DNA from: Bacteroidota bacterium
GTDB lineage: Bacteria; Bacteroidota; Bacteroidia; Palsa-948
Assembly (NCBI GenBank): GCA_016213405.1
Contig: JACRAM010000071.1
Location: 62,001 to 126,000 of the forward strand
Reading direction: 5' to 3'
Length of the DNA: 64,000 bases
This document shows positions 1 through 64,000 of this stretch, in pieces. Numbering within the stretch: the stretch's first letter is position 1; every line of letters begins with the position of its first letter. Below the pieces are notes generated by a model. That model worked only from the letters and a program-made list of their open reading frames with translations. It had not been told where the DNA came from and ran no database searches. Position numbers and translations under genes: made by a program.

Positions 1-304
1 TTCTGATGAATTGCCAAGCCCGATTGCGATTATCGGAATTCCAGCAGGACTTTCTTTACAACCTTGGCAGTTAAAAGAAATGCAGGAGAAAAAAATGTTT
101 GACTACTATGAAGTAATCGGAAGCAACCTCATCCTCTACTACCGCGGAATGGGTCCGAAAGAAGAAAAGGTGATCAACCTTGATCTGAAAGCGGATATCC
201 CTGGCGAGTATGAAGCCCCTGCATCCTCTGCTTATCTCTATTACACCAATGAATACAAAACATGGGATGCCGGTGGCAAGGTAGTTGTTAAAAAGCAAGC
301 ATAA
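1..304 (+). CDS. Alpha-2-macroglobulin-like protein, C-terminal end (partial)
   Basis: The reading frame is already open at the window edge, so only about the last 100 residues are present. They read as the C-terminal receptor-binding-like beta domain of bacterial alpha-2-macroglobulin family proteins: a 'YYRGMGPKEE' strand followed by 'LDLKADIPGEYEAPASSAYL' and a final 'YTNEYKTW'. Family members are large secreted or lipid-anchored protease traps, usually well over 1500 residues, but the thioester and bait regions lie outside this window. The family call rests on motif recall from a short stretch. The gene ends at TAA 302-304 and is followed by a palindromic repeat at 314-409. Confidence 0.6.
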   Translation, partial: SDELPSPIAIIGIPAGLSLQPWQLKEMQEKKMFDYYEVIGSNLILYYRGMGPKEEKVINLDLKADIPGEYEAPASSAYLYYTNEYKTWDAGGKVVVKKQA

Positions 305-313
305 GAAACCAAA

Positions 314-409
314 CCCCAACCCTGAAGGGAGTAAATACAAACTCCCTTTAGGAAATGGGAAAAAATAAAAAAACAATGAAAACACTTTTTTCTCCCTTTA
401 GGGTCGGGG
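314..409. repeat. Fold-back palindromic repeat (CCC-rich family)
   Basis: The arm CCCCAACCCTGAAGGGAG at 314-331 matches the reverse complement of CTCCCTTTAGGGTCGGGG at 392-409 at 16 of 18 positions. A further partial copy lies at 341-359. The arms belong to the same CCC/GGG-rich dispersed family seen at 16015, 22070, 50352 and 54662. The right arm is inside the signal-peptide codons of the gene starting at 376. Confidence 0.6.
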
Positions 410-894
410 CAAAACTTCTTCTCACCGCACTCGCACTTCCTATAGGAATCTTTGCACAGGGACCAAACACGAACATTAATCCGCCTCCGCAAATACAAAA
501 TGTAAATTATATTAATCTAATTGATGAAAACAATAATTCACTCGGAAATGCTTCCGGAAAAATAAATGATGACATAAATCCAATTCAAACAAATATTGCG
601 ATTCAACAACAGGCAAATCCTCCAGCGCAGGTTCAGCAACAATCATCAGGAAGTATATTCGGTTCTGAAGACAATAATCAGTCAAAAACTACCGGATGCA
701 ATGACTGTGATGCGGTAAAGCAAGCTATTAAAGCGTCTCACGCTTCATCTGGCGGGAATTACCACAAAAAATCTTTCGGCATGAAGCGATGGTCAAGGAC
801 TTTTTCGGGAAAGATGAACATGAAAATGAAAAAAATGTTCACGAAAAAGTACAAAGCGAAAACTTCTTACGCTCTCTGCTTCAATTGGCATTAA
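376..894 (+). CDS. Hypothetical secreted protein with Asn/Gln-rich middle and basic tail
   Basis: The start is placed at ATG 376 because it opens a clean signal peptide: MKTLFSPFRVGAK, a hydrophobic LLLTALALPIGIFA core, then AQ. An upstream in-frame ATG at 355 would only add a charged prefix. The mature protein, about 145 residues, has an Asn/Gln-rich low-complexity middle, a Cys pair in 'GCNDCDAV', and a strongly basic Lys/Met tail. I recognise no family. The codons for SPFRVG in the signal peptide are one arm of the palindromic repeat at 314-409, so the present N-terminus may have been reshaped by that element. A T9SS sorting domain is not visible. Confidence 0.55.
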   Translation: MKTLFSPFRVGAKLLLTALALPIGIFAQGPNTNINPPPQIQNVNYINLIDENNNSLGNASGKINDDINPIQTNIAIQQQANPPAQVQQQSSGSIFGSEDNNQSKTTGCNDCDAVKQAIKASHASSGGNYHKKSFGMKRWSRTFSGKMNMKMKKMFTKKYKAKTSYALCFNWH

Positions 895-1013
895 CATTGG
901 CTCGTTGATAAATCTGACCACACCTTAGACCAAACGCCTGTTTATTTCGTCTAACATTGTAGATTAAACGTCCAATAAGCAAACTATTTAGGGCTGAGAG
1001 TCGTTAAGAGTAT

Positions 1014-2534
1014 ATGAAGCGATGCGTATATATATGTATAACCGCGGCTGGAATGTTTCTTTCAGAGATTTCTTCCGCCCAATCTGACCCAATTTCAAAA
1101 GACAGTTCCGCAATAATTTTTGCGGATGATCCAATCGCTTCCATGCTGGATAGCTTGTCGCGCGTGATGTATTTTGACAAATCAACGCTTGAGATAACTC
1201 CGAACAAATATCATTTCCCGATTGATTCTGTTCCTAATTATTCTGATTCGATTTACGCCATGCGCCTTGCGAAACTGGATGCTGAATCTCCGTTTGATCT
1301 GATTTATAACAACGCAGTGAGAAGTTACATTGAACTCTACGCGGTTAGAAAACGAGCCATGGTATCGCGCATGCTGGGAATGTCAAAAATGTATTTTCCT
1401 ATCATTGAAGAAATTCTTGACAGGAAAAAAATTCCGCTTGAGCTGAAATATCTTGCCATTGTTGAATCCGCCTTAAACCCCATGGCGCGCTCACGCGCTG
1501 GGGCAGTGGGCTTGTGGCAATTCATGTACGGAACAGGAAAAATGCAGGGATTGAAAATTTCTTCTTACTTAGATGAACGTTCTGATCCTTACAAATCCAC
1601 AGAAGCTGCCTGCGACTATTTACAATTTCTCTATGATATGTTTGGCGACTGGCAGATGGTACTTGCTGCCTACAATGGCGGACCCGGCACCGTGAGTAAA
1701 GCCATCAGACGCTCGGGCGGAAAAACAACGTATTGGGAAATCCGACCTTATCTTCCTAGAGAAACACAGGGATATGTTCCCGCTTTCATTGCGGTGAATT
1801 ATGTGATGACGCACTGGGAAGAACATAATTTATATCCCGCTGTTCCGAAAATTACGTATGCGGATATTGACACCGTAAATATTAAGGAAGAACTTTCTTT
1901 CCAGCAGATCGCAAAAGTGCTGAACATGTCGGTGGATGAAATCCGGTATTTAAATCCCTGCTACAAGCGCGGAACTGTTCCGCACTCAGAAGATAATTGT
2001 TACTCGCTTTGTCTTCCTACAGAAAAGATCGGAAGTTTCATTGCCAACGAAGCGGAAATATATGAATACGCAAAAAAAGATTCCATGATGCAGACGCTTG
2101 CCGTTCAGGAAATCGCAAAGATTCACACAGTACGAAAAGGAGAAACCCTCAGCAAAGTCGCGAAAAGATACGGATGCACTCCTGAAGATGTCAAAGCATG
2201 GAACCGGTTGAAGAGTGCGAAACTTCACACAGGGCAAAAACTTACGGTGTATATTCCGGTGAAAGGAAATTCCGTTACGGCTTCTTCCAAAACAAATACG
2301 GCTGCTGATACTTCATCGGTTGTAAAAGTTAAACAGGAAGTTTCTGCCGACACCGCCAAAACATCTCTTCCCTCCAATGCTAAATTCAAATATGTGGTTG
2401 TTCAGAAAGGCGATTCGCTCTGGAGCATCGCGCAGGAAAACGGAGTAACGATTGAACAACTCAAGCAGTGGAATAATCTCGAAGGCGGAAAAATTATGCC
2501 GGGGCAAAAAATAAAAATCCTTATCACAGGATAA
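1014..2534 (+). CDS. MltD-like membrane-bound lytic murein transglycosylase with two LysM domains
   Basis: A 506-residue protein that cleaves peptidoglycan glycan strands to give 1,6-anhydro-muropeptides. A signal peptide (residues about 1-22) precedes a family 1 transglycosylase/SLT domain at about 110-270. The catalytic Glu is in 'AIVESALNP', followed by 'GAVGLWQFM' and 'LAAYNGGPG', the family landmarks. A linker region 'NPCYKRGTVP' resembles the MltD middle domain. Two LysM peptidoglycan-binding modules follow: 'HTVRKGETLSKVAKRYG' near residue 370 and 'VVQKGDSLWSIAQENG' near 465. Length and order fit MltD. It appears monocistronic. The start at ATG 1014 is the only one giving a full signal sequence. 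Confidence 0.93.
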   Translation: MKRCVYICITAAGMFLSEISSAQSDPISKDSSAIIFADDPIASMLDSLSRVMYFDKSTLEITPNKYHFPIDSVPNYSDSIYAMRLAKLDAESPFDLIYNNAVRSYIELYAVRKRAMVSRMLGMSKMYFPIIEEILDRKKIPLELKYLAIVESALNPMARSRAGAVGLWQFMYGTGKMQGLKISSYLDERSDPYKSTEAACDYLQFLYDMFGDWQMVLAAYNGGPGTVSKAIRRSGGKTTYWEIRPYLPRETQGYVPAFIAVNYVMTHWEEHNLYPAVPKITYADIDTVNIKEELSFQQIAKVLNMSVDEIRYLNPCYKRGTVPHSEDNCYSLCLPTEKIGSFIANEAEIYEYAKKDSMMQTLAVQEIAKIHTVRKGETLSKVAKRYGCTPEDVKAWNRLKSAKLHTGQKLTVYIPVKGNSVTASSKTNTAADTSSVVKVKQEVSADTAKTSLPSNAKFKYVVVQKGDSLWSIAQENGVTIEQLKQWNNLEGGKIMPGQKIKILITG

Positions 2535-2662
2535 TCCGCTAAGTCAAAAGTTACAGGCAAATAATTCAAAAGAAAATTCCAGAAAATACTTTTTTAACTT
2601 TTAAATTTATTTTCTTGTGTTCGTTTCTTCTTGAAAAGATTTCACAAAGTTTCTCTGATTTT

Positions 2663-2694
2663 TTTGTTACTGTGTCAAAGAATAAATATTTTTG
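2663..2694 (+). promoter_or_regulatory. Bacteroidota-type promoter for the DHS-like gene
   Basis: A -33 TTTG (2663-2666), 20 nt, then a -7 TATTTTTG (2687-2694) match the Bacteroidota consensus TTTG-N19-21-TAnnTTTG. The box ends 30 nt before ATG 2725. Confidence 0.6.
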
Positions 2695-2724
2695 CTGAAT
2701 TAATTTTTGAAAAATAATTTCGCA

Positions 2725-3750
2725 ATGAGCACAACAACAAAATCTTCTGTAGAAACGCTGGTGGCTAAGCCAAGCAAGACAAAAAATTCCATTTCTTCTT
2801 TCATTGAAACTCATTACCGCCATTTTAATGCTGCAACCGTAGTGGATGCATCCAAAGCATACAAAGCACACATGAATGAAGGCGGCAAGATGATGATTAC
2901 GCTTGCCGGAGCGATGAGCACTGCCGAACTCGGAGTTTCTCTTGCTGAAATGATTCGCAACAATATGGTTCAGATTATTTCCTGCACAGGCGCGAATCTG
3001 GAAGAAGATGTTTTCAATTTAGTTGCTCATGATCACTACAAACGCATTCCGAACTACCGCGATCTAAGTCCGCAGGATGAATGGAAACTTTTTGAAAAAG
3101 GTTTTAACCGTGTTACCGATACCTGCATCCCGGAAGAAGAAGCCATGCGAAGAATTGAGCGCAAACTGATCACACTCTGGAAAAAAGCGCAGGAGAAAGG
3201 AGAACGATATTTGCCGCACGAATATTTTTACCAGTTGCTCTTGAGCGGTGAACTTGTGCCCTTGTACCAGATTGATCCGAAAGATTCATGGCTGCTTGCT
3301 GCTGCTGAAAAAAATCTTCCGATTGTTTGTCCCGGCTGGGAAGATTCCACGCTCGGAAATGTTTTTGCATCCTATTGCCTGGCTGGCGACCTTAAACCCA
3401 CCATCGTGAAATCAGGAATTGAATACATGATGCTGCTTGCCGACTGGTATCCGAAAAACTGCGGAGGAAAAGGAGTTGGGTTTTATCAGATTGGCGGAGG
3501 CATTGCCGGAGATTTTCCGATTTGCGTGGTGCCCATGCTCATTCAGGACATGAAAATAAAAAACACTCCGTTCTGGTCTTACTTCTGCCAGATCTCTGAT
3601 TCAACAACGAGCTACGGTTCGTATTCAGGCGCGGTGCCGAATGAAAAGATCACCTGGGGCAAATTAAATCCTGACACCCCGCGTTTTGTGATTGAATCAG
3701 ATGCAAGCATTGTGGCTCCGCTGATGTTTGCTTACATTCTTGGCTGGTAA
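2725..3750 (+). CDS. Deoxyhypusine synthase family protein
   Basis: A 341-residue NAD-dependent spermidine-handling enzyme family. The N-terminal half has 'MMITLAGAMSTAELG' and 'MVQIISCTGANLEED', the Rossmann-like NAD-site stretches of deoxyhypusine synthase. The C-terminal 'EKITWGKLNPD' carries the lysine equivalent to the one that holds the aminobutyl intermediate, followed by 'FVIESDASIVAPL'. Most bacteria have no eIF5A, so such homologues are usually assigned to polyamine exchange (homospermidine-type reactions) rather than hypusination. Which reaction applies here is inference. ATG 2725 is chosen over an in-frame TTG at 2707 because it fits the promoter spacing and lacks extra hydrophobic residues. 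Confidence 0.88.
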   Translation: MSTTTKSSVETLVAKPSKTKNSISSFIETHYRHFNAATVVDASKAYKAHMNEGGKMMITLAGAMSTAELGVSLAEMIRNNMVQIISCTGANLEEDVFNLVAHDHYKRIPNYRDLSPQDEWKLFEKGFNRVTDTCIPEEEAMRRIERKLITLWKKAQEKGERYLPHEYFYQLLLSGELVPLYQIDPKDSWLLAAAEKNLPIVCPGWEDSTLGNVFASYCLAGDLKPTIVKSGIEYMMLLADWYPKNCGGKGVGFYQIGGGIAGDFPICVVPMLIQDMKIKNTPFWSYFCQISDSTTSYGSYSGAVPNEKITWGKLNPDTPRFVIESDASIVAPLMFAYILGW

Positions 3751-3812
3751 TTTTCTTTGGAAATATTCTTATCTCGTTTTCGTTCCAGTTATACGATTTA
3801 CCGAATTGTATT

Positions 3813-3931
3813 AGGACTTACGCAAAAAATAAAATTCATGCCACTAAAGCACAAAGACACTAAAAATGCATCCCGATTTATAGGGAAACTTTTGTGTTTT
3901 AGTGTTTTAGTGGCAAAGCTGCGTAAGTCTT
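3813..3931. mobile_element. MITE-like inverted-repeat element
   Basis: Terminal inverted repeats AGGACTTACGCA (3813-3824) and TGCGTAAGTCTT (3920-3931) match at 11 of 12 positions. Inner arms GCCACTAAAGCACAAAG (from 3840) and TTTTAGTGTTTTAGTGGC (ending 3914) continue the fold-back. About 119 bp with no transposase. The right end runs into the lipoprotein reading frame. Confidence 0.65.
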
Positions 3932-4242
3932 ATATATATTTCTTTTTTATTCTTTCACTATTTGTTGGGATTTCTTCCTGCAAGATCAAGAGGAAAGAAT
4001 ACATTGAGCGGCACGGGCTTCATTCCGATAAAAAGCCAAGTGAAATGGCAAAGGAAATAGGCGCTCTTTCGAAGAAGCAGCAAAAAGCGTACAGGAAGCA
4101 ACTGCGGAAAACCGATAAAGCCATCAGGAAAAGAAACAAAGAGAAACTGAAAAACATTGTTCCGAAAATTAAAACTAAAAAAGTGCGCGGCACCACAGAA
4201 AAAAGCGATACGCCTAAGACAAAAGAAATTATAATAAAATAA
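3910..4242 (+). CDS. Small basic lipoprotein of unknown function
   Basis: From GTG 3910 the product is 110 residues with a textbook lipoprotein signal: n-region MAKLRK, hydrophobic 'SYIYFFFILSLFVG', lipobox ISSC, then a Lys/Arg-rich mature chain ('KKQQKAYRKQLRKTDKAIRK'). The frame stays open upstream to 3757 (with an ATG at 3838), but those codons encode the MITE-like repeat and would bury the signal peptide. The GTG and the positive n-region themselves lie in the right end of that element. The mature part resembles no family I know. Highly basic small lipoproteins recur in this window (compare the repeat protein at 29175). Confidence 0.55.
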   Translation: MAKLRKSYIYFFFILSLFVGISSCKIKRKEYIERHGLHSDKKPSEMAKEIGALSKKQQKAYRKQLRKTDKAIRKRNKEKLKNIVPKIKTKKVRGTTEKSDTPKTKEIIIK

Positions 4243-4258
4243 AGGCGGGAACTATAAT

Positions 4259-4475
4259 TACACCGTTTGGAACGGTATTGCTTCCGTTACGAACTGTATT
4301 GCCTTCGTTACGAACCATATTTGCACCGTTATGATTCGTATTTACTCCGTTATGATTCCAACCCTTTCCGTTATGGTTCCAGACCTTGTAGAGATGATTC
4401 CAAACCTTGCCTTTATGGTTCCAAACCTTGAGGTTACCGTTCCAAACCTTGCAGTTATGGTTCCAAAAACATCAT
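4259..4475. repeat. Tandem array, 10 units, exact 21-bp period
   Basis: A GTT-type anchor (GTTTGGAAC, GTTACGAAC, GTTATGATTCC, GTTATGGTTCC and variants) recurs at 4265, 4286, 4307, 4328, 4349, 4370, 4391, 4412, 4433 and 4454, always 21 bp apart with no indel. The sequence drifts from a GTTnnnAAC palindrome at the left to GTTATGGTTCCAAACCTT at the right. One frame on each strand stays open through all units (heptads like VMVPNLE on +, VWNHNGK on -), but no good start codon precedes either. The array fills the gap between two convergent genes. Confidence 0.85.
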
Positions 4476-4482
4476 TATCTGT

Positions 4483-5055
4483 CTAAAAAGCTGGTTTATT
4501 AGCATCTGCTTGCTGTTTTATGGCAATCAATTGCTTGATTCTTTCCGTTACAATCGTATCCATGAGTTCGGGGGTTATCTGCGCGAGGTCAAATCGCTCC
4601 TCGGTTTTCTTAACCGATGTATCTACTATTTGGGAACTGTGACTGTGTTGAATGAATTCGGTGAACACACACACCTTTTGAAGGGAGTAATTGCCCAGCA
4701 CGGTAAGAATAAAACAAAATCCACCTGCCATCTCACCGGCAGAGAGGTAATAGTTTTCGTAATCCTTATAAAGCATCTGGGTTTTATCATCTAATGCGGG
4801 CGGCACATCGAATCCCTCTATATGCGACATATCCGTACTTTGCTTTCTTCTGTGTTTGAGATCCACTGCCAGCGTGCCTCGTTTGCGCAGGGTGCCAAGA
4901 ATTTTTATCATGGCGGGATGAATGATTTCATGCAGCGATTTTTTGAAAGCGGCAATAAACTCCTTTTGCGTGTGCCACAACTGCTGATTCGCCTGCAGTT
5001 TGTTTTTTTCCTGCTCGTCAAATGAGTGGAGGAATTTGTCTAATTCGTTTGCCAT
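4483..5055 (-). CDS. Hypothetical protein adjoining the 21-bp array
   Basis: A 190-residue soluble protein beginning MANELDKFLHSF. The first third is helical and charged, with 'HTQKEFIAAFKKSLHEII'. The middle has a hydrophobic 'GEMAGGFCFILTVLGNY'. The end is helical ('TERIKQLIAIKQQ'). I recognise no family. The ATG at 5055 is chosen because a -7 box (TATCTTTG, minus strand 5087-5080) overlaps the in-frame TTG at 5082, which would make the longer form untranscribed. The stop codon is 9 nt from the 21-bp tandem array, which would be its 3' untranslated region. Confidence 0.6.
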   Translation of the reverse strand: MANELDKFLHSFDEQEKNKLQANQQLWHTQKEFIAAFKKSLHEIIHPAMIKILGTLRKRGTLAVDLKHRRKQSTDMSHIEGFDVPPALDDKTQMLYKDYENYYLSAGEMAGGFCFILTVLGNYSLQKVCVFTEFIQHSHSSQIVDTSVKKTEERFDLAQITPELMDTIVTERIKQLIAIKQQADANKPAF

Positions 5056-5079
5056 CTGAAATGGTTTTTGTCTTTGAAT

Positions 5080-5087
5080 CAAAGATA
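5080..5087 (-). promoter_or_regulatory. -7 box for the hypothetical gene at 4483-5055
   Basis: TATCTTTG on the minus strand matches TAnnTTTG exactly. It lies 24 nt upstream of ATG 5055 and fixes that start. Confidence 0.55.
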
Positions 5088-5105
5088 CAAACTATTGGGT
5101 TCTAC

Positions 5106-5199
5106 TATCTACGAATACGAATCAAAAACGAATTCACGAATCAAAAAACTAATCCTTCCTATTTATTCGTACATTCGTAAAAATTCGTATTCGCAGATA
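5106..5199. repeat. Inverted repeat with CGAATACGAAT termini
   Basis: TATCTACGAATACGAAT (5106-5122) is matched at 16 of 17 positions by the reverse complement of 5183-5199. The inside repeats ACGAAT/ATTCGT words. It sits between the divergent genes at 5055 and 5330 and looks like a small non-coding dispersed element. Confidence 0.6.
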
Positions 5200-5266
5200 A
5201 CTTTAGTATAGAGTCCTTTCCACATTAAAAAGTTAATAAAAATGAATACTGCATGCAACCATCTAT

Positions 5267-5274
5267 TACCTTTG
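5267..5274 (+). promoter_or_regulatory. Candidate -7 box for the SprB-repeat gene
   Basis: TACCTTTG matches TAnnTTTG. It would give a leader of roughly 50 nt to the TTG start at 5330. No clear -33 element was seen. Confidence 0.4.
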
Positions 5275-5329
5275 TAACATCTTTACCATAGTAACGTACA
5301 ACCTCATCCATTCAATAAATACTGCGGAC

Positions 5330-8300
5330 TTGAAAAGAATAGTTTTACTCCTTGTTTTTTCTCTCTCATTTATTTATGGCGCATCTGCCGGTGAGCGCTT
5401 TTGGGTAGCCGGTTCGGGGAATTGGAATGATGCAAAACACTGGTCAGAAAAAAGCGGAGGAATTCCAGGAGCATCTCTTCCCACATCAACAGATGATGTA
5501 ACCTTTGATGGCAACTCTTTTACTAATGAGGGAGAAATTGTATTGGTAGAAAAATCTGTAGAATGCCGCGACCTATACCTTCTCAATGGAATTATTAATT
5601 GCAACAATCAGGTTATTTCATGCCGCTCTGTTTTCCGAACAAAAAACAAGAGCGCGCTGATTATTGGTTTTTCTAAGATTATTGTGAAAGAAGGATGGAA
5701 GTTTATAGAGTTCCCTCTCAAAAATGAGCAGTCCTTTCGCCTTGATAATATCTCCCTTCCTTTTGCTGCAACTACCACCGTAACATGTGTTAGCGGTACG
5801 TATACTCTTACTCTTGTTATCAGCGGCACCGATATATCTTGTAATGGCGGTTGCGATGGAACTGCCACTGTTTCGGTATCGGGTGGAGTTCCTCCTTACA
5901 GTTATTTATGGACACCCAGCGGACAAACTACAACCACTGCCACGGGTTTATGTGTAGGAACAAAAACGATAGAAGTATGGGACAGTAATATGCCACTGCA
6001 GAATTATTGCACCGGCTCCATTGCTCTGACAGAACCTGCTTCATTACTTATAGGTATCAGTCCTCCCTCTCCTACTACTTCCTGTTTTGGACTGTGTGAT
6101 GGTTCGGCTACAGCAAATCCTTCCGGAGGAACAGCGCCTTATACTTACCTCTGGTGCAATGGGCAAACCACAGCAACTGCTACTGGACTATGCGTAGGTT
6201 CTTGTACAGTACTTGTTACCGATGCCAACGGGTGCACTAAAACAAAACTGGCTACTGTGGGGCAGCCGCCTCTGTTAGTAGCAAACGGTACATCCACAAA
6301 TGTTACTTGCTTTGGCTTGTGCAACGGCAGCGCCTGTGTTGCGCCAACAGGAGGAAATCCTCCGTATACCTATTCATGGAGCAACGGTGCAACTACTTCG
6401 TGCATCACAGGGCTTTGCGCTCCTTTATCATTAACCTGCACGGTAACAGATACAGAAACCTGCACCGCCACTTATACTACTTCCATTACCCAGCCCCCTG
6501 CACTTACTGTTACTGTTACAGGCACCAATCTTTTATGCAACGGAGTTTGCACGGGCTCGGTAACTGCCACTGCATCGGGCGGCACTCCTGCTTACACGTA
6601 TTCATGGATGCCGGGAGGGTACACTACTTCTGCTGTTACAGGGTTGTGCGCTAGCAATTACACACTCACACTGACTGATGCAAACGGATGTACACTGACA
6701 AATACCATTGCCATTACTCAGCCCGCTGCGCTTACAGTTGCGCCCACCGGAACAAACATTAATTGTTTCGGGCAATGTACAGGAACTGTAAACGCCAATG
6801 CATCGGGCGGAACTTCTCCCTACACTTATTTATGGAATCCAAGTTTGTGTACCACTTCTTCCTGCACGGGTTTGTGCGCAGGAACTTATACAGTAAATGT
6901 AACGGATGCGAACGGGTGCACTAAATCAGGAACCGTTACTATTACCGAACCGCCATTGCTCACCGTTACTGCTACGGCAACAAATGTTACCTGCAACGGG
7001 TTGTGTAACGGAAGCGTTACCGCTACGGCAAGCGGAGGAACACCTGCTTATACTTATGCATGGTCTCCCGGTGGATGCACAACATCTGCCTGCGCGGGTT
7101 TATGCGCGCAAAATTACACCATCACTGTTACCGATTCAAAAGGATGCACTGCCACAGCTACTGTTGCTATCACGGAACCTCTGCCACTGCTTCCAAATTT
7201 ATCTATGACTCCGGCAACCTGCAACGGAATTTGTGACGGAACTGTTACTTCATCGGCTTCAGGCGGCACCACTCCTTATACTTATTTATGGATGACGGGA
7301 GGATACACCACTTCTACAGTCACCGGACTTTGCACGGGCACTAAAACACTAACTCTTACGGATGCAAACGGCTGTTCTAGTACAGCCACAATAACAGTAA
7401 CTCAGCCCGGAACATTGAGCGCGTCTATTTCTTCCGCAACTCCTAATCCGCTTAACTGCAATGGCGATTGCAATGGAACAGCCGTTGTATCTGTACTCGG
7501 AGGAACTGCACCCTATTCCTATCTATGGAACACCGGTCCTACCGCCACCACTGCTTCCATTTCCGGGCTCTGCGCAGGAAGTTATTCAGTAACTGTAACA
7601 GATACCAATGGATGCACGGCAAGCGCCAGTGTATTTTTTATTCAACCTACTCCTTTAATAGTTATTGTTAATGCTACTGACCCTACCTGCAATGGCGCCA
7701 CCAACGGTTCGCTATGTGCAATTGCAGGGGGAGGAACTCCGGGCTATACTTTTTTATGGCAGCCGGGCAGCCAAACCACTTCATGCATTGCCGGGCTTGG
7801 TGCAGGAACTTACACCTTAACAGTAACCGATAGCAAGGGATGTACTTTCACAAACACATATACATTAGTAGCGCCATTACCTTTAACCGCAAATGCTGTT
7901 GTAGTAGATAGTGTTTCATGTGCCGGACTATGTGATGGCTCTGCCACTTCATCTCCATCGGGAGGAACTTCTCCTTACACATTTTTATGGTCAAACGGAC
8001 AAACAACCAGCGCTGCCACCGGATTATGCGCAGGAAATGTAACTGTTACGATAACGGATGCAAACGGATGTACGAATATTAACGTTATCAATATTTTTCA
8101 ACCAACAGTTCTTTCTTCTTCCATAGGTTCTACCACATCAAGTTGTACGTTATGCACCGGCACTGCGACTGTATCAACATTGGGAGGCACTTCTCCCTAT
8201 ACATTTTTGTGGTGTGACGGGCAAACAACTTCTGCGGCTATCGGATTATGCATAGGCACTTGCAGTGTCACGGTGACGGATGCCAATGGGTGTACCAATA

Positions 8301-11300
8301 CGTTAACGGCAACCATACCTCCTGTGGTCACGCTCACTGTTACTGTTAATGGCACAAGCGTGAGTTGTGCCGGCTCCTGCGATGGAATTGCAACAGCAAC
8401 TCCATCTGGCGGAGGCGTTCCTTATAATTATCAGTGGTGCTGTCCGATTCAAACCACCCAAACTGCAACAGGATTATGTGCGGGAACTTATACCGTAACG
8501 GTGTCTGATATAAACGGATGTATTACTACTAACACGGTAACATTTACTGACCCGCCTCCGCTTGCTTCAACTATGAGCGCTACCGTTGCCTCCTGCGGAA
8601 TATGCAACGGCACTGCAACATCCACTCCATCAGGAGGAACAGGCGCGTATACTTATAATTGGAATATTTTTCCTAATCAAACTACCGCAACTGCAACCGG
8701 GTTATGTGCAGGAAATTATTCTGTTACCGTTACTGATATGATGAATTGCACCATTACAAATACCGTAACAGTTGGAAATATTTCAGTCATCCTTGCTAAT
8801 CAAAGTGTGACGGATGCAAACTGCGGTTTGAGTGACGGAAGCATTTGTCTGGCGCCAACAGGGGGCACTTCTCCATACACCTACTCCTGGGCGCCCGGTG
8901 GAGAAACCACTTCCTGCATTACAGCAATACCATCCGGTATTTATACGGTCACCATAACGGATGCGGCTCTCTGTTCAGCTGTTTTCCCTATTGCAGTGAG
9001 CAACATCAGCACCTTGTCTGTTACGGTAACGAGCGCAATCAATCCTGTTTGTTACAGTGATTGCAACGGTTCAATTTCCGTTTCTGTTTCGGGAGGCACA
9101 CTTCCTTATACTTTCTTATGGTCTCCCGGAGGAGAAACCACCTCTTCCATCACCGGACTTTGTGCCGGAACATATATCTTTCAGGTAATTGATGCGGTGC
9201 CTTGCACCACTTTTGCAACAATAGTCCTTACTGACCCACCGCCCTTTGTTCCGAATCCTGTGATAACAAATGTTTCCTGTAACGGAGGAAATAATGGAAG
9301 CATTTGTTTATCCCCAACGGGTGGAGTAAACCCATATACATTTTCATGGAGCAACGGGCAGTCAACCTCCTGCGCAACAGGATTAATTGCCGGATGCTAT
9401 ACCGTTATTATTACAGATGCAACCGGATGCGATGACACCATCCCGATCTGTGTAACAGAACCTTCTGCCCTTTCGGTGACGATTGCATCTACAAACGTAA
9501 CCTGTAATGGAAACTGCGATGGAACAGCAATAGCGACAGCGGCAGGAGGCAACGGCAGTTATACTTATTTATGGAGCACAGGAGCGCCCATCCCTCCCAT
9601 TGTTGGATTATGCCCTGGCACTTATAGCATAATTGTAACGGATAATAATGGATGCACAGCCACGGCAACTGTGGTGATAACAGAGCCGGCAGTTCTTACT
9701 ACTACCATCACTTCGACAAACATCACTTGTAATTCTCTTTGCGATGGAACTGCTACTCTCATGGTAGCCGGAGGAACAACCGCCTATACTTATTCATGGA
9801 GCAATGGTGATACCACCGCAACTGCCGACAGTTTGTGCGTTGGAAATTATCAGGGAACAGTAACCGATGCGAATGGGTGTGCCTCCACGCAAAGCGTAAA
9901 CATCACAGAACCGGCAGCGCTTTCTGCGACAGTTACGTTCACTAACGCAAGCTGTTCCGGAGGATGTGATGGAACTGCTTCGGCAAGTGTCAGCGGTGGA
10001 ACAGGAGCCTATACGTATCTGTGGAATCCCGGAGGATTAACTACATCTTCTGTAACCGGATTGTGTGATGGCTCATCCTACACACTTGATGTTTCAGATG
10101 CAAATGGTTGTGTTACGAATAGTTTTTTCTCCATTTCCGCACCTTCCGTACTCCAGCCGGGTATCACAAATACTTCTCCCCTCTGCTTCGGAGGATGTGA
10201 TGGAACAGCAACCTCTTCTCCTGTAGGAGGAACTCCTCCTTATACTTTCCTCTGGTGCAATGGACAAACCACCGGCACAGCAACAGGATTGTGTGCTGGA
10301 ACTTGCACGCTGATATTAAGTGATGCAAATGGATGTTCTGATACTACATCTACACTAATTGGTGCACCCACTCCGCTCACACAAGCGAACGGAGTTGCTC
10401 CGGCAACTTGCATGCTTTGCAACGGAAGCATCACCATCATCGCTTCGGGAGGAACTCCGCCTTACTCCTATTTCTGGAGCACAGGAGAAACCACTCCAGG
10501 AATTACCGGACTTTGTGCAGGAGTTTATATTGATACGGTAATGGATGCCAACGGGTGTATCAGTATTGATACAATTGGCGTAAGCAATACGTCAGGACCT
10601 GCCCTCACCTTCAGCGTAACAACTGTTACCTGCAATAGTTTCTGCGATGGAACCGCAACGGTTTCTGCAACAGGAGATGGACCTCCATGGGTTTATTTGT
10701 GGACATTCCAATCGCAGACAACTCAGACAGCAACCGGACTATGCGTTAATCAAAATCCATATTGGGTTTCGGTAACAGATACAAACGGATGTATATCTGT
10801 TGCAGACACCAACATTGCCGAACCTCCGCAGATTGTTGCTAATCCAACTGTGACAAATGCAACTTGCTTTAGCATGTGTGACGGGAACATTACCACCGGT
10901 GCAACCGGTGGAACAGGTGCATTAACTTATTCATGGTTCCCCGGCATGCAAACAACTGCTTCCATCACCGGTCAATGTTCCGGAAATTATACGTTGACCA
11001 TCACTGATGCAAATGGTTGTGTGCTCACTACCACATTCACCATTGGAGAGAACTCAGTTCTTACTTCTACTGTAACTTCTACCAATGATTCGTGTAATGC
11101 TTCTTGTGATGGAACTGCAACGATAGTTGTTTCCGGAGGAACTTTGCCTTATACATACGCGTGGACAGGCGGACAAACAACCAGCACCGCAACCGGATTA
11201 TGTGCGGGAACATTTACGATAACCGTAACAGATGCCATCGGATGCATTCATAGCAATTCCGTAATCATTACTGAACCTGCACTTCTGGTTGCAAATATTT

Positions 11301-12940
11301 CAGGTGTGAATCCTCTTTGCAATGGTGATTGCAATGGTTCTGTTTCATCTGCTCCAACCGGAGGAACTCCACCTTATACTTATTTATGGGCTCCTGGCGG
11401 ATGCACCACTTCTTCCTGTTCAGGTCTTTGCGCTGGAAACTACACCCTCGTACTTACTGATGCAAATAATTGTTTGGTCACAGCAACAGTTACGCTTACT
11501 GCACCTGCTCCAATTACATTAACGGATGTTGTTACTAATGCTAACTGCGCGAACACATGTGATGGAAGTATTGACATCACTCCAACAGGAGGAACGACTC
11601 CTTATACATTCCTGTGGTCGCCAGGAGGACAAATCACCGAAGATATTTCAGGGCTTTGCCCGGGAATTGATTCCGTACTTATCACCGATGCCAACGGATG
11701 CACCTTCATTGATTCAATGACGGTTGATACAGCGATTGTTGTTATTGCTGATGCGGGAAATGATACTTCTTATTGCGCGGGTGGAACAGCAACACTTTGC
11801 AGCGGAAGTATCAATGCAACTTCAATCGCGTGGTATCAATTACCCGGATGGACGCTCATTGGCAGTACCAACTGCATCAACGTTTCTCCTCCAGCAGGTG
11901 TAGATTCCATTGCACTCATCGCAACAAACGGAATTTGTTCCGATACCGATACGGTTGTAGTAACAGTAAATAATTATCCTGTTTTAGTTTCAAGCAACGA
12001 TACAATTATTTGCCAGGGAGATTCTGCATTGCTTTGTTCTTCAGGCGCAAACAATTATCAATGGTACACGCTTCCGGGATGGACTCCTATCGCGACAGGA
12101 AACTGCATCATGGTTTCACCCGCTGTGGGAACTTATACTTACGGGATTATCGGCATGAACGGAATTTGTTCTGATACTGATTCTGTTTCTGTAACCGTTC
12201 TCGCCATGCCGGTTGCAAATGCCGGCAATGACATTGCGTTCTGTCTGGGTGGAAGCACCCAACTCTGCGACACGCTCAGCATTAATGGAATTGTTTCCAC
12301 ATGGTATCAACTTTACTCTTGGACTCCTCTTGATACTGATAGTTGTACGATTGTTTCTCCTGTGCTTTCAACGGACTACGCAGTCATAGTTTCAAACGGA
12401 ATTTGCTCTGATACTGATACGGTGGCTGTAACCATTTATCCTCTTCCCACCGCTGATGCCGGAACAAACGTAACTATTCTTTCAACGGCAAGCACGGGTC
12501 TCAATGGAACTGGAAGCGGAAATTACTTATGGTCTCCCGCAAGCGGATTGAGCTGTACTACTTGCGCGAATCCGACTGCGAATCCAACCGTGACAACTAC
12601 TTACACGCTCACAGTTACTGACACAAGCGGATGCATGGCATGGGATACAGTGCGCGTTACGATTATTACGGATGTGATTGTGAACGATGGTCTTTCACCA
12701 AATGGTGACGGCATCAACGATATATGGGAAATTTCAAACATTGAGCAATTCCCCGATGCGCTGGTGGAAGTGTACAACCGATGGGGAGAATTATTGTTCC
12801 ACTCTATTGGCTACAAAGAAAAATGGAATTGCAAATACAACAACAATGATTTACCTGTTGGAACATATTATTACGTCATCAACCTGAACAGCGATTTACA
12901 TAAAGAACCGATTACTGGACCGATAACGATACTTAGATAA
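5330..12940 (+). CDS. Giant SprB-repeat cell-surface protein with T9SS type B (gliding-associated) C-terminal domain
   Basis: A 2536-residue secreted filamentous adhesin. It starts at TTG 5330, giving the signal peptide MKRIVLLLVFSLSFIYGASA; no in-frame ATG is near. Residues about 22-150 form the 'FWVAGSGNWNDAKHW' domain common in Bacteroidota surface proteins. From about 165 to 2130 there are 26 SprB repeats of about 75 residues, each with a C-x3-C-DG start, GG-x3-YTYLW and a TDANGC end. Three Ig-like modules follow (about 2139-2370; 'NGICSDTDTV'), then a PKD-like module, then the type B sorting domain ('GLSPNGDGINDIW', 'VYNRWGELL', 'PVGTYYYVI'). In Flavobacterium johnsoniae SprB is the gliding adhesin and needs SprF for secretion; an SprF relative is directly downstream. 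The repeats are unusually Cys-rich (see findings). Confidence 0.95.
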   Translation: MKRIVLLLVFSLSFIYGASAGERFWVAGSGNWNDAKHWSEKSGGIPGASLPTSTDDVTFDGNSFTNEGEIVLVEKSVECRDLYLLNGIINCNNQVISCRSVFRTKNKSALIIGFSKIIVKEGWKFIEFPLKNEQSFRLDNISLPFAATTTVTCVSGTYTLTLVISGTDISCNGGCDGTATVSVSGGVPPYSYLWTPSGQTTTTATGLCVGTKTIEVWDSNMPLQNYCTGSIALTEPASLLIGISPPSPTTSCFGLCDGSATANPSGGTAPYTYLWCNGQTTATATGLCVGSCTVLVTDANGCTKTKLATVGQPPLLVANGTSTNVTCFGLCNGSACVAPTGGNPPYTYSWSNGATTSCITGLCAPLSLTCTVTDTETCTATYTTSITQPPALTVTVTGTNLLCNGVCTGSVTATASGGTPAYTYSWMPGGYTTSAVTGLCASNYTLTLTDANGCTLTNTIAITQPAALTVAPTGTNINCFGQCTGTVNANASGGTSPYTYLWNPSLCTTSSCTGLCAGTYTVNVTDANGCTKSGTVTITEPPLLTVTATATNVTCNGLCNGSVTATASGGTPAYTYAWSPGGCTTSACAGLCAQNYTITVTDSKGCTATATVAITEPLPLLPNLSMTPATCNGICDGTVTSSASGGTTPYTYLWMTGGYTTSTVTGLCTGTKTLTLTDANGCSSTATITVTQPGTLSASISSATPNPLNCNGDCNGTAVVSVLGGTAPYSYLWNTGPTATTASISGLCAGSYSVTVTDTNGCTASASVFFIQPTPLIVIVNATDPTCNGATNGSLCAIAGGGTPGYTFLWQPGSQTTSCIAGLGAGTYTLTVTDSKGCTFTNTYTLVAPLPLTANAVVVDSVSCAGLCDGSATSSPSGGTSPYTFLWSNGQTTSAATGLCAGNVTVTITDANGCTNINVINIFQPTVLSSSIGSTTSSCTLCTGTATVSTLGGTSPYTFLWCDGQTTSAAIGLCIGTCSVTVTDANGCTNTLTATIPPVVTLTVTVNGTSVSCAGSCDGIATATPSGGGVPYNYQWCCPIQTTQTATGLCAGTYTVTVSDINGCITTNTVTFTDPPPLASTMSATVASCGICNGTATSTPSGGTGAYTYNWNIFPNQTTATATGLCAGNYSVTVTDMMNCTITNTVTVGNISVILANQSVTDANCGLSDGSICLAPTGGTSPYTYSWAPGGETTSCITAIPSGIYTVTITDAALCSAVFPIAVSNISTLSVTVTSAINPVCYSDCNGSISVSVSGGTLPYTFLWSPGGETTSSITGLCAGTYIFQVIDAVPCTTFATIVLTDPPPFVPNPVITNVSCNGGNNGSICLSPTGGVNPYTFSWSNGQSTSCATGLIAGCYTVIITDATGCDDTIPICVTEPSALSVTIASTNVTCNGNCDGTAIATAAGGNGSYTYLWSTGAPIPPIVGLCPGTYSIIVTDNNGCTATATVVITEPAVLTTTITSTNITCNSLCDGTATLMVAGGTTAYTYSWSNGDTTATADSLCVGNYQGTVTDANGCASTQSVNITEPAALSATVTFTNASCSGGCDGTASASVSGGTGAYTYLWNPGGLTTSSVTGLCDGSSYTLDVSDANGCVTNSFFSISAPSVLQPGITNTSPLCFGGCDGTATSSPVGGTPPYTFLWCNGQTTGTATGLCAGTCTLILSDANGCSDTTSTLIGAPTPLTQANGVAPATCMLCNGSITIIASGGTPPYSYFWSTGETTPGITGLCAGVYIDTVMDANGCISIDTIGVSNTSGPALTFSVTTVTCNSFCDGTATVSATGDGPPWVYLWTFQSQTTQTATGLCVNQNPYWVSVTDTNGCISVADTNIAEPPQIVANPTVTNATCFSMCDGNITTGATGGTGALTYSWFPGMQTTASITGQCSGNYTLTITDANGCVLTTTFTIGENSVLTSTVTSTNDSCNASCDGTATIVVSGGTLPYTYAWTGGQTTSTATGLCAGTFTITVTDAIGCIHSNSVIITEPALLVANISGVNPLCNGDCNGSVSSAPTGGTPPYTYLWAPGGCTTSSCSGLCAGNYTLVLTDANNCLVTATVTLTAPAPITLTDVVTNANCANTCDGSIDITPTGGTTPYTFLWSPGGQITEDISGLCPGIDSVLITDANGCTFIDSMTVDTAIVVIADAGNDTSYCAGGTATLCSGSINATSIAWYQLPGWTLIGSTNCINVSPPAGVDSIALIATNGICSDTDTVVVTVNNYPVLVSSNDTIICQGDSALLCSSGANNYQWYTLPGWTPIATGNCIMVSPAVGTYTYGIIGMNGICSDTDSVSVTVLAMPVANAGNDIAFCLGGSTQLCDTLSINGIVSTWYQLYSWTPLDTDSCTIVSPVLSTDYAVIVSNGICSDTDTVAVTIYPLPTADAGTNVTILSTASTGLNGTGSGNYLWSPASGLSCTTCANPTANPTVTTTYTLTVTDTSGCMAWDTVRVTIITDVIVNDGLSPNGDGINDIWEISNIEQFPDALVEVYNRWGELLFHSIGYKEKWNCKYNNNDLPVGTYYYVINLNSDLHKEPITGPITILR

Positions 12941-12972
12941 ACAGTTGTTATTAATTGTTCGTCTTAAAGAAA

Positions 12973-13914
12973 ATGAAAATGAAAAAAATTATTCTGGCTT
13001 CCGGCTTCTGGCTTCTGGCTTCTGACTTGTTTGCCCAGCAATTGCCTTTGTTCTCGCAATACATGCTGAACGATTATTTCCAAAACCCAGCGGTGGCAGG
13101 AAGCCGTCCGTACTTTGATGTGGTATCTGCCAACCGCCTGCAGTGGATGGGAATCACCGATGCTCCGCGCACGTATGCGCTCAGCATGAACGGACCTCTC
13201 AAACCAAAAAACATGGGAGTAGGCGGATATTTATTTACGGATATTGCCGGACCCACGCGAAGAATCGGTTTCAGCGGCTCGTATGCATATCACGTTAAGA
13301 TAAATGAAAAAATAAAAATTTCACTTTCTCTTTCCGCAGGAGTAATGCAATTTGCAGTAGATGCTTCCAAACTTACGCTCGATAATAAAAGCGATTATGT
13401 TTTTGCAAACGGATATGAATCTGAAATTGTTCCCGATCTCGGCACTTCATTTTATTTATACGGGCTTCCGAAAGATAACGGAACAGGCAACTGGTGGCTG
13501 GGCGGATATGTTCCGCAGATTTATCCTGCCAAGCTGAATCTTTTCACTACTCCTACTCCCACAGGAACTCTTGCCACGCACTTTTATGCCACGGCAGGAT
13601 ATAAATTATTTATCACGGATGAATTTTCCGCAGAGCCATCCTTGCTTGTGAAATTTGTTAGTCCCGTGCCCGTACAGATTGACGGTGGAGTGCGCATCTT
13701 CTACAAAAATAAAATATGGATTGGCGGAACTTACCGAACCAACGATGCCATGAGCGCCATGGTGGGCTACACCTACAAAGACAATCTCACTTTTGGCTAT
13801 TCATACGACATCACCACCACCAATCTGAAAAACTACAACAACGGAACTCATGAACTCATGATTGGCTTGCGCTTTAAAGCGCCTGTTACGCCTACAGCTC
13901 CGAAGGAGGAATAA
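12973..13914 (+). CDS. PorP/SprF family type IX secretion protein
   Basis: A 313-residue outer-membrane beta-barrel protein. After the signal peptide it begins 'LPLFSQYMLNDYFQNPAVAG', the hallmark of the PorP/SprF family, followed by alternating barrel strands ('GVGGYLFTDIAGPTRRIGF') and a C-terminal 'HELMIGLRFK' strand. SprF-type members are needed to export or anchor the type B sorting-domain protein encoded next to them, so this one probably serves the adhesin ending 32 bp upstream. ATG 12973 or 12979 both work. The signal-peptide codons consist of a 7-bp tandem repeat (12996-13030) that could switch the frame. Confidence 0.9.
   Translation: MKMKKIILASGFWLLASDLFAQQLPLFSQYMLNDYFQNPAVAGSRPYFDVVSANRLQWMGITDAPRTYALSMNGPLKPKNMGVGGYLFTDIAGPTRRIGFSGSYAYHVKINEKIKISLSLSAGVMQFAVDASKLTLDNKSDYVFANGYESEIVPDLGTSFYLYGLPKDNGTGNWWLGGYVPQIYPAKLNLFTTPTPTGTLATHFYATAGYKLFITDEFSAEPSLLVKFVSPVPVQIDGGVRIFYKNKIWIGGTYRTNDAMSAMVGYTYKDNLTFGYSYDITTTNLKNYNNGTHELMIGLRFKAPVTPTAPKEE
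12996..13030 (+). repeat. Heptanucleotide tandem repeat GGCTTCT
   Basis: GGCTTCC, three times GGCTTCT, then GACTTGT: four good copies and one degenerate copy of a 7-bp unit in the signal-peptide codons of the PorP/SprF gene. Seven is not a multiple of three, so gain or loss of one unit shifts the frame. Confidence 0.85.
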
Positions 13915-13949
13915 AAATATTTCTCTTCTTATTGCGTTAACGGCAGGTG

Positions 13950-15011
13950 ATGAAAAAAACTGTCGTTATTTTTTTATTCTTTATTCAATCCTTTTCATTT
14001 GCTCAACGCGTTTCTTTATACGGGCAATTAAATACGATTACGACTGCAGTTCCTTTTTTATTAATCACTCCTGATGCGCGGGCAGGAGCAATGGGTGATG
14101 CAGGATGCGCTTCAACTCCGGATGCGTGGTCGAATCACTGGAACGCTTCAAAAAATGCTTTTATAAAAAAAGATTTCGGAGCAGCTGTTTCATATACTCC
14201 ATGGCTGAGAGCATTAGTTCCTGATATTAATATGGCAGATATCGGTTTGTATAAAAAAATAAAAAAGAACAGTGCTTTTGGAATTTTTACAAAATATTTC
14301 AGTTGGAGAGATGTTTCTGTTCCGGCTATTGGGCAATTTCGCGCTCATGAAGAAACATCGGGTGTTTCATTTTCCACTTTATTGTCGAAAAAAATATCTG
14401 GCGGAGGAGTTTTAAAATATATTTATTCCAATGTAAGTTTGTCAGGGAACCCGGCATGGTCTGTCGCTGCTGATATGTCGTGTTACTGGACGGATACAAT
14501 TATGCTGAAAGATATTTCATCTAAATTTTCGTGGGGAATAAATCTTTCTAACATTGGAAGTAAAATTGCATATAACAATACTGGAAACAGAGAATTCCTC
14601 CCTCAAAATCTCCGCGCGGGGGTTTCATACAAAGTTGATATTGATAAACAGAATTCTGTAGAAGTTGTATGCGATGCAAACCGCCTGCTTGTTCCATTTC
14701 CTGTCATTAATACCTTGCCGGAACAGTTTCAAACTGTAAACATTGGTTCCGGGATTGAATACTGGCATGCACAAATGTTTGCTGTTAGAAGCGGATTTTT
14801 TTACGAGCGTCCGGAATATGGAGGAAGAAAATATTTTACACTTGGGCTCGGAGTCAGATATTCTGTATTCAGTCTTGACTTTGCTTACCTGATTCCGACT
14901 GAGCAGCGCCATCCGCTTCAAAATACTCTGCGTTTTACTTTATCGTTTGATTTTAATTCTTTAAAGAAAGCAGAAAAGAAAAATATGCAGTCTTATTTTA
15001 TTGAAGGATGA
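13950..15011 (+). CDS. porV: PorV (LptO) type IX secretion outer-membrane protein
   Basis: A 353-residue barrel protein with signal peptide MKKTVVIFLFFIQSFSFAQ. The mature start contains 'TTAVPFLLITPDARAGAMGD' and 'DAWSNHWNASKNAF', the diagnostic PorV stretch. Late strands such as 'GGRKYFTLGLGVRYSVFSLD' fit the FadL-like barrel. PorV shuttles cargo from the translocon to the attachment complex by binding the C-terminal sorting domain. It lies 35 bp after the PorP/SprF gene in the same direction, making a substrate-accessory-shuttle cluster. ATG 13950 is preferred over the overlapping GTG at 13947. Confidence 0.9.
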   Translation: MKKTVVIFLFFIQSFSFAQRVSLYGQLNTITTAVPFLLITPDARAGAMGDAGCASTPDAWSNHWNASKNAFIKKDFGAAVSYTPWLRALVPDINMADIGLYKKIKKNSAFGIFTKYFSWRDVSVPAIGQFRAHEETSGVSFSTLLSKKISGGGVLKYIYSNVSLSGNPAWSVAADMSCYWTDTIMLKDISSKFSWGINLSNIGSKIAYNNTGNREFLPQNLRAGVSYKVDIDKQNSVEVVCDANRLLVPFPVINTLPEQFQTVNIGSGIEYWHAQMFAVRSGFFYERPEYGGRKYFTLGLGVRYSVFSLDFAYLIPTEQRHPLQNTLRFTLSFDFNSLKKAEKKNMQSYFIEG

Positions 15012-15029
15012 GTTTTACGCTTAATTAAC

Positions 15030-17045
15030 TTAATAACTCAATAACTCAAGTAACTTCTTCTCAAATCTTTCCTTGGGCAAAAAGTTTTTTTCTAAGGTTT
15101 CGGTAAAAGGAACGGGAGTATTGAGCGAACCTTCGCGCATGACAGGCGCATCTAAATAGTCAAAACAATTTTCCGTAATAAGTGCAGAAATTTCTCCGCC
15201 AATTCCTCCTGTGAGTGCGTCTTCGTGTAGGATAATTGCTTTACCTGTTTTTTTCACGCTCTCAAAAATAGTTTCAGTATCCAGCGGGGCGAGCGAGCGC
15301 AAATCAATCAGTTCAATCCCTGAAACAAGTTCAGAATTATTTCTCTCAATTATTTCCAGCGCCCAGTGCACGCCCATTCCGTAAGTAATAACAGTCACCG
15401 CATTTCCTTCTTTCAAAATTTTTGCTTTACCGATTGGAATTGTATAATAACCATCAGGAATATTTCCTGTAATGCTTCGGTAAAGCGCTTTATGTTCAAA
15501 GAACATCACGGGGTTCGGATCTTCGAATGCAGAAAGCAAAAGTCCTTTCGCGTCAGCGGGAAAAGCGGGATAAACTATTTTCAGACCGGGAACATGAAAA
15601 AACCACGCTTCGTTTGATTGAGAATGAAACGGACCTGCAGCAACACTGGCACCAGTAGGCATTCGCACAACCACATCTGCAGATTGTCCCCATCGCCAGT
15701 GCGCCTTCGCAAGATTATTTACAATTTGTGTCATCCCTTCCGAAACAAAATCCGCAAACTGCATTTCTACCATTGCTTTCATTCCGTTGATGCTGAGTCC
15801 AAATCCTGCTCCAAGAACCGCACTTTCGCAAAGAGGAGTATTGCGCACTCTCTCTTTTCCAAATTCTTTTACTAATCCATCCGTGATTTTGAAAACGCCT
15901 CCGTATTCAGCAATGTCTTGTCCCATCAGAACGAGGTTGGAATGTTTTCGCATAGCTAAACGAAGTCCGTCAGAAATTGCGTCAACTAAACGCTTTTCTG
16001 ATTTCGGTTCAGAATCCTCCCCCTTCACCCCCTCCAGAGGGGGACAAAAAGCAAATACATCTTTTATTTCTTCTTCTGTATCTGGTTCAATTTCTTTTTC
16101 ACAAAAGGCAATTTCAATTCCTTCATCAATTTCTTTTTTGATTTTTGATTTGAATTCAGATATTATTTTTTCGCTGAGAATAGTTGAATCAAGTAAAAAC
16201 TTTTCATACTTCTTAATAGGGTCTTTTCTTCCCCACTCTTCAAATAATTTCGGATCAATGTATTTTGTTCCTGATGCTTCCTCGTGTCCTCGCATGCGAA
16301 AGGTGATGCATTCTAATAGAATCGGTCTTGGGTTTTTTCGGATGGATTCAGCCAGAGATTTTACTGTATCGTAAACTTCCAGCACATTGTTGCCGTCAAT
16401 TTGAACTGCTTCAATTCCGTAGCCGATTGCTTTATCAATAAATTGTTTGCATCGGAATTGTTCTGAAGATGGAGTTGAAAGCCCATAACCGTTATTTTCT
16501 ATAGCGAAAATCACGGGCAAATCCCAGACAGCAGCAACATTTATGCTTTCGTGAAAATCTCCTTCGGAAGTTCCGCCATCTCCGGTGTAAACCAGCGTCA
16601 CCTTTTTTTCTTTTTTCAGGAGATGTCCGAGTGCGATGCCGTCCGCAACTCCCATCTGCGGACCAAGGTGAGAAATCATTCCAACAATTTTGTATTCCTG
16701 GGTACCGAAATGAAAACTTCTGTCTCGCCCTTTTGTAAACCCTGATTTCTTTCCCTGAAACTGCGCAAACAATTTGGCGAGCGGAATTCCTCTCACAGTA
16801 AATGTTCCGAGATTACGGTGCAAGGGAAGAATGTATTCGTCTTTTTCCAAAGCCATCGCAGCTCCCACCGAACTTGCCTCCTGCCCGATTCCTGAAAACC
16901 ATTTTGAAATTTTCCCTTGGCGAAGAAGAATGAGCATTTTTTCATCAATCATCCTCGGCTTGATGAGTTCTTTATAAAGCGAAAGAAGAATTTCATCAGA
17001 ATAATTTTTTTTATCGAATTTCATGGAAGAATCTGCAGTTATCAT
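15030..17045 (-). CDS. Branched-chain 2-oxoacid dehydrogenase E1, fused alpha and beta subunits
   Basis: A 671-residue thiamine-diphosphate enzyme that decarboxylates 2-oxoacids and passes the acyl group to the lipoyl E2. The alpha domain (about 15-320) has 'GDGGTSEGDFHE' and 'AIENNGYG', the TPP-binding motif. The beta domain (about 350-671) has 'GQDIAEYGGVFKIT', 'EMQFADF' and 'HEDALTGGIGGEI'. Fused E1 of this size is common in Bacteroidota and is usually annotated 2-oxoisovalerate dehydrogenase. Substrate is inferred. The inter-domain linker contains a 36-bp palindromic element (16015-16050) read as CPPLEGVKGED. Starts at 17045 and at ATG 17024 are both possible. A -7 box lies at 17090-17083. 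Confidence 0.93.
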   Translation of the reverse strand: MITADSSMKFDKKNYSDEILLSLYKELIKPRMIDEKMLILLRQGKISKWFSGIGQEASSVGAAMALEKDEYILPLHRNLGTFTVRGIPLAKLFAQFQGKKSGFTKGRDRSFHFGTQEYKIVGMISHLGPQMGVADGIALGHLLKKEKKVTLVYTGDGGTSEGDFHESINVAAVWDLPVIFAIENNGYGLSTPSSEQFRCKQFIDKAIGYGIEAVQIDGNNVLEVYDTVKSLAESIRKNPRPILLECITFRMRGHEEASGTKYIDPKLFEEWGRKDPIKKYEKFLLDSTILSEKIISEFKSKIKKEIDEGIEIAFCEKEIEPDTEEEIKDVFAFCPPLEGVKGEDSEPKSEKRLVDAISDGLRLAMRKHSNLVLMGQDIAEYGGVFKITDGLVKEFGKERVRNTPLCESAVLGAGFGLSINGMKAMVEMQFADFVSEGMTQIVNNLAKAHWRWGQSADVVVRMPTGASVAAGPFHSQSNEAWFFHVPGLKIVYPAFPADAKGLLLSAFEDPNPVMFFEHKALYRSITGNIPDGYYTIPIGKAKILKEGNAVTVITYGMGVHWALEIIERNNSELVSGIELIDLRSLAPLDTETIFESVKKTGKAIILHEDALTGGIGGEISALITENCFDYLDAPVMREGSLNTPVPFTETLEKNFLPKERFEKKLLELLSY
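16015..16050. repeat. Dispersed 36-bp palindromic element inside the E1 gene
   Basis: The plus strand contains CACCCCCTCCAGAGGGGG with a CCCCCT-rich flank. It is identical at 34 of 36 positions to 22070-22105 in the UbiA gene, but read in a different frame. It lies exactly at the alpha/beta linker. Confidence 0.8.
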
Positions 17046-17082
17046 AGGAAAAATACCTGAAAAAGGGTAGAATTGTGAGAGG

Positions 17083-17099
17083 CAAATTTAATAAGTTTG
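17083..17099. promoter_or_regulatory. Back-to-back divergent -7 boxes (E1 gene and small Cys-rich gene)
   Basis: The minus strand reads TAAATTTG (17090-17083) toward the E1 gene. The plus strand reads TAAGTTTG (17092-17099) toward ATG 17103. Only one base separates the two boxes, so they form a near-palindrome. Confidence 0.55.
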
Positions 17100-17102
17100 C
17101 AC

Positions 17103-17231
17103 ATGCAACAGATTCTTGTATATCTCATGCTCGCATCCGCTGTTTTCTACCTCGGCTATCGCGCTTATCTGACTTTCAGAAAAAAATCCGCAAAGGGCTG
17201 TGCATCCTGTCCGGCAAACGAGAAGGCTTAA
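17103..17231 (+). CDS. FeoB-associated Cys-rich membrane protein (small)
   Basis: A 42-residue protein: MQQILVYLMLASAVFYLGYR forms one membrane helix, followed by a basic stretch (TFRKKSAKG) and a CASCP motif near the end. This layout matches the small 'FeoB-associated Cys-rich' membrane proteins that often follow feoB in Bacteroidota; their role in ferrous iron uptake is presumed, not proven. No feoB is in this window, so this copy is detached. A -7 box TAAGTTTG ends 3 nt before the ATG, supporting both the gene and a leaderless mRNA. The stop codon overlaps the stop of the convergent gene by about 4 bp. Confidence 0.7.
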   Translation: MQQILVYLMLASAVFYLGYRAYLTFRKKSAKGCASCPANEKA

Positions 17232-17749
17232 TTACTTATTTCTATCACTTCCTTCAGTTTATCGTACATCTCCTTGCTTTGTGCCTTGAAATACGAATGA
17301 GAAAAAACAAAAAGTGATTTCCAGAAAATATTTTTTCCTGTAATATGATTTGAAGAAATAATTTCTGTTGACGTTCCTTTATTGATGAATTTAATTTTGC
17401 ACTCATTCGTGAGCATATCGTTGTCGAGAGAAAAAGCAAACACTTCATTTTCTTTGAACTCTGTTATTTCCTGTGACACAATATACGTTTCGCTCCCCTG
17501 CACAAGCGTTAATTCCATTTTGCTTCCTATTTCATTTTGCTTACCATTGAGCAGTCTTATTCCTTTAAATCCCGGAACCCATTCAGATAATTTTAATACA
17601 TTATTAAAAATTTTGAAAGATTGTTCAATGGGTTTATTCACAGTAACTTTGTTTTCATATTCGAAAGAAGGAATAAAAATGCCAAGAGAGAAAAAGGTAA
17701 TAACTATTACAAAGAGAACCAGACCGGAATACTTCAGGGTTTTTTTCAT
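17228..17749 (-). CDS. SRPBCC (START-like) domain protein with N-terminal membrane anchor
   Basis: A 173-residue protein. One hydrophobic helix (residues 7-28) is followed by a helix-grip fold: 'FEYENKVTVNKPIEQSFKIF' as first strand and helix, 'SEWVPGFKGIRLLNG', and a terminal long helix. SRPBCC proteins bind hydrophobic ligands in a central cavity, but the ligand here is unknown. Its ATG overlaps the kynureninase stop by 4 bp (ATGA), so the two are translationally coupled. Confidence 0.75.
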   Translation of the reverse strand: MKKTLKYSGLVLFVIVITFFSLGIFIPSFEYENKVTVNKPIEQSFKIFNNVLKLSEWVPGFKGIRLLNGKQNEIGSKMELTLVQGSETYIVSQEITEFKENEVFAFSLDNDMLTNECKIKFINKGTSTEIISSNHITGKNIFWKSLFVFSHSYFKAQSKEMYDKLKEVIEISN

Positions 17750-19008
17750 ATTTCTTTTCTAAGTATTTCTCCAAACCTGAAAATATCCTCAAATGAATTA
17801 TACAGCGGAACGGGTGCACAGCGGATTACGTTTGGTTCACGCCAGTCAGCAATCACACCTTCATTTATCAATTTGTTAAATAATTCTTTTCCCCTACCGT
17901 GCGCAATGATACTCAATTGACATCCTCTTTCTTTTGGCGTAATTATTTCCTGCTTGTGAATTCCTGCTTGTGCATTAATTTCTTGAATGATAAACTCCAA
18001 ATATCCTGTTAGCTTTTTACTTTTCTCTGCGAGCGTATCTATTCCCGCTTCCATAAAAATATCGAGAGCCGCTTTATGTGCCGCCATTGAAAGAACAGAC
18101 GCGTTACTCACCTGCCATGCTTCCGCAGTAGGAATCGGCACAAAGTTTTTTTCCATTTTAAAACGCTTCTCTTTATTATATCCCCACCACCCGGCAAACA
18201 TCGGTAAATCTTTATTGTGATGTTTTTCATGAATGAATGCTCCGGCAACATTTCCCGGTCCTGAATTCAGATATTTATAAGAACACCAGCAGGCAAAATC
18301 CACATTCCAGTTGTGAAGATTCATTTTAATATTTCCTGCCGCATGCGCCAGATCAAAACCAACCCTTGCTCCTGCTTTGTGCCCCGCTTCGGTGATTGAT
18401 TTCATGTCGAACGCCTGTCCGTTGTAATAATTCACTCCTCCTATGAAAACCAGCGCGAGTTCGTTTTTATTTTTTTCGATGGCAGATAAAACATCTTCGT
18501 GGCGGATACAGTGTTCGCCTGCTCTTGGCGCTACTTCAATGATTGCATTTTCAGGATTATACCCGTGAAATTTTACCTGTGATTCAATTGCGTACTGATC
18601 GGATGGAAATGCTTTTGCTTCGCATAGAATTTTATATCGCTCTTTTTCCGGACGATAAAATGACACAAACAAAAAATGAATGTTGCTCGTCAGCTGGTTC
18701 ATTGCTACTACTTCACTCTGTTTCGCTCCAACAATTTTCGAAAGCGATTCAGCCAGAGTTTCATGATAGGAAAACCAAGGATTCTTCGCTTTGAAATGTC
18801 CTTCCACTCCAAACTTTGCCCAGACATCCAATTCATGCTGAATATATTTTGAAGCGGACTTCGGCTGAAGCCCGAGAGAATTGCCTGTGAAGTAAATCAC
18901 ATTTTTCCCTTTATGCTTCGGAAATAAAAATTTCGAACGGAATTTTTTCAGCGGATCTTTTTTATCCTGTGCTTGGGCGAATTGAAGTGCGTTTTCGTAT
19001 TTCATCAT
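17746..19008 (-). CDS. kynU: Kynureninase
   Basis: A 420-residue PLP enzyme that cleaves L-kynurenine or 3-hydroxykynurenine to anthranilate or 3-hydroxyanthranilate plus alanine, in tryptophan breakdown or de novo NAD synthesis. Landmarks are 'IYFTGNSLGLQPKSA', 'FDLAHAAGN' and 'CWCSYKYLNSGPG', the last holding the PLP lysine, then 'FAGWWGY'. Length is normal for the family. No other kynurenine-pathway gene is in the window. A -7 box (minus strand 19034-19027) lies 18 nt upstream of the start and abuts that of hemL. Confidence 0.95.
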   Translation of the reverse strand: MMKYENALQFAQAQDKKDPLKKFRSKFLFPKHKGKNVIYFTGNSLGLQPKSASKYIQHELDVWAKFGVEGHFKAKNPWFSYHETLAESLSKIVGAKQSEVVAMNQLTSNIHFLFVSFYRPEKERYKILCEAKAFPSDQYAIESQVKFHGYNPENAIIEVAPRAGEHCIRHEDVLSAIEKNKNELALVFIGGVNYYNGQAFDMKSITEAGHKAGARVGFDLAHAAGNIKMNLHNWNVDFACWCSYKYLNSGPGNVAGAFIHEKHHNKDLPMFAGWWGYNKEKRFKMEKNFVPIPTAEAWQVSNASVLSMAAHKAALDIFMEAGIDTLAEKSKKLTGYLEFIIQEINAQAGIHKQEIITPKERGCQLSIIAHGRGKELFNKLINEGVIADWREPNVIRCAPVPLYNSFEDIFRFGEILRKEI

Positions 19009-19026
19009 TCTTCACTAAGAAAGAGC

Positions 19027-19042
19027 CAAAGATATATCTTTG
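19027..19042. promoter_or_regulatory. Perfect palindrome formed by divergent kynU and hemL -7 boxes
   Basis: CAAAGATATATCTTTG is a perfect 16-bp palindrome. Its right half TATCTTTG (19035-19042) is the hemL box and its left half, read on the minus strand, is the kynU box. The two boxes abut with no spacer. Confidence 0.65.
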
Positions 19043-19050
19043 CGCCAAGT

Positions 19051-20358
19051 ATGAAGAAAGAAAAATCCCGAAGGAACAAATCAGAAGCATTATACCAAAA
19101 AGCAAAAAGCTATTTTCCCGGAGGTGTGAATTCTCCCGTACGCGCTTTTCGCTCGGTGGGAGGAACTCCGTTATTTATTGACCGCGGAAAAGGTTCTCAC
19201 ATCTGGGATGCTGACGGAAACGAGTACATTGATTTTTGTTGTTCGTGGGGACCGCTGATTCTCGGGCACGCGCATCCGAAAGTGGTGGAAGCAATAAAAT
19301 CTACTGTAGAAAAGGGAAGTTCATTCGGTGCTCCAACAGAACTGGAAAATAAATTGGCAGAATTAATTCTGTCGAATAATAAGTTCATTGAGAAAATCCG
19401 TTTTGTGAGTTCGGGAACGGAAGCGGTGATGAGCGCAATTCGTCTGGCGAGAGGATTTACAAAACGAAATAAAATTTTAAAGTTTGAAGGATGTTATCAC
19501 GGGCATTCGGATTCTTTGCTGGTGAAAGCAGGTTCGGGTTTGGTGACTTTCGGGAATACTTCCTCCGCAGGAGTTCCCGAAGCATTTGTGAACGAAACAA
19601 TTGTTTGTCCGCTGAATAATAAAGAAGCGGTACGCGAAGCATTCGCAAAATTCAAAAATCAAATTGCCTGCATTATCATCGAACCGATTCCTGCCAATAA
19701 CGGTTTGCTATTGCAGGATAAATCTTATTTGCAATTCCTCCGCAACATCTGTACAGAAAATAAATCGCTCTTGATTTTTGATGAAGTGATTTCAGGATTC
19801 AGAATCGGATTCACTGGCGCAGCAGGTTTCTATAATATCAAACCCGATATTATTACTTACGGAAAAATTATCGGTGGCGGTTTGCCTGTTGGCGCTTACG
19901 GAGCAAGTGCGGAAATCATGAGCAAGATTTCTCCCGAAGGAGATGTGTATCAGGCGGGAACGCTTAGCGGAAATCCTGTGGCGATGGCAGCAGGAATTGC
20001 ACAGCTTACTGAATGTTTGAAGAAAGGATTTTACAAAGGGCTTGAGAAGAAGACGAAAATGTTTGTGGAGAATATAAAGTCACAAATCATAAGTCACAAA
20101 TCACAAGTAAAAGTTTTTTCAATTGGAAGTATATTTTGGCTTGCGTTTACGGATAAAGAAAAAATCAAAAGTGCAGAAGAAATTGATGCTGACTCCATGA
20201 AACATTTCAGAAAATCGTATCACAAACTTTTAGAAAGCGGAGTTTATCTCGGACCTTCGGGATATGAAGTGGGGTTTGTGAGTGAGGCACATACGGAAGG
20301 TGATTTGAAAAAAGCGGGAGAAATTATTTCCGAAAGCTTGAAAAAAATCACTGCTTAA
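19051..20358 (+). CDS. hemL: Glutamate-1-semialdehyde 2,1-aminomutase
   Basis: A 435-residue PLP aminomutase converting glutamate-1-semialdehyde to 5-aminolevulinate, the first committed tetrapyrrole precursor in the C5 pathway. It shows 'YFPGGVNSPVRAF' near the N-terminus, 'GCYHGHSDSLL', 'LLIFDEVISGFR' and 'GKIIGGGLPVGAYGA' with the PLP lysine. ATG 19051 is chosen because the -7 box ends only 8 nt upstream, so longer in-frame extensions would not be transcribed. The 3' end overlaps the convergent T9SS cargo gene by 11 bp. Confidence 0.96.
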   Translation: MKKEKSRRNKSEALYQKAKSYFPGGVNSPVRAFRSVGGTPLFIDRGKGSHIWDADGNEYIDFCCSWGPLILGHAHPKVVEAIKSTVEKGSSFGAPTELENKLAELILSNNKFIEKIRFVSSGTEAVMSAIRLARGFTKRNKILKFEGCYHGHSDSLLVKAGSGLVTFGNTSSAGVPEAFVNETIVCPLNNKEAVREAFAKFKNQIACIIIEPIPANNGLLLQDKSYLQFLRNICTENKSLLIFDEVISGFRIGFTGAAGFYNIKPDIITYGKIIGGGLPVGAYGASAEIMSKISPEGDVYQAGTLSGNPVAMAAGIAQLTECLKKGFYKGLEKKTKMFVENIKSQIISHKSQVKVFSIGSIFWLAFTDKEKIKSAEEIDADSMKHFRKSYHKLLESGVYLGPSGYEVGFVSEAHTEGDLKKAGEIISESLKKITA

Positions 20359-21640
20359 TAAATCTCAAAGCAGGAAAAGAATTCAATCCATCTTCTTGCT
20401 TTAATCTGAAAAAATAAACTCCTTTCGGAAGTTGCTTGGTGTCAATTGAAAATACATTTCCGCTTTGCGCTTTTGCTTCCTGTTTCAAAGTTCTTCCAAA
20501 AATATCTGTGATTGTATATTCAACATTTGCGTTTGTGGCAGATTCAAAATGAATATTTATTTCATCAGTTGCCGGATTCGGGGAAAGAGAAGCGCCATCG
20601 TAATAATTCTGAAAGCAATTGACGTGAACAATATTTGAATAAGAAAACTTTCCGTCAAAATCCGTTTGCTTCAGGCGGTAGTAATAATATTCATCTTCTT
20701 CAGTAAATTCTGTTTTATAATTTTTCTGCGTGCTGCTGTTACCTGCTCCTTTAATTTCTCCCAGTTTTTCAAATTCAAGTCCATATTTGCTTTTTTCAAT
20801 GGTGAAATAATCATTGTTGGTTTCTGAAGCGGTTGCCCATTCAAATATTTTTTTGTTTGCATCACATTTGCCTGTGAAGGAGAGTAATTCAACAGGCAAT
20901 AATCCTGAAACTGTAATGGGAGAAATAAAAATATATTGGTATTGAGAAACTCCGTAACGCACCGGAGAGCCAGCCGGTGCAGGACAATGTGTTGGCGGAT
21001 CTTGACTTAAATATACTATTGTGATTTGTTTTATCTGCTGCCCTGCCGTTCCAACTGAAACTGCCTGATTGGCACAGGCACCATTTACACTGTTTGCTGT
21101 TAAGACCCTTGAATTTCCTGAAGTCGTATTATCAATTGCTCCGGAAATTGTTACGGTTGGAATAACCGGACTGCTTGCATTATCAAGGGCATTGATTGTA
21201 GCTTTATCCTGATAGTACACATAATAATTAGATCCATCATAGTAAAAAGTTTCCGTGATATCATAAATATTAAAGGTGACGGGAGCAATAACAATATTTG
21301 GGAAATTTATAGTTACAGTAATACTATTATCCCAAACGCCAGTTCCTGAACCATTTCCCGAGCCACTCATTTCTAATCTTAAGCCAGTGTATGTTCCGCA
21401 ATTTTGAGCTTGATCGCCACTTGTACCGCTTATGGCAGATGTTCCTGAAGAGCCGCTTTCTCGTCTGTCAAAAACTCCACCTCCTGCTGTGGCAGTTGTG
21501 ACATTAAAATTAACCGAAGGGTTCCAACTGGCTGAGTTGCTAGAATATCCGGTCCAGTTAAAGGTAGTTTGTGCAATGACTGAAAAAGAATATATAAAAC
21601 TTATTAATAAAAAAAGGTAATTATTTTTATTCGATTTCAT
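20348..21640 (-). CDS. Secreted protein with T9SS type A C-terminal sorting domain
   Basis: A 430-residue exported protein starting MKSNKNNYLFLLISFIYSFS. The N-terminal half is Ser/Thr/Gly-rich beta structure of no recognised family. 'LPVELLSFTGKCD' followed by 'FEWATASETNNDYFTIEKS' is the fibronectin-like domain that often precedes type A sorting domains. The end, 'LSPNPATDEINIHF', 'ITDIFGRTLK' and 'LPKGVYFFRLKQEDG', is the sorting domain. It is a probable client of the PorV encoded upstream. The ATG at 21640 is preferred over an in-frame start at 21655. Confidence 0.85.
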   Translation of the reverse strand: MKSNKNNYLFLLISFIYSFSVIAQTTFNWTGYSSNSASWNPSVNFNVTTATAGGGVFDRRESGSSGTSAISGTSGDQAQNCGTYTGLRLEMSGSGNGSGTGVWDNSITVTINFPNIVIAPVTFNIYDITETFYYDGSNYYVYYQDKATINALDNASSPVIPTVTISGAIDNTTSGNSRVLTANSVNGACANQAVSVGTAGQQIKQITIVYLSQDPPTHCPAPAGSPVRYGVSQYQYIFISPITVSGLLPVELLSFTGKCDANKKIFEWATASETNNDYFTIEKSKYGLEFEKLGEIKGAGNSSTQKNYKTEFTEEDEYYYYRLKQTDFDGKFSYSNIVHVNCFQNYYDGASLSPNPATDEINIHFESATNANVEYTITDIFGRTLKQEAKAQSGNVFSIDTKQLPKGVYFFRLKQEDGLNSFPALRFIKQ

Positions 21641-21733
21641 ATTTAAAATCTGCAACTGGTTTGTTACTATTAGGGAACAAGGTAGAAAAAAATCTTTTCC
21701 TGCTTATTGACTTAAAGCATCTTTTTAGACCAA

Positions 21734-22555
21734 TTAAAGGTTTACGGCTATCAATACCAACAGGAGCTGCAGCAAAATCATCCCATCCATCCATAGCGAA
21801 TAAAAATACTCTGAGCGTGATTCGCTTGCATTAAAAATCAGAATGACAGTTACAAGTGATGAAAACAATAATGCGATTTGAATTTTCAAAACGTAATCAG
21901 ACAAAAATACCAACGCAGAAAAAATTAAAAGAAAAATCACGCAAAGAAGTTTTGCCGGCATCTCACCATAAATTACAGGCAATGTTTTTACTGCTGACTT
22001 TCGGTCAATTTCTATATCGCGGATGTTAAAAGCGATGGCTAATGAGAGCAGGAAAAAAAACCGAGACAGTCCTCCCCCTGCACCCCCTCCAGAGGGGGAT
22101 AAAAATAACACAGGAAAATAATAGGTAATGCAAGTCCATACAAGTGCAACCAGCGCTGCCTTAACAAGCGGAATTCTTCTGAGATTGGTGAAAGGAAGAA
22201 AGTAGGAAAGCGAGATGAGACCAAAAAGTAAAAACCATAAAATAAAATTAAGAGGAAAAGAGAAAATGATTATTGCAATTCCCACTAATGCAATTGCAGA
22301 TAAAATCATCAGTGGTTTTTTGTTTTCAAAAATCCAGTGATGGCGTTCTGACTTGCTGTCACCGGATGCTTTAGCCGTGTAAAACAACCGCTGAAAATTA
22401 TACAGTGCAAACGTGCTTGCACACACAAACAAAATATATAGCCAGTTAATTTCGGAATGAATAAGAAAATAGGTCTCAATGGTCATCGCACCTGCACAGA
22501 AAGAAATAAAAAGGTTGGAGTAAAGCAGGAAGTCAGCCCACTTTTTGATTTTCAC
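21734..22555 (-). CDS. UbiA-family prenyltransferase-like membrane protein
   Basis: A 273-residue protein with about seven to eight membrane helices. 'FNIRDIEIDRKSAVKTLP' matches the second Asp-rich motif of UbiA prenyltransferases. The first motif appears only as 'LYNFQRLFYTAKAS', without the usual NDxxD, so catalytic competence is uncertain. The start is GTG at 22555, overlapping the previous stop as GTGA. A 36-bp palindromic element (22070-22105) adds SPSGGGAGGGLS between two predicted membrane helices. Confidence 0.7.
   Translation of the reverse strand: MKIKKWADFLLYSNLFISFCAGAMTIETYFLIHSEINWLYILFVCASTFALYNFQRLFYTAKASGDSKSERHHWIFENKKPLMILSAIALVGIAIIIFSFPLNFILWFLLFGLISLSYFLPFTNLRRIPLVKAALVALVWTCITYYFPVLFLSPSGGGAGGGLSRFFFLLSLAIAFNIRDIEIDRKSAVKTLPVIYGEMPAKLLCVIFLLIFSALVFLSDYVLKIQIALLFSSLVTVILIFNASESRSEYFYSLWMDGMILLQLLLVLIAVNL
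22070..22105. repeat. Dispersed 36-bp palindromic element inside the UbiA gene
   Basis: Same sequence as 16015-16050 apart from 2 of 36 bases. It contains the perfect core CCCCCTCCAGAGGGGG and is translated in frame as a Gly-rich loop. Confidence 0.8.
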
Positions 22556-23343
22556 TTTTTATTTTTTTTGTGCTTTTTGTGATTCCATACACCATAACCA
22601 ATTTCAAAGCCAATTTCCGCACTCCAACCACAAACAATATATCTGAAATTTTTACCTCCAATCATTTCCCATGTTTTATCTCCAATCGACATCCATGTTT
22701 TATCTGGAACGGCCCATACACCCAATCCAACTGCCAATCCGATTCCCGCACCAATAAGACTGTGCATGAAGTTCTTCTTCCGCGCTACTTTTTCGTAGCC
22801 CATCAGGTAAGTATCATACTGCAGATAATTTTTGTTCTCAATTTTTGCCGTATCTATCTTAATCACAGGTATCAGCGTGTGAAGCGGGGTAACCGCAGGC
22901 GCAATGGGCGAAAGCAACACCGCGTTTGAAAGAGCAATAGGCGAACCGGCTCCAACCACAAACCCGAAAATGAACGGCCATTTGTTTTTATAATGCTGGT
23001 CGGCTTCGCGCTCGCCAAGCATGAACATTTTTGCTTCAAGAACCGTGAATACGTTGCCAATGGTGGAATCATGGAAATAAACAATTCTTTCCTGTCCGTT
23101 GGAAAACTTCAATGAAAAAATCCTGTCCTTCTCCACATCCTGCACATGCGGCTTTCTTGTTCTTTTTTCGGGAAGAAATCTGACAAGGTGATAAACGGTA
23201 TCCACCACTTTCACTGCTCTCACTTCACCGTTCAGAAAGAAAAGCGTGTCAAGTTGCGAGGTATCCGAAGTAGTTGAAATCTGTGAAAATGCATTGAGAG
23301 AGAATAATACTATAATAAGGAAGGAAAATTTTCTGAAAATCAT
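22552..23343 (-). CDS. Hypothetical secreted/membrane protein
   Basis: A 263-residue protein with signal peptide MIFRKFSFLIIVLFSLNAFS. A soluble part 'LDTLFFLNGEVRAVKVVDT' and 'RIFSLKFSNGQERIVYF' looks like a small beta domain. Two hydrophobic segments ('WPFIFGFVVGAGSPIALSN' and 'SLIGAGIGLAVGLGVW') resemble glycine-zipper membrane hairpins. I recognise no named family. A -7 box TACTTTTG (minus strand 23356-23349) ends 5 nt before the ATG. It is translationally coupled to the UbiA gene. Confidence 0.6.
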   Translation of the reverse strand: MIFRKFSFLIIVLFSLNAFSQISTTSDTSQLDTLFFLNGEVRAVKVVDTVYHLVRFLPEKRTRKPHVQDVEKDRIFSLKFSNGQERIVYFHDSTIGNVFTVLEAKMFMLGEREADQHYKNKWPFIFGFVVGAGSPIALSNAVLLSPIAPAVTPLHTLIPVIKIDTAKIENKNYLQYDTYLMGYEKVARKKNFMHSLIGAGIGLAVGLGVWAVPDKTWMSIGDKTWEMIGGKNFRYIVCGWSAEIGFEIGYGVWNHKKHKKNKK

Positions 23344-23410
23344 CGTTACAAAAGTAGTAAAACCCCCTTCTTTCCTATGAAAAAATATTTCGGTGTATTG
23401 GATTTATATT

Positions 23411-23418
23411 TATATTTG
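23411..23418 (+). promoter_or_regulatory. -7 box for nusA-infB
   Basis: TATATTTG matches TAnnTTTG, with a TTTC at 23387-23390 as a weak -33 (20-nt spacer). It predicts a leader of about 75-80 nt that holds the hairpin at 23439-23463. Confidence 0.5.
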
Positions 23419-23438
23419 CACCAGATATGAAGTTGGAG

Positions 23439-23470
23439 AAGGGGGATTGACAAAGTCCCCCTTTTCTTTT
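23439..23470 (+). terminator. Terminator-like hairpin in the nusA leader
   Basis: AAGGGGGA (23439-23446) pairs with TCCCCCTT (23456-23463), followed by a T-rich run. A 7-codon reading frame MKLEKGD (23427-23450) overlaps its 5' arm. The arrangement is that of an attenuator. Confidence 0.5.
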
Positions 23471-23501
23471 CTAATCGCTCAAAAAATTAAAAACAATAAC
23501 A

Positions 23502-24776
23502 ATGGCTACTAAAACAGCACCAAAAGCAGACAACCTGGCAACCCTGATTGAGTCGTTTTCGGAGTTCAAGGAAGTAAAGAATATTGATCGCGTAACGCTC
23601 ATCAGCATCCTAGAAGATGTTTTCAGAGGAATCATCCGAAAAAAATACGGTGCGGATGAAAACTTTGACGTGATTGTGAATGACAAAGGCAAACCAGAAA
23701 TATGGCACAACCGAAAAGTTGTAGATGATGAGTTTGCCGAAGATAGTTTTGATTATGATCCGAACAAACATATTTCACTCACTGATGCTCACAAAATTGA
23801 CAAAGATTTCAGTTTAGATGAAGATGTGGCTCAGGAAGTGAAACTCGATGATTTCGGGCGAAGAGCAATCCTCTCCATCCGCCAGAATTTAATTGGGCGC
23901 GTTCTTGACCTTGAGAAAGACGCTGTGTATAATAAGTATAAAGACCGCATAGGAGAAATCATCACAGGCGAAGTTTATCAGATATGGAAGCGCGAAATGC
24001 TGGTGCTGGATGATGATGGCAACGAACTCATCATGCCGAAGATGGAGCAAATCCCCAGCGACTTTTTCAAAAAAGGAGATACCATCCGTGCCGTGATTGC
24101 CCGTGTGGAAATGAAAAACAACAGTCCGCTCATCGTTCTCTCAAGAACTTCTCCTGCATTTCTTGAAAGATTATTTGAACTGGAAGTGCCTGAGATTTTT
24201 GACGGACTTATCACTATCAAAAAAATCGTTCGCGAACCGGGAGAGCGCGCCAAAGTGGCTGTTGAATCGTATGACGACCGCATTGACCCCGTGGGCGCCT
24301 GCGTGGGAATGAAAGGCTCGCGCATTCACGGAATTGTGCGCGAACTGAAAAACGAAAACATTGACGTAATCAATTATACATCTAACTCAACTCTTTTCAT
24401 TCAGCGTGCGTTAAGCCCCGCGAAGATTACTTCCGTCAAATTAGATGATGAAAAGCACCGCGCGGAAGTTTACCTGAAACCCGATCAGATTTCTCTCGCT
24501 ATCGGAAAAGGCGGACATAACATTCGGCTTGCCGGGAAACTTACAGGCTATGAGATTGATGTGTTCCGCGATGTGGAAGAAGAAATTGAAGACGTTGAAC
24601 TGGATGAATTCGCAGAAGATATTGAAGAATGGATTATTGATGAACTCAAAAAAATTGGCTGCGACACCGCGAAAGCCGTTCTTGAACTGCCAAACGAAGA
24701 TTTGGTAAAACGCACCGAGCTTGAAGAAGAAACCATAAACGAAGTGAAGAAAATATTAAGAGCAGAATTTGAATAA
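23502..24776 (+). CDS. nusA: Transcription termination/antitermination factor NusA
   Basis: A 424-residue RNA-polymerase-binding factor controlling pausing, termination and antitermination. The N-terminal polymerase-binding domain (about 1-125) is followed by an S1 domain ('GEIITGEVYQIWKREMLVLD'), KH1 with 'GACVGMKGSRIHGIVREL', and KH2 with 'ISLAIGKGGHNIRLAGKLTG'. The C-terminal tail is acidic and helical. Unlike the common rimP-nusA-infB order, no rimP lies upstream. The gene instead begins after a hairpin-containing leader. infB follows 104 bp later across an inverted-repeat element. Confidence 0.97.
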   Translation: MATKTAPKADNLATLIESFSEFKEVKNIDRVTLISILEDVFRGIIRKKYGADENFDVIVNDKGKPEIWHNRKVVDDEFAEDSFDYDPNKHISLTDAHKIDKDFSLDEDVAQEVKLDDFGRRAILSIRQNLIGRVLDLEKDAVYNKYKDRIGEIITGEVYQIWKREMLVLDDDGNELIMPKMEQIPSDFFKKGDTIRAVIARVEMKNNSPLIVLSRTSPAFLERLFELEVPEIFDGLITIKKIVREPGERAKVAVESYDDRIDPVGACVGMKGSRIHGIVRELKNENIDVINYTSNSTLFIQRALSPAKITSVKLDDEKHRAEVYLKPDQISLAIGKGGHNIRLAGKLTGYEIDVFRDVEEEIEDVELDEFAEDIEEWIIDELKKIGCDTAKAVLELPNEDLVKRTELEEETINEVKKILRAEFE

Positions 24777-24784
24777 AACTATTT

Positions 24785-24867
24785 GATTACACCGATAAAA
24801 AAATAAGATTACACCGATTTCTTGAATAAATAATAATCGGTGTAATCTTCCTGAAATCTGTGTAATC
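24785..24867. repeat. Nested inverted repeat between nusA and infB
   Basis: The inner arms AAGATTACACCGATT (24805-24819) and AATCGGTGTAATCTT (24835-24849) are perfectly complementary. Outer arms GATTACACCGAT (24785-24796) and ATCTGTGTAATC (24856-24867) extend the fold-back. It is a likely non-coding dispersed element and would form a strong hairpin in the nusA-infB transcript. Confidence 0.7.
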
Positions 24868-24880
24868 AAAATAAAAAAAG

Positions 24881-27508
24881 ATGTCCGAAACAGTCATACA
24901 TCGTCTCAGCAAAGTAGCAAAAGAACTCAATGTGAGCATTGGGACTATTGCTGAATTTTTGAAAGGCAAAGGACAGGAAGTTGAGAATAATCCGAATGCG
25001 AAAATTTCTGCAGAACTCTATGAGTTGCTGCTGGATGGTTTTGGCTCCGAGAAAAAAGACAAAGAAGAGTCAAAACGCATCAAAGAACAAAAGGACAACA
25101 GGAAAACCCTCACCATTGAAGAAATTGCTGAAGAGCGTCCATCGCGAAGAAAAGAAGAAGACGAACTTTTCATCCGGAGCAACCAGACCGCTGAAGAAAA
25201 CATCATTCGCGCGCCAAAAGAAACTCAGTCATTCTCCATAAAAGAAGTCGGCAAAATTGATCTGGATTCCCTTTCAAAAAAGAAAAAAGAAGAATCGCAG
25301 AAGCCGTCCAAAAAAGAAGAGAAGCATGTTCCCGTTCCGGAACCCGAGATGCACAAAACCACTTTTTCGAAACTCGAAGGTCCTACGGTGGTTGGAAAAA
25401 TTGAATTGCCTGTAGAAAAAGAAAAAGAAGAAGAATTTGATAAGAAGAAAAAGAAAAAGAGAATCAAAAAACAGAAAGTTCAGCACACCGAATATGCCCG
25501 TTTTGCCAGCGATGCCACCAAACAATCAGATGCGGCAAAATCGCAATCTCAGCATCATCAGCAACAAAGGCGCAGAGGCGGAAGAAGAAGGGAAGCGCGG
25601 CCTGAAGTTACACAGCAGGAAGTATCTTCCCAGATAAAAGAAACCCTGTCGCGCATTGGCGGCACCGGAAAATCACGCGCGGCAAAATACAGGAAGCTGA
25701 AGCGGGAAGCAATGGGAGAAAAAATGGAGCTGCAGGCGCAGCAGGATGAAGCAGAAAAACAAATCCTGAAAGTTACTGAGTTTGTTTCGGTAAGCCAATT
25801 GGCTTCCATGATGAACATGCCCGCCACAGAAGTTATTTCTTTTTGCATGGGGCTTGGAATTTTTGTTTCCATCAACCAGCGGCTGGATGCAGAAACCATT
25901 AAGTTGGTTTCGGAAGAATTCGGATATCAGGTTCAGTTCATCAGCGTGGAAGCGCTGGAAGATATTCACGAAGAAGAAGACAAACCCGAAGATTTATTGC
26001 CACGTCCTCCGATAGTAACCGTCATGGGTCACGTGGATCACGGAAAAACATCCTTGCTTGATAATATCCGTAAAGCAAACGTAATTGCTGGCGAAGCAGG
26101 AGGCATTACTCAGCACATCGGTGCTTACGGAGTTATTCTGGAGAATGGAAAAAAAATTACGTTCCTGGATACTCCTGGTCACGAAGCGTTTACAGCCATG
26201 CGCGCGCGCGGTGCGCAGGTAACAGACGTTGCCATCATCGTAATTGCGGCAGATGACGGAATTAAGCCGCAAACGGTGGAAGCCATCAACCACGCGCAGG
26301 CGGCAGGCGTTTCGATGATTTTCGCGATAAATAAAATTGACAAGCCGGGAGCAAATCCTGAAAAAATAAAAGAGCAGTTATCTCAAATGAATTTGCTCGT
26401 GGAAGACTGGGGCGGAAAATATCAGTGCCAGGAAGTAGCCGCCAAGACAGGAAAAAATGTTGAATTGCTTTTGGAAAAAGTTTTGCTCGAAGCCGAAGTG
26501 AAAGAACTGAAAGCAAATCCGCACAAACACGCCACCGGAACCATTGTTGAATCTTCCTTAGATAAAGGAAGAGGATACGTTGCCACTATTCTTATAAAAG
26601 CAGGAACGCTTCACATGGGCGATGTTTTGGTTGCAGGATCTTTCAGCGGAAAAATAAAAGCATTGTATAACGAACGCGGAACTCCGATTGACGAAGCCGG
26701 CCCTTCCACTCCGGTTCAGATTCTGGGATTGGATGGCGCTCCGCAGGCAGGAGATAAATTCAACGCGCTGTCTGATGAAAGACAGGCAAAAGAAATCGCT
26801 ACCAAGCGAATGCAGCTGCAGCGCGAACAATCGCTCCGCACTAAAAAACATATTACGCTGGATGAAATCGGAAGGCGTATCGCCATCGGTGACTTCCAGG
26901 AATTAAATATTATTGTTAAAGGCGATGTGGACGGATCGGTGGAAGCACTTTCAGATTCACTGTTAAAACTTTCCACTCAAAAAATTCACGTCAATATCAT
27001 TCACAAAGGCATTGGTCAGATTTCAGATTCGGATGTGCTTCTGGCTTCTGCCTCCAACGCCATCATTGTTTGCTTTAATGTCCGCCCTTCCGTTTCTGCC
27101 AGAAAACTTGCCGAGCAGGAACAAATTGATATCCGCCTCTACTCCATCATTTACAACGCTATCAACGAAGTGAAAGATGCGATGGAAGGAATGCTTGCCC
27201 CTGAGTTTCAGGAAAAAATCACCTGCAACATTGAAGTGCGCGAAGTGTTCAACATCACGAAAGTGGGAGCCATCGCGGGCTGCATGATGCTGGATGGAAA
27301 AATAAACCGCAATACCAAGATTCGTGTCATCCGAAATGGCGTGGTAATTCACTCAGGCGCTCTTTCCTCGCTCAAGCGCTTCAAAGACGATGTAAGAGAA
27401 GTGGTATCAGGGCAGGAATGCGGACTCAGTATAGAGGGTTATAATGATGTGCAGGTAGGCGACATCATCGAGGGCTACGAGCAGGTGGAAGTGAAAGCTA
27501 AACTTTAA
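24881..27508 (+). CDS. infB: Translation initiation factor IF-2
   Basis: An 875-residue GTPase that places initiator tRNA on the 30S subunit and promotes subunit joining. The N-terminus ('[19 protein letters not shown]') is the IF2-N domain. A long Lys/Glu-rich linker spans about 60-290. A second IF2-N-like segment ('[15 protein letters not shown]') precedes the G domain with GHVDHGKT near residue 385, DTPGHEAF and NKID. Domains II-IV follow to the end. Length and order are typical. It is probably cotranscribed with nusA. Confidence 0.97.
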
Positions 27509-27528
27509 GAAAGTTTTTCCTATACTTT

Positions 27529-28233
27529 TTAGAACGCTACTACCAATCCTCCCTGAACTATAGATTTAGCGATGCCCATCTCTGTGTATATTCCAAAACC
27601 ATCTGTGAAATAATAACGAAGTCCGATGGTTGTTTCAAAACCAAACGGGCTGAATCCGGGAATACTCTCCTCCACATAATTGGGATCCGTAGAAGTAAAT
27701 TTCCATGTTACCTGTTTATATCCAGCGCCTATTCCAAAATAGGGGTCCAATTGTTCTGTAGTTCCAAAATGAAAATTAATACGCGCGAGTATGCTTAGAG
27801 AGGAACGACTAATTGCATAGTCATAAGGTTTAGTTCCTGTCGCAACATCATAATCGGTGTACTTTACACCGAATGATATATAGTTCACACTTACTCCCAT
27901 ACCTACACCATCCGATAAGCCATACTCAGCCCTGAAGTGGAGGGGACCCAAACCGGTTGCCTTAATATTAGTTGCACCCTCTCCTATAAGAGCGGTTACA
28001 ACTGCTTTGCCCAGATTGGGCCATCCATATCCTGCGGATATAACTAGTTTCCCTTGGGCAAATGCATCGCCTCCTTTGTCTTTTGCCATTAAATTTGTTG
28101 AGTGATGAAACAAATCAACAGAAGGAGCAGATAAAAAATTCTTCTTATGCTTTAAAGATTTTGTGCCTGCAAATGCAAAACTTGCCACAAGTATCATTGT
28201 AGTAATTGTAGAAAGGGTAATAATTTTTTTCAT
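27529..28233 (-). CDS. Outer-membrane beta-barrel protein
   Basis: A 234-residue exported protein starting MKKIITLSTITTMILVASFAFA. The mature chain alternates aromatic and glycine residues ('FRAEYGLSDGVGMGVSVNY', 'ILARINFHFG') and ends in 'GLRYYFTDGFGIYTEMGIAK' and a terminal Phe, as in small OmpW/OmpA-type eight-stranded barrels. Function is unknown. ATG 28233 is chosen because the -7 box TACTTTTG (minus strand 28272-28265) lies 31 nt upstream and makes the longer frame impossible. Confidence 0.75.
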   Translation of the reverse strand: MKKIITLSTITTMILVASFAFAGTKSLKHKKNFLSAPSVDLFHHSTNLMAKDKGGDAFAQGKLVISAGYGWPNLGKAVVTALIGEGATNIKATGLGPLHFRAEYGLSDGVGMGVSVNYISFGVKYTDYDVATGTKPYDYAISRSSLSILARINFHFGTTEQLDPYFGIGAGYKQVTWKFTSTDPNYVEESIPGFSPFGFETTIGLRYYFTDGFGIYTEMGIAKSIVQGGLVVAF

Positions 28234-28264
28234 GTGGAATTTATTTTGGAATGAATTATTGATA

Positions 28265-28272
28265 CAAAAGTA
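28265..28272 (-). promoter_or_regulatory. -7 box for the beta-barrel gene
   Basis: TACTTTTG on the minus strand lies 31 nt from ATG 28233. It is divergent from the TM2-gene box at 28309. Confidence 0.5.
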
Positions 28273-28308
28273 TCTTTTTTTCTTAAAATCAAATCGGAGC
28301 GGAAATTG

Positions 28309-28316
28309 TACTTTTG
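28309..28316 (+). promoter_or_regulatory. -7 box for the TM2-domain gene
   Basis: TACTTTTG ends 8 nt before ATG 28325, predicting a leader of only a few nucleotides. Confidence 0.5.
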
Positions 28317-28324
28317 AATCCAGT

Positions 28325-28762
28325 ATGAAAAAAATTTCTCTGACTATATTTTTAATAGCGAATTGTATCATTACTCATGCAAAAGATATTTCTATTAGAG
28401 AAGGTGATACTATCATAATTTACGATACTGTTTTTTCATCTGAAATGGGACAAGTATTCGTCCCGATTACTCTTATTGACACACCCTCTTTGATTGTTGC
28501 GTTTGATTCTGCCCAAGCACCAAAACATAAAACCAAAAAGCTCATTGCTGCCGTTCTTGCTTTTCCATTCCCATTTGGCATGCTTGGCTTGCATAGAATA
28601 TATCTGGGAACAAAACCCTACATGCCTTTTGCCTATATAGGCACATTGGGCGGCTGCCTGGGAATTCTTCCGCTTATTGATTTCATCACCATCCTTGCTG
28701 CAGATGAAGAAATGCTCGGGCGGTACAGGAACAATCCCAAAGTCATCATGTGGTCTCACTGA
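28325..28762 (+). CDS. TM2 domain-containing protein
   Basis: A 145-residue protein with a signal peptide (MKKISLTIFLIANCIITHA), a short beta-like periplasmic segment and a C-terminal TM2 domain: 'KLIAAVLAFPFPFGMLGLHR', 'YLGTKPYMPFAYIG', then a second helix 'CLGILPLIDFITIL'. The GLHRIYLG turn between the helices is the family signature. TM2 proteins are widespread and of mostly unknown role. The promoter-to-ATG distance sets the start. Confidence 0.8.
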   Translation: MKKISLTIFLIANCIITHAKDISIREGDTIIIYDTVFSSEMGQVFVPITLIDTPSLIVAFDSAQAPKHKTKKLIAAVLAFPFPFGMLGLHRIYLGTKPYMPFAYIGTLGGCLGILPLIDFITILAADEEMLGRYRNNPKVIMWSH

Positions 28763-28866
28763 GATATTAACAATCAGCTTTTTTTGGTGAACAAGTATTT
28801 GAAACAAGTTTTTGGGTTTTCACGTTACAATGAGCAATATTTGTACTGAAAATAAACCAAACCATT

Positions 28867-29112
28867 ATGAACCGATCAGAATTTCTAAAGTTTAACGACA
28901 CGCCATGCAAATTCAAACTGCGCGGAGGAAGAGAAGTTTTCGGAGTTATCTGGGAAAACAGCTACGGCAATGAGTGGGTGCATTTCTTTTCAACCGCTGC
29001 TGAACGCATGCGCTACAAAATTGCAGAACGGGTAAACGACCGCATCACCTGCGAGCGGCTGAAAACTCCCGTTGAACTGGAAGACGTAGTGCTGGCAGAA
29101 CCGCTCTCCTGA
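28867..29112 (+). CDS. Small conserved hypothetical protein
   Basis: An 81-residue soluble protein with no signal peptide or membrane segment. It begins MNRSEFLKFNDTPCKFKLRG and has an SH3/Sm-like beta look ('KLRGGREVFGVIWENSYG'), a pattern seen in small barrels, but I cannot assign a family. It stands alone, with an A-rich leader typical of Bacteroidota start sites. Confidence 0.55.
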   Translation: MNRSEFLKFNDTPCKFKLRGGREVFGVIWENSYGNEWVHFFSTAAERMRYKIAERVNDRITCERLKTPVELEDVVLAEPLS

Positions 29113-29174
29113 TCTACCTTTGGCAGGCGGGTTTTTACATTCTTATTTTTTATTTGTATCTTTATTTCTTCAAA

Positions 29175-30338
29175 ATGAGAACAAAGATATTTTTCTCCAT
29201 TTTCCTTTCAGGGATTTTGCTTGCTGAACCAAATGCGCATGGACAAAATTCTCCCACTACCGATAATCCTCCAAAACAGAAAACCCAGACCGAACGCGGT
29301 TTCTTTGGGAAGAAAAAAACCGGACAAAAAACTGTAAAGCAAAAAGATTCATTCCGCACTAAAAACGGGAAGGATAAATACACCGTTCAGAAAGATTCCT
29401 TCAAAGAAAAAAAACAAAAACAAAAATCAAAAACAGGTGATTCATTTTCTTCAAATACCCAGACAAAAGATTATGGTCAAAAATCAAAAGGCAAACGAAC
29501 CAAGCGAGGAAAAAATAATGTGAAAGGAAGTAACCTGAATGATGCGTTCGCTTCTAATACACAGACAAAAGATTACGGAGAAAAGTCAAAAGGCAAACGA
29601 ACCAAGCGAGGAAAAAATAATGTGAAAGGAAGTAACCTGAATGATGCGTTTGCTTCAAACACACAAACCAAAGATTATGGAGAAAAGTCAAAAGGCAAAC
29701 GAACCAAGCGCGGAAAAAATAATATTAAAGGAAGCAATCTTGATGACGCATTTGCATCCAATACAAAGACAAAAAATTATGGCGACAAGGCAAGCGGCAA
29801 GCGGGCGAGAAAAATGAAGAAAGGAAAAATGAAAAGCGATGATACGGGCGATGCCTTTGCTTCGAATACCAAAGTAAAGGACTACGGTGAAAAATCAAAA
29901 GGCAGGCGGATCAAAGGAGGAAGAAAAAATAAAATAAAAGGAGAAGATGTGAGTTCGGGAAGTTTTACAGCCAATAACAACACCTCCATGAGCTATGGAG
30001 AGAAAGCCAATGGCAAGAAGCTGAAAAAATTCAGGAAGAGGAAAATAGAAGATAATAAGGATAATGGAACCGATGCATTTGCATCCAACGTAAAGCTGAA
30101 CAAAAACTCTCCTTCCAATACTTCAAAAGGCAGACACAAAAACCCGAATGTAGGCACGGGCAAAAAGAAGAAAAAGTTCCATATCTTTAAATTCCATTTC
30201 AAATCAAGACAGGAAAAGAAAATGGAAAAAGAAAATGCCAAAGAGAGCGCAAGTTTCAGCAACACCCGCGAAATGAAAAAAGCAATGAAGAAACAAAAGA
30301 AGAAAAAAGAATACGGGCTGGGATTGCCGCAGAAATGA
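29175..30338 (+). CDS. Secreted Lys-rich protein with 34-residue repeats
   Basis: A 387-residue exported protein (signal MRTKIFFSIFLSGILLAEPN). The mature chain is extremely basic. From 29439 it contains about seven repeats of 34-36 residues with the pattern DAFASNT-x-TKDYGEKSKGK-R. The first three repeats are nearly identical 102-bp units (29439, 29541, 29643), the rest diverged. The C-terminus is a Lys run ending in 'EYGLGLPQK'. I recognise no family. The charge suggests binding to anionic polymers (nucleic acid, LPS or polysaccharide), which is inference. A copy of the last codons recurs at 30803-30834, indicating a former paralogue downstream. Confidence 0.7.
   Translation: MRTKIFFSIFLSGILLAEPNAHGQNSPTTDNPPKQKTQTERGFFGKKKTGQKTVKQKDSFRTKNGKDKYTVQKDSFKEKKQKQKSKTGDSFSSNTQTKDYGQKSKGKRTKRGKNNVKGSNLNDAFASNTQTKDYGEKSKGKRTKRGKNNVKGSNLNDAFASNTQTKDYGEKSKGKRTKRGKNNIKGSNLDDAFASNTKTKNYGDKASGKRARKMKKGKMKSDDTGDAFASNTKVKDYGEKSKGRRIKGGRKNKIKGEDVSSGSFTANNNTSMSYGEKANGKKLKKFRKRKIEDNKDNGTDAFASNVKLNKNSPSNTSKGRHKNPNVGTGKKKKKFHIFKFHFKSRQEKKMEKENAKESASFSNTREMKKAMKKQKKKKEYGLGLPQK
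29439..29744 (+). repeat. Three near-identical 102-bp tandem repeats
   Basis: Units start at 29439, 29541 and 29643. Units 1 and 2 share almost every base after the first 30 nt. They encode the 34-residue basic repeat and are long enough to allow unit gain or loss by recombination. Confidence 0.85.
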
Positions 30339-30445
30339 AACTGAAGAAAAAAACTTACAAAGCCAACATAATTCTTTCCTTGCTGCCGAACCCCGCGAGA
30401 AATACGGTAAGAAATAATGCTCATGCTGAATTCAATTTTCCTGCT

Positions 30446-30453
30446 TACCTTTG
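30446..30453 (+). promoter_or_regulatory. -7 box for mntA
   Basis: TACCTTTG ends 4 nt before ATG 30458, implying an essentially leaderless transcript. Confidence 0.5.
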
Positions 30454-30457
30454 AAGT

Positions 30458-30748
30458 ATGAAAAGTTTGGCTGACATAAAAAATATCCTGACACGGAACA
30501 AGCAACAGTTGTATGACAAGTACGGAGTAATGGCGCTTGCCGTTTTTGGCTCTTACGGAAGAGGGCAACAGCGCGAAGACAGCGATGTGGATATATTGGT
30601 AGAATTTAAAAAACCCATAGGGCTTGAATTCATTGACCTTGCCACCGAACTGGAAAAAATCCTGAACAAAAAAGTTGACCTGGTTTCTAAAAACGGGATA
30701 AAAGCCCAGTACATGCGCGAAATAGAACAGGATATTAACTATGTCTAA
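30458..30748 (+). CDS. mntA: MntA-like minimal nucleotidyltransferase (antitoxin)
   Basis: A 96-residue MNT-fold protein. 'AVFGSYGRGQQREDSDVDIL' carries the GSx10DxD catalytic motif of minimal nucleotidyltransferases. In MntA-HepT modules the MNT protein adenylylates and silences the HEPN ribonuclease HepT. The following hepT frame starts inside this gene (overlap of 8 bp), as in intact modules, but hepT is broken (see 30741). The active-site residues of MntA look intact. If the toxin is gone, this gene may be a relic or may act on another partner. Confidence 0.85.
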   Translation: MKSLADIKNILTRNKQQLYDKYGVMALAVFGSYGRGQQREDSDVDILVEFKKPIGLEFIDLATELEKILNKKVDLVSKNGIKAQYMREIEQDINYV

Positions 30749-30854
30749 GCGCAATCCTAAACTTTTGCTTGCCGATATTATGGAAGCGGCAGAAAAAATA
30801 AAAAACAAAAGAAGAAAAAAGAATACGGGCTGGGGCTACCTGAACATTAATTAA
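30741..30854 (+). pseudogene. hepT: Truncated hepT fused out of frame to a paralogue tail
   Basis: The frame begins MSKRNPKLLLADIMEAAEKI, the usual HepT (HEPN/DUF86) start. After about 20 codons it runs into a 32-bp sequence identical to 30291-30322, the 3' end of the Lys-rich repeat gene, in another frame, and stops at 30854. The RX4-6H ribonuclease motif and most of the helical bundle are missing. An intact HepT would be roughly 110-140 residues. Confidence 0.75.
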
Positions 30855-30862
30855 CCTGTTTT

Positions 30863-31162
30863 TTATTTTTTCTTCAGCGATTGAATTATTTCCTTCAGAA
30901 ATTCAATTTCTTTTTCAAGCGCAGAAATTTTTTCTTTTAGTTTGTTTTCAGCGGGTGAATTTCCCTCAACCCGCAGGTATTGAAACATATCGTGATTCAG
31001 CGCAGCAGAAATTTTTTCCAGCAAGGAGGTGTTGAAGTGTTGTCGTCTGAACATTTTATATACACCCCTGAAATCATATTCAATCATTTCTGAAAATTTC
31101 ACTGCGCTGATGTTCCGCTCCCTCAGCAGTTGCTTTAGTTTTTTACCTAAATGAGTTTCCAT
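30863..31162 (-). CDS. Small HTH regulator with C-terminal coiled coil
   Basis: A 99-residue protein. Residues about 1-55 form an XRE-like helix-turn-helix ('LKQLLRERNISAVKFSEMIE', then 'FRGVYKMFRRQHFNTSLLEK' as recognition region). Residues about 70-99 are a Leu/Ile/Lys/Glu heptad coiled coil ('LKEKISALEKEIEFLKEII') suited to oligomerisation. The start codon lies 5 bp from a nine-unit array of palindromes spaced 21 bp apart, the obvious candidate operator for this protein. No other gene is in its operon. The assignment of the array to this regulator is inference from adjacency and symmetry. Confidence 0.75.
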   Translation of the reverse strand: METHLGKKLKQLLRERNISAVKFSEMIEYDFRGVYKMFRRQHFNTSLLEKISAALNHDMFQYLRVEGNSPAENKLKEKISALEKEIEFLKEIIQSLKKK

Positions 31163-31166
31163 AATT

Positions 31167-31355
31167 GCACGATTTATTCTGTTTATTGTAGAATTAATTC
31201 TACAGGAAATAGATTTTTTTCTCTTTTATTTAGAATTTTTTCTACACAGAATAGAATGTTTTCTGCTTTTTTTAGAATTTGTTCTGCTTATAGTAGAAGT
31301 TTTTCTACTTTATTTAGAATTTATTCTACAATATGTAGAATGGTTTTTGTTTTTC
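31167..31355. promoter_or_regulatory. Nine-unit array of palindromic sites, exact 21-bp period (candidate operator)
   Basis: Units start at 31167, 31188, 31209, 31230, 31251, 31272, 31293, 31314 and 31335. The core is TTAGAATTTATTCTAC-like; GTAGAATTAATTCTAC at 31188 is a perfect palindrome. The flanking five bases of each unit are AT-rich and not conserved. Twenty-one base pairs is two helical turns, so all sites face the same side. The array fills the upstream region of the HTH gene. Confidence 0.8.
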
Positions 31356-31360
31356 ATTCA

Positions 31361-31397
31361 AAAAAAAGCATTCCGGGTATAATCGGAACGCCTTTTT
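31361..31397. terminator. Bidirectional terminator-like hairpin
   Basis: An A run, GCATTCCG, an 8-nt loop region, CGGAACGC and a T run form a hairpin flanked by A and T tracts on either side. It would terminate the minus-strand gene at 31440-31958 before the array. Confidence 0.6.
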
Positions 31398-31400
31398 GCA

Positions 31401-31432
31401 TTAACCCCGAGAAAGTATTTCCACGGGGTTAA
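31401..31432. terminator. Second hairpin after the gene at 31440
   Basis: TTAACCCCG (31401-31409) pairs perfectly with CGGGGTTAA (31424-31432). There is no T run of its own. It probably protects or helps end the minus-strand transcript. Confidence 0.5.
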
Positions 31433-31439
31433 CCCATAG

Positions 31440-31958
31440 TTAAAGTATTGGCGCGGGAGGTGGCACTGGTGTTGGTGCGGGAGTCGGACCTCCGTCTTCT
31501 TCCTGCTGTGCATGGTCAAAAAATTCCTGCAGTTCGGCAACCACGGCATCCAATCCCGGATTATCGCGGTTGGCAGTTTCGATCAATGCCTTTCCTTTTA
31601 ATGCCGCCTCGTACGCTTCGCTGCCAGCGCCACGCTGTGTGTCATCCACTTTTTCAAACAACTGCATGATGGGGATGCGCACTTCATTCAGGTCGTCAAA
31701 ACCCGAAAAATCCTGTTCCATGGCAGGCACATTGTAACTCGGAGGAATGTGTGATAAATTTTCTTTCACCGCCTGAATGAGCCGCTTCACAAAAGCGTAT
31801 CGCTTGTTTCCCATTTTAGGGAGCGATTTGCGCTCGTCCTGCGTGAGGTTGATGATGGTGGTGCCGCTTGCCTGAAGGATGGCAAGAATGTCCTGCACTT
31901 TTTGTTTAATGGCCGCTTTGTCAGCTGCTGACAGCGTAACCGAGATGTTTCCGTACAT
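31440..31958 (-). CDS. Hypothetical protein with Pro-rich tail
   Basis: A 172-residue soluble helical protein starting MYGNISVTLSAADKAAIKQK. The first 140 residues are predicted mostly helical, with 'DERKSLPKMGNKRYAFVKRL' in the middle. The end switches to an acidic stretch followed by a Pro/Ala tail (PTPAPTPVPPPAPIL). No signal peptide. I recognise no family. It is the upstream neighbour of the palindrome array and HTH gene on the same strand, but two hairpins separate them. The leader is very A-rich (minus strand, ACAATTTAAAACAAAAAAAA). Confidence 0.6.
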   Translation of the reverse strand: MYGNISVTLSAADKAAIKQKVQDILAILQASGTTIINLTQDERKSLPKMGNKRYAFVKRLIQAVKENLSHIPPSYNVPAMEQDFSGFDDLNEVRIPIMQLFEKVDDTQRGAGSEAYEAALKGKALIETANRDNPGLDAVVAELQEFFDHAQQEEDGGPTPAPTPVPPPAPIL

Positions 31959-32377
31959 TGTTTTTTTTGTTTTAAATTGTTTTATTTATTTATTTGATTA
32001 CATAACGTTCAAATCCCTTGCCAGAATTTTTGGGGAAATGAACAGAAAATAATTTTTAAACAGGCTAAATATTTTTTGTGCGCGGGCGTTGCTCCTATGA
32101 AAAATCACTCCTGAAAAATAGTTGAAAAAAGGAAAAACAGCAAAGGGCTGTTGATAAGTGGCAGAAGGAGGAGAACAGGGCGGGGAAATAAAAATTTTCC
32201 TTTCAAAAATCATTCATAGATAAAACAAGCAGGTTCATCTCATAATTATTTCAGATGAAAGATGAATTGTTTTTATTGGTCGAAAACTCTTGAAATAGTT
32301 TGGCGAAAGCACACAAAGCGAATACCTTAGCCGAATCATTCATCGTCTGCTCTTTTCACAAACCTAAAACACATCGC
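31959..32377. other. Intergenic region without recognised genes
   Basis: 419 bp between divergent genes. A TTTA-rich run (31978-31995) lies upstream of the minus-strand gene. I see no RNA gene, clear promoter consensus or long repeat. The frame of the next gene is open from 32300, but its signal peptide begins at ATG 32378. Confidence 0.5.
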
Positions 32378-34063
32378 ATGAAAAAAATCATCTTCCCTCT
32401 TTCATTGCTTTTCTATTGTGCTGTAAACGCACAAAACACATTTCCTTCAAGCGGTAATGCAGGCATTGGAACAACCACTCCTTCAACACAATTAGAAGTA
32501 AAAGGAATTACCAAAACAGATACGCTCTTGTTTCCTGACGGAACATTTCAAACCACAGCCACCCGCGATAGTGTTCAACTGCTGAAAGTAGGTAAGAATT
32601 CACTTGTTGTTACCGAAAAAGGCGCTATGCGTGATGACGGAGCATTGCGCATTCAAACAGCAGATACGGTCACTCAAGTTACATGCATTATCATTCCTCC
32701 TACTAGCGGTCAACAGGGTGGTGGTAGTATGATTTGTGATAGCAGCACTGTAATATTTTCTCCAAATGATAATAACACAATTATTAATGCCGGTAACATC
32801 GGCAAAGTCGGAATCGGAATTTTTTCTCCCACAGAAAAACTCACAGTAGAAGGAACAATTCAAAGCACATCAGGAGGTTTTAAATTTCCTGACAATACTA
32901 TTCAAACTACTGCTTCTACTCCTCTTTCTAACAACCCTACCTTTAATACAGTTACCGTTACAAATAAAATCATCACTCCCAGAATTACTTCACCCGATAG
33001 TATAATTAGATTTGGAGACAGTACGCTTGTTATAGACGCTTTTTATCCGCGTCTTTATAATGACCAAACCACAAGTACTCAAAAAGGAATAGGAATTGGA
33101 TATAATACAAATGGAATAGGAATTCATGCAGTCGCAGTAGGAGGTTTCGCAACAGCTGCCGGAATTGGTTCAATCGCTGTAGGTGATTATGTTCTTGCCG
33201 CGGGTACAAATTCCATACTATTTGGAACTGGAACTGGCACATCTCCTTTCCCATATCTTTTAAATAGCCAACAAAATTCTTTTATGATTGGCTTCAATAG
33301 CGATATACCTACACTTACAGTAAGGCAAGCAAGTGGAGCGGGAACAACAGGCAATGTAGGAATTGGGACATCAAACCCTGTTGAAAAATTAGATGTTGCT
33401 GGTAATGCGTTATTTTCTGGTAATGTTGGTATTGGCACAACAACTCCCCAATCTACATTAGATGTGCGTGGATACATCATCAATGGCGGTTCTGATTTTA
33501 AACTTGGAATGTTTGACGGACGACCACAAAAAACTAAAACCGCTAACCGCGCTTTAGTTCATGATGGATGGCAAGCTGGGCAAGATAATCTTGTTATAAA
33601 TTATGACGGTGATTTTGAAGATGGAGTTTTTGTTGGCGGACCAAAATTGGTCGTTGACGGAAATGTAGGAATAGGCACAACATGTCCCTCTGAAAGATTA
33701 GCCGTTAATGGAAAAATTAAAGCGCGTCAGGAAGTTATTGTTGAAGCAACGGGCGGTTGGTGCGATTATAAATTTGAATCCACTTACAAACGAATGACAT
33801 GGCAGGACAAGATGAACTATTTTAAAGAATTCAAACACCTGCCGGATGTTGAACCAGAAAGCATAATAACCTCTGATGGATTAAAACTTGCTCACACTAT
33901 GAAAGGATTAACTGGCAATGTTGAAGATAACAGTTTGGATATTATTGATATTTATCAGAGATTAGAAAAGGTAGAAAAAGAAAATGCAATTCTAAAACAA
34001 CTGTTCCTTAAATTAGGTTTAGAGGTAACAGGAGAATATCTCAAAACATTTAATAACAAATAG
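32378..34063 (+). CDS. Secreted tail-fibre-like protein with GIGTTTP repeats and YadA-like head stretch
   Basis: A 561-residue exported protein with signal MKKIIFPLSLLFYCAVNAQ. It repeats the module 'GNVGIGTTTPxxxLDVxG' at least five times, as in phage tail fibres and many Bacteroidota surface proteins. A central 'AVAVGGFATAAGIGSIAVGD' stretch resembles the left-handed YadA head repeat. Near the C-terminus 'YFKEFKHLPDVEPESIITSD' leads into a coiled coil ('IYQRLEKVEKENAILKQLFL'), the usual end of such proteins and a likely trimerisation element. It heads a three-gene cluster (34084, 34753) of exported proteins. Confidence 0.75.
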   Translation: MKKIIFPLSLLFYCAVNAQNTFPSSGNAGIGTTTPSTQLEVKGITKTDTLLFPDGTFQTTATRDSVQLLKVGKNSLVVTEKGAMRDDGALRIQTADTVTQVTCIIIPPTSGQQGGGSMICDSSTVIFSPNDNNTIINAGNIGKVGIGIFSPTEKLTVEGTIQSTSGGFKFPDNTIQTTASTPLSNNPTFNTVTVTNKIITPRITSPDSIIRFGDSTLVIDAFYPRLYNDQTTSTQKGIGIGYNTNGIGIHAVAVGGFATAAGIGSIAVGDYVLAAGTNSILFGTGTGTSPFPYLLNSQQNSFMIGFNSDIPTLTVRQASGAGTTGNVGIGTSNPVEKLDVAGNALFSGNVGIGTTTPQSTLDVRGYIINGGSDFKLGMFDGRPQKTKTANRALVHDGWQAGQDNLVINYDGDFEDGVFVGGPKLVVDGNVGIGTTCPSERLAVNGKIKARQEVIVEATGGWCDYKFESTYKRMTWQDKMNYFKEFKHLPDVEPESIITSDGLKLAHTMKGLTGNVEDNSLDIIDIYQRLEKVEKENAILKQLFLKLGLEVTGEYLKTFNNK

Positions 34064-34083
34064 GCAAAAATATAAGATGAATT

Positions 34084-34731
34084 ATGAAACGAATAAAAGT
34101 TTGGATGATAATAGGTTTAATACTTAGCGTAGAAGGAATCCGCTGTCAGGATTTCAACTATTCAGATTCTTTGTTAAAGAGAAAGAACATTATCCATCTG
34201 CTTGGCTATTCAAGGGTATTAGAGCGCTTCAGGCAACCAGTAATTTTGACTACAGACATTCCGTTGGGTATTGGTATAGACATTAATCAGGGGATACAAT
34301 TAGAGCAAACAGGATTATCAGCAGGAGGGCATATATTAATACGCAATAAAAACAAATTCAAAACCGCAGTAAAGAGCCATCTGACAATGGTAGGAATGTA
34401 CTCAGAATCTTTCACGATATATGACCTTAGTTTCAGAACAGAAGTTCTGAGCGGATGGTATTCCCCTCACTGGTTTCTTGCTGTAGCAATAAATACAACA
34501 TTACCCATCGTTAGGAATTTTTCATTCGCAAGCGAAACATACCGCAATCTCTATAATCCTCCCTCTGGATGGTACCATCCAGAGGGCGTAGGTTTTGGTT
34601 ATGGCGCTATTATAGGATATACTATAAAACAACGCTCCGATATTATTTTGAGATTTGATAAGGGCTTTTATAATTATGGTTATTATCTATCACTGGATAA
34701 TTTTAGCATTCAAATAAATTATAGATTTTAA
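34084..34731 (+). CDS. Hypothetical exported (probable outer-membrane) protein
   Basis: A 215-residue protein with a signal-like start (MKRIKVWMIIGLILSVEGI). Aromatic, alternating strands toward the end ('GFYNYGYYLSLDNFSIQINY' and a final RF) suggest a small outer-membrane barrel. No family recognised. A perfect 26-bp palindrome with a 2-bp centre (34561-34586) encodes PPSGWYHPEG in the middle. It is 20 bp after the tail-fibre-like gene. Confidence 0.55.
   Translation: MKRIKVWMIIGLILSVEGIRCQDFNYSDSLLKRKNIIHLLGYSRVLERFRQPVILTTDIPLGIGIDINQGIQLEQTGLSAGGHILIRNKNKFKTAVKSHLTMVGMYSESFTIYDLSFRTEVLSGWYSPHWFLAVAINTTLPIVRNFSFASETYRNLYNPPSGWYHPEGVGFGYGAIIGYTIKQRSDIILRFDKGFYNYGYYLSLDNFSIQINYRF
34561..34586. 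repeat. Perfect 26-bp palindrome inside a coding region
   Basis: CCCTCTGGATGG, TA, CCATCCAGAGGG: 12-bp arms with no mismatch. Its CCCTCTGGA core resembles the element at 16015 and 22070, but the remainder differs. Confidence 0.7.
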
Positions 34732-34752
34732 AAATCCTAAAAAACATTATCC

Positions 34753-35859
34753 ATGAGAACTAAAATATTCTACCTACTGTTTTTATTTTTAGGATTAAAC
34801 ACCTTCGGTTGGGCGCAATTCGACCCTCCTGTTTTATATGGTAATAATGGAACTAATGATATTAATTTTACTACCTGTCCATCCATTGTCCCTCTGAATT
34901 TTTCCTCCAACTATGATTTTGCCTGGGAGGGAAGAAAAAACTATATATGGACATTATATCGAAATGGTATTAATATAGCACAAGTCACTCAAGAGTTTAA
35001 ATATAACAACTGTGTCTCGGCATGTTGCCCAGCTCCACCTCCCGGTGACCCTAATCACTGTGATCCATGCGCCTGCATACCGCCTTCAGTAGTTTTCAGC
35101 AATATTCCTCCATTATCAGGAGCATATCAGGTGCGACTGTATGTACAACCATGGACCAAACTTCTATTTGTATACGTTCAGATTGGTGCAGCCGTATATA
35201 TCAAGTACTCCAATGTGATTAATGTTACAAGATTTGATGACGGGCTTGAATGTAAATGCGAGATCCCGCAAAATTCATCTGTTTCATGTGTCCCAATTAA
35301 CAGTGGTTCCTTTTTTTTCCCATGGAAATTTCGTGCAGTTCATAATGTTGATATGAGTTGCGCTATTCACAATAATAGAAATGTAACCTTAATTGCAGGA
35401 GATAAAGTTTCATTACTACCCGGATTTAGAAGTGGAACGGGAGGCAACACACATTTTAGAGCATATCTTGACCCATGCAATATAATCCAACCTCCAGATC
35501 CAGCAAAGAATGCAGATAGTACAATTATAACTGATACCTTGATTGAATCCCAAACTACTCAAACGGCAATAAATCAAAATACTGAATTAAACAGAGAAAT
35601 ACAAAATCAAGATATGATTATTTATCCCAATCCTAATAATGGCTCGTTCACCATTAAACTCACAGATGAAGGTGAGTTGCAAAATATTAACTACACTATA
35701 GAAATCTACAACACCCTCGGAGAAAAAGTGACACAAAGTGTTATTCCGAGCGGAGTAAGGAATCTCACAATTGATTTAAGTGAGCGTCCCAAAGGCATCT
35801 ACTTCATAAAAGCAACCAGCCGAGAAAATGTATTTACAGAGAAAGTGATAGTGCAGTAA
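34753..35859 (+). CDS. Secreted protein with T9SS type A sorting domain
   Basis: A 368-residue protein with signal MRTKIFYLLFLFLGLNTFGW. The body contains a Cys cluster ('NNCVSACCPAPPPGD', 'CDPCACIPP') and beta-rich segments of no known family, including 'VTLIAGDKVSLLPGFRSGTG', a stretch common in Bacteroidota cargo proteins. The end is a type A sorting domain: 'MIIYPNPNNGSFTIKL', 'IEIYNTLGEKV', 'LSERPKGIYFIKA' and a final KVIVQ. It is the last gene of the exported-protein cluster and a probable T9SS client. Confidence 0.85.
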   Translation: MRTKIFYLLFLFLGLNTFGWAQFDPPVLYGNNGTNDINFTTCPSIVPLNFSSNYDFAWEGRKNYIWTLYRNGINIAQVTQEFKYNNCVSACCPAPPPGDPNHCDPCACIPPSVVFSNIPPLSGAYQVRLYVQPWTKLLFVYVQIGAAVYIKYSNVINVTRFDDGLECKCEIPQNSSVSCVPINSGSFFFPWKFRAVHNVDMSCAIHNNRNVTLIAGDKVSLLPGFRSGTGGNTHFRAYLDPCNIIQPPDPAKNADSTIITDTLIESQTTQTAINQNTELNREIQNQDMIIYPNPNNGSFTIKLTDEGELQNINYTIEIYNTLGEKVTQSVIPSGVRNLTIDLSERPKGIYFIKATSRENVFTEKVIVQ

Positions 35860-35860
35860 G

Positions 35861-36670
35861 TTATTTACCCTTTTCCCTGAAACACATCCCTGAAAACTTC
35901 TTCACTGTTTTAAATGTTTCTTCTGGCGCTTCGTAAAAACCCATGTGCCCTGCATGTTCGAGAACAATGTTGAAACTTTTCTTTGGCAAACTGGTTAGCA
36001 GAAGAAGATTGTCCCAGGCAAGAATCACATCCTGCTTGCCGATGATAAACAGAACAGGATATGTGGCGTTCTTCAAAACCAGTTCGCGCGAAGGGCGCTC
36101 TTTCATTCCTAACAGTGCGGCAACAATTCCTTCTTTGGGAGTATTGAGCGCAATTTGTTTTGCTTTGCCCACTTCATCTTTCAAAAGCGGAACATTTTTC
36201 TGCGCGAAAAGTTTTGGAATCAGATCGGAGACAAATTGCGTGTGGTCTTTTTTCACAATTTCAGCAACGCGGTCTCGGTCTTTTTTCTTTTCATCTGAAT
36301 CGGGCATGGCGGTGGAATGAAAAATACAAAGCCCTGAAAGATTCTGCGGAAACAATTCGGCAAACGCCAGCGCAATATATCCTCCCATGGAATGCCCGAC
36401 CACCACATACTTTCTCAATTCAAGAGAATCCAAAACTGATTTCACGCACTCCGCCATGAGTTCCATGCTGTGAACATATCCTATTGCGGGAGTTTCTCCA
36501 TGACCGGGCAAATCAATGGCGATGACACGAAATCGTTTTGAAAGTTTAGCGGAGAACTCATCCCAGATTTCCAAACTCTCCAGAAACCCGTGAAGCAAAA
36601 CAATCACTCGCCCTTTTCCCTTATCGCTGTACCTGACCTTTACGTTCCTAAACTCCGCTTGCTTAATCAT
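35861..36670 (-). CDS. Alpha/beta hydrolase
   Basis: A 269-residue hydrolase. 'VIVLLHGFLESLEIWDEF' contains the oxyanion-hole HG motif. 'VVGHSMGGYIALAFAE' holds the nucleophilic Ser (about residue 94). The acid is probably in 'FIIGKQDVILAW', and 'LEHAGHMGFYEAPEE' provides the catalytic His. No signal peptide. Substrate is unknown. Such genes often act as esterases or C-C hydrolases. Its stop codon is adjacent to that of the convergent T9SS cargo gene. Confidence 0.88.
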   Translation of the reverse strand: MIKQAEFRNVKVRYSDKGKGRVIVLLHGFLESLEIWDEFSAKLSKRFRVIAIDLPGHGETPAIGYVHSMELMAECVKSVLDSLELRKYVVVGHSMGGYIALAFAELFPQNLSGLCIFHSTAMPDSDEKKKDRDRVAEIVKKDHTQFVSDLIPKLFAQKNVPLLKDEVGKAKQIALNTPKEGIVAALLGMKERPSRELVLKNATYPVLFIIGKQDVILAWDNLLLLTSLPKKSFNIVLEHAGHMGFYEAPEETFKTVKKFSGMCFREKGK

Positions 36671-36756
36671 TGTTTTATTGTTGGATTGCTATATTGCTAA
36701 AAATAAAATGGACAATAAAACAATTTAACCATGTAACAATATATCAATATGATAAT

Positions 36757-38049
36757 TTATTTAGCATTCATCATCTCCTCAATCTCATCCGCTTCAATGG
36801 GAATGTTTTTCATCAGATCATCATTTCCGTTTTTGGTGATGAGAATATCGTTTTCCAGTCGGATGCCGAGTTTCTCCCTGCGGATGTAAATGCCGGGTTC
36901 GCAGGTAAAAACCATTCCGGCTTCAAACTTGCGGTAGCGGCTTCCGTAATCGTGCACATCCAGTCCGAGATAATGCGAAGTGCCATGCATGAAATATTTT
37001 TTGTAGAGAGGATTTGCCGGATCCTGCTTTTTCACATCAGAAAGTTTGAGAAGTTTGAGCTTGATGAGTTCTTCTTCCGTTAATTTTCCCACGGCTTCGT
37101 TGTAATCAATAATATTATTTCCAACCTTCAGCATGGAGATGGCGCCACGCATCACGCGAAGCACAGCATTGTAAACCGCCTTTTGTCTTTTAGAAAATTC
37201 TCCGCTCACAGGAAGGCACCTTGTTAAGTCAGAAGCGTAGTTGGCATATTCAGCAGCCACATCCAGCAGAATCACATCGTTCTTTTTGCATTGCTTGTTG
37301 TTATCAATGTAATGCAGCACACAGGCGTTGAAGCCCGATGCGATAATAGGCGTGTAAGCAAATCCTGTTGAGCGGTTGCGCACAAACTCATGAATCAGTT
37401 CGGCTTCAATTTCATATTCCCACACACCGGGTTTTACAAGCGGGAGCAATCTGCGGAAACCTTTTTCGGTGATGTCGCATGCCTGCTGAATCAGTGCTAC
37501 TTCTTCTTTTGATTTTATCGCCCGCAACTTGTGCATGAGCGGCTGAACGCGCTCATAATTATGAAGCGGGTATTGCTCCCGGCACCATTTTACAAAGCGT
37601 GAATCGCGGGTTTCAACTTCAATCACAGCGCGCAAATGTTCATTCGTATTCAGATAAACATGTTCGCACTCGCACATCAGCTGATGAAAAATAGTTTTGA
37701 ATTGCGAAAGCCAGTAAACTGTTTGCACGCCAGAAGTTTCTGTTGCGCGTTTCTTGGTAAGTTTTTCTCCTTCCCAGATGGCAATGTGCTCGTTGGTTTC
37801 TTTCAGGAAAAGAATTTCTTTATGCTCATTAAGTTTAGCGTCAGGAAAGATCAGCAGGATGCTTTCTTCCTGGTCAACGCCCGAGAGCCAGAAAATATCT
37901 GTTTGCTGTTTGAACGGCATGGAGCCATCAGCGCTCATAGGCATGATGTCGCTGCTGTTAAAAAGAGCCAGCGACCCTGCTTTTAGTTCTTTCACAAACC
38001 GCTTGCGGTTGTTGATGAAAAGCTGTTGGGGAATTTGGTTGTATCTCAT
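36757..38049 (-). CDS. pepP: Aminopeptidase P family metallopeptidase (Xaa-Pro)
   Basis: A 430-residue M24B enzyme that removes N-terminal residues preceding proline. The N-terminal domain (about 1-170) has 'MSADGSMPFKQQTDIFWLSG'. The pita-bread catalytic domain shows the dimetal ligands: Asp in 'DVILLDVAAEY' and 'ASDLTRCLPV', His in 'MHGTSHYLGLDVHD', Glu in 'VFTCEPGIYI', and Glu in 'GIRLENDILIT'. Length fits PepP. It appears monocistronic, with AT-rich spacers either side. Confidence 0.93.
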   Translation of the reverse strand: MRYNQIPQQLFINNRKRFVKELKAGSLALFNSSDIMPMSADGSMPFKQQTDIFWLSGVDQEESILLIFPDAKLNEHKEILFLKETNEHIAIWEGEKLTKKRATETSGVQTVYWLSQFKTIFHQLMCECEHVYLNTNEHLRAVIEVETRDSRFVKWCREQYPLHNYERVQPLMHKLRAIKSKEEVALIQQACDITEKGFRRLLPLVKPGVWEYEIEAELIHEFVRNRSTGFAYTPIIASGFNACVLHYIDNNKQCKKNDVILLDVAAEYANYASDLTRCLPVSGEFSKRQKAVYNAVLRVMRGAISMLKVGNNIIDYNEAVGKLTEEELIKLKLLKLSDVKKQDPANPLYKKYFMHGTSHYLGLDVHDYGSRYRKFEAGMVFTCEPGIYIRREKLGIRLENDILITKNGNDDLMKNIPIEADEIEEMMNAK

Positions 38050-38118
38050 AGGAATTACTGTTTTATTGACATATTGATTTATTGTACTATTCTGATTTTG
38101 TCCGAGGTTGATTATGAA

Positions 38119-38496
38119 TCATATTTTCAGTTTATCATTTGTAAAGTTAATCAAGTGGTGAATCGATTGAGGGAGTTTTTGAAGTTCTGAAAAAACAGAT
38201 TGGTATTTTTCTTCTTTTAAAAGCCCTCTCACCTTGCTTTTTTGATTCCAATCAAACGATTCGTGCAAGGATCCAAAACTATAACGGTAAAATTTTATTT
38301 TATCCTTTTTAGAATACCTGCCAAACCCCTCGGCAATATTTGCAGAAATGGAATCTACTGATCGAACAAATTGTCTGCCTACAGTATCGCGTGAAAAAAA
38401 ATCCCATTTAACAACTATATTCCAAGTATAATTACTTAAATGAAATGAGATTTTATACGCTTCAATATCATTGAGTGTTAAATACTTTTTTCCCAT
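38119..38496 (-). CDS. Four-helix bundle protein (S23 / 23S rRNA IVP family)
   Basis: A 125-residue protein. 'LNDIEAYKISFHLSNYTW' starts helix 1, and 'QFVRSVDSISANIAEGFGRY' is the diagnostic stretch of the four-helix-bundle family first found in 23S rRNA intervening sequences. Members are small pentameric bundles of unknown function, often next to repeats. Here the start lies beside the MITE-like repeat at 38534. Confidence 0.85.
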   Translation of the reverse strand: MGKKYLTLNDIEAYKISFHLSNYTWNIVVKWDFFSRDTVGRQFVRSVDSISANIAEGFGRYSKKDKIKFYRYSFGSLHESFDWNQKSKVRGLLKEEKYQSVFSELQKLPQSIHHLINFTNDKLKI

Positions 38497-38533
38497 ATTA
38501 CATTAATCGTTTTTCCACAGGCAATAAAACAAT

Positions 38534-38736
38534 AGGTATATGCACTTAGGTCGCCTTATAGTTAATTCTTGTATTTCTCTGCGGTTCTCAGCGTGATTTT
38601 TCTCTGTGAACTCAGCGGTTAAAAAATTTTCCCGAAGGGATGGAAATCCAACCGCAGAGAACGCTGAGATTTTCGCAGAGAGCCGCAGAGTTTGGATAAG
38701 TCCTGTCATGCTTGGGATTCTTATGTGCATATACCT
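38534..38736. mobile_element. MITE-like fold-back element with 10-bp flanking direct repeats
   Basis: The ends AGGTATATGCAC (38534-38545) and GTGCATATACCT (38725-38736) are perfect inverted repeats. The identical 10-mer ATAAAACAAT flanks both sides (38524-38533 and 38737-38746), as expected of a target-site duplication. Inside, CTCTGCGGTTCTCAGCG and its inverted copies (AACCGCAGAGAACGCTGAG, GCAGAGAGCCGCAGAG) form a second fold-back. No coding capacity. Confidence 0.65.
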
Positions 38737-38779
38737 ATAAAACAATAAAACAATATAGCAATCAATCAATAAAAGCAAT

Positions 38780-39046
38780 TCAACTTTTAAACCTTGCAAT
38801 CTTATTTTTAAGAACTCCTTCGTCTTCCGCTACAATATTAAGTCTTTTATGGGAACTTGTAAATCCTGAAATGATTTCTATGTTTTTCTTCGGCAGACCA
38901 AAAACTTCGGATAAATATTCAACCAGATACGCGTTGGCTTTTCCGTTTACAGGCTGCGCTTTTATTTTGATACGAAGCGAACCATCCGCGTTAACAGAAA
39001 CGGAATCTATTTTGCTTTTTGGTTTTACGATGCAGCGAATCTGCAT
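38780..39046 (-). CDS. DUF167 (YggU) family protein
   Basis: An 88-residue protein with the family pattern 'IRCIVKPKSKIDSV', 'LRIKIKAQPVNGKANAYLVE', 'FGLPKKNIEIISGFTSSHK'. It is a small alpha/beta fold conserved from bacteria to eukaryotes, with no established biochemical role. It lies 14 bp downstream of the substrate-binding protein gene on the same strand and is probably cotranscribed with it. Confidence 0.9.
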   Translation of the reverse strand: MQIRCIVKPKSKIDSVSVNADGSLRIKIKAQPVNGKANAYLVEYLSEVFGLPKKNIEIISGFTSSHKRLNIVAEDEGVLKNKIARFKS

Positions 39047-39060
39047 GGAGAGAAAACGAA

Positions 39061-40791
39061 TCAGGGTTTATGGGCAGGAGGGTTTTTCATGATATATACT
39101 TCCGAAAAATCCTTGTAGTTCATGGGGTTAAAATAAAAATTCTTCACATACGAATGAATCATCTTCAGGTTTTCGCCATACCAGAGAATGATCAAGGGCG
39201 CATCCAGCATCATCAGTTGTTCCGCTTTAATAAAATCCGCATAGGCGCTGTCCTGGTTTCTTTCTTTAGATCCTTTCACAACCAGACTGTCAAACATTGG
39301 ATTTTTATAGCGGACAGAATTAGGATAGGAAGGCACATTCAAGCTGTCGGGAACATCTCCTCCATACAGCGTGCGCAGAAAATTTTCCGGGCTCGGGTAA
39401 TCTGCCGCCCAGCCGGAGCGAAAAATATCTGACTTGCCTAGTTTTGAATCGTCCAGTTTTTGAATGAACGGAACCACTGTGTAATCAATATCAACATTCA
39501 GTACTTTCTTTAGCTGTTTCTTTACCTCTTCCACCACATCCGCATACTTGCCTCCTCCGCTGTTTACTTCAATGGTCACTTGCGGGAAATTTTTTCCATC
39601 GGGATAGCCCGCCTCCGCCAACAGTTTTTTCGCTTTATCGGGATTAAAATTATATCCTTTGATTTGAGTAATGTCGTAGCCGGAAATCCCGGGAGGGGTG
39701 AGCCCGCAAATGCCGGGACCAAATGCTTCTGTATTCAGCACATCAGAAATTATTTTATCGCGGTCAATAGCATAAGAAAATGCCTGTCTTACTTTTATAT
39801 TGTCAAACGGCTTGCGCATGATATTGAACTGGTAATACTGGGTCATCAGTTCCGAATTGCGCTGCAAATAATATTTGGGGTTCTTGCTGCTGAAATCGGC
39901 AATCTGCTGTTCCACCATGGTGCTGATGGATGCAGCCGGTAATCCGAAGATAATCTGTATCTCCCCATTTTTAAACGCCTCCAGTTCTTTTGTTTTATCA
40001 GAAATGAAACGGATGTTGATTGAATCCAAAAAAGGAAGCTTATTGCCAAGAGAATCCGTTCGGTGATAAGATGGATTCCTGAGAAGAAGAACGTTATCAT
40101 CGGTACTTGCGCTGCTGAACATGAACGGGCCGGTTCCGATTTTCATTTCGCTGCCATATTTTTCAACGGCTTCATGAGGAATTACGTATCCGGAAGGACC
40201 TGCTAACAGGTACAAAAAAGAACTGGACGGAGCATTAAGAGTAATCTGCAGTTCATAATCTCCGAGCACTTTCACTCCTTCAAGTTCAAACGATGGTCTT
40301 CCTTTTTTACCTGCTTCATAATATTCTTTTGCGCCTTTTACAAAGTTTCTTAATTCAGAAAGCAGGTTGTTTTCGGATGGGGTGCAAATCTGTTCAAAAG
40401 AATATTTGAAATCCTGCGCTCTTACTTCGCGCCCGATACCTTCTGTAAAACAGGCATCGTTATGAAACATCACTCCTTTTTTGAGTTTGAAAGTATAAAC
40501 CACTCCATCTTCACTTATCTGCCAGCTTTCTGCAATGCAGGGCATCACCAGAGTGATTTTTTTAGTATCCAGCCGAACAAGGCCTTCATAAATCTGGTTG
40601 GCAATGTTATTGGAAACTGCATCTGAAATGGCAGGTGGGAAAAGAGAAACATAAGGATCTGTTTCATTTACCCGAAGCATCCCCCCATATACCCTTCCGC
40701 CTACTGCTTCGGGATGGGCATTAGAATTACTGCCCGGATTCCCACAGCCATATACTAATAATGATACTAAAAAAAGGGTAAACTTTTTCAT
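39061..40791 (-). CDS. ABC transporter peptide substrate-binding lipoprotein (family 5)
   Basis: A 576-residue DppA/OppA-like protein. The N-terminus MKKFTLFLVSLLVYGCGN is a lipoprotein signal with the Cys at about residue 16. The family 5 landmarks are 'IYEGLVRLD', 'GVVYTFKLKKGVMFHNDACF', 'VRQAFSYAIDRDKII' and 'PDKAKKLLAEAGYPDGKNFP'. It would deliver oligopeptides to a permease, but no permease or ATPase genes are here. A -7 box (TATTTTTG, minus strand 40821-40814) lies 22 nt upstream. Confidence 0.92.
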   Translation of the reverse strand: MKKFTLFLVSLLVYGCGNPGSNSNAHPEAVGGRVYGGMLRVNETDPYVSLFPPAISDAVSNNIANQIYEGLVRLDTKKITLVMPCIAESWQISEDGVVYTFKLKKGVMFHNDACFTEGIGREVRAQDFKYSFEQICTPSENNLLSELRNFVKGAKEYYEAGKKGRPSFELEGVKVLGDYELQITLNAPSSSFLYLLAGPSGYVIPHEAVEKYGSEMKIGTGPFMFSSASTDDNVLLLRNPSYHRTDSLGNKLPFLDSINIRFISDKTKELEAFKNGEIQIIFGLPAASISTMVEQQIADFSSKNPKYYLQRNSELMTQYYQFNIMRKPFDNIKVRQAFSYAIDRDKIISDVLNTEAFGPGICGLTPPGISGYDITQIKGYNFNPDKAKKLLAEAGYPDGKNFPQVTIEVNSGGGKYADVVEEVKKQLKKVLNVDIDYTVVPFIQKLDDSKLGKSDIFRSGWAADYPSPENFLRTLYGGDVPDSLNVPSYPNSVRYKNPMFDSLVVKGSKERNQDSAYADFIKAEQLMMLDAPLIILWYGENLKMIHSYVKNFYFNPMNYKDFSEVYIMKNPPAHKP

Positions 40792-40867
40792 GAATTACAG
40801 TACAAAATGCGGGCAAAAATACAAATTATTGGCTCGGAACACCCCCCACAAAATCCTTTTAAAAATG

Positions 40868-40895
40868 TTGCCATTTCAATAAAGTATTATATTTG
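40868..40895 (+). promoter_or_regulatory. Promoter of the secreted protein gene at 40924
   Basis: TTG (40868-40870), 17 nt, TATATTTG (40888-40895), followed by a leader of about 25 nt. Confidence 0.5.
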
Positions 40896-40923
40896 TGCCA
40901 CTAAAAAACGAGTTATTAAGCGA

Positions 40924-41715
40924 ATGAAAAAGATTGTTATTCTGATTCAAGGATTCCTGAGCATTGTGTTTATTTCTTCTGCCGGGAATATTATTCTGGA
41001 GGGAAATTATCAAGGCAAAAATTTATATGTGCAAAATCCGTTTGCCGGCACAGGAGTAGGTTTCTGCGTTCAGAAAGTGGAAGTGAACGGACAGGTTACC
41101 ACCGATGAGATCAATTCCAGCGCGTTTGAAATTGATTTCAACAACTACCAGTTTAAAATAGGAGACAAGGTGACTGTTAAAATCACCCATAAAGACGATT
41201 GCAAGCCAAAAGTTCTGAATCCGGAAGTGCTGAAACCCAAGAGTACCTTTGAGGTGATTACCATGAAACTTGATAATGATGGAACGCTGAAATGGAACAC
41301 CAAAAATGAGACAGGAAAACTTCCTTTCGTGATTGAACAATATCGCTGGAACAAATGGGTGAAAGTTGGAGAACTTGATGGAAAAGGAATTGGAGATAAC
41401 AACGATTATGTTTTCAAAATAACTACCCTCCATTCAGGTGAAAATCAAATTCGCATCAAACAAATTGATTATACCAGCCAGCCGAGATATTCAAAACCTG
41501 TGAAGTTTGTTTCTGCCATCCCTGAAATTACTTTTGCCCCGCAGCGTGTTACCAAAGACATTACTTTCTCTGCTGAAACTTTATATGAAATTTATGACCA
41601 GTACGGAAATGTGGTTAAGAAAGGATTCGGAAAATCGGTTGATTGCGGAAACCTTGCGAAAGGAGTTTATTATCTGAACTATGATAATAAAACGGCTGAA
41701 TTTATTAAGAAGTAA
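40924..41715 (+). CDS. Hypothetical secreted protein
   Basis: A 263-residue protein starting MKKIVILIQGFLSIVFISSA. It is beta-rich: 'GFCVQKVEVNGQVTTDEINS' and 'FEIDFNNYQFKIGDKVTVKI' in the first half and 'HSGENQIRIKQIDYTSQPRY' later. The last 45 residues ('TLYEIYDQYGNVVKKGFGKS', 'NLAKGVYYLNYDNKTAEF') resemble a divergent type A sorting domain, but the SPNP motif is absent. I know similar proteins only as conserved Bacteroidota hypotheticals. ATG 40924 is supported by the promoter at 40888. A terminator follows at 41743. Confidence 0.65.
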   Translation: MKKIVILIQGFLSIVFISSAGNIILEGNYQGKNLYVQNPFAGTGVGFCVQKVEVNGQVTTDEINSSAFEIDFNNYQFKIGDKVTVKITHKDDCKPKVLNPEVLKPKSTFEVITMKLDNDGTLKWNTKNETGKLPFVIEQYRWNKWVKVGELDGKGIGDNNDYVFKITTLHSGENQIRIKQIDYTSQPRYSKPVKFVSAIPEITFAPQRVTKDITFSAETLYEIYDQYGNVVKKGFGKSVDCGNLAKGVYYLNYDNKTAEFIKK

Positions 41716-41742
41716 CCCTTGAAAAATCCCTGATATTATTTT

Positions 41743-41772
41743 CCCCTCGCGCCCATGCGGAGGGGTTTTTTT
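41743..41772 (+). terminator. Rho-independent terminator
   Basis: CCCCTCGC and GCGGAGGGG form a GC-rich stem with a short loop, followed by seven T (41766-41772). The T run ends directly at the ATG of the next gene, so mce must be expressed by readthrough or from a promoter inside this region. Confidence 0.75.
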
Positions 41773-42174
41773 ATGAAAAAAATCGAACACATAGGAATAG
41801 CCGTAAAAAATCTTACTTCAGCTAACAAATTGTTCTCAAAACTTTTTGGGAAAAAGCCGTACAAATCAGAAACAGTGGAAAGAGAAGGCGTAATCACTTC
41901 TTTCTTTCAGATAGGAGATACAAAAATTGAATTGCTCGAAGCCGCAAATCCCGAAAGTCCTATTGCAAAATTCATAGAGAAAAAAGGAGAAGGCATTCAT
42001 CATATCGCCTATGAAGTAGAAGATATTAAATCGGAAATGGCGCGGCTTGAAAAAGAAGGCTTTCAATTGCTGAATAGTGAACCTCAGAAAGGCGCTGACA
42101 ATAAACTCATCTGCTTTCTTCATCCTAAAAGCACACATGGAGTGCTGGTGGAATTGTGTCAGGAAATTAAGTAA
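41773..42174 (+). CDS. mce: Methylmalonyl-CoA epimerase
   Basis: A 133-residue VOC-superfamily metalloenzyme interconverting (R)- and (S)-methylmalonyl-CoA in propionyl-CoA metabolism. 'KIEHIGIAVKNL' has the first metal His, 'GVITSFFQIGDTKIELLEAA' the Glu strand, 'GIHHIAYEVEDI' the second His pair and 'HGVLVELCQ' the last Glu. ATG 41773 follows the terminator T run immediately; an in-frame start at 41755 would lie in the hairpin. The 3' end overlaps the convergent HAD gene by 8 bp. Confidence 0.92.
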   Translation: MKKIEHIGIAVKNLTSANKLFSKLFGKKPYKSETVEREGVITSFFQIGDTKIELLEAANPESPIAKFIEKKGEGIHHIAYEVEDIKSEMARLEKEGFQLLNSEPQKGADNKLICFLHPKSTHGVLVELCQEIK

Positions 42175-42790
42175 ACAAATCTAAAATCGTTTTTCCCTTT
42201 TCCAGAAAGACCGTATTTAATCCCATCTTCTTTGCTCCTTCAATATGTTGAATGGAATCGTCAATGAAAAGCGTTTCTTCTTTTCGCAGATTATTTTCTT
42301 TCAGGACAAATTCAAAAATTTCAACATCGGGTTTTCGCATGTTTATTTTGTGAGAGAAATATGTTTTCTCAAATGCACCTGAAAAAATATCACGGCCTAA
42401 TTGTTTCTGCATATAGCCGGAAAAGGTATCACAGTGAATCTGATTGGTATTGCTCAAAAGAAATGTTCTGTATTTTGTTTTTAGCTTGTCAAGCAGTTGG
42501 ACTCTTTCCGCAGGCAAATCCAATAACATAGAATTCCATGCTTTATCAATCTGCGAATCAGAAACATCATTATAAATAAACTTTCTGATTTCTTTTCTGA
42601 AATCTGCCGGAGTAATCAATCCTTTTTCAAATACATCAAACAATTCTTTCTGAGTTGTCTGAGAATATATTCGGTCAAAATCTTTTACCCCAAGTTTGGC
42701 GAAAGCATCTTCCGTCAGCTTGTAATCTATATTAAGAATCACCCCGCCAAAGTCAAAGATGATGTTCTTTATGGTTGTGCTTATTTGCAT
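42167..42790 (-). CDS. HAD-superfamily hydrolase (subfamily IA)
   Basis: A 207-residue phosphatase-like protein. Motif I is 'IIFDFGGVI' (nucleophilic and acid/base Asp, with Gly-Gly as in YihX-like members). Motif II is 'FLLSNTNQIH', the Lys of motif III is in 'NMRKPDVEIF', and motif IV is 'LFIDDSIQHIEGAK'. The helical cap lies between about residues 15 and 85. The substrate is a small phosphorylated metabolite, not predictable. The start at 42790 fits a -7 box (TAATTTTG, minus strand 42819-42812) 21 nt upstream. Confidence 0.9.
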   Translation of the reverse strand: MQISTTIKNIIFDFGGVILNIDYKLTEDAFAKLGVKDFDRIYSQTTQKELFDVFEKGLITPADFRKEIRKFIYNDVSDSQIDKAWNSMLLDLPAERVQLLDKLKTKYRTFLLSNTNQIHCDTFSGYMQKQLGRDIFSGAFEKTYFSHKINMRKPDVEIFEFVLKENNLRKEETLFIDDSIQHIEGAKKMGLNTVFLEKGKTILDLFT

Positions 42791-42798
42791 AAGATGGT

Positions 42799-42806
42799 TA
42801 AATTTG
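42799..42806 (+). promoter_or_regulatory. -7 box for the CAU tRNA
   Basis: TAAATTTG ends 19 nt before the mature tRNA 5' end. It overlaps, on the other strand, the leader of the HAD gene. Confidence 0.5.
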
Positions 42807-42825
42807 CCATCCAAAATTAACAATT

Positions 42826-42899
42826 GGGCCCTTAGCTCAGCTGGTTAGAGCATCAGACTCATAATCTGAGGGTCGCTGGATCGTTCCCAGCAGGGCCCA
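42826..42899 (+). tRNA. tRNA with CAU anticodon (elongator Met or lysidine-modified Ile2)
   Basis: A full cloverleaf: acceptor GGGCCCT/AGGGCCC (7 of 7 pairs), D-stem GCTC/GAGC, anticodon stem TCAGA/TCTGA with loop CTCATAA (CAT at 42860-42862), and T-stem GCTGG/CCAGC. CCA is not encoded. The C4-G69 and C5-G68 pairs and overall similarity to E. coli ileX favour tRNA-Ile2, but Met cannot be excluded. The T-loop reads ATCGTTC instead of TTCGATC, so positions 54 and 58 are exchanged. The next gene begins 12 nt downstream. Confidence 0.9.
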
Positions 42900-42911
42900 C
42901 TTTTCAAAAAC

Positions 42912-43970
42912 ATGTTTGAATCTCTTCTTGACGTTATTCGCTGCCCCTTAACCCGTGAAAAATTATCCCTGTCTGTTATCTCAAGAAAGAAAAAATTGTT
43001 TCTGGGTAATGAAGAAGATATTATTTGGGAGGGAATACTTTTAGGAGGTGATGGCAGCATGTATCCTATCATTAACGGAATACCCAGAATGCTTATTGAA
43101 GCATGTGTAGATTATGAGTTCTTTCTGAAAACACATCTGCCTGACTACACCGCAAGAAAAATAAAATTACTATCTCAGCACTGGCTTCTGCTGGATAATG
43201 TAATCAGGAATAATTCTCATAACAAAAAAAGTTTTTCTAAAGAATGGGGATTATTCAAATATAATTCAGACAAAACATGGAATCTTGATTCAGAAAATAT
43301 GCTCCAGCAGTTTCTTGACGAAACAAATGAAACAAAAGAGTCAATAAAAAATAAATTTATCTTCGATGCAGGATGCGGCAACGGGCAGCTGAATATTTCC
43401 CTTGCAGAAGCGGGTGTAAGAAGTATTGCCATGGATATTAGCGACAGTATTGTCAGGGCTTTTAATTATAATACCAATCCAAATGTTTCGTTTATTCAGG
43501 GAGATGTTTTCCACCCTCCTGTTGAAGCCGGAAGATTTGATGTGGTTTATTGCAGCGGGGTTTTAGTTGCAACGCATGACCCGAAACTTGGTTTTTCCTG
43601 TATTGAATCCTGTGTTAAAACGGGAGGCAAGCTGTCGGTATGGATGTATCACCCCAGGAAAAACTTCATACACAATATGTTTAATCTTGTAAGAAAATTT
43701 TCTTCTTTACTTCCTTTTCGATTTCAGTATTATTTATATTCAGCAACTCTTTTACCATTAAGTTATCTCATAAAAAAAATTAAAGGAACAAAGCAAAACG
43801 CAAGAGAAATGATGATTGAAATCCTTGATTGGTTTTCTCCAAAATACAGATGGGAGTTTGAACCGGCAGTATTGTTGAAATGGTATGAAAAGAAAAAATA
43901 TGAAAACATTCTGATTACAACCAGAAATGTTTTTGGATTTAGCATTATCGGAACAAAAATTAATTCTTAA
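42912..43970 (+). CDS. SAM-dependent methyltransferase with N-terminal Trm112-like domain
   Basis: A 352-residue protein. Residues 1-65 ('LLDVIRCPLTREKLSLSV', then 'GDGSMYPIINGIPRML') form a Trm112-like small domain. The class I methyltransferase core follows, with motif I 'IFDAGCGNGQLNISLAEAG' (about 150), 'SIAMDISDS' and 'FDVVYCSGVLVATHDP'. The C-terminal third is helical and hydrophobic ('LPFRFQYYLYSATLLPLSYL'), suggesting membrane association. The substrate is unknown; such proteins often modify polyketide, lipid or glycan intermediates. It may be cotranscribed with the tRNA. Confidence 0.85.
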   Translation: MFESLLDVIRCPLTREKLSLSVISRKKKLFLGNEEDIIWEGILLGGDGSMYPIINGIPRMLIEACVDYEFFLKTHLPDYTARKIKLLSQHWLLLDNVIRNNSHNKKSFSKEWGLFKYNSDKTWNLDSENMLQQFLDETNETKESIKNKFIFDAGCGNGQLNISLAEAGVRSIAMDISDSIVRAFNYNTNPNVSFIQGDVFHPPVEAGRFDVVYCSGVLVATHDPKLGFSCIESCVKTGGKLSVWMYHPRKNFIHNMFNLVRKFSSLLPFRFQYYLYSATLLPLSYLIKKIKGTKQNAREMMIEILDWFSPKYRWEFEPAVLLKWYEKKKYENILITTRNVFGFSIIGTKINS

Positions 43971-43975
43971 ATAAA

Positions 43976-44302
43976 ATGAATTACTACCACATTTGGTGCG
44001 ATTTGCTGGAAACTCACAAAGCACACGAATTCTGTCAGGCAGTGAATGATTACCTCGGTCATTTGAAAGAAAGAAAATTGATTGAAGGGCACAAGATCAC
44101 CAGAAGAAAATTAGGATTTGGCCCTCCTGAACTAGGAGAGTTCCACATCATCATTGACACGAAAGATTTAGTTCAGTTGGAACAAAACTTTCAGGCGGTG
44201 GCAAAACCCGATGAAAAAACTGCTCGCCTACATGGAAATGTTTACTCGCGGGTGAAAAATTTCAGGAGCGGGTTGTTTCGGGATTATCCTGATGTTTTCT
44301 GA
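43976..44302 (+). CDS. Small conserved protein (DUF6614-like)
   Basis: A 108-residue protein: 'MNYYHIWCDLLETHKAHEF', 'YLGHLKERKLIEGHKITRRK', 'LGFGPPELGEFHIIIDTKDL' and 'VKNFRSGLFRDYPDVF'. From memory this pattern matches a small family (DUF6614) of ferredoxin-like proteins with no known function; the number should be checked. The gene starts 5 bp after the methyltransferase stop. Its 3' end overlaps the argH end by 19 bp. Confidence 0.65.
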   Translation: MNYYHIWCDLLETHKAHEFCQAVNDYLGHLKERKLIEGHKITRRKLGFGPPELGEFHIIIDTKDLVQLEQNFQAVAKPDEKTARLHGNVYSRVKNFRSGLFRDYPDVF

Positions 44303-45633
44303 AGATTGCTCAGCGCTTTTTCAACTTTCACACTTTCTTTTCTGAAACTTTTTCTCACTTCATTCATCTCCTTTACAATCACATCATTCTTCAGATTGCC
44401 GATACTTCCTTCGTGTGTGTGAGAAACTTTTTTCGGTCTTGAGAATTTTCCTAAAGAGATTTCTTCTCCTACTTTTTTATATGCTTCACGAAAAGGCATT
44501 CCTTTCTTTACTAATTCGTTCACAGCATCTACACTGAAGAGATATTTATATTTTTCATCTTTCAGTAAATTATCTTTCACTATTATTTTTTCAAGCATGA
44601 ACGTTGTTATTGTCAGGCAATCATTCAGTTCAGCAAAAACAGGAAAATAAATTTCCTTCAGAAGCTGTAAATCCCTTTGATATCCCGATGGAAGATTTTT
44701 TGTTACCGCAATAATCTGTTCAGGTAAAGTTTGTATTCGGTTGCATTTTCCCCTGATCAATTCAAACACATCAGGATTTTTTTTATGCGGCATGATACTG
44801 GAACCTGTTGTAAGTTCTTCCGGAAAAGAAATGAAATCAAAATTCTGATTCATGAACAGGCAGACATCCACCGCAAGTTTTGAAAGGGTGGAAGCAATAT
44901 TTGCCAGCGCATAACTAACAAGTTTCTCAGTTTTTCCCCTTGTCATCTGCGCGTAAACGGAATTATTATTCAGTCCGTCAAAACCCAAAAGTTTTGCAGT
45001 AAGATTTCTGTTTATGGGAAGCGAGCCACCGTAACCTGCGCCAGAACCGAGCGGATTCCTATTTATGATTTTATAAACCGAAAAAAGAAATTCTAAATCA
45101 TCTTTCAGACTTTCAGCATAAGCACCAAACCAAAGTCCGAAAGAAGAAGGCATCGCAATCTGTAAATGCGTATAGCCGGGGAGAAGTTTTTTCTTATGCT
45201 TATTGCTGAGAGAAATAAGAAGATTAAAAAGCGCTAAAGTATTTTCAGCAACCTTGAAAATTTCTTTTCTTGAAAAGAGTTTTATGTCCAGCAGAACCTG
45301 GTCGTTGCGCGAACGGGCAGAATGAATTTTTTTTCCGACATCACCTAGTTTTTTTGTCAGCATAAATTCAACCTGCGAATGCACATCCTCTACTCCACTT
45401 TCAATTACAAATTTCCCCGAAGTAGCTTTTTGCAAAATGTTTTTCAATTCTCCGTGAAGTTTTCTTTGCTCATTCTTTTTGAGTAGTCCGACTTGTGCCA
45501 GCATTTTCGCGTGAGCCATCGAGCCAAGCACATCGTGTTCAGCCAAAAGCAAATCTAAATCACGGTCTTTGCCGATGGTAAATTTTTCTACTTGATTGTT
45601 GACGGATATTTTCTTTTGCCACAGTTTCATCAC
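44284..45633 (-). CDS. argH: Argininosuccinate lyase
   Basis: A 449-residue enzyme splitting argininosuccinate into arginine and fumarate. It has the fumarase-superfamily signature 'GSSIMPHKKNPDVFE' (about 275), plus 'HSARSRNDQV' and 'PGYTHLQIAMPSSFG' with the catalytic His. It is the last gene of the arginine operon (52496 to 44284), 8 bp after the deacetylase gene. Length is standard. Confidence 0.96.
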   Translation of the reverse strand: MMKLWQKKISVNNQVEKFTIGKDRDLDLLLAEHDVLGSMAHAKMLAQVGLLKKNEQRKLHGELKNILQKATSGKFVIESGVEDVHSQVEFMLTKKLGDVGKKIHSARSRNDQVLLDIKLFSRKEIFKVAENTLALFNLLISLSNKHKKKLLPGYTHLQIAMPSSFGLWFGAYAESLKDDLEFLFSVYKIINRNPLGSGAGYGGSLPINRNLTAKLLGFDGLNNNSVYAQMTRGKTEKLVSYALANIASTLSKLAVDVCLFMNQNFDFISFPEELTTGSSIMPHKKNPDVFELIRGKCNRIQTLPEQIIAVTKNLPSGYQRDLQLLKEIYFPVFAELNDCLTITTFMLEKIIVKDNLLKDEKYKYLFSVDAVNELVKKGMPFREAYKKVGEEISLGKFSRPKKVSHTHEGSIGNLKNDVIVKEMNEVRKSFRKESVKVEKALSNLQKTSG

Positions 45634-45641
45634 TTGCGAAA

Positions 45642-46706
45642 TTACGAAACTATATTCTCAAGAAGTTTAATGTAAATGCTTATCCCCTCGCCTATTTCCT
45701 TCAACCAGATGAATTCATCCGCAGTATGCGAACGCTCAGATTTTCCCGGGCCCATTTTCACGGCTGGCACTTTCAGTAAAGGCATATCAGAAGAAGTTGC
45801 TGAGCCGAAAGTTTCGATTCCCAATTTTTTAGCCGATTGAACAATCAAATGATTCCTATCTATTCCCGAAGCGTTTAGTCTTGTAGAGCGCGGAATGGCT
45901 TCGCTCTTTATGTGCTGTCGAATAATCTCCAGTGTTTCTTCGTTTGTGTACGAATCCGTGGTGCGAACATCTATGGTAAACTTGCAAGTATCAGGAATCA
46001 CGTTGTGCTGACTTCCTGCAGAAATAATCGTACAAGTCATTTTCACAGGCCCGAGAAATTCTGAAACCTTCGGAAATTTATACGAGTGAATCCATTCAAC
46101 ATCCTTCATAGCTTTTGAAATCGCATTCTCTCCCACATCGCGTGCGGCATGTCCGGCTTTTCCTTTGGCAATACAGTCCACCACCATCAAACCTTTTTCA
46201 GCTACTGCCATTTTCATATCAGTGGGTTCGCCAACAATTGCAAAATCAACTTTGCCGAGTTCTGATAAAATTGAAACTACTCCGTTCTTTCCTGAATTTT
46301 CCTCTTCGGCAGTTCCTGCTAGGACGAAGTTGTATTTCAGGTTTTTCTTTTCATTGAAATGAAGAAAAGTAGCTATGAGGGAAACCAATGCACCGCCAGC
46401 ATCATTACTTCCTAAACCGAAAAGCTTTTCATCTTTTATCGTTGATTGAAAGGGATTAAATGTCCAACCGGCATTTGGCTTTACGGTATCATGATGAGAG
46501 TTGAGAAGAATTGTCTGTTTCGCAGAATCAAAATATTCATTCTTCGCCCACACATTATTTCCTTTTCGGAATGATTTCACTTTGTGCTTTATAAGAAACT
46601 TTTTAATCGCGTCTGCAGTTTTATCTTCATGTCCGCTAAATGATTCAATGGAAATAAGTTCCTTGAGGAGTTCGGTGGCTTCGTATATGAGCTTATCAAT
46701 GGTCAT
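45642..46706 (-). CDS. M20 deacylase of the arginine pathway (ArgE-like, probably N-acetylcitrulline deacetylase)
   Basis: A 354-residue dizinc amidohydrolase. Metal ligands are in 'LLNSHHDTVKPNAGW' (His, Asp) and 'GLGSNDAGGALVS' (bridging Asp). The general base is in 'AGTAEEENSGKNG', and 'HTADEFIWL' has the last His. Because the operon encodes an acylornithine carbamoyltransferase, the expected substrate is N-acyl-citrulline rather than N-acetylornithine; that is inference from pathway logic. The ATG at 46706 overlaps the argB stop by 4 bp (ATGA), so an upstream extension into argB is rejected. Confidence 0.88.
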   Translation of the reverse strand: MTIDKLIYEATELLKELISIESFSGHEDKTADAIKKFLIKHKVKSFRKGNNVWAKNEYFDSAKQTILLNSHHDTVKPNAGWTFNPFQSTIKDEKLFGLGSNDAGGALVSLIATFLHFNEKKNLKYNFVLAGTAEEENSGKNGVVSILSELGKVDFAIVGEPTDMKMAVAEKGLMVVDCIAKGKAGHAARDVGENAISKAMKDVEWIHSYKFPKVSEFLGPVKMTCTIISAGSQHNVIPDTCKFTIDVRTTDSYTNEETLEIIRQHIKSEAIPRSTRLNASGIDRNHLIVQSAKKLGIETFGSATSSDMPLLKVPAVKMGPGKSERSHTADEFIWLKEIGEGISIYIKLLENIVS

Positions 46707-47485
46707 TCTAATCTTGTTCCTGATTTTTGATTCGCTATAACTTTTTTCAAATCCTTTGCATGGCAAATCGCAACCGAATTCACTCCTTGCTTTATTGCGT
46801 CAAATGCATTATCTAGTTTCGGAATCATTCCTTTTGAAATAATTCCATCCGCTTTATATTTTTCGTAATCCGAAGAATTCATTTTTTCAATTACAAAATT
46901 ATCATCATCTACATTTTTCAGCACACCGGATTTTTCAAAACAATAAATAAGTTTTACTTCATACGACTTTGTCATTGCAACGGAAATTGCAGAAGCCATT
47001 GTATCGGCATTCGTATTGAGAATTTGTCCTTTGCCATCGTGCGTGAGCGGAGCAATAATTGGGGAGAAATCTGAATTAAGTAAAGCAGAAATTTTTTCAG
47101 CGTTCACTTTTTCTACATCCCCGGCAAAACCATAATCAATATCTTTAACAGGGCGTTTCTTTGCAAGGATGATATTTCCGTCAGCGCCCATAAGCCCGAT
47201 GGCATTGCAATTTCTTGATTGCAATTGTGCGACAATATTCTTATTAATCAAACCTCCGTAAACCATTTGCACTACACGAAGTGTTGCTTCGTCCGTAATT
47301 CTTCTTCCGTCAACCATCTTAGGTTCTATTCCCAATTGCTTACTCATTTCTGTTGCAATCTTTCCACCGCCATGAACTAAAATTTTGCTTTCAGAAACAG
47401 AGGCGAAATCATTTAAGAACGAAGGGAGTTGCTTCTCATCGTTAATCACATTGCCCCCGATTTTTATGATGAATAATTTTTTCAC
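46703..47485 (-). CDS. argB: Acetylglutamate kinase
   Basis: A 260-residue kinase phosphorylating N-acetylglutamate, the second arginine step. It has 'LFIIKIGGNVINDE' (phosphate binding), 'KILVHGGGKIATEMSKQLG', 'VDGRRITDEATLRVVQMVYG' and 'ILNTNADTMASAISVAM'. The start is a GTG at 47485, overlapping the previous stop as GTGA; an in-frame upstream start would extend into argF'. No N-terminal regulatory helix is visible, so an arginine-insensitive form is possible. Confidence 0.93.
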   Translation of the reverse strand: MKKLFIIKIGGNVINDEKQLPSFLNDFASVSESKILVHGGGKIATEMSKQLGIEPKMVDGRRITDEATLRVVQMVYGGLINKNIVAQLQSRNCNAIGLMGADGNIILAKKRPVKDIDYGFAGDVEKVNAEKISALLNSDFSPIIAPLTHDGKGQILNTNADTMASAISVAMTKSYEVKLIYCFEKSGVLKNVDDDNFVIEKMNSSDYEKYKADGIISKGMIPKLDNAFDAIKQGVNSVAICHAKDLKKVIANQKSGTRLE

Positions 47486-48447
47486 AATGATTGCAGAATT
47501 TTTTTCAGAATAACTTGTGCCGCCCAAATTCTGTTTCCCGCCTGTTGAATCACAACCGAATCTTTTCCATCTAACACTTCATCGACCACCACCACATTTC
47601 TCCTCACAGGAAGGCAGTGCATGAACTTCGCGTTATTTGTGAGAGACATTTTATGATTATTGATGATCCATGCTACATCTTTCGACAAAATTTTTCCGTA
47701 GTCTCTATACGAAGACCAGTTCTTTGCGTAAATAAAATCAGCGCCTTTGAAGGCTTCCTCCTGATTGTAAATAATTTTTACCCCTTTCGTGAACTGTCCT
47801 GCCAATTCATATCCGGGAGGGTGAGTAATCACAAAATCAAAATCAGTTTTTGTCATCCATTCTGAAAAAGAATTAGGAACTGCCTGCGGAAGAATTTTAG
47901 GATGAGGAGCCCAGCTTAAAACAACTTTTGGTTTTCGTGCAGACGTTCTTGGTTTACTGTGCCATAGTTCTGTTATCGTAATCAAATCCGCAAGCGACTG
48001 AAAAGGGTGAAGTGTTGCCGACTCCAAACTAACCACCGGAACTCCAGAATGTTGAATGAATTTATTCAGCACTTCATTCGAATAATCTTCTTCGCGATTC
48101 TGAAATTTCGGGAATGAGCGGACTCCGATGATATCACAATACTGGCCAATGACTCCAGCAGCTTCTTTTATATGCTCCGCGGCAGAACCATCCATCACTA
48201 CTCCCTCTTTTGTTTCAATGCTCCATCCTTCCTTGTCCAGATTCATCACGATGACATCCATCCCGAGATTTTGTCCTGCACGTTGAGTGCTCAGACGAGT
48301 GCGCAAACTTGGATTGAGAAAAATAAGCCCGAGTGTTTTGTTTTTGCCGAGCTCTTTATTCGCTAAAGGGAATTTTTTTTCTACCAGCGCTTCGAGTACC
48401 AGCTGGTCTATGTTCGCCACATCACTGACAGAAGTAAATTTCTTCAT
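47482..48447 (-). CDS. argF': N-acylornithine carbamoyltransferase (ArgF')
   Basis: A 321-residue transcarbamylase acting on N-acetyl- or N-succinylornithine. 'FLNPSLRTRLSTQRAGQNLG' is the carbamoyl-phosphate loop (SxRTR). 'GVIGQYCDIIGVRSFPKFQN' and 'FMHCLPVRRNVVVVDEV' match the ArgF' group of Bacteroidota and Xanthomonas rather than classical ArgF. Which acyl group is used depends on one or two loop residues that I cannot score reliably here. It sits between argD and argB in the operon, translationally coupled to argB. Confidence 0.92.
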   Translation of the reverse strand: MKKFTSVSDVANIDQLVLEALVEKKFPLANKELGKNKTLGLIFLNPSLRTRLSTQRAGQNLGMDVIVMNLDKEGWSIETKEGVVMDGSAAEHIKEAAGVIGQYCDIIGVRSFPKFQNREEDYSNEVLNKFIQHSGVPVVSLESATLHPFQSLADLITITELWHSKPRTSARKPKVVLSWAPHPKILPQAVPNSFSEWMTKTDFDFVITHPPGYELAGQFTKGVKIIYNQEEAFKGADFIYAKNWSSYRDYGKILSKDVAWIINNHKMSLTNNAKFMHCLPVRRNVVVVDEVLDGKDSVVIQQAGNRIWAAQVILKKILQSL

Positions 48448-49584
48448 CTACTTGACAAGAGATTTTTTCATCACGGAAGCGAAAGCGTGCAAAAATATTT
48501 CTGCCTCCTCCTTCGTCAGGCAAAGTGGCGGTAAAATGCGGATTGTATTTTTTTCCGAAGTTCCTGTAAATATTCTATGCGTAAAGATGAGTTCATTGCG
48601 AACTGTTTCATAGGGAAACTCAAGCTCAATGCCTATCATAAGCCCTCTTCCGCGAACTTCCTTCACATCTGTAATCTTTTTCAAAGTCGAAATCATGTAA
48701 TCGCCAATTCCTTTTGCGTTTATCATCAGTTTTTCATTCTTGATTATATCCAAAACAGCAATGGCTGCCGCACAAGCCAAATGATTTCCTCCAAACGTAG
48801 TTCCGAGCAAATGGTGTTTCTCTGCAAACTTCGGACTGATAAGCACTCCTCCTATGGGGAATCCATTGCCCATTCCTTTTGCAGTAGTAATGATGTCAGG
48901 TTTAATATTTGAAAACTGGTGTGAGAAAAACTTTCCGCTTCTTCCGTAACCAGATTGAACTTCATCGAGAATCAAAACTGAATTATATTTTTCGCAAAGA
49001 GATTTTGCTTTTTGTAAAAAAGAATCTGTCGGAACCTGAACACCGCTAACTCCCTGCATTCCTTCAATAATCACAGCGCAGAGAGAATCGTTCATTGCAT
49101 TTTCCAAAGCTGATTCATCATTGAAAGGAAGAAATAAAATATTTTCAGTTTCGTTTATAGGCGCAACAATTGATTTGTTATCCGTAGCAGCAACAGCAAG
49201 AGATGTTCTTCCATGAAAGGCCTTACTGAATGCTATTATTTTTTTTCTTCCCGTATGAAACGAAGCGAGCTTCAGCGCGTTCTCGTTTGCTTCTGCACCG
49301 CTGTTGCATAGAAATAAATTGTAGTCAAGATAGCCGGAAAGTTCTCCAAGCTTCTGTGCTAACTCATTTTGAATCGGAATCTTAACCGAATTGGAATAAA
49401 ATCCAATCTTCTCTAACTGCTCTTCAATCTTTTTAATATAATAAGGATGTGAATGCCCTATAGAAATCACTGCGTGACCTCCGTATAAATCCAGATATTT
49501 ATTTCCGTCCTTATCCCAAAGCCAGCAACCGAGTGCTTTAACAGGTTCGACATCAAGCAAGGGATAGACATCAAATGTTTTCAT
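48448..49584 (-). CDS. argD: Acetylornithine (or succinylornithine) aminotransferase
   Basis: A 378-residue class III PLP aminotransferase: 'YLDLYGGHAVISIGHSHPYY', 'FLCNSGAEANENALKLA', 'AFHGRTSLAVAATDN', 'LILDEVQSGYGRSGKFF', and the PLP Lys in 'IITTAKGMGNGFPIGG'. It produces N-acylornithine from the semialdehyde made by ArgC. Its coding region directly abuts argC (49585) and argF' (48447). Confidence 0.94.
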   Translation of the reverse strand: MKTFDVYPLLDVEPVKALGCWLWDKDGNKYLDLYGGHAVISIGHSHPYYIKKIEEQLEKIGFYSNSVKIPIQNELAQKLGELSGYLDYNLFLCNSGAEANENALKLASFHTGRKKIIAFSKAFHGRTSLAVAATDNKSIVAPINETENILFLPFNDESALENAMNDSLCAVIIEGMQGVSGVQVPTDSFLQKAKSLCEKYNSVLILDEVQSGYGRSGKFFSHQFSNIKPDIITTAKGMGNGFPIGGVLISPKFAEKHHLLGTTFGGNHLACAAAIAVLDIIKNEKLMINAKGIGDYMISTLKKITDVKEVRGRGLMIGIELEFPYETVRNELIFTHRIFTGTSEKNTIRILPPLCLTKEEAEIFLHAFASVMKKSLVK

Positions 49585-50613
49585 CTAGAATGCGGAAGGT
49601 TTTAGTTTAAGTCCTATAGTTTCATCTAATCCAAAAATCAAATTCATATTCTGCACAGCCTGCCCAGAAGCTCCTTTAGTAAGATTATCAATTACGCTTT
49701 GAATAAAAAGTTTGTTTCCATGCTTTTCAATATAAAGAATGCATTTATTCGTATTCACCACTTGCTTGATATCGGGATTTTTTTCTGAAACAGTAACGAA
49801 CGGATGTGATTTATAAAAATCCTTGTAAAGTTTTTTCGCTTCTTCAAGAGATAATTTTGAGTTCACATAAACAGAAGCAAGAATTCCTCTGGTGAAATTT
49901 CCTCTGTATGGAATGAAATTAATTGCAGAAGAAAAATTCTTCTGAAGTTGTTTAATGCTTTGGGTTATTTCTCCGAGGTGCTGGTGTTGAAATGCTTTGT
50001 ATATAGAAATGTTGTTGTTTCTCCATGTGAAATGATTTGTAGCTGACAAAGATTGCCCCGCACCTGTCGAGCCTGTGACAGCACTCACATGCACTTCATC
50101 GCTCAATAGTTTTTTTTCTGCCAAAGGAATGAGCGCTAGCTGAATTGCAGTAGCGAAACATCCGGGGTTCGCAATTTTGCTTGCAGCTTTTATTTTACCT
50201 CTGTTCAGTTCCGGTAATCCGTAAACAAAGTCTTTTGAATTCAATCTGAAATCCTGACTCATGTCAATGATTTTTATTTTGGAATCTGTTTTATTCTCCG
50301 CTAAAAACTTTACCGATTCTCCATGTCCCATGCATAAAAACAAAACATCACAGCCCACCCCTAACACCTCCCGAAGGAAGGGGGACTGCACACCAGTTTC
50401 CCTTCCCTTGGGGAAGGGATTAAGGGATGGGCTAAATTTCATTTCAGTTTCGCCAAGTAAATCTGTATGTACATCGCTCACTGGATTTCCCGCATTGCTT
50501 TTGCTATGAACAAAAGAAATTTCAGCATTCGGATGATTCAAAAGAATGCGAATAAGTTCCCCTCCTGTATAGCCTGCTCCTCCTGCAATTCCTATTTTAA
50601 CTTTATTCTTCAT
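49585..50613 (-). CDS. argC: N-acetyl-gamma-glutamyl-phosphate reductase with repeat-derived insertion
   Basis: A 342-residue NADPH-dependent reductase. The Rossmann start 'KIGIAGGAGYTGGELIRILL', catalytic Cys in 'KIANPGCFATAIQLALIPL', and 'PYRGNFTRGILASVYV' are clear. Between 'LLGETEMKF' and 'CDVLFLCMGHGE' there are about 27 residues (SPSLNPFPKGRETG through LREVLGVG) encoded by a palindromic repeat (50352-50433), which lengthens the usual fold. The insertion is in frame and falls in an early surface loop. The start overlaps argG by 11 bp. Confidence 0.93.
   Translation of the reverse strand: MKNKVKIGIAGGAGYTGGELIRILLNHPNAEISFVHSKSNAGNPVSDVHTDLLGETEMKFSPSLNPFPKGRETGVQSPFLREVLGVGCDVLFLCMGHGESVKFLAENKTDSKIKIIDMSQDFRLNSKDFVYGLPELNRGKIKAASKIANPGCFATAIQLALIPLAEKKLLSDEVHVSAVTGSTGAGQSLSATNHFTWRNNNISIYKAFQHQHLGEITQSIKQLQKNFSSAINFIPYRGNFTRGILASVYVNSKLSLEEAKKLYKDFYKSHPFVTVSEKNPDIKQVVNTNKCILYIEKHGNKLFIQSVIDNLTKGASGQAVQNMNLIFGLDETIGLKLKPSAF
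50352..50433. repeat. Palindromic repeat inserted in frame in argC
   Basis: The ends AGCCCACCCCTAACACCTCCC-like at left and GGGATTAAGGGATGGGCT at right are imperfect inverted repeats. Internally there are two smaller hairpins (CCTCCCGAAGGAAGGGGG, and CCCTTCCCTTGGGGAAGGG). Same family as 54662-54776. Confidence 0.75.
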
Positions 50614-51793
50614 TTACTCTGTGATAAATCATCGTCTGGTTAGAAATAATTTTTGAAAATCCTTTCACATCATCCCCACTCCATGCGTTGTTCATCTCTC
50701 CATACTTTCCAAATTTAGAAGACATCAAATCGTATTTTGAATTCACGCCAATGATGCTGAAGCGATAAGGAGCGAGTGAAACACTTACAGTGCCTGAAAC
50801 ATTTTTCTGCGTTGATTCCAAAAATGTTTCCACATTACGCATAACAGGATCCAGAAATTGACCCTCGTGCAACATCATGCCGTACCAGTTTCCCATTTGT
50901 TCTTTCCAATGAGACTGCCATTTAGTGAGAACATGTTTTTCTAAAGTCGCATGAGTTTTCAGAATAACAAGTGGAGCAGCTGCTTCAAATCCCACTCTGC
51001 CTTTTATCCCAATGATAGTATCTCCGATATGAATATCTCTTCCGATGGCAAATGCAGAAGTAATCTCCGAAATCTTCTGTATAGCTGAAACCGAATCAGA
51101 ATATTTTTTTCCGTTCAAGCTTTTTATTTCTCCTTTTTCAAAACCTATTTCCAATTCCTCTTCTTTTGTTTTGGAAAGTTGAGTAGGATATGCTTCTTCG
51201 GGCAAGGTTTTATCGGATGTCAAAGTTTCTTTTCCCCCAACGCTTGTTCCCCACAATCCTTTATTGATAGAGTATTGTGCTTTTTCAAAATTCATTTTCA
51301 CTCTGTTTGCTTTCAGAAAAGAAATTTCATCTTCTCTGGAAAGTTTCATTTCGCGAATCGGAGTCAAAACTTTTATTTCAGGAATCAGAATATTGAAGAT
51401 GACATCAAATCTCACCTGGTCGTTGCCCGCACCTGTGCTTCCATGCGCAATGAAATCAGCTTTCATTTTTTTCGCCTGAAGTGCGATTGCTTTCGATTGA
51501 AAAACTCTCTCGGCAGAAACCGAAAGAGGATAAACTCCACCTCGCAAAACATTACCATATATAAGGAAGCGAATGCATTCATTATAATACGAATCCGTTT
51601 CATCGAGTGTGTAATGTTTTTTCACGCCAAGCGCATAAGCGTGCTTTTCAATCTTCTTTAACTCATCAGAAGAAAATCCACCTGTGTTCACAACAGCAGT
51701 ATGAACTTCAAGATTTTTTTCTTTCGCGAAATAAATCGCGCAATAAGTAGTATCCAGCCCACCGCTGAATGCCAATAAAACTTTTTTCTTCAT
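50603..51793 (-). CDS. argG: Argininosuccinate synthase
   Basis: A 396-residue ATP-dependent ligase joining citrulline and aspartate. 'VLLAFSGGLDTTYCAIYFAK' is the ATP PP-loop. 'DFIAHGSTGAGNDQVRFDVI' and 'INKGLWGTSVGG' are family landmarks. The ATG at 51793 is chosen since the residues upstream are not conserved and overlap the GNAT stop region. It is the second gene of the operon, 10 bp after the GNAT gene. Confidence 0.95.
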   Translation of the reverse strand: MKKKVLLAFSGGLDTTYCAIYFAKEKNLEVHTAVVNTGGFSSDELKKIEKHAYALGVKKHYTLDETDSYYNECIRFLIYGNVLRGGVYPLSVSAERVFQSKAIALQAKKMKADFIAHGSTGAGNDQVRFDVIFNILIPEIKVLTPIREMKLSREDEISFLKANRVKMNFEKAQYSINKGLWGTSVGGKETLTSDKTLPEEAYPTQLSKTKEEELEIGFEKGEIKSLNGKKYSDSVSAIQKISEITSAFAIGRDIHIGDTIIGIKGRVGFEAAAPLVILKTHATLEKHVLTKWQSHWKEQMGNWYGMMLHEGQFLDPVMRNVETFLESTQKNVSGTVSVSLAPYRFSIIGVNSKYDLMSSKFGKYGEMNNAWSGDDVKGFSKIISNQTMIYHRVNEE

Positions 51794-51803
51794 TTCGATA
51801 AAA

Positions 51804-52496
51804 TTATTGCGAAGATTGTCCGTTGTCGGAATTGCTACTTCGAAATTTTTTAAGCAAAACATATTGTTTCATTCTCAGCCATCGTTCAATCTTTCCTTTC
51901 TGTTTCCTGATTTCAAATTTTTTCTCTTCGTGCTGAACCGGATCGTAAAGCATTCCGGTGCACAAACACATCTTGCGATTGTTGCGCGTTAATATATCAA
52001 CATTCGGACAAGAGTTGCATCCTTTCCAGAATTCATCATCCTGTGTAAGTTCGGAAAAAGTTACAGGTCGGTACCCTAAATCAGAATTCATTTTTAAAAC
52101 AGCCATGCTCGTAGTGATACCAAAAAATTTTGCATTAGGGTATTTTTGTTTTGACAATTCAAAGATTGCGCTTTTGATTTGTGAGCCAAGTCCATGCAAT
52201 CGGAATGCTGGATTCACAATCAATCCCGAGTTCGCTACATAATTTCCATGTGACCAAGTTTCAATGTAACTGAATCCAGCGAATCTTCCGTCACGATGCA
52301 GAGCAATGATTGCTTTTCCTTCCAGCATTTTTTCAATTACATATTCAGGCGTACGCTTAGCAATACCGGTGCCGCGTTGCTTTGCACTATCAATATAATC
52401 CCAGCAAATTTCTTCAGCATAATGAAAATGGGAAGAATCAGCCGGCTGAATAATAAATTCAGAAGTTGCGGTTTTTTTGGGAGTCGTAGTGAACAT
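51804..52496 (-). CDS. GNAT N-acetyltransferase heading the arginine operon (candidate glutamate N-acyltransferase)
   Basis: A 230-residue protein with a GNAT fold: 'IIALHRDGRFAGFSYIETW' strands, the acyl-CoA loop 'NPAFRLHGLGSQIKSAIFEL', and 'NAKFFGITTSMAVLKMNSDL'. After it, 'CNSCPNVDILTRNNRKMCLC' holds four Cys (C-x2-C and C-x-C) that could bind a metal. First in the operon and with no ArgA or ArgJ elsewhere in the cluster, it is the likely N-acylglutamate synthase; that is inference from position. The C-terminal 35 residues are very basic. Confidence 0.8.
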   Translation of the reverse strand: MFTTTPKKTATSEFIIQPADSSHFHYAEEICWDYIDSAKQRGTGIAKRTPEYVIEKMLEGKAIIALHRDGRFAGFSYIETWSHGNYVANSGLIVNPAFRLHGLGSQIKSAIFELSKQKYPNAKFFGITTSMAVLKMNSDLGYRPVTFSELTQDDEFWKGCNSCPNVDILTRNNRKMCLCTGMLYDPVQHEEKKFEIRKQKGKIERWLRMKQYVLLKKFRSSNSDNGQSSQ

Positions 52497-52569
52497 ATTC
52501 TAAAATTTTCAGGAAGCGAATATCAGAAGAAAAAGTTTAGACTTAAATTTTTTTTGAGAATTATTTTCA

Positions 52570-53187
52570 TCACAAAAACAAAATCAACTGCACCGAAACT
52601 CCCAGCAGAAATCCAACATACACCTGTGTGGAATTATGTGCATTGAGTTTGAGTCGTGAAAAAGCTACTAATCCTGCTATGAGGAATAGTAACATGAGAA
52701 CGATATGAAGATTAATCTGCAGACGATATGAAATAGCAAGCATCATTCCGCAGAGCCCTCCGATGCCCACCATGTGTGCTGAAATTTTCCAGAAGAGGTT
52801 GATGAGCATAACTGAAACAACCAGAAGTGTTGCTCCGAACATCATCGCCTTTACAAGCACAGGCACATCTGCGTTCATCAGAAAATAAGATTCTGCAAAA
52901 TAAAAAATAGCAGAAGCGAGGTATGGAATTTTTCTTTCCTGTCTTGTTTCCATCGCAAGCGAAGAAATCTGTTTCATCTTTAAAAGCAGAAGTGCATTGA
53001 GAAGAGGAAGAAGAAATGTTGCTGTGAATGTGAGCGCATAAAGAAAATACCTCTGCTCCGAAGACGAAAACCATAAATTCATTTCATCAATATTAAATAT
53101 CAGGAGCAATCCAAACGAAGGAAGCAGGAGAGGATGAAAAAGATAAGAAATAATTTTTGGAAAAAGATTGTCTGAATTCACGCTCAA
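52570..53187 (-). CDS. PAP2-related integral membrane protein
   Basis: A 205-residue protein with five or six membrane helices. 'FWKISAHMVGIGGLCGMMLA' resembles PAP2 phosphatase motif 2 (SxHxxG), and 'SRLKLNAHNSTQVYVGFLLG' resembles motif 3 (SRx5Hx3D), but with Gln in place of the usual Asp and no clear motif 1. It may be an inactive or divergent lipid phosphatase relative. Its ATG overlaps the rpoN stop by 4 bp, so it is coupled to rpoN. Confidence 0.65.
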   Translation of the reverse strand: MSVNSDNLFPKIISYLFHPLLLPSFGLLLIFNIDEMNLWFSSSEQRYFLYALTFTATFLLPLLNALLLLKMKQISSLAMETRQERKIPYLASAIFYFAESYFLMNADVPVLVKAMMFGATLLVVSVMLINLFWKISAHMVGIGGLCGMMLAISYRLQINLHIVLMLLFLIAGLVAFSRLKLNAHNSTQVYVGFLLGVSVQLILFL

Positions 53188-54659
53188 AGTTTTTTTCTCA
53201 TTCTTGCCACAGGAATATCCAGCATCTCGCGGTATTTGGCAACTGTTCTGCGGGCGATTACGTAGCCCTGCTTGTTCAGAATTTGCATAAGGGCTTCATC
53301 AGTAAGCGGTTTGTGTTTGTCTTCCGTTTCAATAGCGTCTGAAATTATTTTTTTAACTTTCTTAGATGAAACTTCTTCTCCATCATCATTGGTGAGTGCT
53401 TCGTTAAAAAGAGTTTTTAATAATATCGTTCCGAAGTTTGTTTGAACATATTTTGTACTCGTTACGCGTGATACGGTAGAAATATCCAATTTTACCCTGT
53501 CTGAAATATCTTTCAGTATCATTCTTTTCAGCAAAAGTTCATCGCCCGTAAGAAAATATTCTTTCTGGTATTCCGCGATACAGTGCATGATGCTGTAAAG
53601 AGTATTCTGTCGCTCTTTAATATTATTGATGAAAGATTTAGCGCTTTCAACTTTCTGTTTAACAAATTGAGCTGCCTCTAATCCTGTTTTATCTTTTCGC
53701 TTTGAATATTCATTCAGCATTTGATTATAAACATTGCTCACGCGAAGGTCGGGCGCGTTGCGGGAGTTAAGAGAAATTTCAAGTATGCCATTATTGTTTA
53801 CTAATATGAAATCGGGAATGATGGTAAGCAGCGAGCGCTGCGAATCCATGGTGGAACCACCGGGACGGGGATTCAGTTTCAGAATTTCATCCAGCGCGGG
53901 TTTTATCTGATCTTCGGTGAGTTCAAAATGTTTCGCAATCTTGCCATAATGTTTTTTTGAAAACTCATCTATCTGCTCGTTCACAATACGTAATGCAAGA
54001 GCGAGAGTTTCTGTCCATTTTTTTCTTTCAATCTGCAAACGCAAACATTCCTGCAAATCCTTCGCACCAATTCCTACAGGTTCAAATTCATCCTTAATCA
54101 TCTGGAGAACAGATTCAAGTTCTTCAGTAGTGGTAGTAATGTTTTGCGAAAATGCCATATCATCTACCACAGAAGAAAGTTCCCTGCGCAAATAACCATC
54201 TTCATCAATGCACCCCAGAAGGTATTCTGCAATAATTCTTTCATGTTCGGTGAGATCAAGATTCTCTATTTGATTAAAAAGTATTTCCTGAAAACTGACG
54301 GAAGAAGCCATCGGCATTTCCTTTTCTTCGTCTTTACCTTTGTTATTGACTTGAAGTTTGTAGTAAGCAATGTCATCGTCATCGTCTAAATAATCTTCGG
54401 GAGAAAATTCTTCTTTGGCAGCTTTCTCATCATCTGCTCCCTCTTCCATATCTTCTCTTTCTTCATCTGACAAATCATCTTCTTCTTTTTCTTCTTTAAT
54501 TTCTTCTTCAGAATCATCTTCAAGAGCGGGATTTATTTCCATTTCTTCTTTTATCCTCTGCTCCAGCGAAGTAATAGGCAACTGCAGAAGTTTCATCAGC
54601 TGAATCTGTGCCGGTGAAAGCTTCTGAAGAAGTTTTTGCTGGAGTGTTTGCCTTAACAT
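53184..54659 (-). CDS. rpoN: RNA polymerase sigma-54 factor
   Basis: A 491-residue sigma factor. Region I, 'LRQTLQQKLLQKLSPAQIQL' and 'LLQLPITSLEQRI', is at the N-terminus, followed by a long acidic region II (Asp/Glu runs at about 50-110), the core-binding domain, an HTH ('DISTVSRVTSTKYVQTNFGT'), and the RpoN box 'ARRTVAKYREML' near the C-terminus. It would direct transcription from -24/-12 promoters with enhancer-binding activators; none is encoded here. A palindromic repeat lies directly upstream. Confidence 0.96.
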   Translation of the reverse strand: MLRQTLQQKLLQKLSPAQIQLMKLLQLPITSLEQRIKEEMEINPALEDDSEEEIKEEKEEDDLSDEEREDMEEGADDEKAAKEEFSPEDYLDDDDDIAYYKLQVNNKGKDEEKEMPMASSVSFQEILFNQIENLDLTEHERIIAEYLLGCIDEDGYLRRELSSVVDDMAFSQNITTTTEELESVLQMIKDEFEPVGIGAKDLQECLRLQIERKKWTETLALALRIVNEQIDEFSKKHYGKIAKHFELTEDQIKPALDEILKLNPRPGGSTMDSQRSLLTIIPDFILVNNNGILEISLNSRNAPDLRVSNVYNQMLNEYSKRKDKTGLEAAQFVKQKVESAKSFINNIKERQNTLYSIMHCIAEYQKEYFLTGDELLLKRMILKDISDRVKLDISTVSRVTSTKYVQTNFGTILLKTLFNEALTNDDGEEVSSKKVKKIISDAIETEDKHKPLTDEALMQILNKQGYVIARRTVAKYREMLDIPVARMRKKL

Positions 54660-54661
54660 GG

Positions 54662-54776
54662 AGCCCCTCCTAAATCCTCCCCAAAGGGGAGGACTTTAAA
54701 TTTATTTGTTGTTACTACTACTATCATTTAGTCTTCATTTATCTCCCTTCCCTTCGGAAAGGGTTGGGGATGGGCT
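54662..54776. repeat. Composite palindromic repeat between rpoN and asnS
   Basis: Left half AGCCCCTCCTAAATCCTCCC...AAAGGGGAGGA (54662-54693), right half CTCCCTTCCCTTCGG...GGGTTGGGGATGGGCT (54743-54776). The outer ends AGCCC and GGGCT are inverted, as in the argC copy. It fills the whole gap, ending next to the asnS stop codon. Confidence 0.7.
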
Positions 54777-54777
54777 T

Positions 54778-56160
54778 TTAGAATTGAGCGTTCTTTGGTG
54801 TGCGAGGAAACGGAATCACATCGCGCACGTTTTGCATTCCTGTCACGAATAAAACTAATCGCTCCAATCCCAAACCAAATCCCGCATGCGGGCAGGTTCC
54901 GAATTTTCTCAGTTCCAAATACCACCACAAGGTTTCTTCTTTTATTTTCATTTCTTTTATTCTCGCCAGGAGTTTATCATAATTTTCTTCGCGCTGAGAA
55001 CCGCCAATAATTTCTCCCACATAAGGAAATAACACATCCATCGCACGTACCGTTTTTCCGTCTTCGTTCTGTTTCATGTAAAATGCTTTTATTTCTCTCG
55101 GATATCCTGTAACGATTACGGGTGTTTTAAAGTGTTCCACCAAAAAACTTTCGTGCTCGCGCTGTAAATCAATGCCCCATTTCACAGGGAATTCAAATTT
55201 AGTTCCTGACTTTTCAAGAATATCAATTCCTTCGGTGTATGTAATTCTTTTGAAAGTTGAATTCGCTACGGAGTTCAAACGATTCAACAACTCCTTGTCA
55301 TACATATTATTCAGAAAAGTCAAATCATCCATGCAATGTTCAAGCGCATACTTCACTAAATATTTCAACATCTCTTCTGCCAAATCCATGTTGTCATGAA
55401 TATCGTAGAATGCCATTTCAGGTTCTATCATCCAGAACTCGGCAAGATGACGTGGTGTGTTAGAATTCTCCGCCCGGAAAGTAGGACCGAAAGTGTAAAT
55501 CAAACCAACACCAGTTGCAGCACATTCACCTTCCAATTGCCCAGAAACAGTGAGGTTTGTTTCCTTTCCAAAAAAATCTTTTTCAAAATCTATTTTCCCT
55601 TCCGTAGTCTTTGGAAGTTTTTCTAAATCAAGATTTGTTACGTGAAACATTTCTCCGGCTCCTTCCGCATCTGAACCTGTTATAATGGGAGAATTCAAAT
55701 AAAAAAATCCTTTGTCGTTAAAAAATTTGTGAATGCCGTAAGCAAGATGATGGCGAACACGAAGCACTGCTCCGAATGTATTCGTGCGCGGGCGTAAGTG
55801 CGCAATCTCTCTCAGAAATTCCAGTGTATGTCCTTTTTTCTGAAGCGGGAAAGAATCGTCTGCTGTTCCGAACACTTCTATCTCTCTTGCCATTATCTCA
55901 GAAGTTTGTCCCTTTCCCTGAGATTGAACCAATGCGCCTGTAATGGAAACACAAGCTCCTGTGGAAATAGATTTCAAAAGCTCAGCGTCAAAATTGGCTA
56001 CATCTACCACTACCTGAATGTTATGAATAATGGAACCATCGTTCACCGCAATAAAAGAAATGTTTTTACCATCCCGCTTGGTTCTCACCCATCCCATCAC
56101 GGTAACTTCTCCTTTGAAGTCAGTGCTTTTCAGCAGGTCAACAACTTTTGTACGTTTCAT
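54778..56160 (-). CDS. asnS: Asparaginyl-tRNA synthetase
   Basis: A 460-residue class IIb synthetase. The N-terminal OB-fold anticodon-binding domain ('[20 protein letters not shown]') is followed by motif 2 '[20 protein letters not shown]', '[11 protein letters not shown]' and motif 3 '[17 protein letters not shown]'. '[16 protein letters not shown]' points to AsnRS rather than AspRS. A -7 box TATTTTTG (minus strand 56188-56181) is 20 nt upstream. Confidence 0.96.
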
Positions 56161-56180
56161 ACCTTATTATATATGGAAGA

Positions 56181-56188
56181 CAAAAATA
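56181..56188 (-). promoter_or_regulatory. -7 box for asnS
   Basis: TATTTTTG on the minus strand, 20 nt before ATG 56160. A TTTG at 56207-56204 is a possible -33 element with a short 15-nt spacer. Confidence 0.45.
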
Positions 56189-56294
56189 GTTTTTTAACCC
56201 AAATAATTCGATTTTCTTGAAAGTAGGGGTGTGAATTAATCCCGATTTACCAAAATAAATCTCATGGAAACTGAGGGAATGTTAAAAGTTTCCT

Positions 56295-56302
56295 TAGTTT
56301 TG
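56295..56302 (+). promoter_or_regulatory. -7 box for the tetR-efflux operon
   Basis: TAGTTTTG ends 9 nt before ATG 56312. It excludes the in-frame start at 56264. Confidence 0.5.
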
Positions 56303-56311
56303 TCAACTTTT

Positions 56312-56926
56312 ATGGAAACAAAAGAACGTATATTGAAATCTGCCGATGACCTTTTTTTTCGCTATGGAGTGAAGAGTGTTACCATGGATGACATCGCCTC
56401 TCATCTGGGTATGTCGAAAAAAACTATTTACCACTTTTTTAAAGATAAGGATGAACTGCTAAGTGATTTTGCTAAATCATTTGTCAACCGTAATGTGGGA
56501 GCGTTTGAGCATGTATGCAAAGCATCACACAATGCCATTGATGAAATTTTCTGTGTGATGAAACATTTGAGAGCCATGATGTTGCAGATGAATCCAAAAT
56601 TATTTTTTGACTTGCAGAAATATTACCCCCATGCATGGCAGCAACTGCGTGATTTCAGAGAAAAACATGTTGCGGAAATGATTCAGAAAAATCTGGAGAA
56701 GGGCATCAGTCAAGAATTGTATCGCTCAGATATAAATATTATAATTCTCGCAAAACTCCGGCTCGAAGAAATTGAAATGGCAATGAATCCAACTATTTTC
56801 CCAATGGAAAAATTTAACACCACACAAGTGCAACTCACCCTGTTCGAACACTTTCTCTATGGTATCTGCACATTGAAAGGGCATAAACTCATTAATAAAT
56901 ACAAACAAATAAAGGAAGACGAATAA
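56312..56926 (+). CDS. TetR-family transcriptional regulator
   Basis: A 204-residue repressor-type protein: 'METKERILKSADDLFFRYGV' and 'VTMDDIASHLGMSKKTIYHF' form the HTH (about 1-55). The ligand-binding helical domain follows and shows no recognisable effector signature. It is the first gene of an efflux operon (TolC, MFP, RND), and the gap to the TolC gene is 1 bp. It probably represses its own operon in response to a pump substrate. Confidence 0.93.
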   Translation: METKERILKSADDLFFRYGVKSVTMDDIASHLGMSKKTIYHFFKDKDELLSDFAKSFVNRNVGAFEHVCKASHNAIDEIFCVMKHLRAMMLQMNPKLFFDLQKYYPHAWQQLRDFREKHVAEMIQKNLEKGISQELYRSDINIIILAKLRLEEIEMAMNPTIFPMEKFNTTQVQLTLFEHFLYGICTLKGHKLINKYKQIKEDE

Positions 56927-56927
56927 T

Positions 56928-58301
56928 ATGAAAAAATTTAAAATTAAAAATTACAAGTTGCAAATTTTAACAGCCCTTATTTTTTTACTGCTGTTCAAAA
57001 TAAATTTTGCGCAAACCGCAAGAGACACTGGGAAATATTCCTTTTCGCTGCAACAGGCTATTGATTTTGCCATGAAGAGCCAGCTTCAGGTTCAAAACGC
57101 CTTGTATGATGAACAAATTGCAAACGAAAAAGTAAAAGAAACTCGCGGCATTGGATTTCCGCAGATAAATGGAAGTTTTGATGTGAAAGATTTTATTGAT
57201 TTACCCACTTCTCTTATTCCGGCAGAATTTTTTGGAGGGCCTAAAGGAACATATATGGGAGTAAAGTTTGGAACGCAGTACAACGCTTCAGCAGGAATTA
57301 ATGCGTCACAACTTGTTTTCAGCAGTGATTATCTGGTGGGGCTGCAAGCGACTAAAACATACTTGGAACTTACACGTAAGGCCACCAAGCGGAACAAGAT
57401 TGAAACGGCTGTTGCCGTTTCCAAAGCATACTATTCAGCTCTGGTGAATGAGGAAAGAAAAAAACTGGTGGATGCCAATGTAGTGCGGTTGAAAAAACTT
57501 TTTGACGATACAAAAGTGCTGAATGATAACGGTTTTGTTGAGAAAATAGATTTGGACAGGATTACGATTGCCTACAATAATCTTCTTGTTGAACAGGAAA
57601 AAATCCAGCGCTTGCTCGGACTGAGCAATACGCTTCTCAAATACCAAATGGGAATGGACCAGATAGCAACGCTCTCGCTTACCGATAAACTTTCCGAGGT
57701 TACTTTTCAGCAGAGCATTGCTCCGGACAAATTTGATTACAGCCAGCGCATAGAGTATTCACTGATACAAACCCAGAAGAACATTGCTCAGCTTCAACTG
57801 AAGCGCAATAAAATGAGTTACCTCCCTTATATGTTTCTCTACGGAAACGCTACTGCAAATGCTTACAGGGCGAAGTTTGATATTTTCAATACAAAGAAGG
57901 GCTGGTATCCTACTGTGTTGGTTGGTGGAACCATCAGCCTACCAATCTTTGATGGGTTGCAAAAGAATTATCGCATTCAGCAATCAAAACTGGAAATCCT
58001 AAAAGCAGAAAATAATTTAAAATTCATGCAGCAAAGCATTGATCTGGAGCTAGCTAGTTCCCGCATCAATCTTCAAAATGCTTCTTCCACTCTCGAAATA
58101 CAAAAGAAAAACATTGAACTTGCTGAAGAAGTTTATAAAGTTGCAAAAACAAAATACGAACAGGGCGTTGGATCTAATCTTGAAGTGCTGAATGCCGAAA
58201 CTTCTCTGAAAGAATCACAGACAAATTATTTCGGTGCGATGTATGATGCCCTCATTTCAAAAATTGACTTTGACAAAGCCACAGGCAGTTTGGTTAAGTA
58301 A
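56928..58301 (+). CDS. TolC-family outer-membrane efflux protein
   Basis: A 457-residue trimeric channel subunit. It has a signal segment (about 1-28, ending NFA-QT), 'FSLQQAIDFAMKSQLQVQNA' opening the first long helix, and 'ELAEEVYKVAKTKYEQGVGS' followed by 'LEVLNAETSLKESQTNYFGA', the canonical second-repeat motif. It connects the inner-membrane pump to the exterior. It is followed after 16 bp by the adaptor gene. Confidence 0.94.
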   Translation: MKKFKIKNYKLQILTALIFLLLFKINFAQTARDTGKYSFSLQQAIDFAMKSQLQVQNALYDEQIANEKVKETRGIGFPQINGSFDVKDFIDLPTSLIPAEFFGGPKGTYMGVKFGTQYNASAGINASQLVFSSDYLVGLQATKTYLELTRKATKRNKIETAVAVSKAYYSALVNEERKKLVDANVVRLKKLFDDTKVLNDNGFVEKIDLDRITIAYNNLLVEQEKIQRLLGLSNTLLKYQMGMDQIATLSLTDKLSEVTFQQSIAPDKFDYSQRIEYSLIQTQKNIAQLQLKRNKMSYLPYMFLYGNATANAYRAKFDIFNTKKGWYPTVLVGGTISLPIFDGLQKNYRIQQSKLEILKAENNLKFMQQSIDLELASSRINLQNASSTLEIQKKNIELAEEVYKVAKTKYEQGVGSNLEVLNAETSLKESQTNYFGAMYDALISKIDFDKATGSLVK

Positions 58302-58317
58302 AAAATAAATTTAATAA

Positions 58318-59445
58318 ATGATATTTATGAAAAAGATTTTTTTTACAGTGCTTATTTTCTCGCTCGTTGCAGCGTGTTCTTCCGACAAAAAAGCGAAACT
58401 GGAAAAACTAAAAGAAAAGCAGGCGGAGCTAAAAGCAGAAATCAGCAAGCTCGAATCTGACATTGCATCTGAAGGAGGTATTGTTGAAACAGGAAAAGTG
58501 AAAGAAGTGGGAGTTACCGCAGTAACCCCCGAAGTGTTTAAACATTTCATTGAAGTTCAGGGGCGAGTTGACGGGGATGAAAATATTACTGTGAGTTCTA
58601 AAATGCCGGGAGTCGTCAGCAAGATTTATGTCAAAGAAGGTGATGAAGTATCCGAAGGTCAACTGCTTGCTGAATTGGATAATAGTGTTCTTATCCAGAG
58701 TATGGAAGAAGTAAAAACGGCTCTTGATTTTTCCACCAACCTTTATAACAAACAAAAAAGTCTTTGGGAACAAAAAATAGGAACCGAAGTTCAGTATCTC
58801 TCAGCAAAAAACAACAAAGAGAGTCTGGAAAAAAAACTTGCTACGCTGAACGAGCAACTGGATATGTCAAAACTAAAATCTCCCATTAGCGGTGCGGTGG
58901 ATGCCATTGATATTAAAATCGGCCAGTCCTTAATGCCGGGCATGCCTTCTATTCGGGTGGTGAACTTCAACAATCTGAAAGTAAAAGCAGAAGTGGCGGA
59001 AACGTACGCGTCAAAAGTTAAAAAGGGAAATGATGCGTTGATTTTCTTTCCTGATTTGAATAAAGAAATTTCTTCCAGAATTTCTTACTCCGCAAAAGTC
59101 ATCAACAACACAACACGGACATTTACCGCGGAAGCCACTCTTTCAACAGACAAGCAGGAATATCATCCAAACATGATTGTTGTTTTGAAAATTATTGATT
59201 ACCAGAAAGATTCTGCCATTGTGATTCCTGTCAACCTGATTCAACGCACGGAGAGCGCACAATTTGTATATGTAGCAATTAATCAGGGAGGAAAAAATAT
59301 TGCACAGAAAAAAGAAATAAAGACAGGGCAAATCTGCAATGGTAAAGCAGAAATTATTTCCGGCTTGTCAGCAAAAGACAAACTGATAACAGCAGCGTAT
59401 TTTGATGTAACAGATGGAATGATTATAAAAATGTCCGGACTATGA
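58318..59445 (+). CDS. RND efflux periplasmic adaptor lipoprotein (MFP)
   Basis: A 375-residue membrane-fusion protein (372 if it starts at ATG 58327). Lipoprotein signal: MKKIFFTVLIFSLVAACSS. A Lys/Glu coiled segment (about 28-55) is followed by the lipoyl half 'ITVSSKMPGVVSKIYVKEGD', 'VSEGQLLAELDNS', an alpha-hairpin, the second lipoyl half 'LKSPISGAVDAIDIKIGQSL', a beta-barrel and the membrane-proximal domain. Together with TolC and RND it forms a tripartite pump. A foreign-looking GxxExxY gene separates it from the RND gene. Confidence 0.93.
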   Translation: MIFMKKIFFTVLIFSLVAACSSDKKAKLEKLKEKQAELKAEISKLESDIASEGGIVETGKVKEVGVTAVTPEVFKHFIEVQGRVDGDENITVSSKMPGVVSKIYVKEGDEVSEGQLLAELDNSVLIQSMEEVKTALDFSTNLYNKQKSLWEQKIGTEVQYLSAKNNKESLEKKLATLNEQLDMSKLKSPISGAVDAIDIKIGQSLMPGMPSIRVVNFNNLKVKAEVAETYASKVKKGNDALIFFPDLNKEISSRISYSAKVINNTTRTFTAEATLSTDKQEYHPNMIVVLKIIDYQKDSAIVIPVNLIQRTESAQFVYVAINQGGKNIAQKKEIKTGQICNGKAEIISGLSAKDKLITAAYFDVTDGMIIKMSGL

Positions 59446-59468
59446 TTTTTATGATTAAATGATGCACT

Positions 59469-59882
59469 ATGATTGTAAAAGAACAATATAAATACTCAGA
59501 ACTCACAGGTAAAATCATTGGCTGTGCAATGGAAGTGCATAAACAATTAGGAAATGGATTTCAGGAAGTAATTTATCAAAGGGCATTTGCAATTGAGATG
59601 GGCTTGCAAGGGTTAGCTTTTAGCCGCGAACACGAAATGGAAATTTTTTACAAAGGTGAAAACATTGGAAAAAGGCGTGCAGATTTTTTAGTAGAAGGAG
59701 TTGTGTCGGTTGAACTGAAAGCCGTTATTCAACTTGAAGATGCACATTTGGCTCAGGCAATAAATTATCTTGAAGCATATAATTTGGAGGTTGGGTTGCT
59801 CATCAACTTCGGCTCAAAAAGTTTGCAGTATAAAAGAGTTGCTAATACCAACTTTAATCAACTTAATCAACGAAATCAATGA
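59469..59882 (+). CDS. GxxExxY family protein (PD-(D/E)XK nuclease-like)
   Basis: A 137-residue protein. 'HKQLGNGFQEVIYQRAFAIE' contains the GxxExxY motif. 'RRADFLVEGVVSVELKAV' supplies the D...ExK residues of a PD-(D/E)XK nuclease fold. 'LAQAINYLEAYNLEVGLLIN' is the typical third segment. Members are common in Bacteroidota, often next to mobile elements, and their activity is not established. It lies between the MFP and RND genes of an efflux operon and its stop overlaps the RND ATG (ATGA). Confidence 0.88.
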   Translation: MIVKEQYKYSELTGKIIGCAMEVHKQLGNGFQEVIYQRAFAIEMGLQGLAFSREHEMEIFYKGENIGKRRADFLVEGVVSVELKAVIQLEDAHLAQAINYLEAYNLEVGLLINFGSKSLQYKRVANTNFNQLNQRNQ

Positions 59883-62800
59883 ATCAGACTAATCATAGTA
59901 AAGAGTTTAAACTGACGAGCTGGTCGATTGACAATAAAACAGCCATCTACGTACTTACAATTTTCATCACACTTGCGGGAATTTTTTCTTATGTAAATAT
60001 TCCCAAAGAAAAATTTCCAGACATAGTTATTCCCACCATTTATGTAAGCACGGTTTATCCCGGCAGTTCACCCAAGGATATTGAAAACTTAGTTACCAAA
60101 CCGCTTGAAAAACAGATCAAGTCCATTTCGGGAGTGAAAAAAATGACGAGCAATTCCATTCAGGATTTCTCAAATGTTATTGTGGAATTTAATACGAATG
60201 TGGAAGTAGCCGTTGCCAAGCAAAAAGTAAAAGACGCTGTGGATAAAGCGAAAAAAGATCTACCGAAAGATCTGCCTGCCGATCCCGGTGTGATGGAAGT
60301 GGAATTTTCGGAGTTCCCTATTCTGTTTGTGAATATTGCCGGTGACTACGAATTAAGTCAGATAAAAAAATATGCCGATGACGTGCAGGATAAAATCGAA
60401 TCGCTCAAAGAAATTACGCGTGCAGATATGGTGGGAGCGCCTGAGCGAGAGATTCAAATTAATGTTGATATGTATAGAATGCAGGCTGCTAAACTTACTA
60501 TGGGAGATATTGAACGCGCTATTTCATCAGAGAACCTGATCATCTCAGGCGGTGCGGTAACGATGGACGAAATGAAAAGAACGCTGAGCGTATCGGGAGA
60601 ATTTACGGATGTGGAAAATATTAAAAACATGCTCGTCAACTCGATGTCAGGAGCTCCTGTTTATCTGAAAGATGTTGCTGATATAAAAGACTCATTTAAA
60701 GAACAGGAAAGTTTCGGACAATTGAATAAGAAAAAAGTTATTACGCTTAGTGTGATTAAAAGAGGAGGAGAAAATTTAATTGAAGCGTCTGATAAAATAC
60801 GGGCGATCATAGATGAGATGAAAACCACCTCGCTCCCGAAAGACCTTGTTGTTACCATCACAGGCGATCAATCGTCACAAACACGCACCACGCTGCACGA
60901 CCTGATCAATACCATCATCATCGGTTTTATTTTGGTAACCATTGTCTTGATGTTTTTTATGGGAGCCACCAATGCATTTTTTGTAGGCTTGTCCGTTCCG
61001 CTTTCCATGTTCATTGCCTTTCTGATTTTGCCTGGAATTGGTTTCACAATGAACATGATTGTTCTCTTCGCATTTCTGCTCGGTTTGGGAATTGTGGTGG
61101 ACGATGCCATTGTGATCATTGAAAACACGCACCGCGTATTTGATAACGGAAAAAAAAATATTATAACTGCAGCCAAACAAGCAGCAGGCGAAGTTTTTCT
61201 TCCTGTGTTATCAGGAACGATAACTACGCTTGCGCCCTTTTTTCCTCTTGCATTCTGGGGAGGTACCATCGGAAAGTTTATGCACTACATGCCCGTAACC
61301 ATGATCATCACTCTCAGCGCTTCGTTGGTGGTTGCCTATATTATCAATCCTGTTTTTGCAATTACTTTTATGAAACCTCACCTTCCCTCACCAAATGGAA
61401 ATGTGGCAGGGTTCAAATCTAAATGGACGAAAGGAGCAAAAATCACTACAATAATATTTTTATCGCTTGCAACGCTTTTTTATCTCGCCAAAAATATTGG
61501 AATGGGAAATTTTGTTTTGCTTTTGCTCATTCTGAATTTGCTCTACCGTTTCTTCATTGAAAACTGGGTGAAAAATTTTCAGACAAAAGCATGGCCCTCT
61601 TTTCAAAATTTTTATGCTCGGTTTCTGAACTGGGCATTGAATCGTCCTTACCAAATACTAGTAGGGACAATCGCATTACTTATTGTTTCCGTAATGATAA
61701 CTGCCATGCGCAATCCCAAAATCGTTTTCTTTCCTAAAGGAGAACCAAATTTTGTGTATGTGTATGCCACGCTTCCTGTTGGAACAAAATCTGCAACTAC
61801 CGACTCTATTGCAAAAATTCTGGAAAACAGAATTTACAAAGTCATTGGAGAAAATAATCCGATCGTGGAATCTGTGATTACGAATGTTGCAGTAGGAGCT
61901 TCCGAATCTCGCGATGACCGCGGTATTTATTCAAACAAAGCTAAAATAGGAGTTGCTTTTGTGGAATACGGAAAGAGAAACAGTGTTTCCACGAGAACTT
62001 ATTTGGAAAAAATACGAGAAGAAGTGAAAGGACTTCCGGGCGTGGAAATGGCAGTGGACCAGGAACAGAACGGGCCTCCAACGCAAAAGCCAATTAATAT
62101 TGAAGTAAGCGGAGATAAGTTTGAAGACCTCATTGCTTCTTCTCAATCGTTAAAAAGATTGCTGGATTCTCTCCAGATTCCAGGAGTGGAAGAAATTAAA
62201 TCAGATCTGCAATTAAATAAACCGGAAATAAAAATCAATATTAATCGAGAGAGAGCTAACCGTGAAGGAATATCAACGGCACAAATCGGAATGGAAATTA
62301 GAAATGCAGTTTACGGAAAAGAAGTTTCCAGATTTAAAGATGCAAATGATGATTACCCGATCATGCTTCGCTATAATGAATCGCAGCGAAACAATATTGA
62401 TGAGTTGAGAAATTTAAAGATCACGTACCGCGATATGAATATGGGAGGAGCCATTCGTCAGGTTCCTTTATCTGCTTTTGCCGAAGTTGATTATACCAGC
62501 ACTTACGGAGGGATAAAAAGAAAAAATCAGAAAAGAGTCATTACGCTTTCTTCCAATGTGCTCTCTGGTTTTAATGCAAATAAAGTCATGGCAAGTGTGC
62601 AATCAGCAATGAAAGATTTCAAAACTCCTGAAGGAACTGCAGCCGTTTTAACCGGAGAAAAAGAAGAACAAAAAGAAGCCGCTTCGTTTCTGGGGCGTTC
62701 GCTGATGATTTCCTGTTTTATTATTCTGATGATACTTGTTCTGCAATTCAATTCCTTCAGCAAAACGCTCATCATACTTTCCGAAATTATTTTAAGTATT

Positions 62801-63286
62801 ATTGGCGTGCTGCTCGGACTTGCCATTTTCAATATGGATATGTCTATTGTGATGACAGGAATAGGAATTGTCGCCCTCGCTGGGATCGTAGTGCGGAATG
62901 GAATTTTACTGGTCGAATTCACGGACAACCTGATGGAGCGCGGAATGCCTTTACGCGAAGCCGTTGTGGAAGGCGGAAGAATCAGAATGACTCCTGTGCT
63001 GCTGACAGCCACTGCTACTATTCTCGGAATGATTCCTCTTGCCATTGGTTTCAATATTGACTTTGTAACGATGTTCACCGAGCTGAATCCACATATTTAT
63101 TTTGGCGGTGACAGTGTTGCGTTCTGGGGACCTTTATCCTGGACTATTATTTTTGGTTTAGGGTTTGCCACTTTCATCACACTGATTCTTGTACCTGTAA
63201 TGTACCTGATCGCTGCAAGAACGAAAGAAAAAACCAAACGAATTATTTCAAATTCAAAACAAAAAATGGAAGTAATACAGAATTAA
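59879..63286 (+). CDS. RND-family efflux transporter (AcrB/HAE1-like)
   Basis: A 1135-residue inner-membrane proton antiporter. 12 membrane helices: TM1 near residue 20, TM2-6 around 340-530 and the second set after about 935. 'LGLGIVVDDAIVIIENTHRV' (TM4 with the proton-relay Asp pair) and 'GIVALAGIVVRNGILLVEF' (TM10) are the family signatures. Two large periplasmic loops carry the porter and docking domains. A longer cytoplasmic/TM insertion (about 505-590) adds two hydrophobic segments, making it larger than AcrB. Confidence 0.95.
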   Translation: MNQTNHSKEFKLTSWSIDNKTAIYVLTIFITLAGIFSYVNIPKEKFPDIVIPTIYVSTVYPGSSPKDIENLVTKPLEKQIKSISGVKKMTSNSIQDFSNVIVEFNTNVEVAVAKQKVKDAVDKAKKDLPKDLPADPGVMEVEFSEFPILFVNIAGDYELSQIKKYADDVQDKIESLKEITRADMVGAPEREIQINVDMYRMQAAKLTMGDIERAISSENLIISGGAVTMDEMKRTLSVSGEFTDVENIKNMLVNSMSGAPVYLKDVADIKDSFKEQESFGQLNKKKVITLSVIKRGGENLIEASDKIRAIIDEMKTTSLPKDLVVTITGDQSSQTRTTLHDLINTIIIGFILVTIVLMFFMGATNAFFVGLSVPLSMFIAFLILPGIGFTMNMIVLFAFLLGLGIVVDDAIVIIENTHRVFDNGKKNIITAAKQAAGEVFLPVLSGTITTLAPFFPLAFWGGTIGKFMHYMPVTMIITLSASLVVAYIINPVFAITFMKPHLPSPNGNVAGFKSKWTKGAKITTIIFLSLATLFYLAKNIGMGNFVLLLLILNLLYRFFIENWVKNFQTKAWPSFQNFYARFLNWALNRPYQILVGTIALLIVSVMITAMRNPKIVFFPKGEPNFVYVYATLPVGTKSATTDSIAKILENRIYKVIGENNPIVESVITNVAVGASESRDDRGIYSNKAKIGVAFVEYGKRNSVSTRTYLEKIREEVKGLPGVEMAVDQEQNGPPTQKPINIEVSGDKFEDLIASSQSLKRLLDSLQIPGVEEIKSDLQLNKPEIKININRERANREGISTAQIGMEIRNAVYGKEVSRFKDANDDYPIMLRYNESQRNNIDELRNLKITYRDMNMGGAIRQVPLSAFAEVDYTSTYGGIKRKNQKRVITLSSNVLSGFNANKVMASVQSAMKDFKTPEGTAAVLTGEKEEQKEAASFLGRSLMISCFIILMILVLQFNSFSKTLIILSEIILSIIGVLLGLAIFNMDMSIVMTGIGIVALAGIVVRNGILLVEFTDNLMERGMPLREAVVEGGRIRMTPVLLTATATILGMIPLAIGFNIDFVTMFTELNPHIYFGGDSVAFWGPLSWTIIFGLGFATFITLILVPVMYLIAARTKEKTKRIISNSKQKMEVIQN

Positions 63287-63312
63287 TAATTGTTTACAAA
63301 AATTATAATACG

Positions 63313-64000
63313 ATGAAAAAATTATTTCTCCTTCTTCTTCTGACGGGAATTTTTTCCTGCAACAACGAGAAAAATAAATTTGACGCTTCGGGTTCCTTTG
63401 AAGCGGAAGAAACTATTATTTCCTCTGAAGCAACAGGAATGCTAAAACAATTTTCTGTGGAAGAAGGGCAAGAACTGAAAGCCGGACAAATCATCGGCTA
63501 CGTTGACAGCACGCAATTGTTCCTGAAGAAAAAACAGTTAGACGCGCAAATCAAAGCGGTGCTGAGCGGAAGACCTGATTCTGAAAAACAACTTGCCGTT
63601 CTTCAGGAACAATTGAAAAACGCAGAGCATGAGCAAAAACGTTTCGCCAATCTTATTCAGGCGAACGCAGGCACACAAAAACAACTGGATGACATCAACG
63701 CGCAGATTGAAGTTCTGAAAAAACAAATTGAAGCACAAACATCCACACTTGGAATTACTTCCGGAAGCATTACCGAACAAACTTCTCCTCTGCAAATTCA
63801 AATCGAACAAATAAATGATCAGCTTACAAAATGCAAACTTGTAAACCCTGTGAACGGAACAGTGCTGGCAAAATATACAGAGCAAAGCGAGATTGCCGCT
63901 GCGGGAAAACCACTCTACAAAATTGCTGATATTTCTTCACTCCTGCTTAGAGCATATGTCACAGGCACACAATTATCACAAATAAAACTCGATCAAAAAG
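63313..64000 (+). CDS. Second HlyD/MFP-type adaptor lipoprotein (truncated by window end)
   Basis: The first 229 residues of an adaptor protein. Lipoprotein signal MKKLFLLLLLTGIFSCNN. Then 'EETIISSEATGMLKQFSVEE' and 'GQELKAGQIIGYVDSTQLFL' (first lipoyl half), a long alpha-hairpin (about 75-165), and 'CKLVNPVNGTVLAKYTEQSE' (second half). The arrangement is like YbhG/EmrA-type adaptors for ABC exporters, whose ATPase and permease would be expected beyond the window. It starts 26 bp after the RND gene. Confidence 0.85.
   Translation, partial: MKKLFLLLLLTGIFSCNNEKNKFDASGSFEAEETIISSEATGMLKQFSVEEGQELKAGQIIGYVDSTQLFLKKKQLDAQIKAVLSGRPDSEKQLAVLQEQLKNAEHEQKRFANLIQANAGTQKQLDDINAQIEVLKKQIEAQTSTLGITSGSITEQTSPLQIQIEQINDQLTKCKLVNPVNGTVLAKYTEQSEIAAAGKPLYKIADISSLLLRAYVTGTQLSQIKLDQK

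Follow-up and report, generated by a model that had tools for sequence, protein, structure and literature searches.

Nine phased 21-bp sites upstream of a small helix-turn-helix gene: a possible member of an undescribed class of regulatory DNA in Bacteroidota

What are nine similar sites, set exactly 21 bp apart, doing directly in front of a gene for a 99-residue helix-turn-helix (HTH) protein? This question is raised by a short intergenic region in the window, which here means the whole 64,000-nt stretch of a Bacteroidota bacterium contig that was analysed. An earlier note on this DNA had claimed nine sites at an indel-free 21-bp spacing, a strong core in seven of them with one perfect copy, and free linker bases, and each of these claims was borne out. 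The registers start at 31167, 31188, 31209, 31230, 31251, 31272, 31293, 31314 and 31335, a constant step of 21 bp without an indel. The seven inner registers have both arms of the core, some with mismatches, and the two outer ones (31167 and 31335) have one good half-site each; the copy at 31188-31203, GTAGAATTAATTCTAC, is perfectly palindromic. The array matches itself at 0.61, 0.69 and 0.60 for lags of 21, 42 and 63 bp, and the sum of 1.90 is far beyond a first-order Markov null (1.06 +/- 0.10, maximum 1.53 in 10,000). Of the 21 columns, 8 do not vary across the eight full units and 6 look random. Conservation is more uneven among columns than under equal rates (p=0.001), the conserved columns are clustered (p=0.011) and the consensus is dyad-symmetric (p=0.002). 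The TAGAAn4TTCTA core forms an array at this one location in the genome. Isolated copies of the site elsewhere in the genome were not commoner than those of a reversed-pattern control (15 vs 24), which ruled out a regulon of the window HTH protein at other loci.

The features of the window and of the related loci are collected in Table 1. Along the direction of transcription the order is X1, terminator, array and HTH gene. X1 is a co-directional gene whose putative terminator borders the array on one side; on the other side, the array ends about 12 bp from the ATG of the HTH gene. The terminator was absent from the minus-strand output of a pattern scan, and similar stems were seen behind other X1 genes. 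Since it lies before the array, transcription of X1 probably stops short of the repeats, as judged from the sequence. No promoter was evident in the array itself. X1 had no convincing family in Pfam, NCBIfam, PADLOC or PHROG and no relative in the PDB, and its AlphaFold2 model (pLDDT 50) was too poor for use. The array that follows X1 genes is followed in turn by an HTH gene, by a gene termed D82 (nine loci) or by neither, and seven X1 loci have the array and no binder gene behind it. D82 is a separate 82-aa family without a Pfam match (L276:2277-2525 and eight homologues) and is possibly another DNA-binding family. X1 genes also occur in tandem, and some X1 domains carry longer C-terminal regions (L276:360-1334 and L290, Ig-like in the latter). 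The X proteins in general have no apparent signal peptide, and some have Ig- or fn3-like ends.

Table 1. Coordinates of the arrays, genes and terminator discussed in the text.
Feature	Position	Strand	Remarks
21-bp array, nine registers	31167..31355	.	core TAGAAn4-5TTCTA; 5' of the minus-strand HTH gene
HTH protein, 99 aa	30863..31162	-	Cro/C1-type with C-terminal helix 70-98; proposed array binder
Putative intrinsic terminator of X1	31360..31392	-	GGCGTTCCGATTATACCCGGAATGC then T8; read from sequence
X1, 172 aa	31440..31958	-	predicted all-helical, Pro-rich tail; 18/22 homologues with 21-bp array just 3'
Second window array, 21-bp, ~10-11 units	4247..4470	.	core GGTTCCAAACC; between two convergent genes, no HTH neighbour
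X2, 190 aa	4483..5055	-	stop codon abuts second window array
rpoB-rpoC spacer array, own genome	L139:4966-5128		~five clear 21-bp units, AGATGnnnCATCT
22- and 44-bp-period arrays (G332)	L313:3408-3676 and 18623-18883		
22- and 44-bp-period array (Mediterranea sp.)	L184:4821-5095		

The candidate binder was compared with known folds. AlphaFold2 (mean pLDDT 90.9) places the HTH helices at residues 5-15, 20-26 and 31-38, followed by the C-terminal helix. Foldseek matched the model to SinR, DdrO and C.BclI (E about 3e-3 to 7e-3, probability 1.00), profile matches were to SinR and HigA, and the protein scored below cut-off for Pfam HTH_26 and HTH_3. The HTH that had been claimed for this protein is thus present with a Cro/C1 fold, and the C-terminal coiled coil claimed with it stands as a modelled helix that is likely to be one. 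PADLOC gave no convincing match for the HTH protein, X1 or X2, and a defence role was rejected on this ground. Beside the module, positions 30458-30854 encode an MNT-type nucleotidyltransferase and then a 37-codon ORF resembling a truncated HEPN partner; the two may once have formed a toxin-antitoxin pair that has since decayed. Further along, positions 29154-30338 encode a 394-aa protein in which a 102-bp (34-aa) coding repeat occurs about 3.6 times.

By profile search, the genome has seven members of this HTH family (E below 1e-25), on 7 contigs, and a 21/42-bp array lies immediately upstream of each. Three generic XRE genes, weak matches in the same search, are all without one. With about 17 arrays in 727 kb, seven of seven is unlikely by chance; even if 5% of genes were array-adjacent, the probability would be 0.05^7, or about 1e-9. 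The cores of the paralogues are wholly different, with TAGAAn4TTCTA in the window, CCAGATnnnATCTGG in the C66 paralogue and a 42-bp alternating unit in C11 as examples. Pairs of array and HTH gene were also seen in Marinifilum (three loci), uncultured Bacteroidales, a Flammeovirgaceae contig and other Bacteroidota, and in genome G332 arrays with periods of 22/44 bp lie upstream of HTH genes from the same family. Array-free homologues are common in Bacteroidota (111 of 135 matches). On the tree of the family the array-bearing members are clustered but scattered, and the array trait needs 12 changes, at least three of them forced by well-supported branches, which rules out a single clade. Palindromy was likewise ruled out as a defining feature of the class, since it is significant in 4 of 18 HTH-linked arrays; the window has a palindromic site upstream of its own HTH gene, and the sister loci are not generally palindromic.

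The two groups of homologues differ in the recognition helix, which the model places at residues 31-38. It is conserved as R-x-N-V-Y-x-I-F in the array-free proteins and hypervariable in the array-bearing ones (n=21), in which conservation of the remaining domain is roughly what it is elsewhere. Dividing helix identity by the identity of the remaining domain gives 0.49 for array-bearing members vs 0.85 +/- 0.09 for array-free members, and none of 2000 subsets was equally low. When identity outside the helix is 60-70%, that of the helix is 0.31 with an array and 0.65 without. A hypervariable recognition helix in the presence of an array is the pattern expected from diversified binding specificity. 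Array similarity correlates with helix similarity weakly (r=0.16, p=0.008), its correlation with the remainder of the domain is just as strong, and few pairs carry the correlation. Similar helices go with similar arrays in L172/L189 and L039/L193; L191 is a counter-example, with a helix near those of L172 and L189 and a different array. The earlier note had asked whether relatives of the HTH gene always have such an array upstream with a covarying core. Within the genome the array is always there, outside it is often missing, and covariation of core and helix is detectable but weak. The underlying claim that the array and the adjacent HTH gene belong together is supported by the seven paralogues and by the diversified helix, against the many array-free homologues.

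Our preferred reading of the sequence, with a probability of about 0.58, is that the array serves the adjacent HTH gene as its own multi-site operator, bound cooperatively and used for autoregulation. The HTH protein would occupy one dyad per 21-bp unit, as a dimer. As 21 bp corresponds to two helical turns, all sites would face the same side of the DNA with neighbours within contact, and contacts through the C-terminal helices could make occupancy strongly cooperative and nearly all-or-none. The window array fills the gap from the X1 terminator to the ATG, so its occupancy should block transcription of the HTH gene; the protein would then repress its own gene by covering the promoter region. 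In a number of sister loci the last array unit is followed closely by TAnnTTTG, the Bacteroidota -7 promoter element, and there binding might lead to repression or activation. A strict TAnnTTTG lies between array and ATG at 6 of 20 loci, 22-76 bp before the ATG (a seventh match, at L038, overlaps the array end), which would make the array an upstream element compatible with either sign of control. With a separate core and a separate recognition helix for every paralogue, cross-talk between the modules would not be expected. Arrays that lack an HTH neighbour, such as the one in the rpoB-rpoC spacer, fall outside the operator account.

Those arrays are numerous. Periodicity scans of a 727-kb sample of the genome detected 17 arrays with a 21/42 period, which extrapolates to about 85 per genome; in the genome most have 8-13 units and the longest 17. 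They are mostly outside long ORFs, and of the 18 tandem arrays located there 16 show this period; other periods belong mostly to coding repeats. A coding origin (21 bp being 7 codons) was ruled out by this location and by the existence of 22- and 44-bp arrays. Within the sample, the window array is the only one next to an HTH-family gene, and most arrays are without such a neighbour. The earlier note had named arrays with unrelated neighbours, and also array-free homologues of the HTH gene, as evidence against its proposal, and the abundance of both does count against it in part. With many arrays lacking an HTH neighbour and only some being palindromic, "one HTH, one array" is an incomplete description.

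These counts are the basis of the main rival to the operator account, in which the arrays are a genome-wide class phased at two helical turns, the main job of which is chromosome organisation, insulation or anchoring of X-type proteins, with the HTH/coiled-coil protein and D82 as exchangeable binders in modules of X1, array and binder. Such a role would suit the association of X1 genes with a 3' array, which holds for 18 of 22 whether or not a binder gene lies behind. It would also suit the further uncharacterised families X2 to X8, which abut arrays as well (for X2, the homologue at L105:3665-4183 likewise carries one on its 3' side), and the presence of an array in the rpoB-rpoC spacer. Related genomes with X1/HTH arrays carry additional arrays, and nine other genomes, sampled at 20 kb each, had none. 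However, the arrays share no common sequence, they have no known reader protein and many have neither an X gene nor a binder gene as a neighbour; one common binding protein for all of them was ruled out by the unrelated cores. We regard this explanation as unlikely overall, if the strongest of the alternatives.

A mutational origin was judged improbable. The arrays would here be minisatellites, produced by tandem duplication of 21 bp at many intergenic sites, and the link to HTH genes would be secondary or a matter of selective retention. Units that are unrelated from locus to locus fit this well, as do higher-order repeats of 42 and 105 bp, in which stepwise duplication is visible. No array was found in the rpoB-rpoC spacer of six congeners, the three spacers read being short, so an array can arise within a genus, again in line with duplication. 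Neutral duplication nevertheless explains neither the fixed 21-bp period (22/44 in G332), nor invariant columns beside saturated ones, nor the association with all seven HTH genes and with X1. That the arrays act as RNA, for example as the repeat antitoxins of type III toxin-antitoxin systems, is very improbable: a repeat array beside the gene for a protein of some 170 aa recalls the ToxIN layout and small hairpins could form from palindromic units, but the repeat lies 3' of X1 and past a terminator instead of 5' of a toxin gene with the terminator between them, X1 appears to terminate ahead of it, the window array had no match in Rfam, arrays occur on either side of genes and also inside an operon, and strict 21- or 22-bp phasing with free linkers suits DNA geometry better.

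Returning to the operator reading and what surrounds it, the recurring layout has the look of a class of regulatory DNA not described before. We put at even odds a broader statement, namely that certain Bacteroidota lineages carry genome-wide arrays at two-helical-turn spacing (about 85 here, mostly 8-13 units, period 21/42 or 22/44) with their own cores and fast turnover, many of them coupled to small binders (the HTH/coiled-coil protein, perhaps D82) and to helical partners (X1 and others), and that these form mutually orthogonal DNA-address modules. Should each HTH protein bind its own array only, the paralogues would be a natural library of matched binder and array pairs, diversified in their recognition helices and strongly cooperative. 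Such a library would help to decipher how HTH proteins recognise DNA and could supply orthogonal switches ready for use. Should the wider class serve a single function, the arrays, together with families such as X1 and D82 that have no Pfam match, would be a part of Bacteroidota genomes that recurs, evolves fast and has been overlooked. No description of such a class was found in the open-access literature, of which coverage was incomplete.

Several known systems resemble parts of this arrangement. Plasmid centromere and partition arrays, such as those of pSK1 Par, pSK41 parC and F sopC, share the layout of a binder gene with a tandem array upstream, and pSK1 Par is itself an HTH and coiled-coil protein whose array lies upstream of the binder gene. 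The arrays described here, in contrast, are chromosomal and multicopy, with no NTPase seen. Plasmid or phage carriage was unsupported: nusA and infB lie in the window, the 7 copies are on 7 contigs and there was one weak plasmid match only.

The XRE/Cro-C1 autoregulators, for which a large-scale motif survey is available (PMC12565409), are represented by SinR, C.BclI and DdrO. They share with the window the HTH fold, a palindromic site upstream of their own gene and dimer-type recognition. The differences are that about nine phased sites are present here instead of one to a few, that sites and recognition helices are hypervariable among the paralogues of one genome, and that the C-terminal helix stands alone after the HTH. 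BldC of Streptomyces forms cooperative multimers on DNA direct repeats (PMC5859096); the window protein is likewise a small HTH protein and is proposed to multimerise cooperatively on its repeated, phased sites. BldC is MerR-like, has no coiled coil and serves a regulon, whereas the window HTH has a Cro/C1 fold and its 21-bp units are at a single locus. BrickBuilt of Porphyromonas gingivalis, a minisatellite/MITE with a 23-nt unit (PMC4596501), likewise consists of tandem units about two helical turns long and is found at many intergenic places in a Bacteroidota genome. It is one repeat family inside a MITE, whereas the unit sequence here differs at each locus: both window arrays occur once in the genome (the second one included), and the other arrays differ from one another. 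The parts are already familiar; their combination, with many two-turn arrays per genome, each with its own core, diversified binders and unnamed protein families, was not met with in the open-access literature searched.
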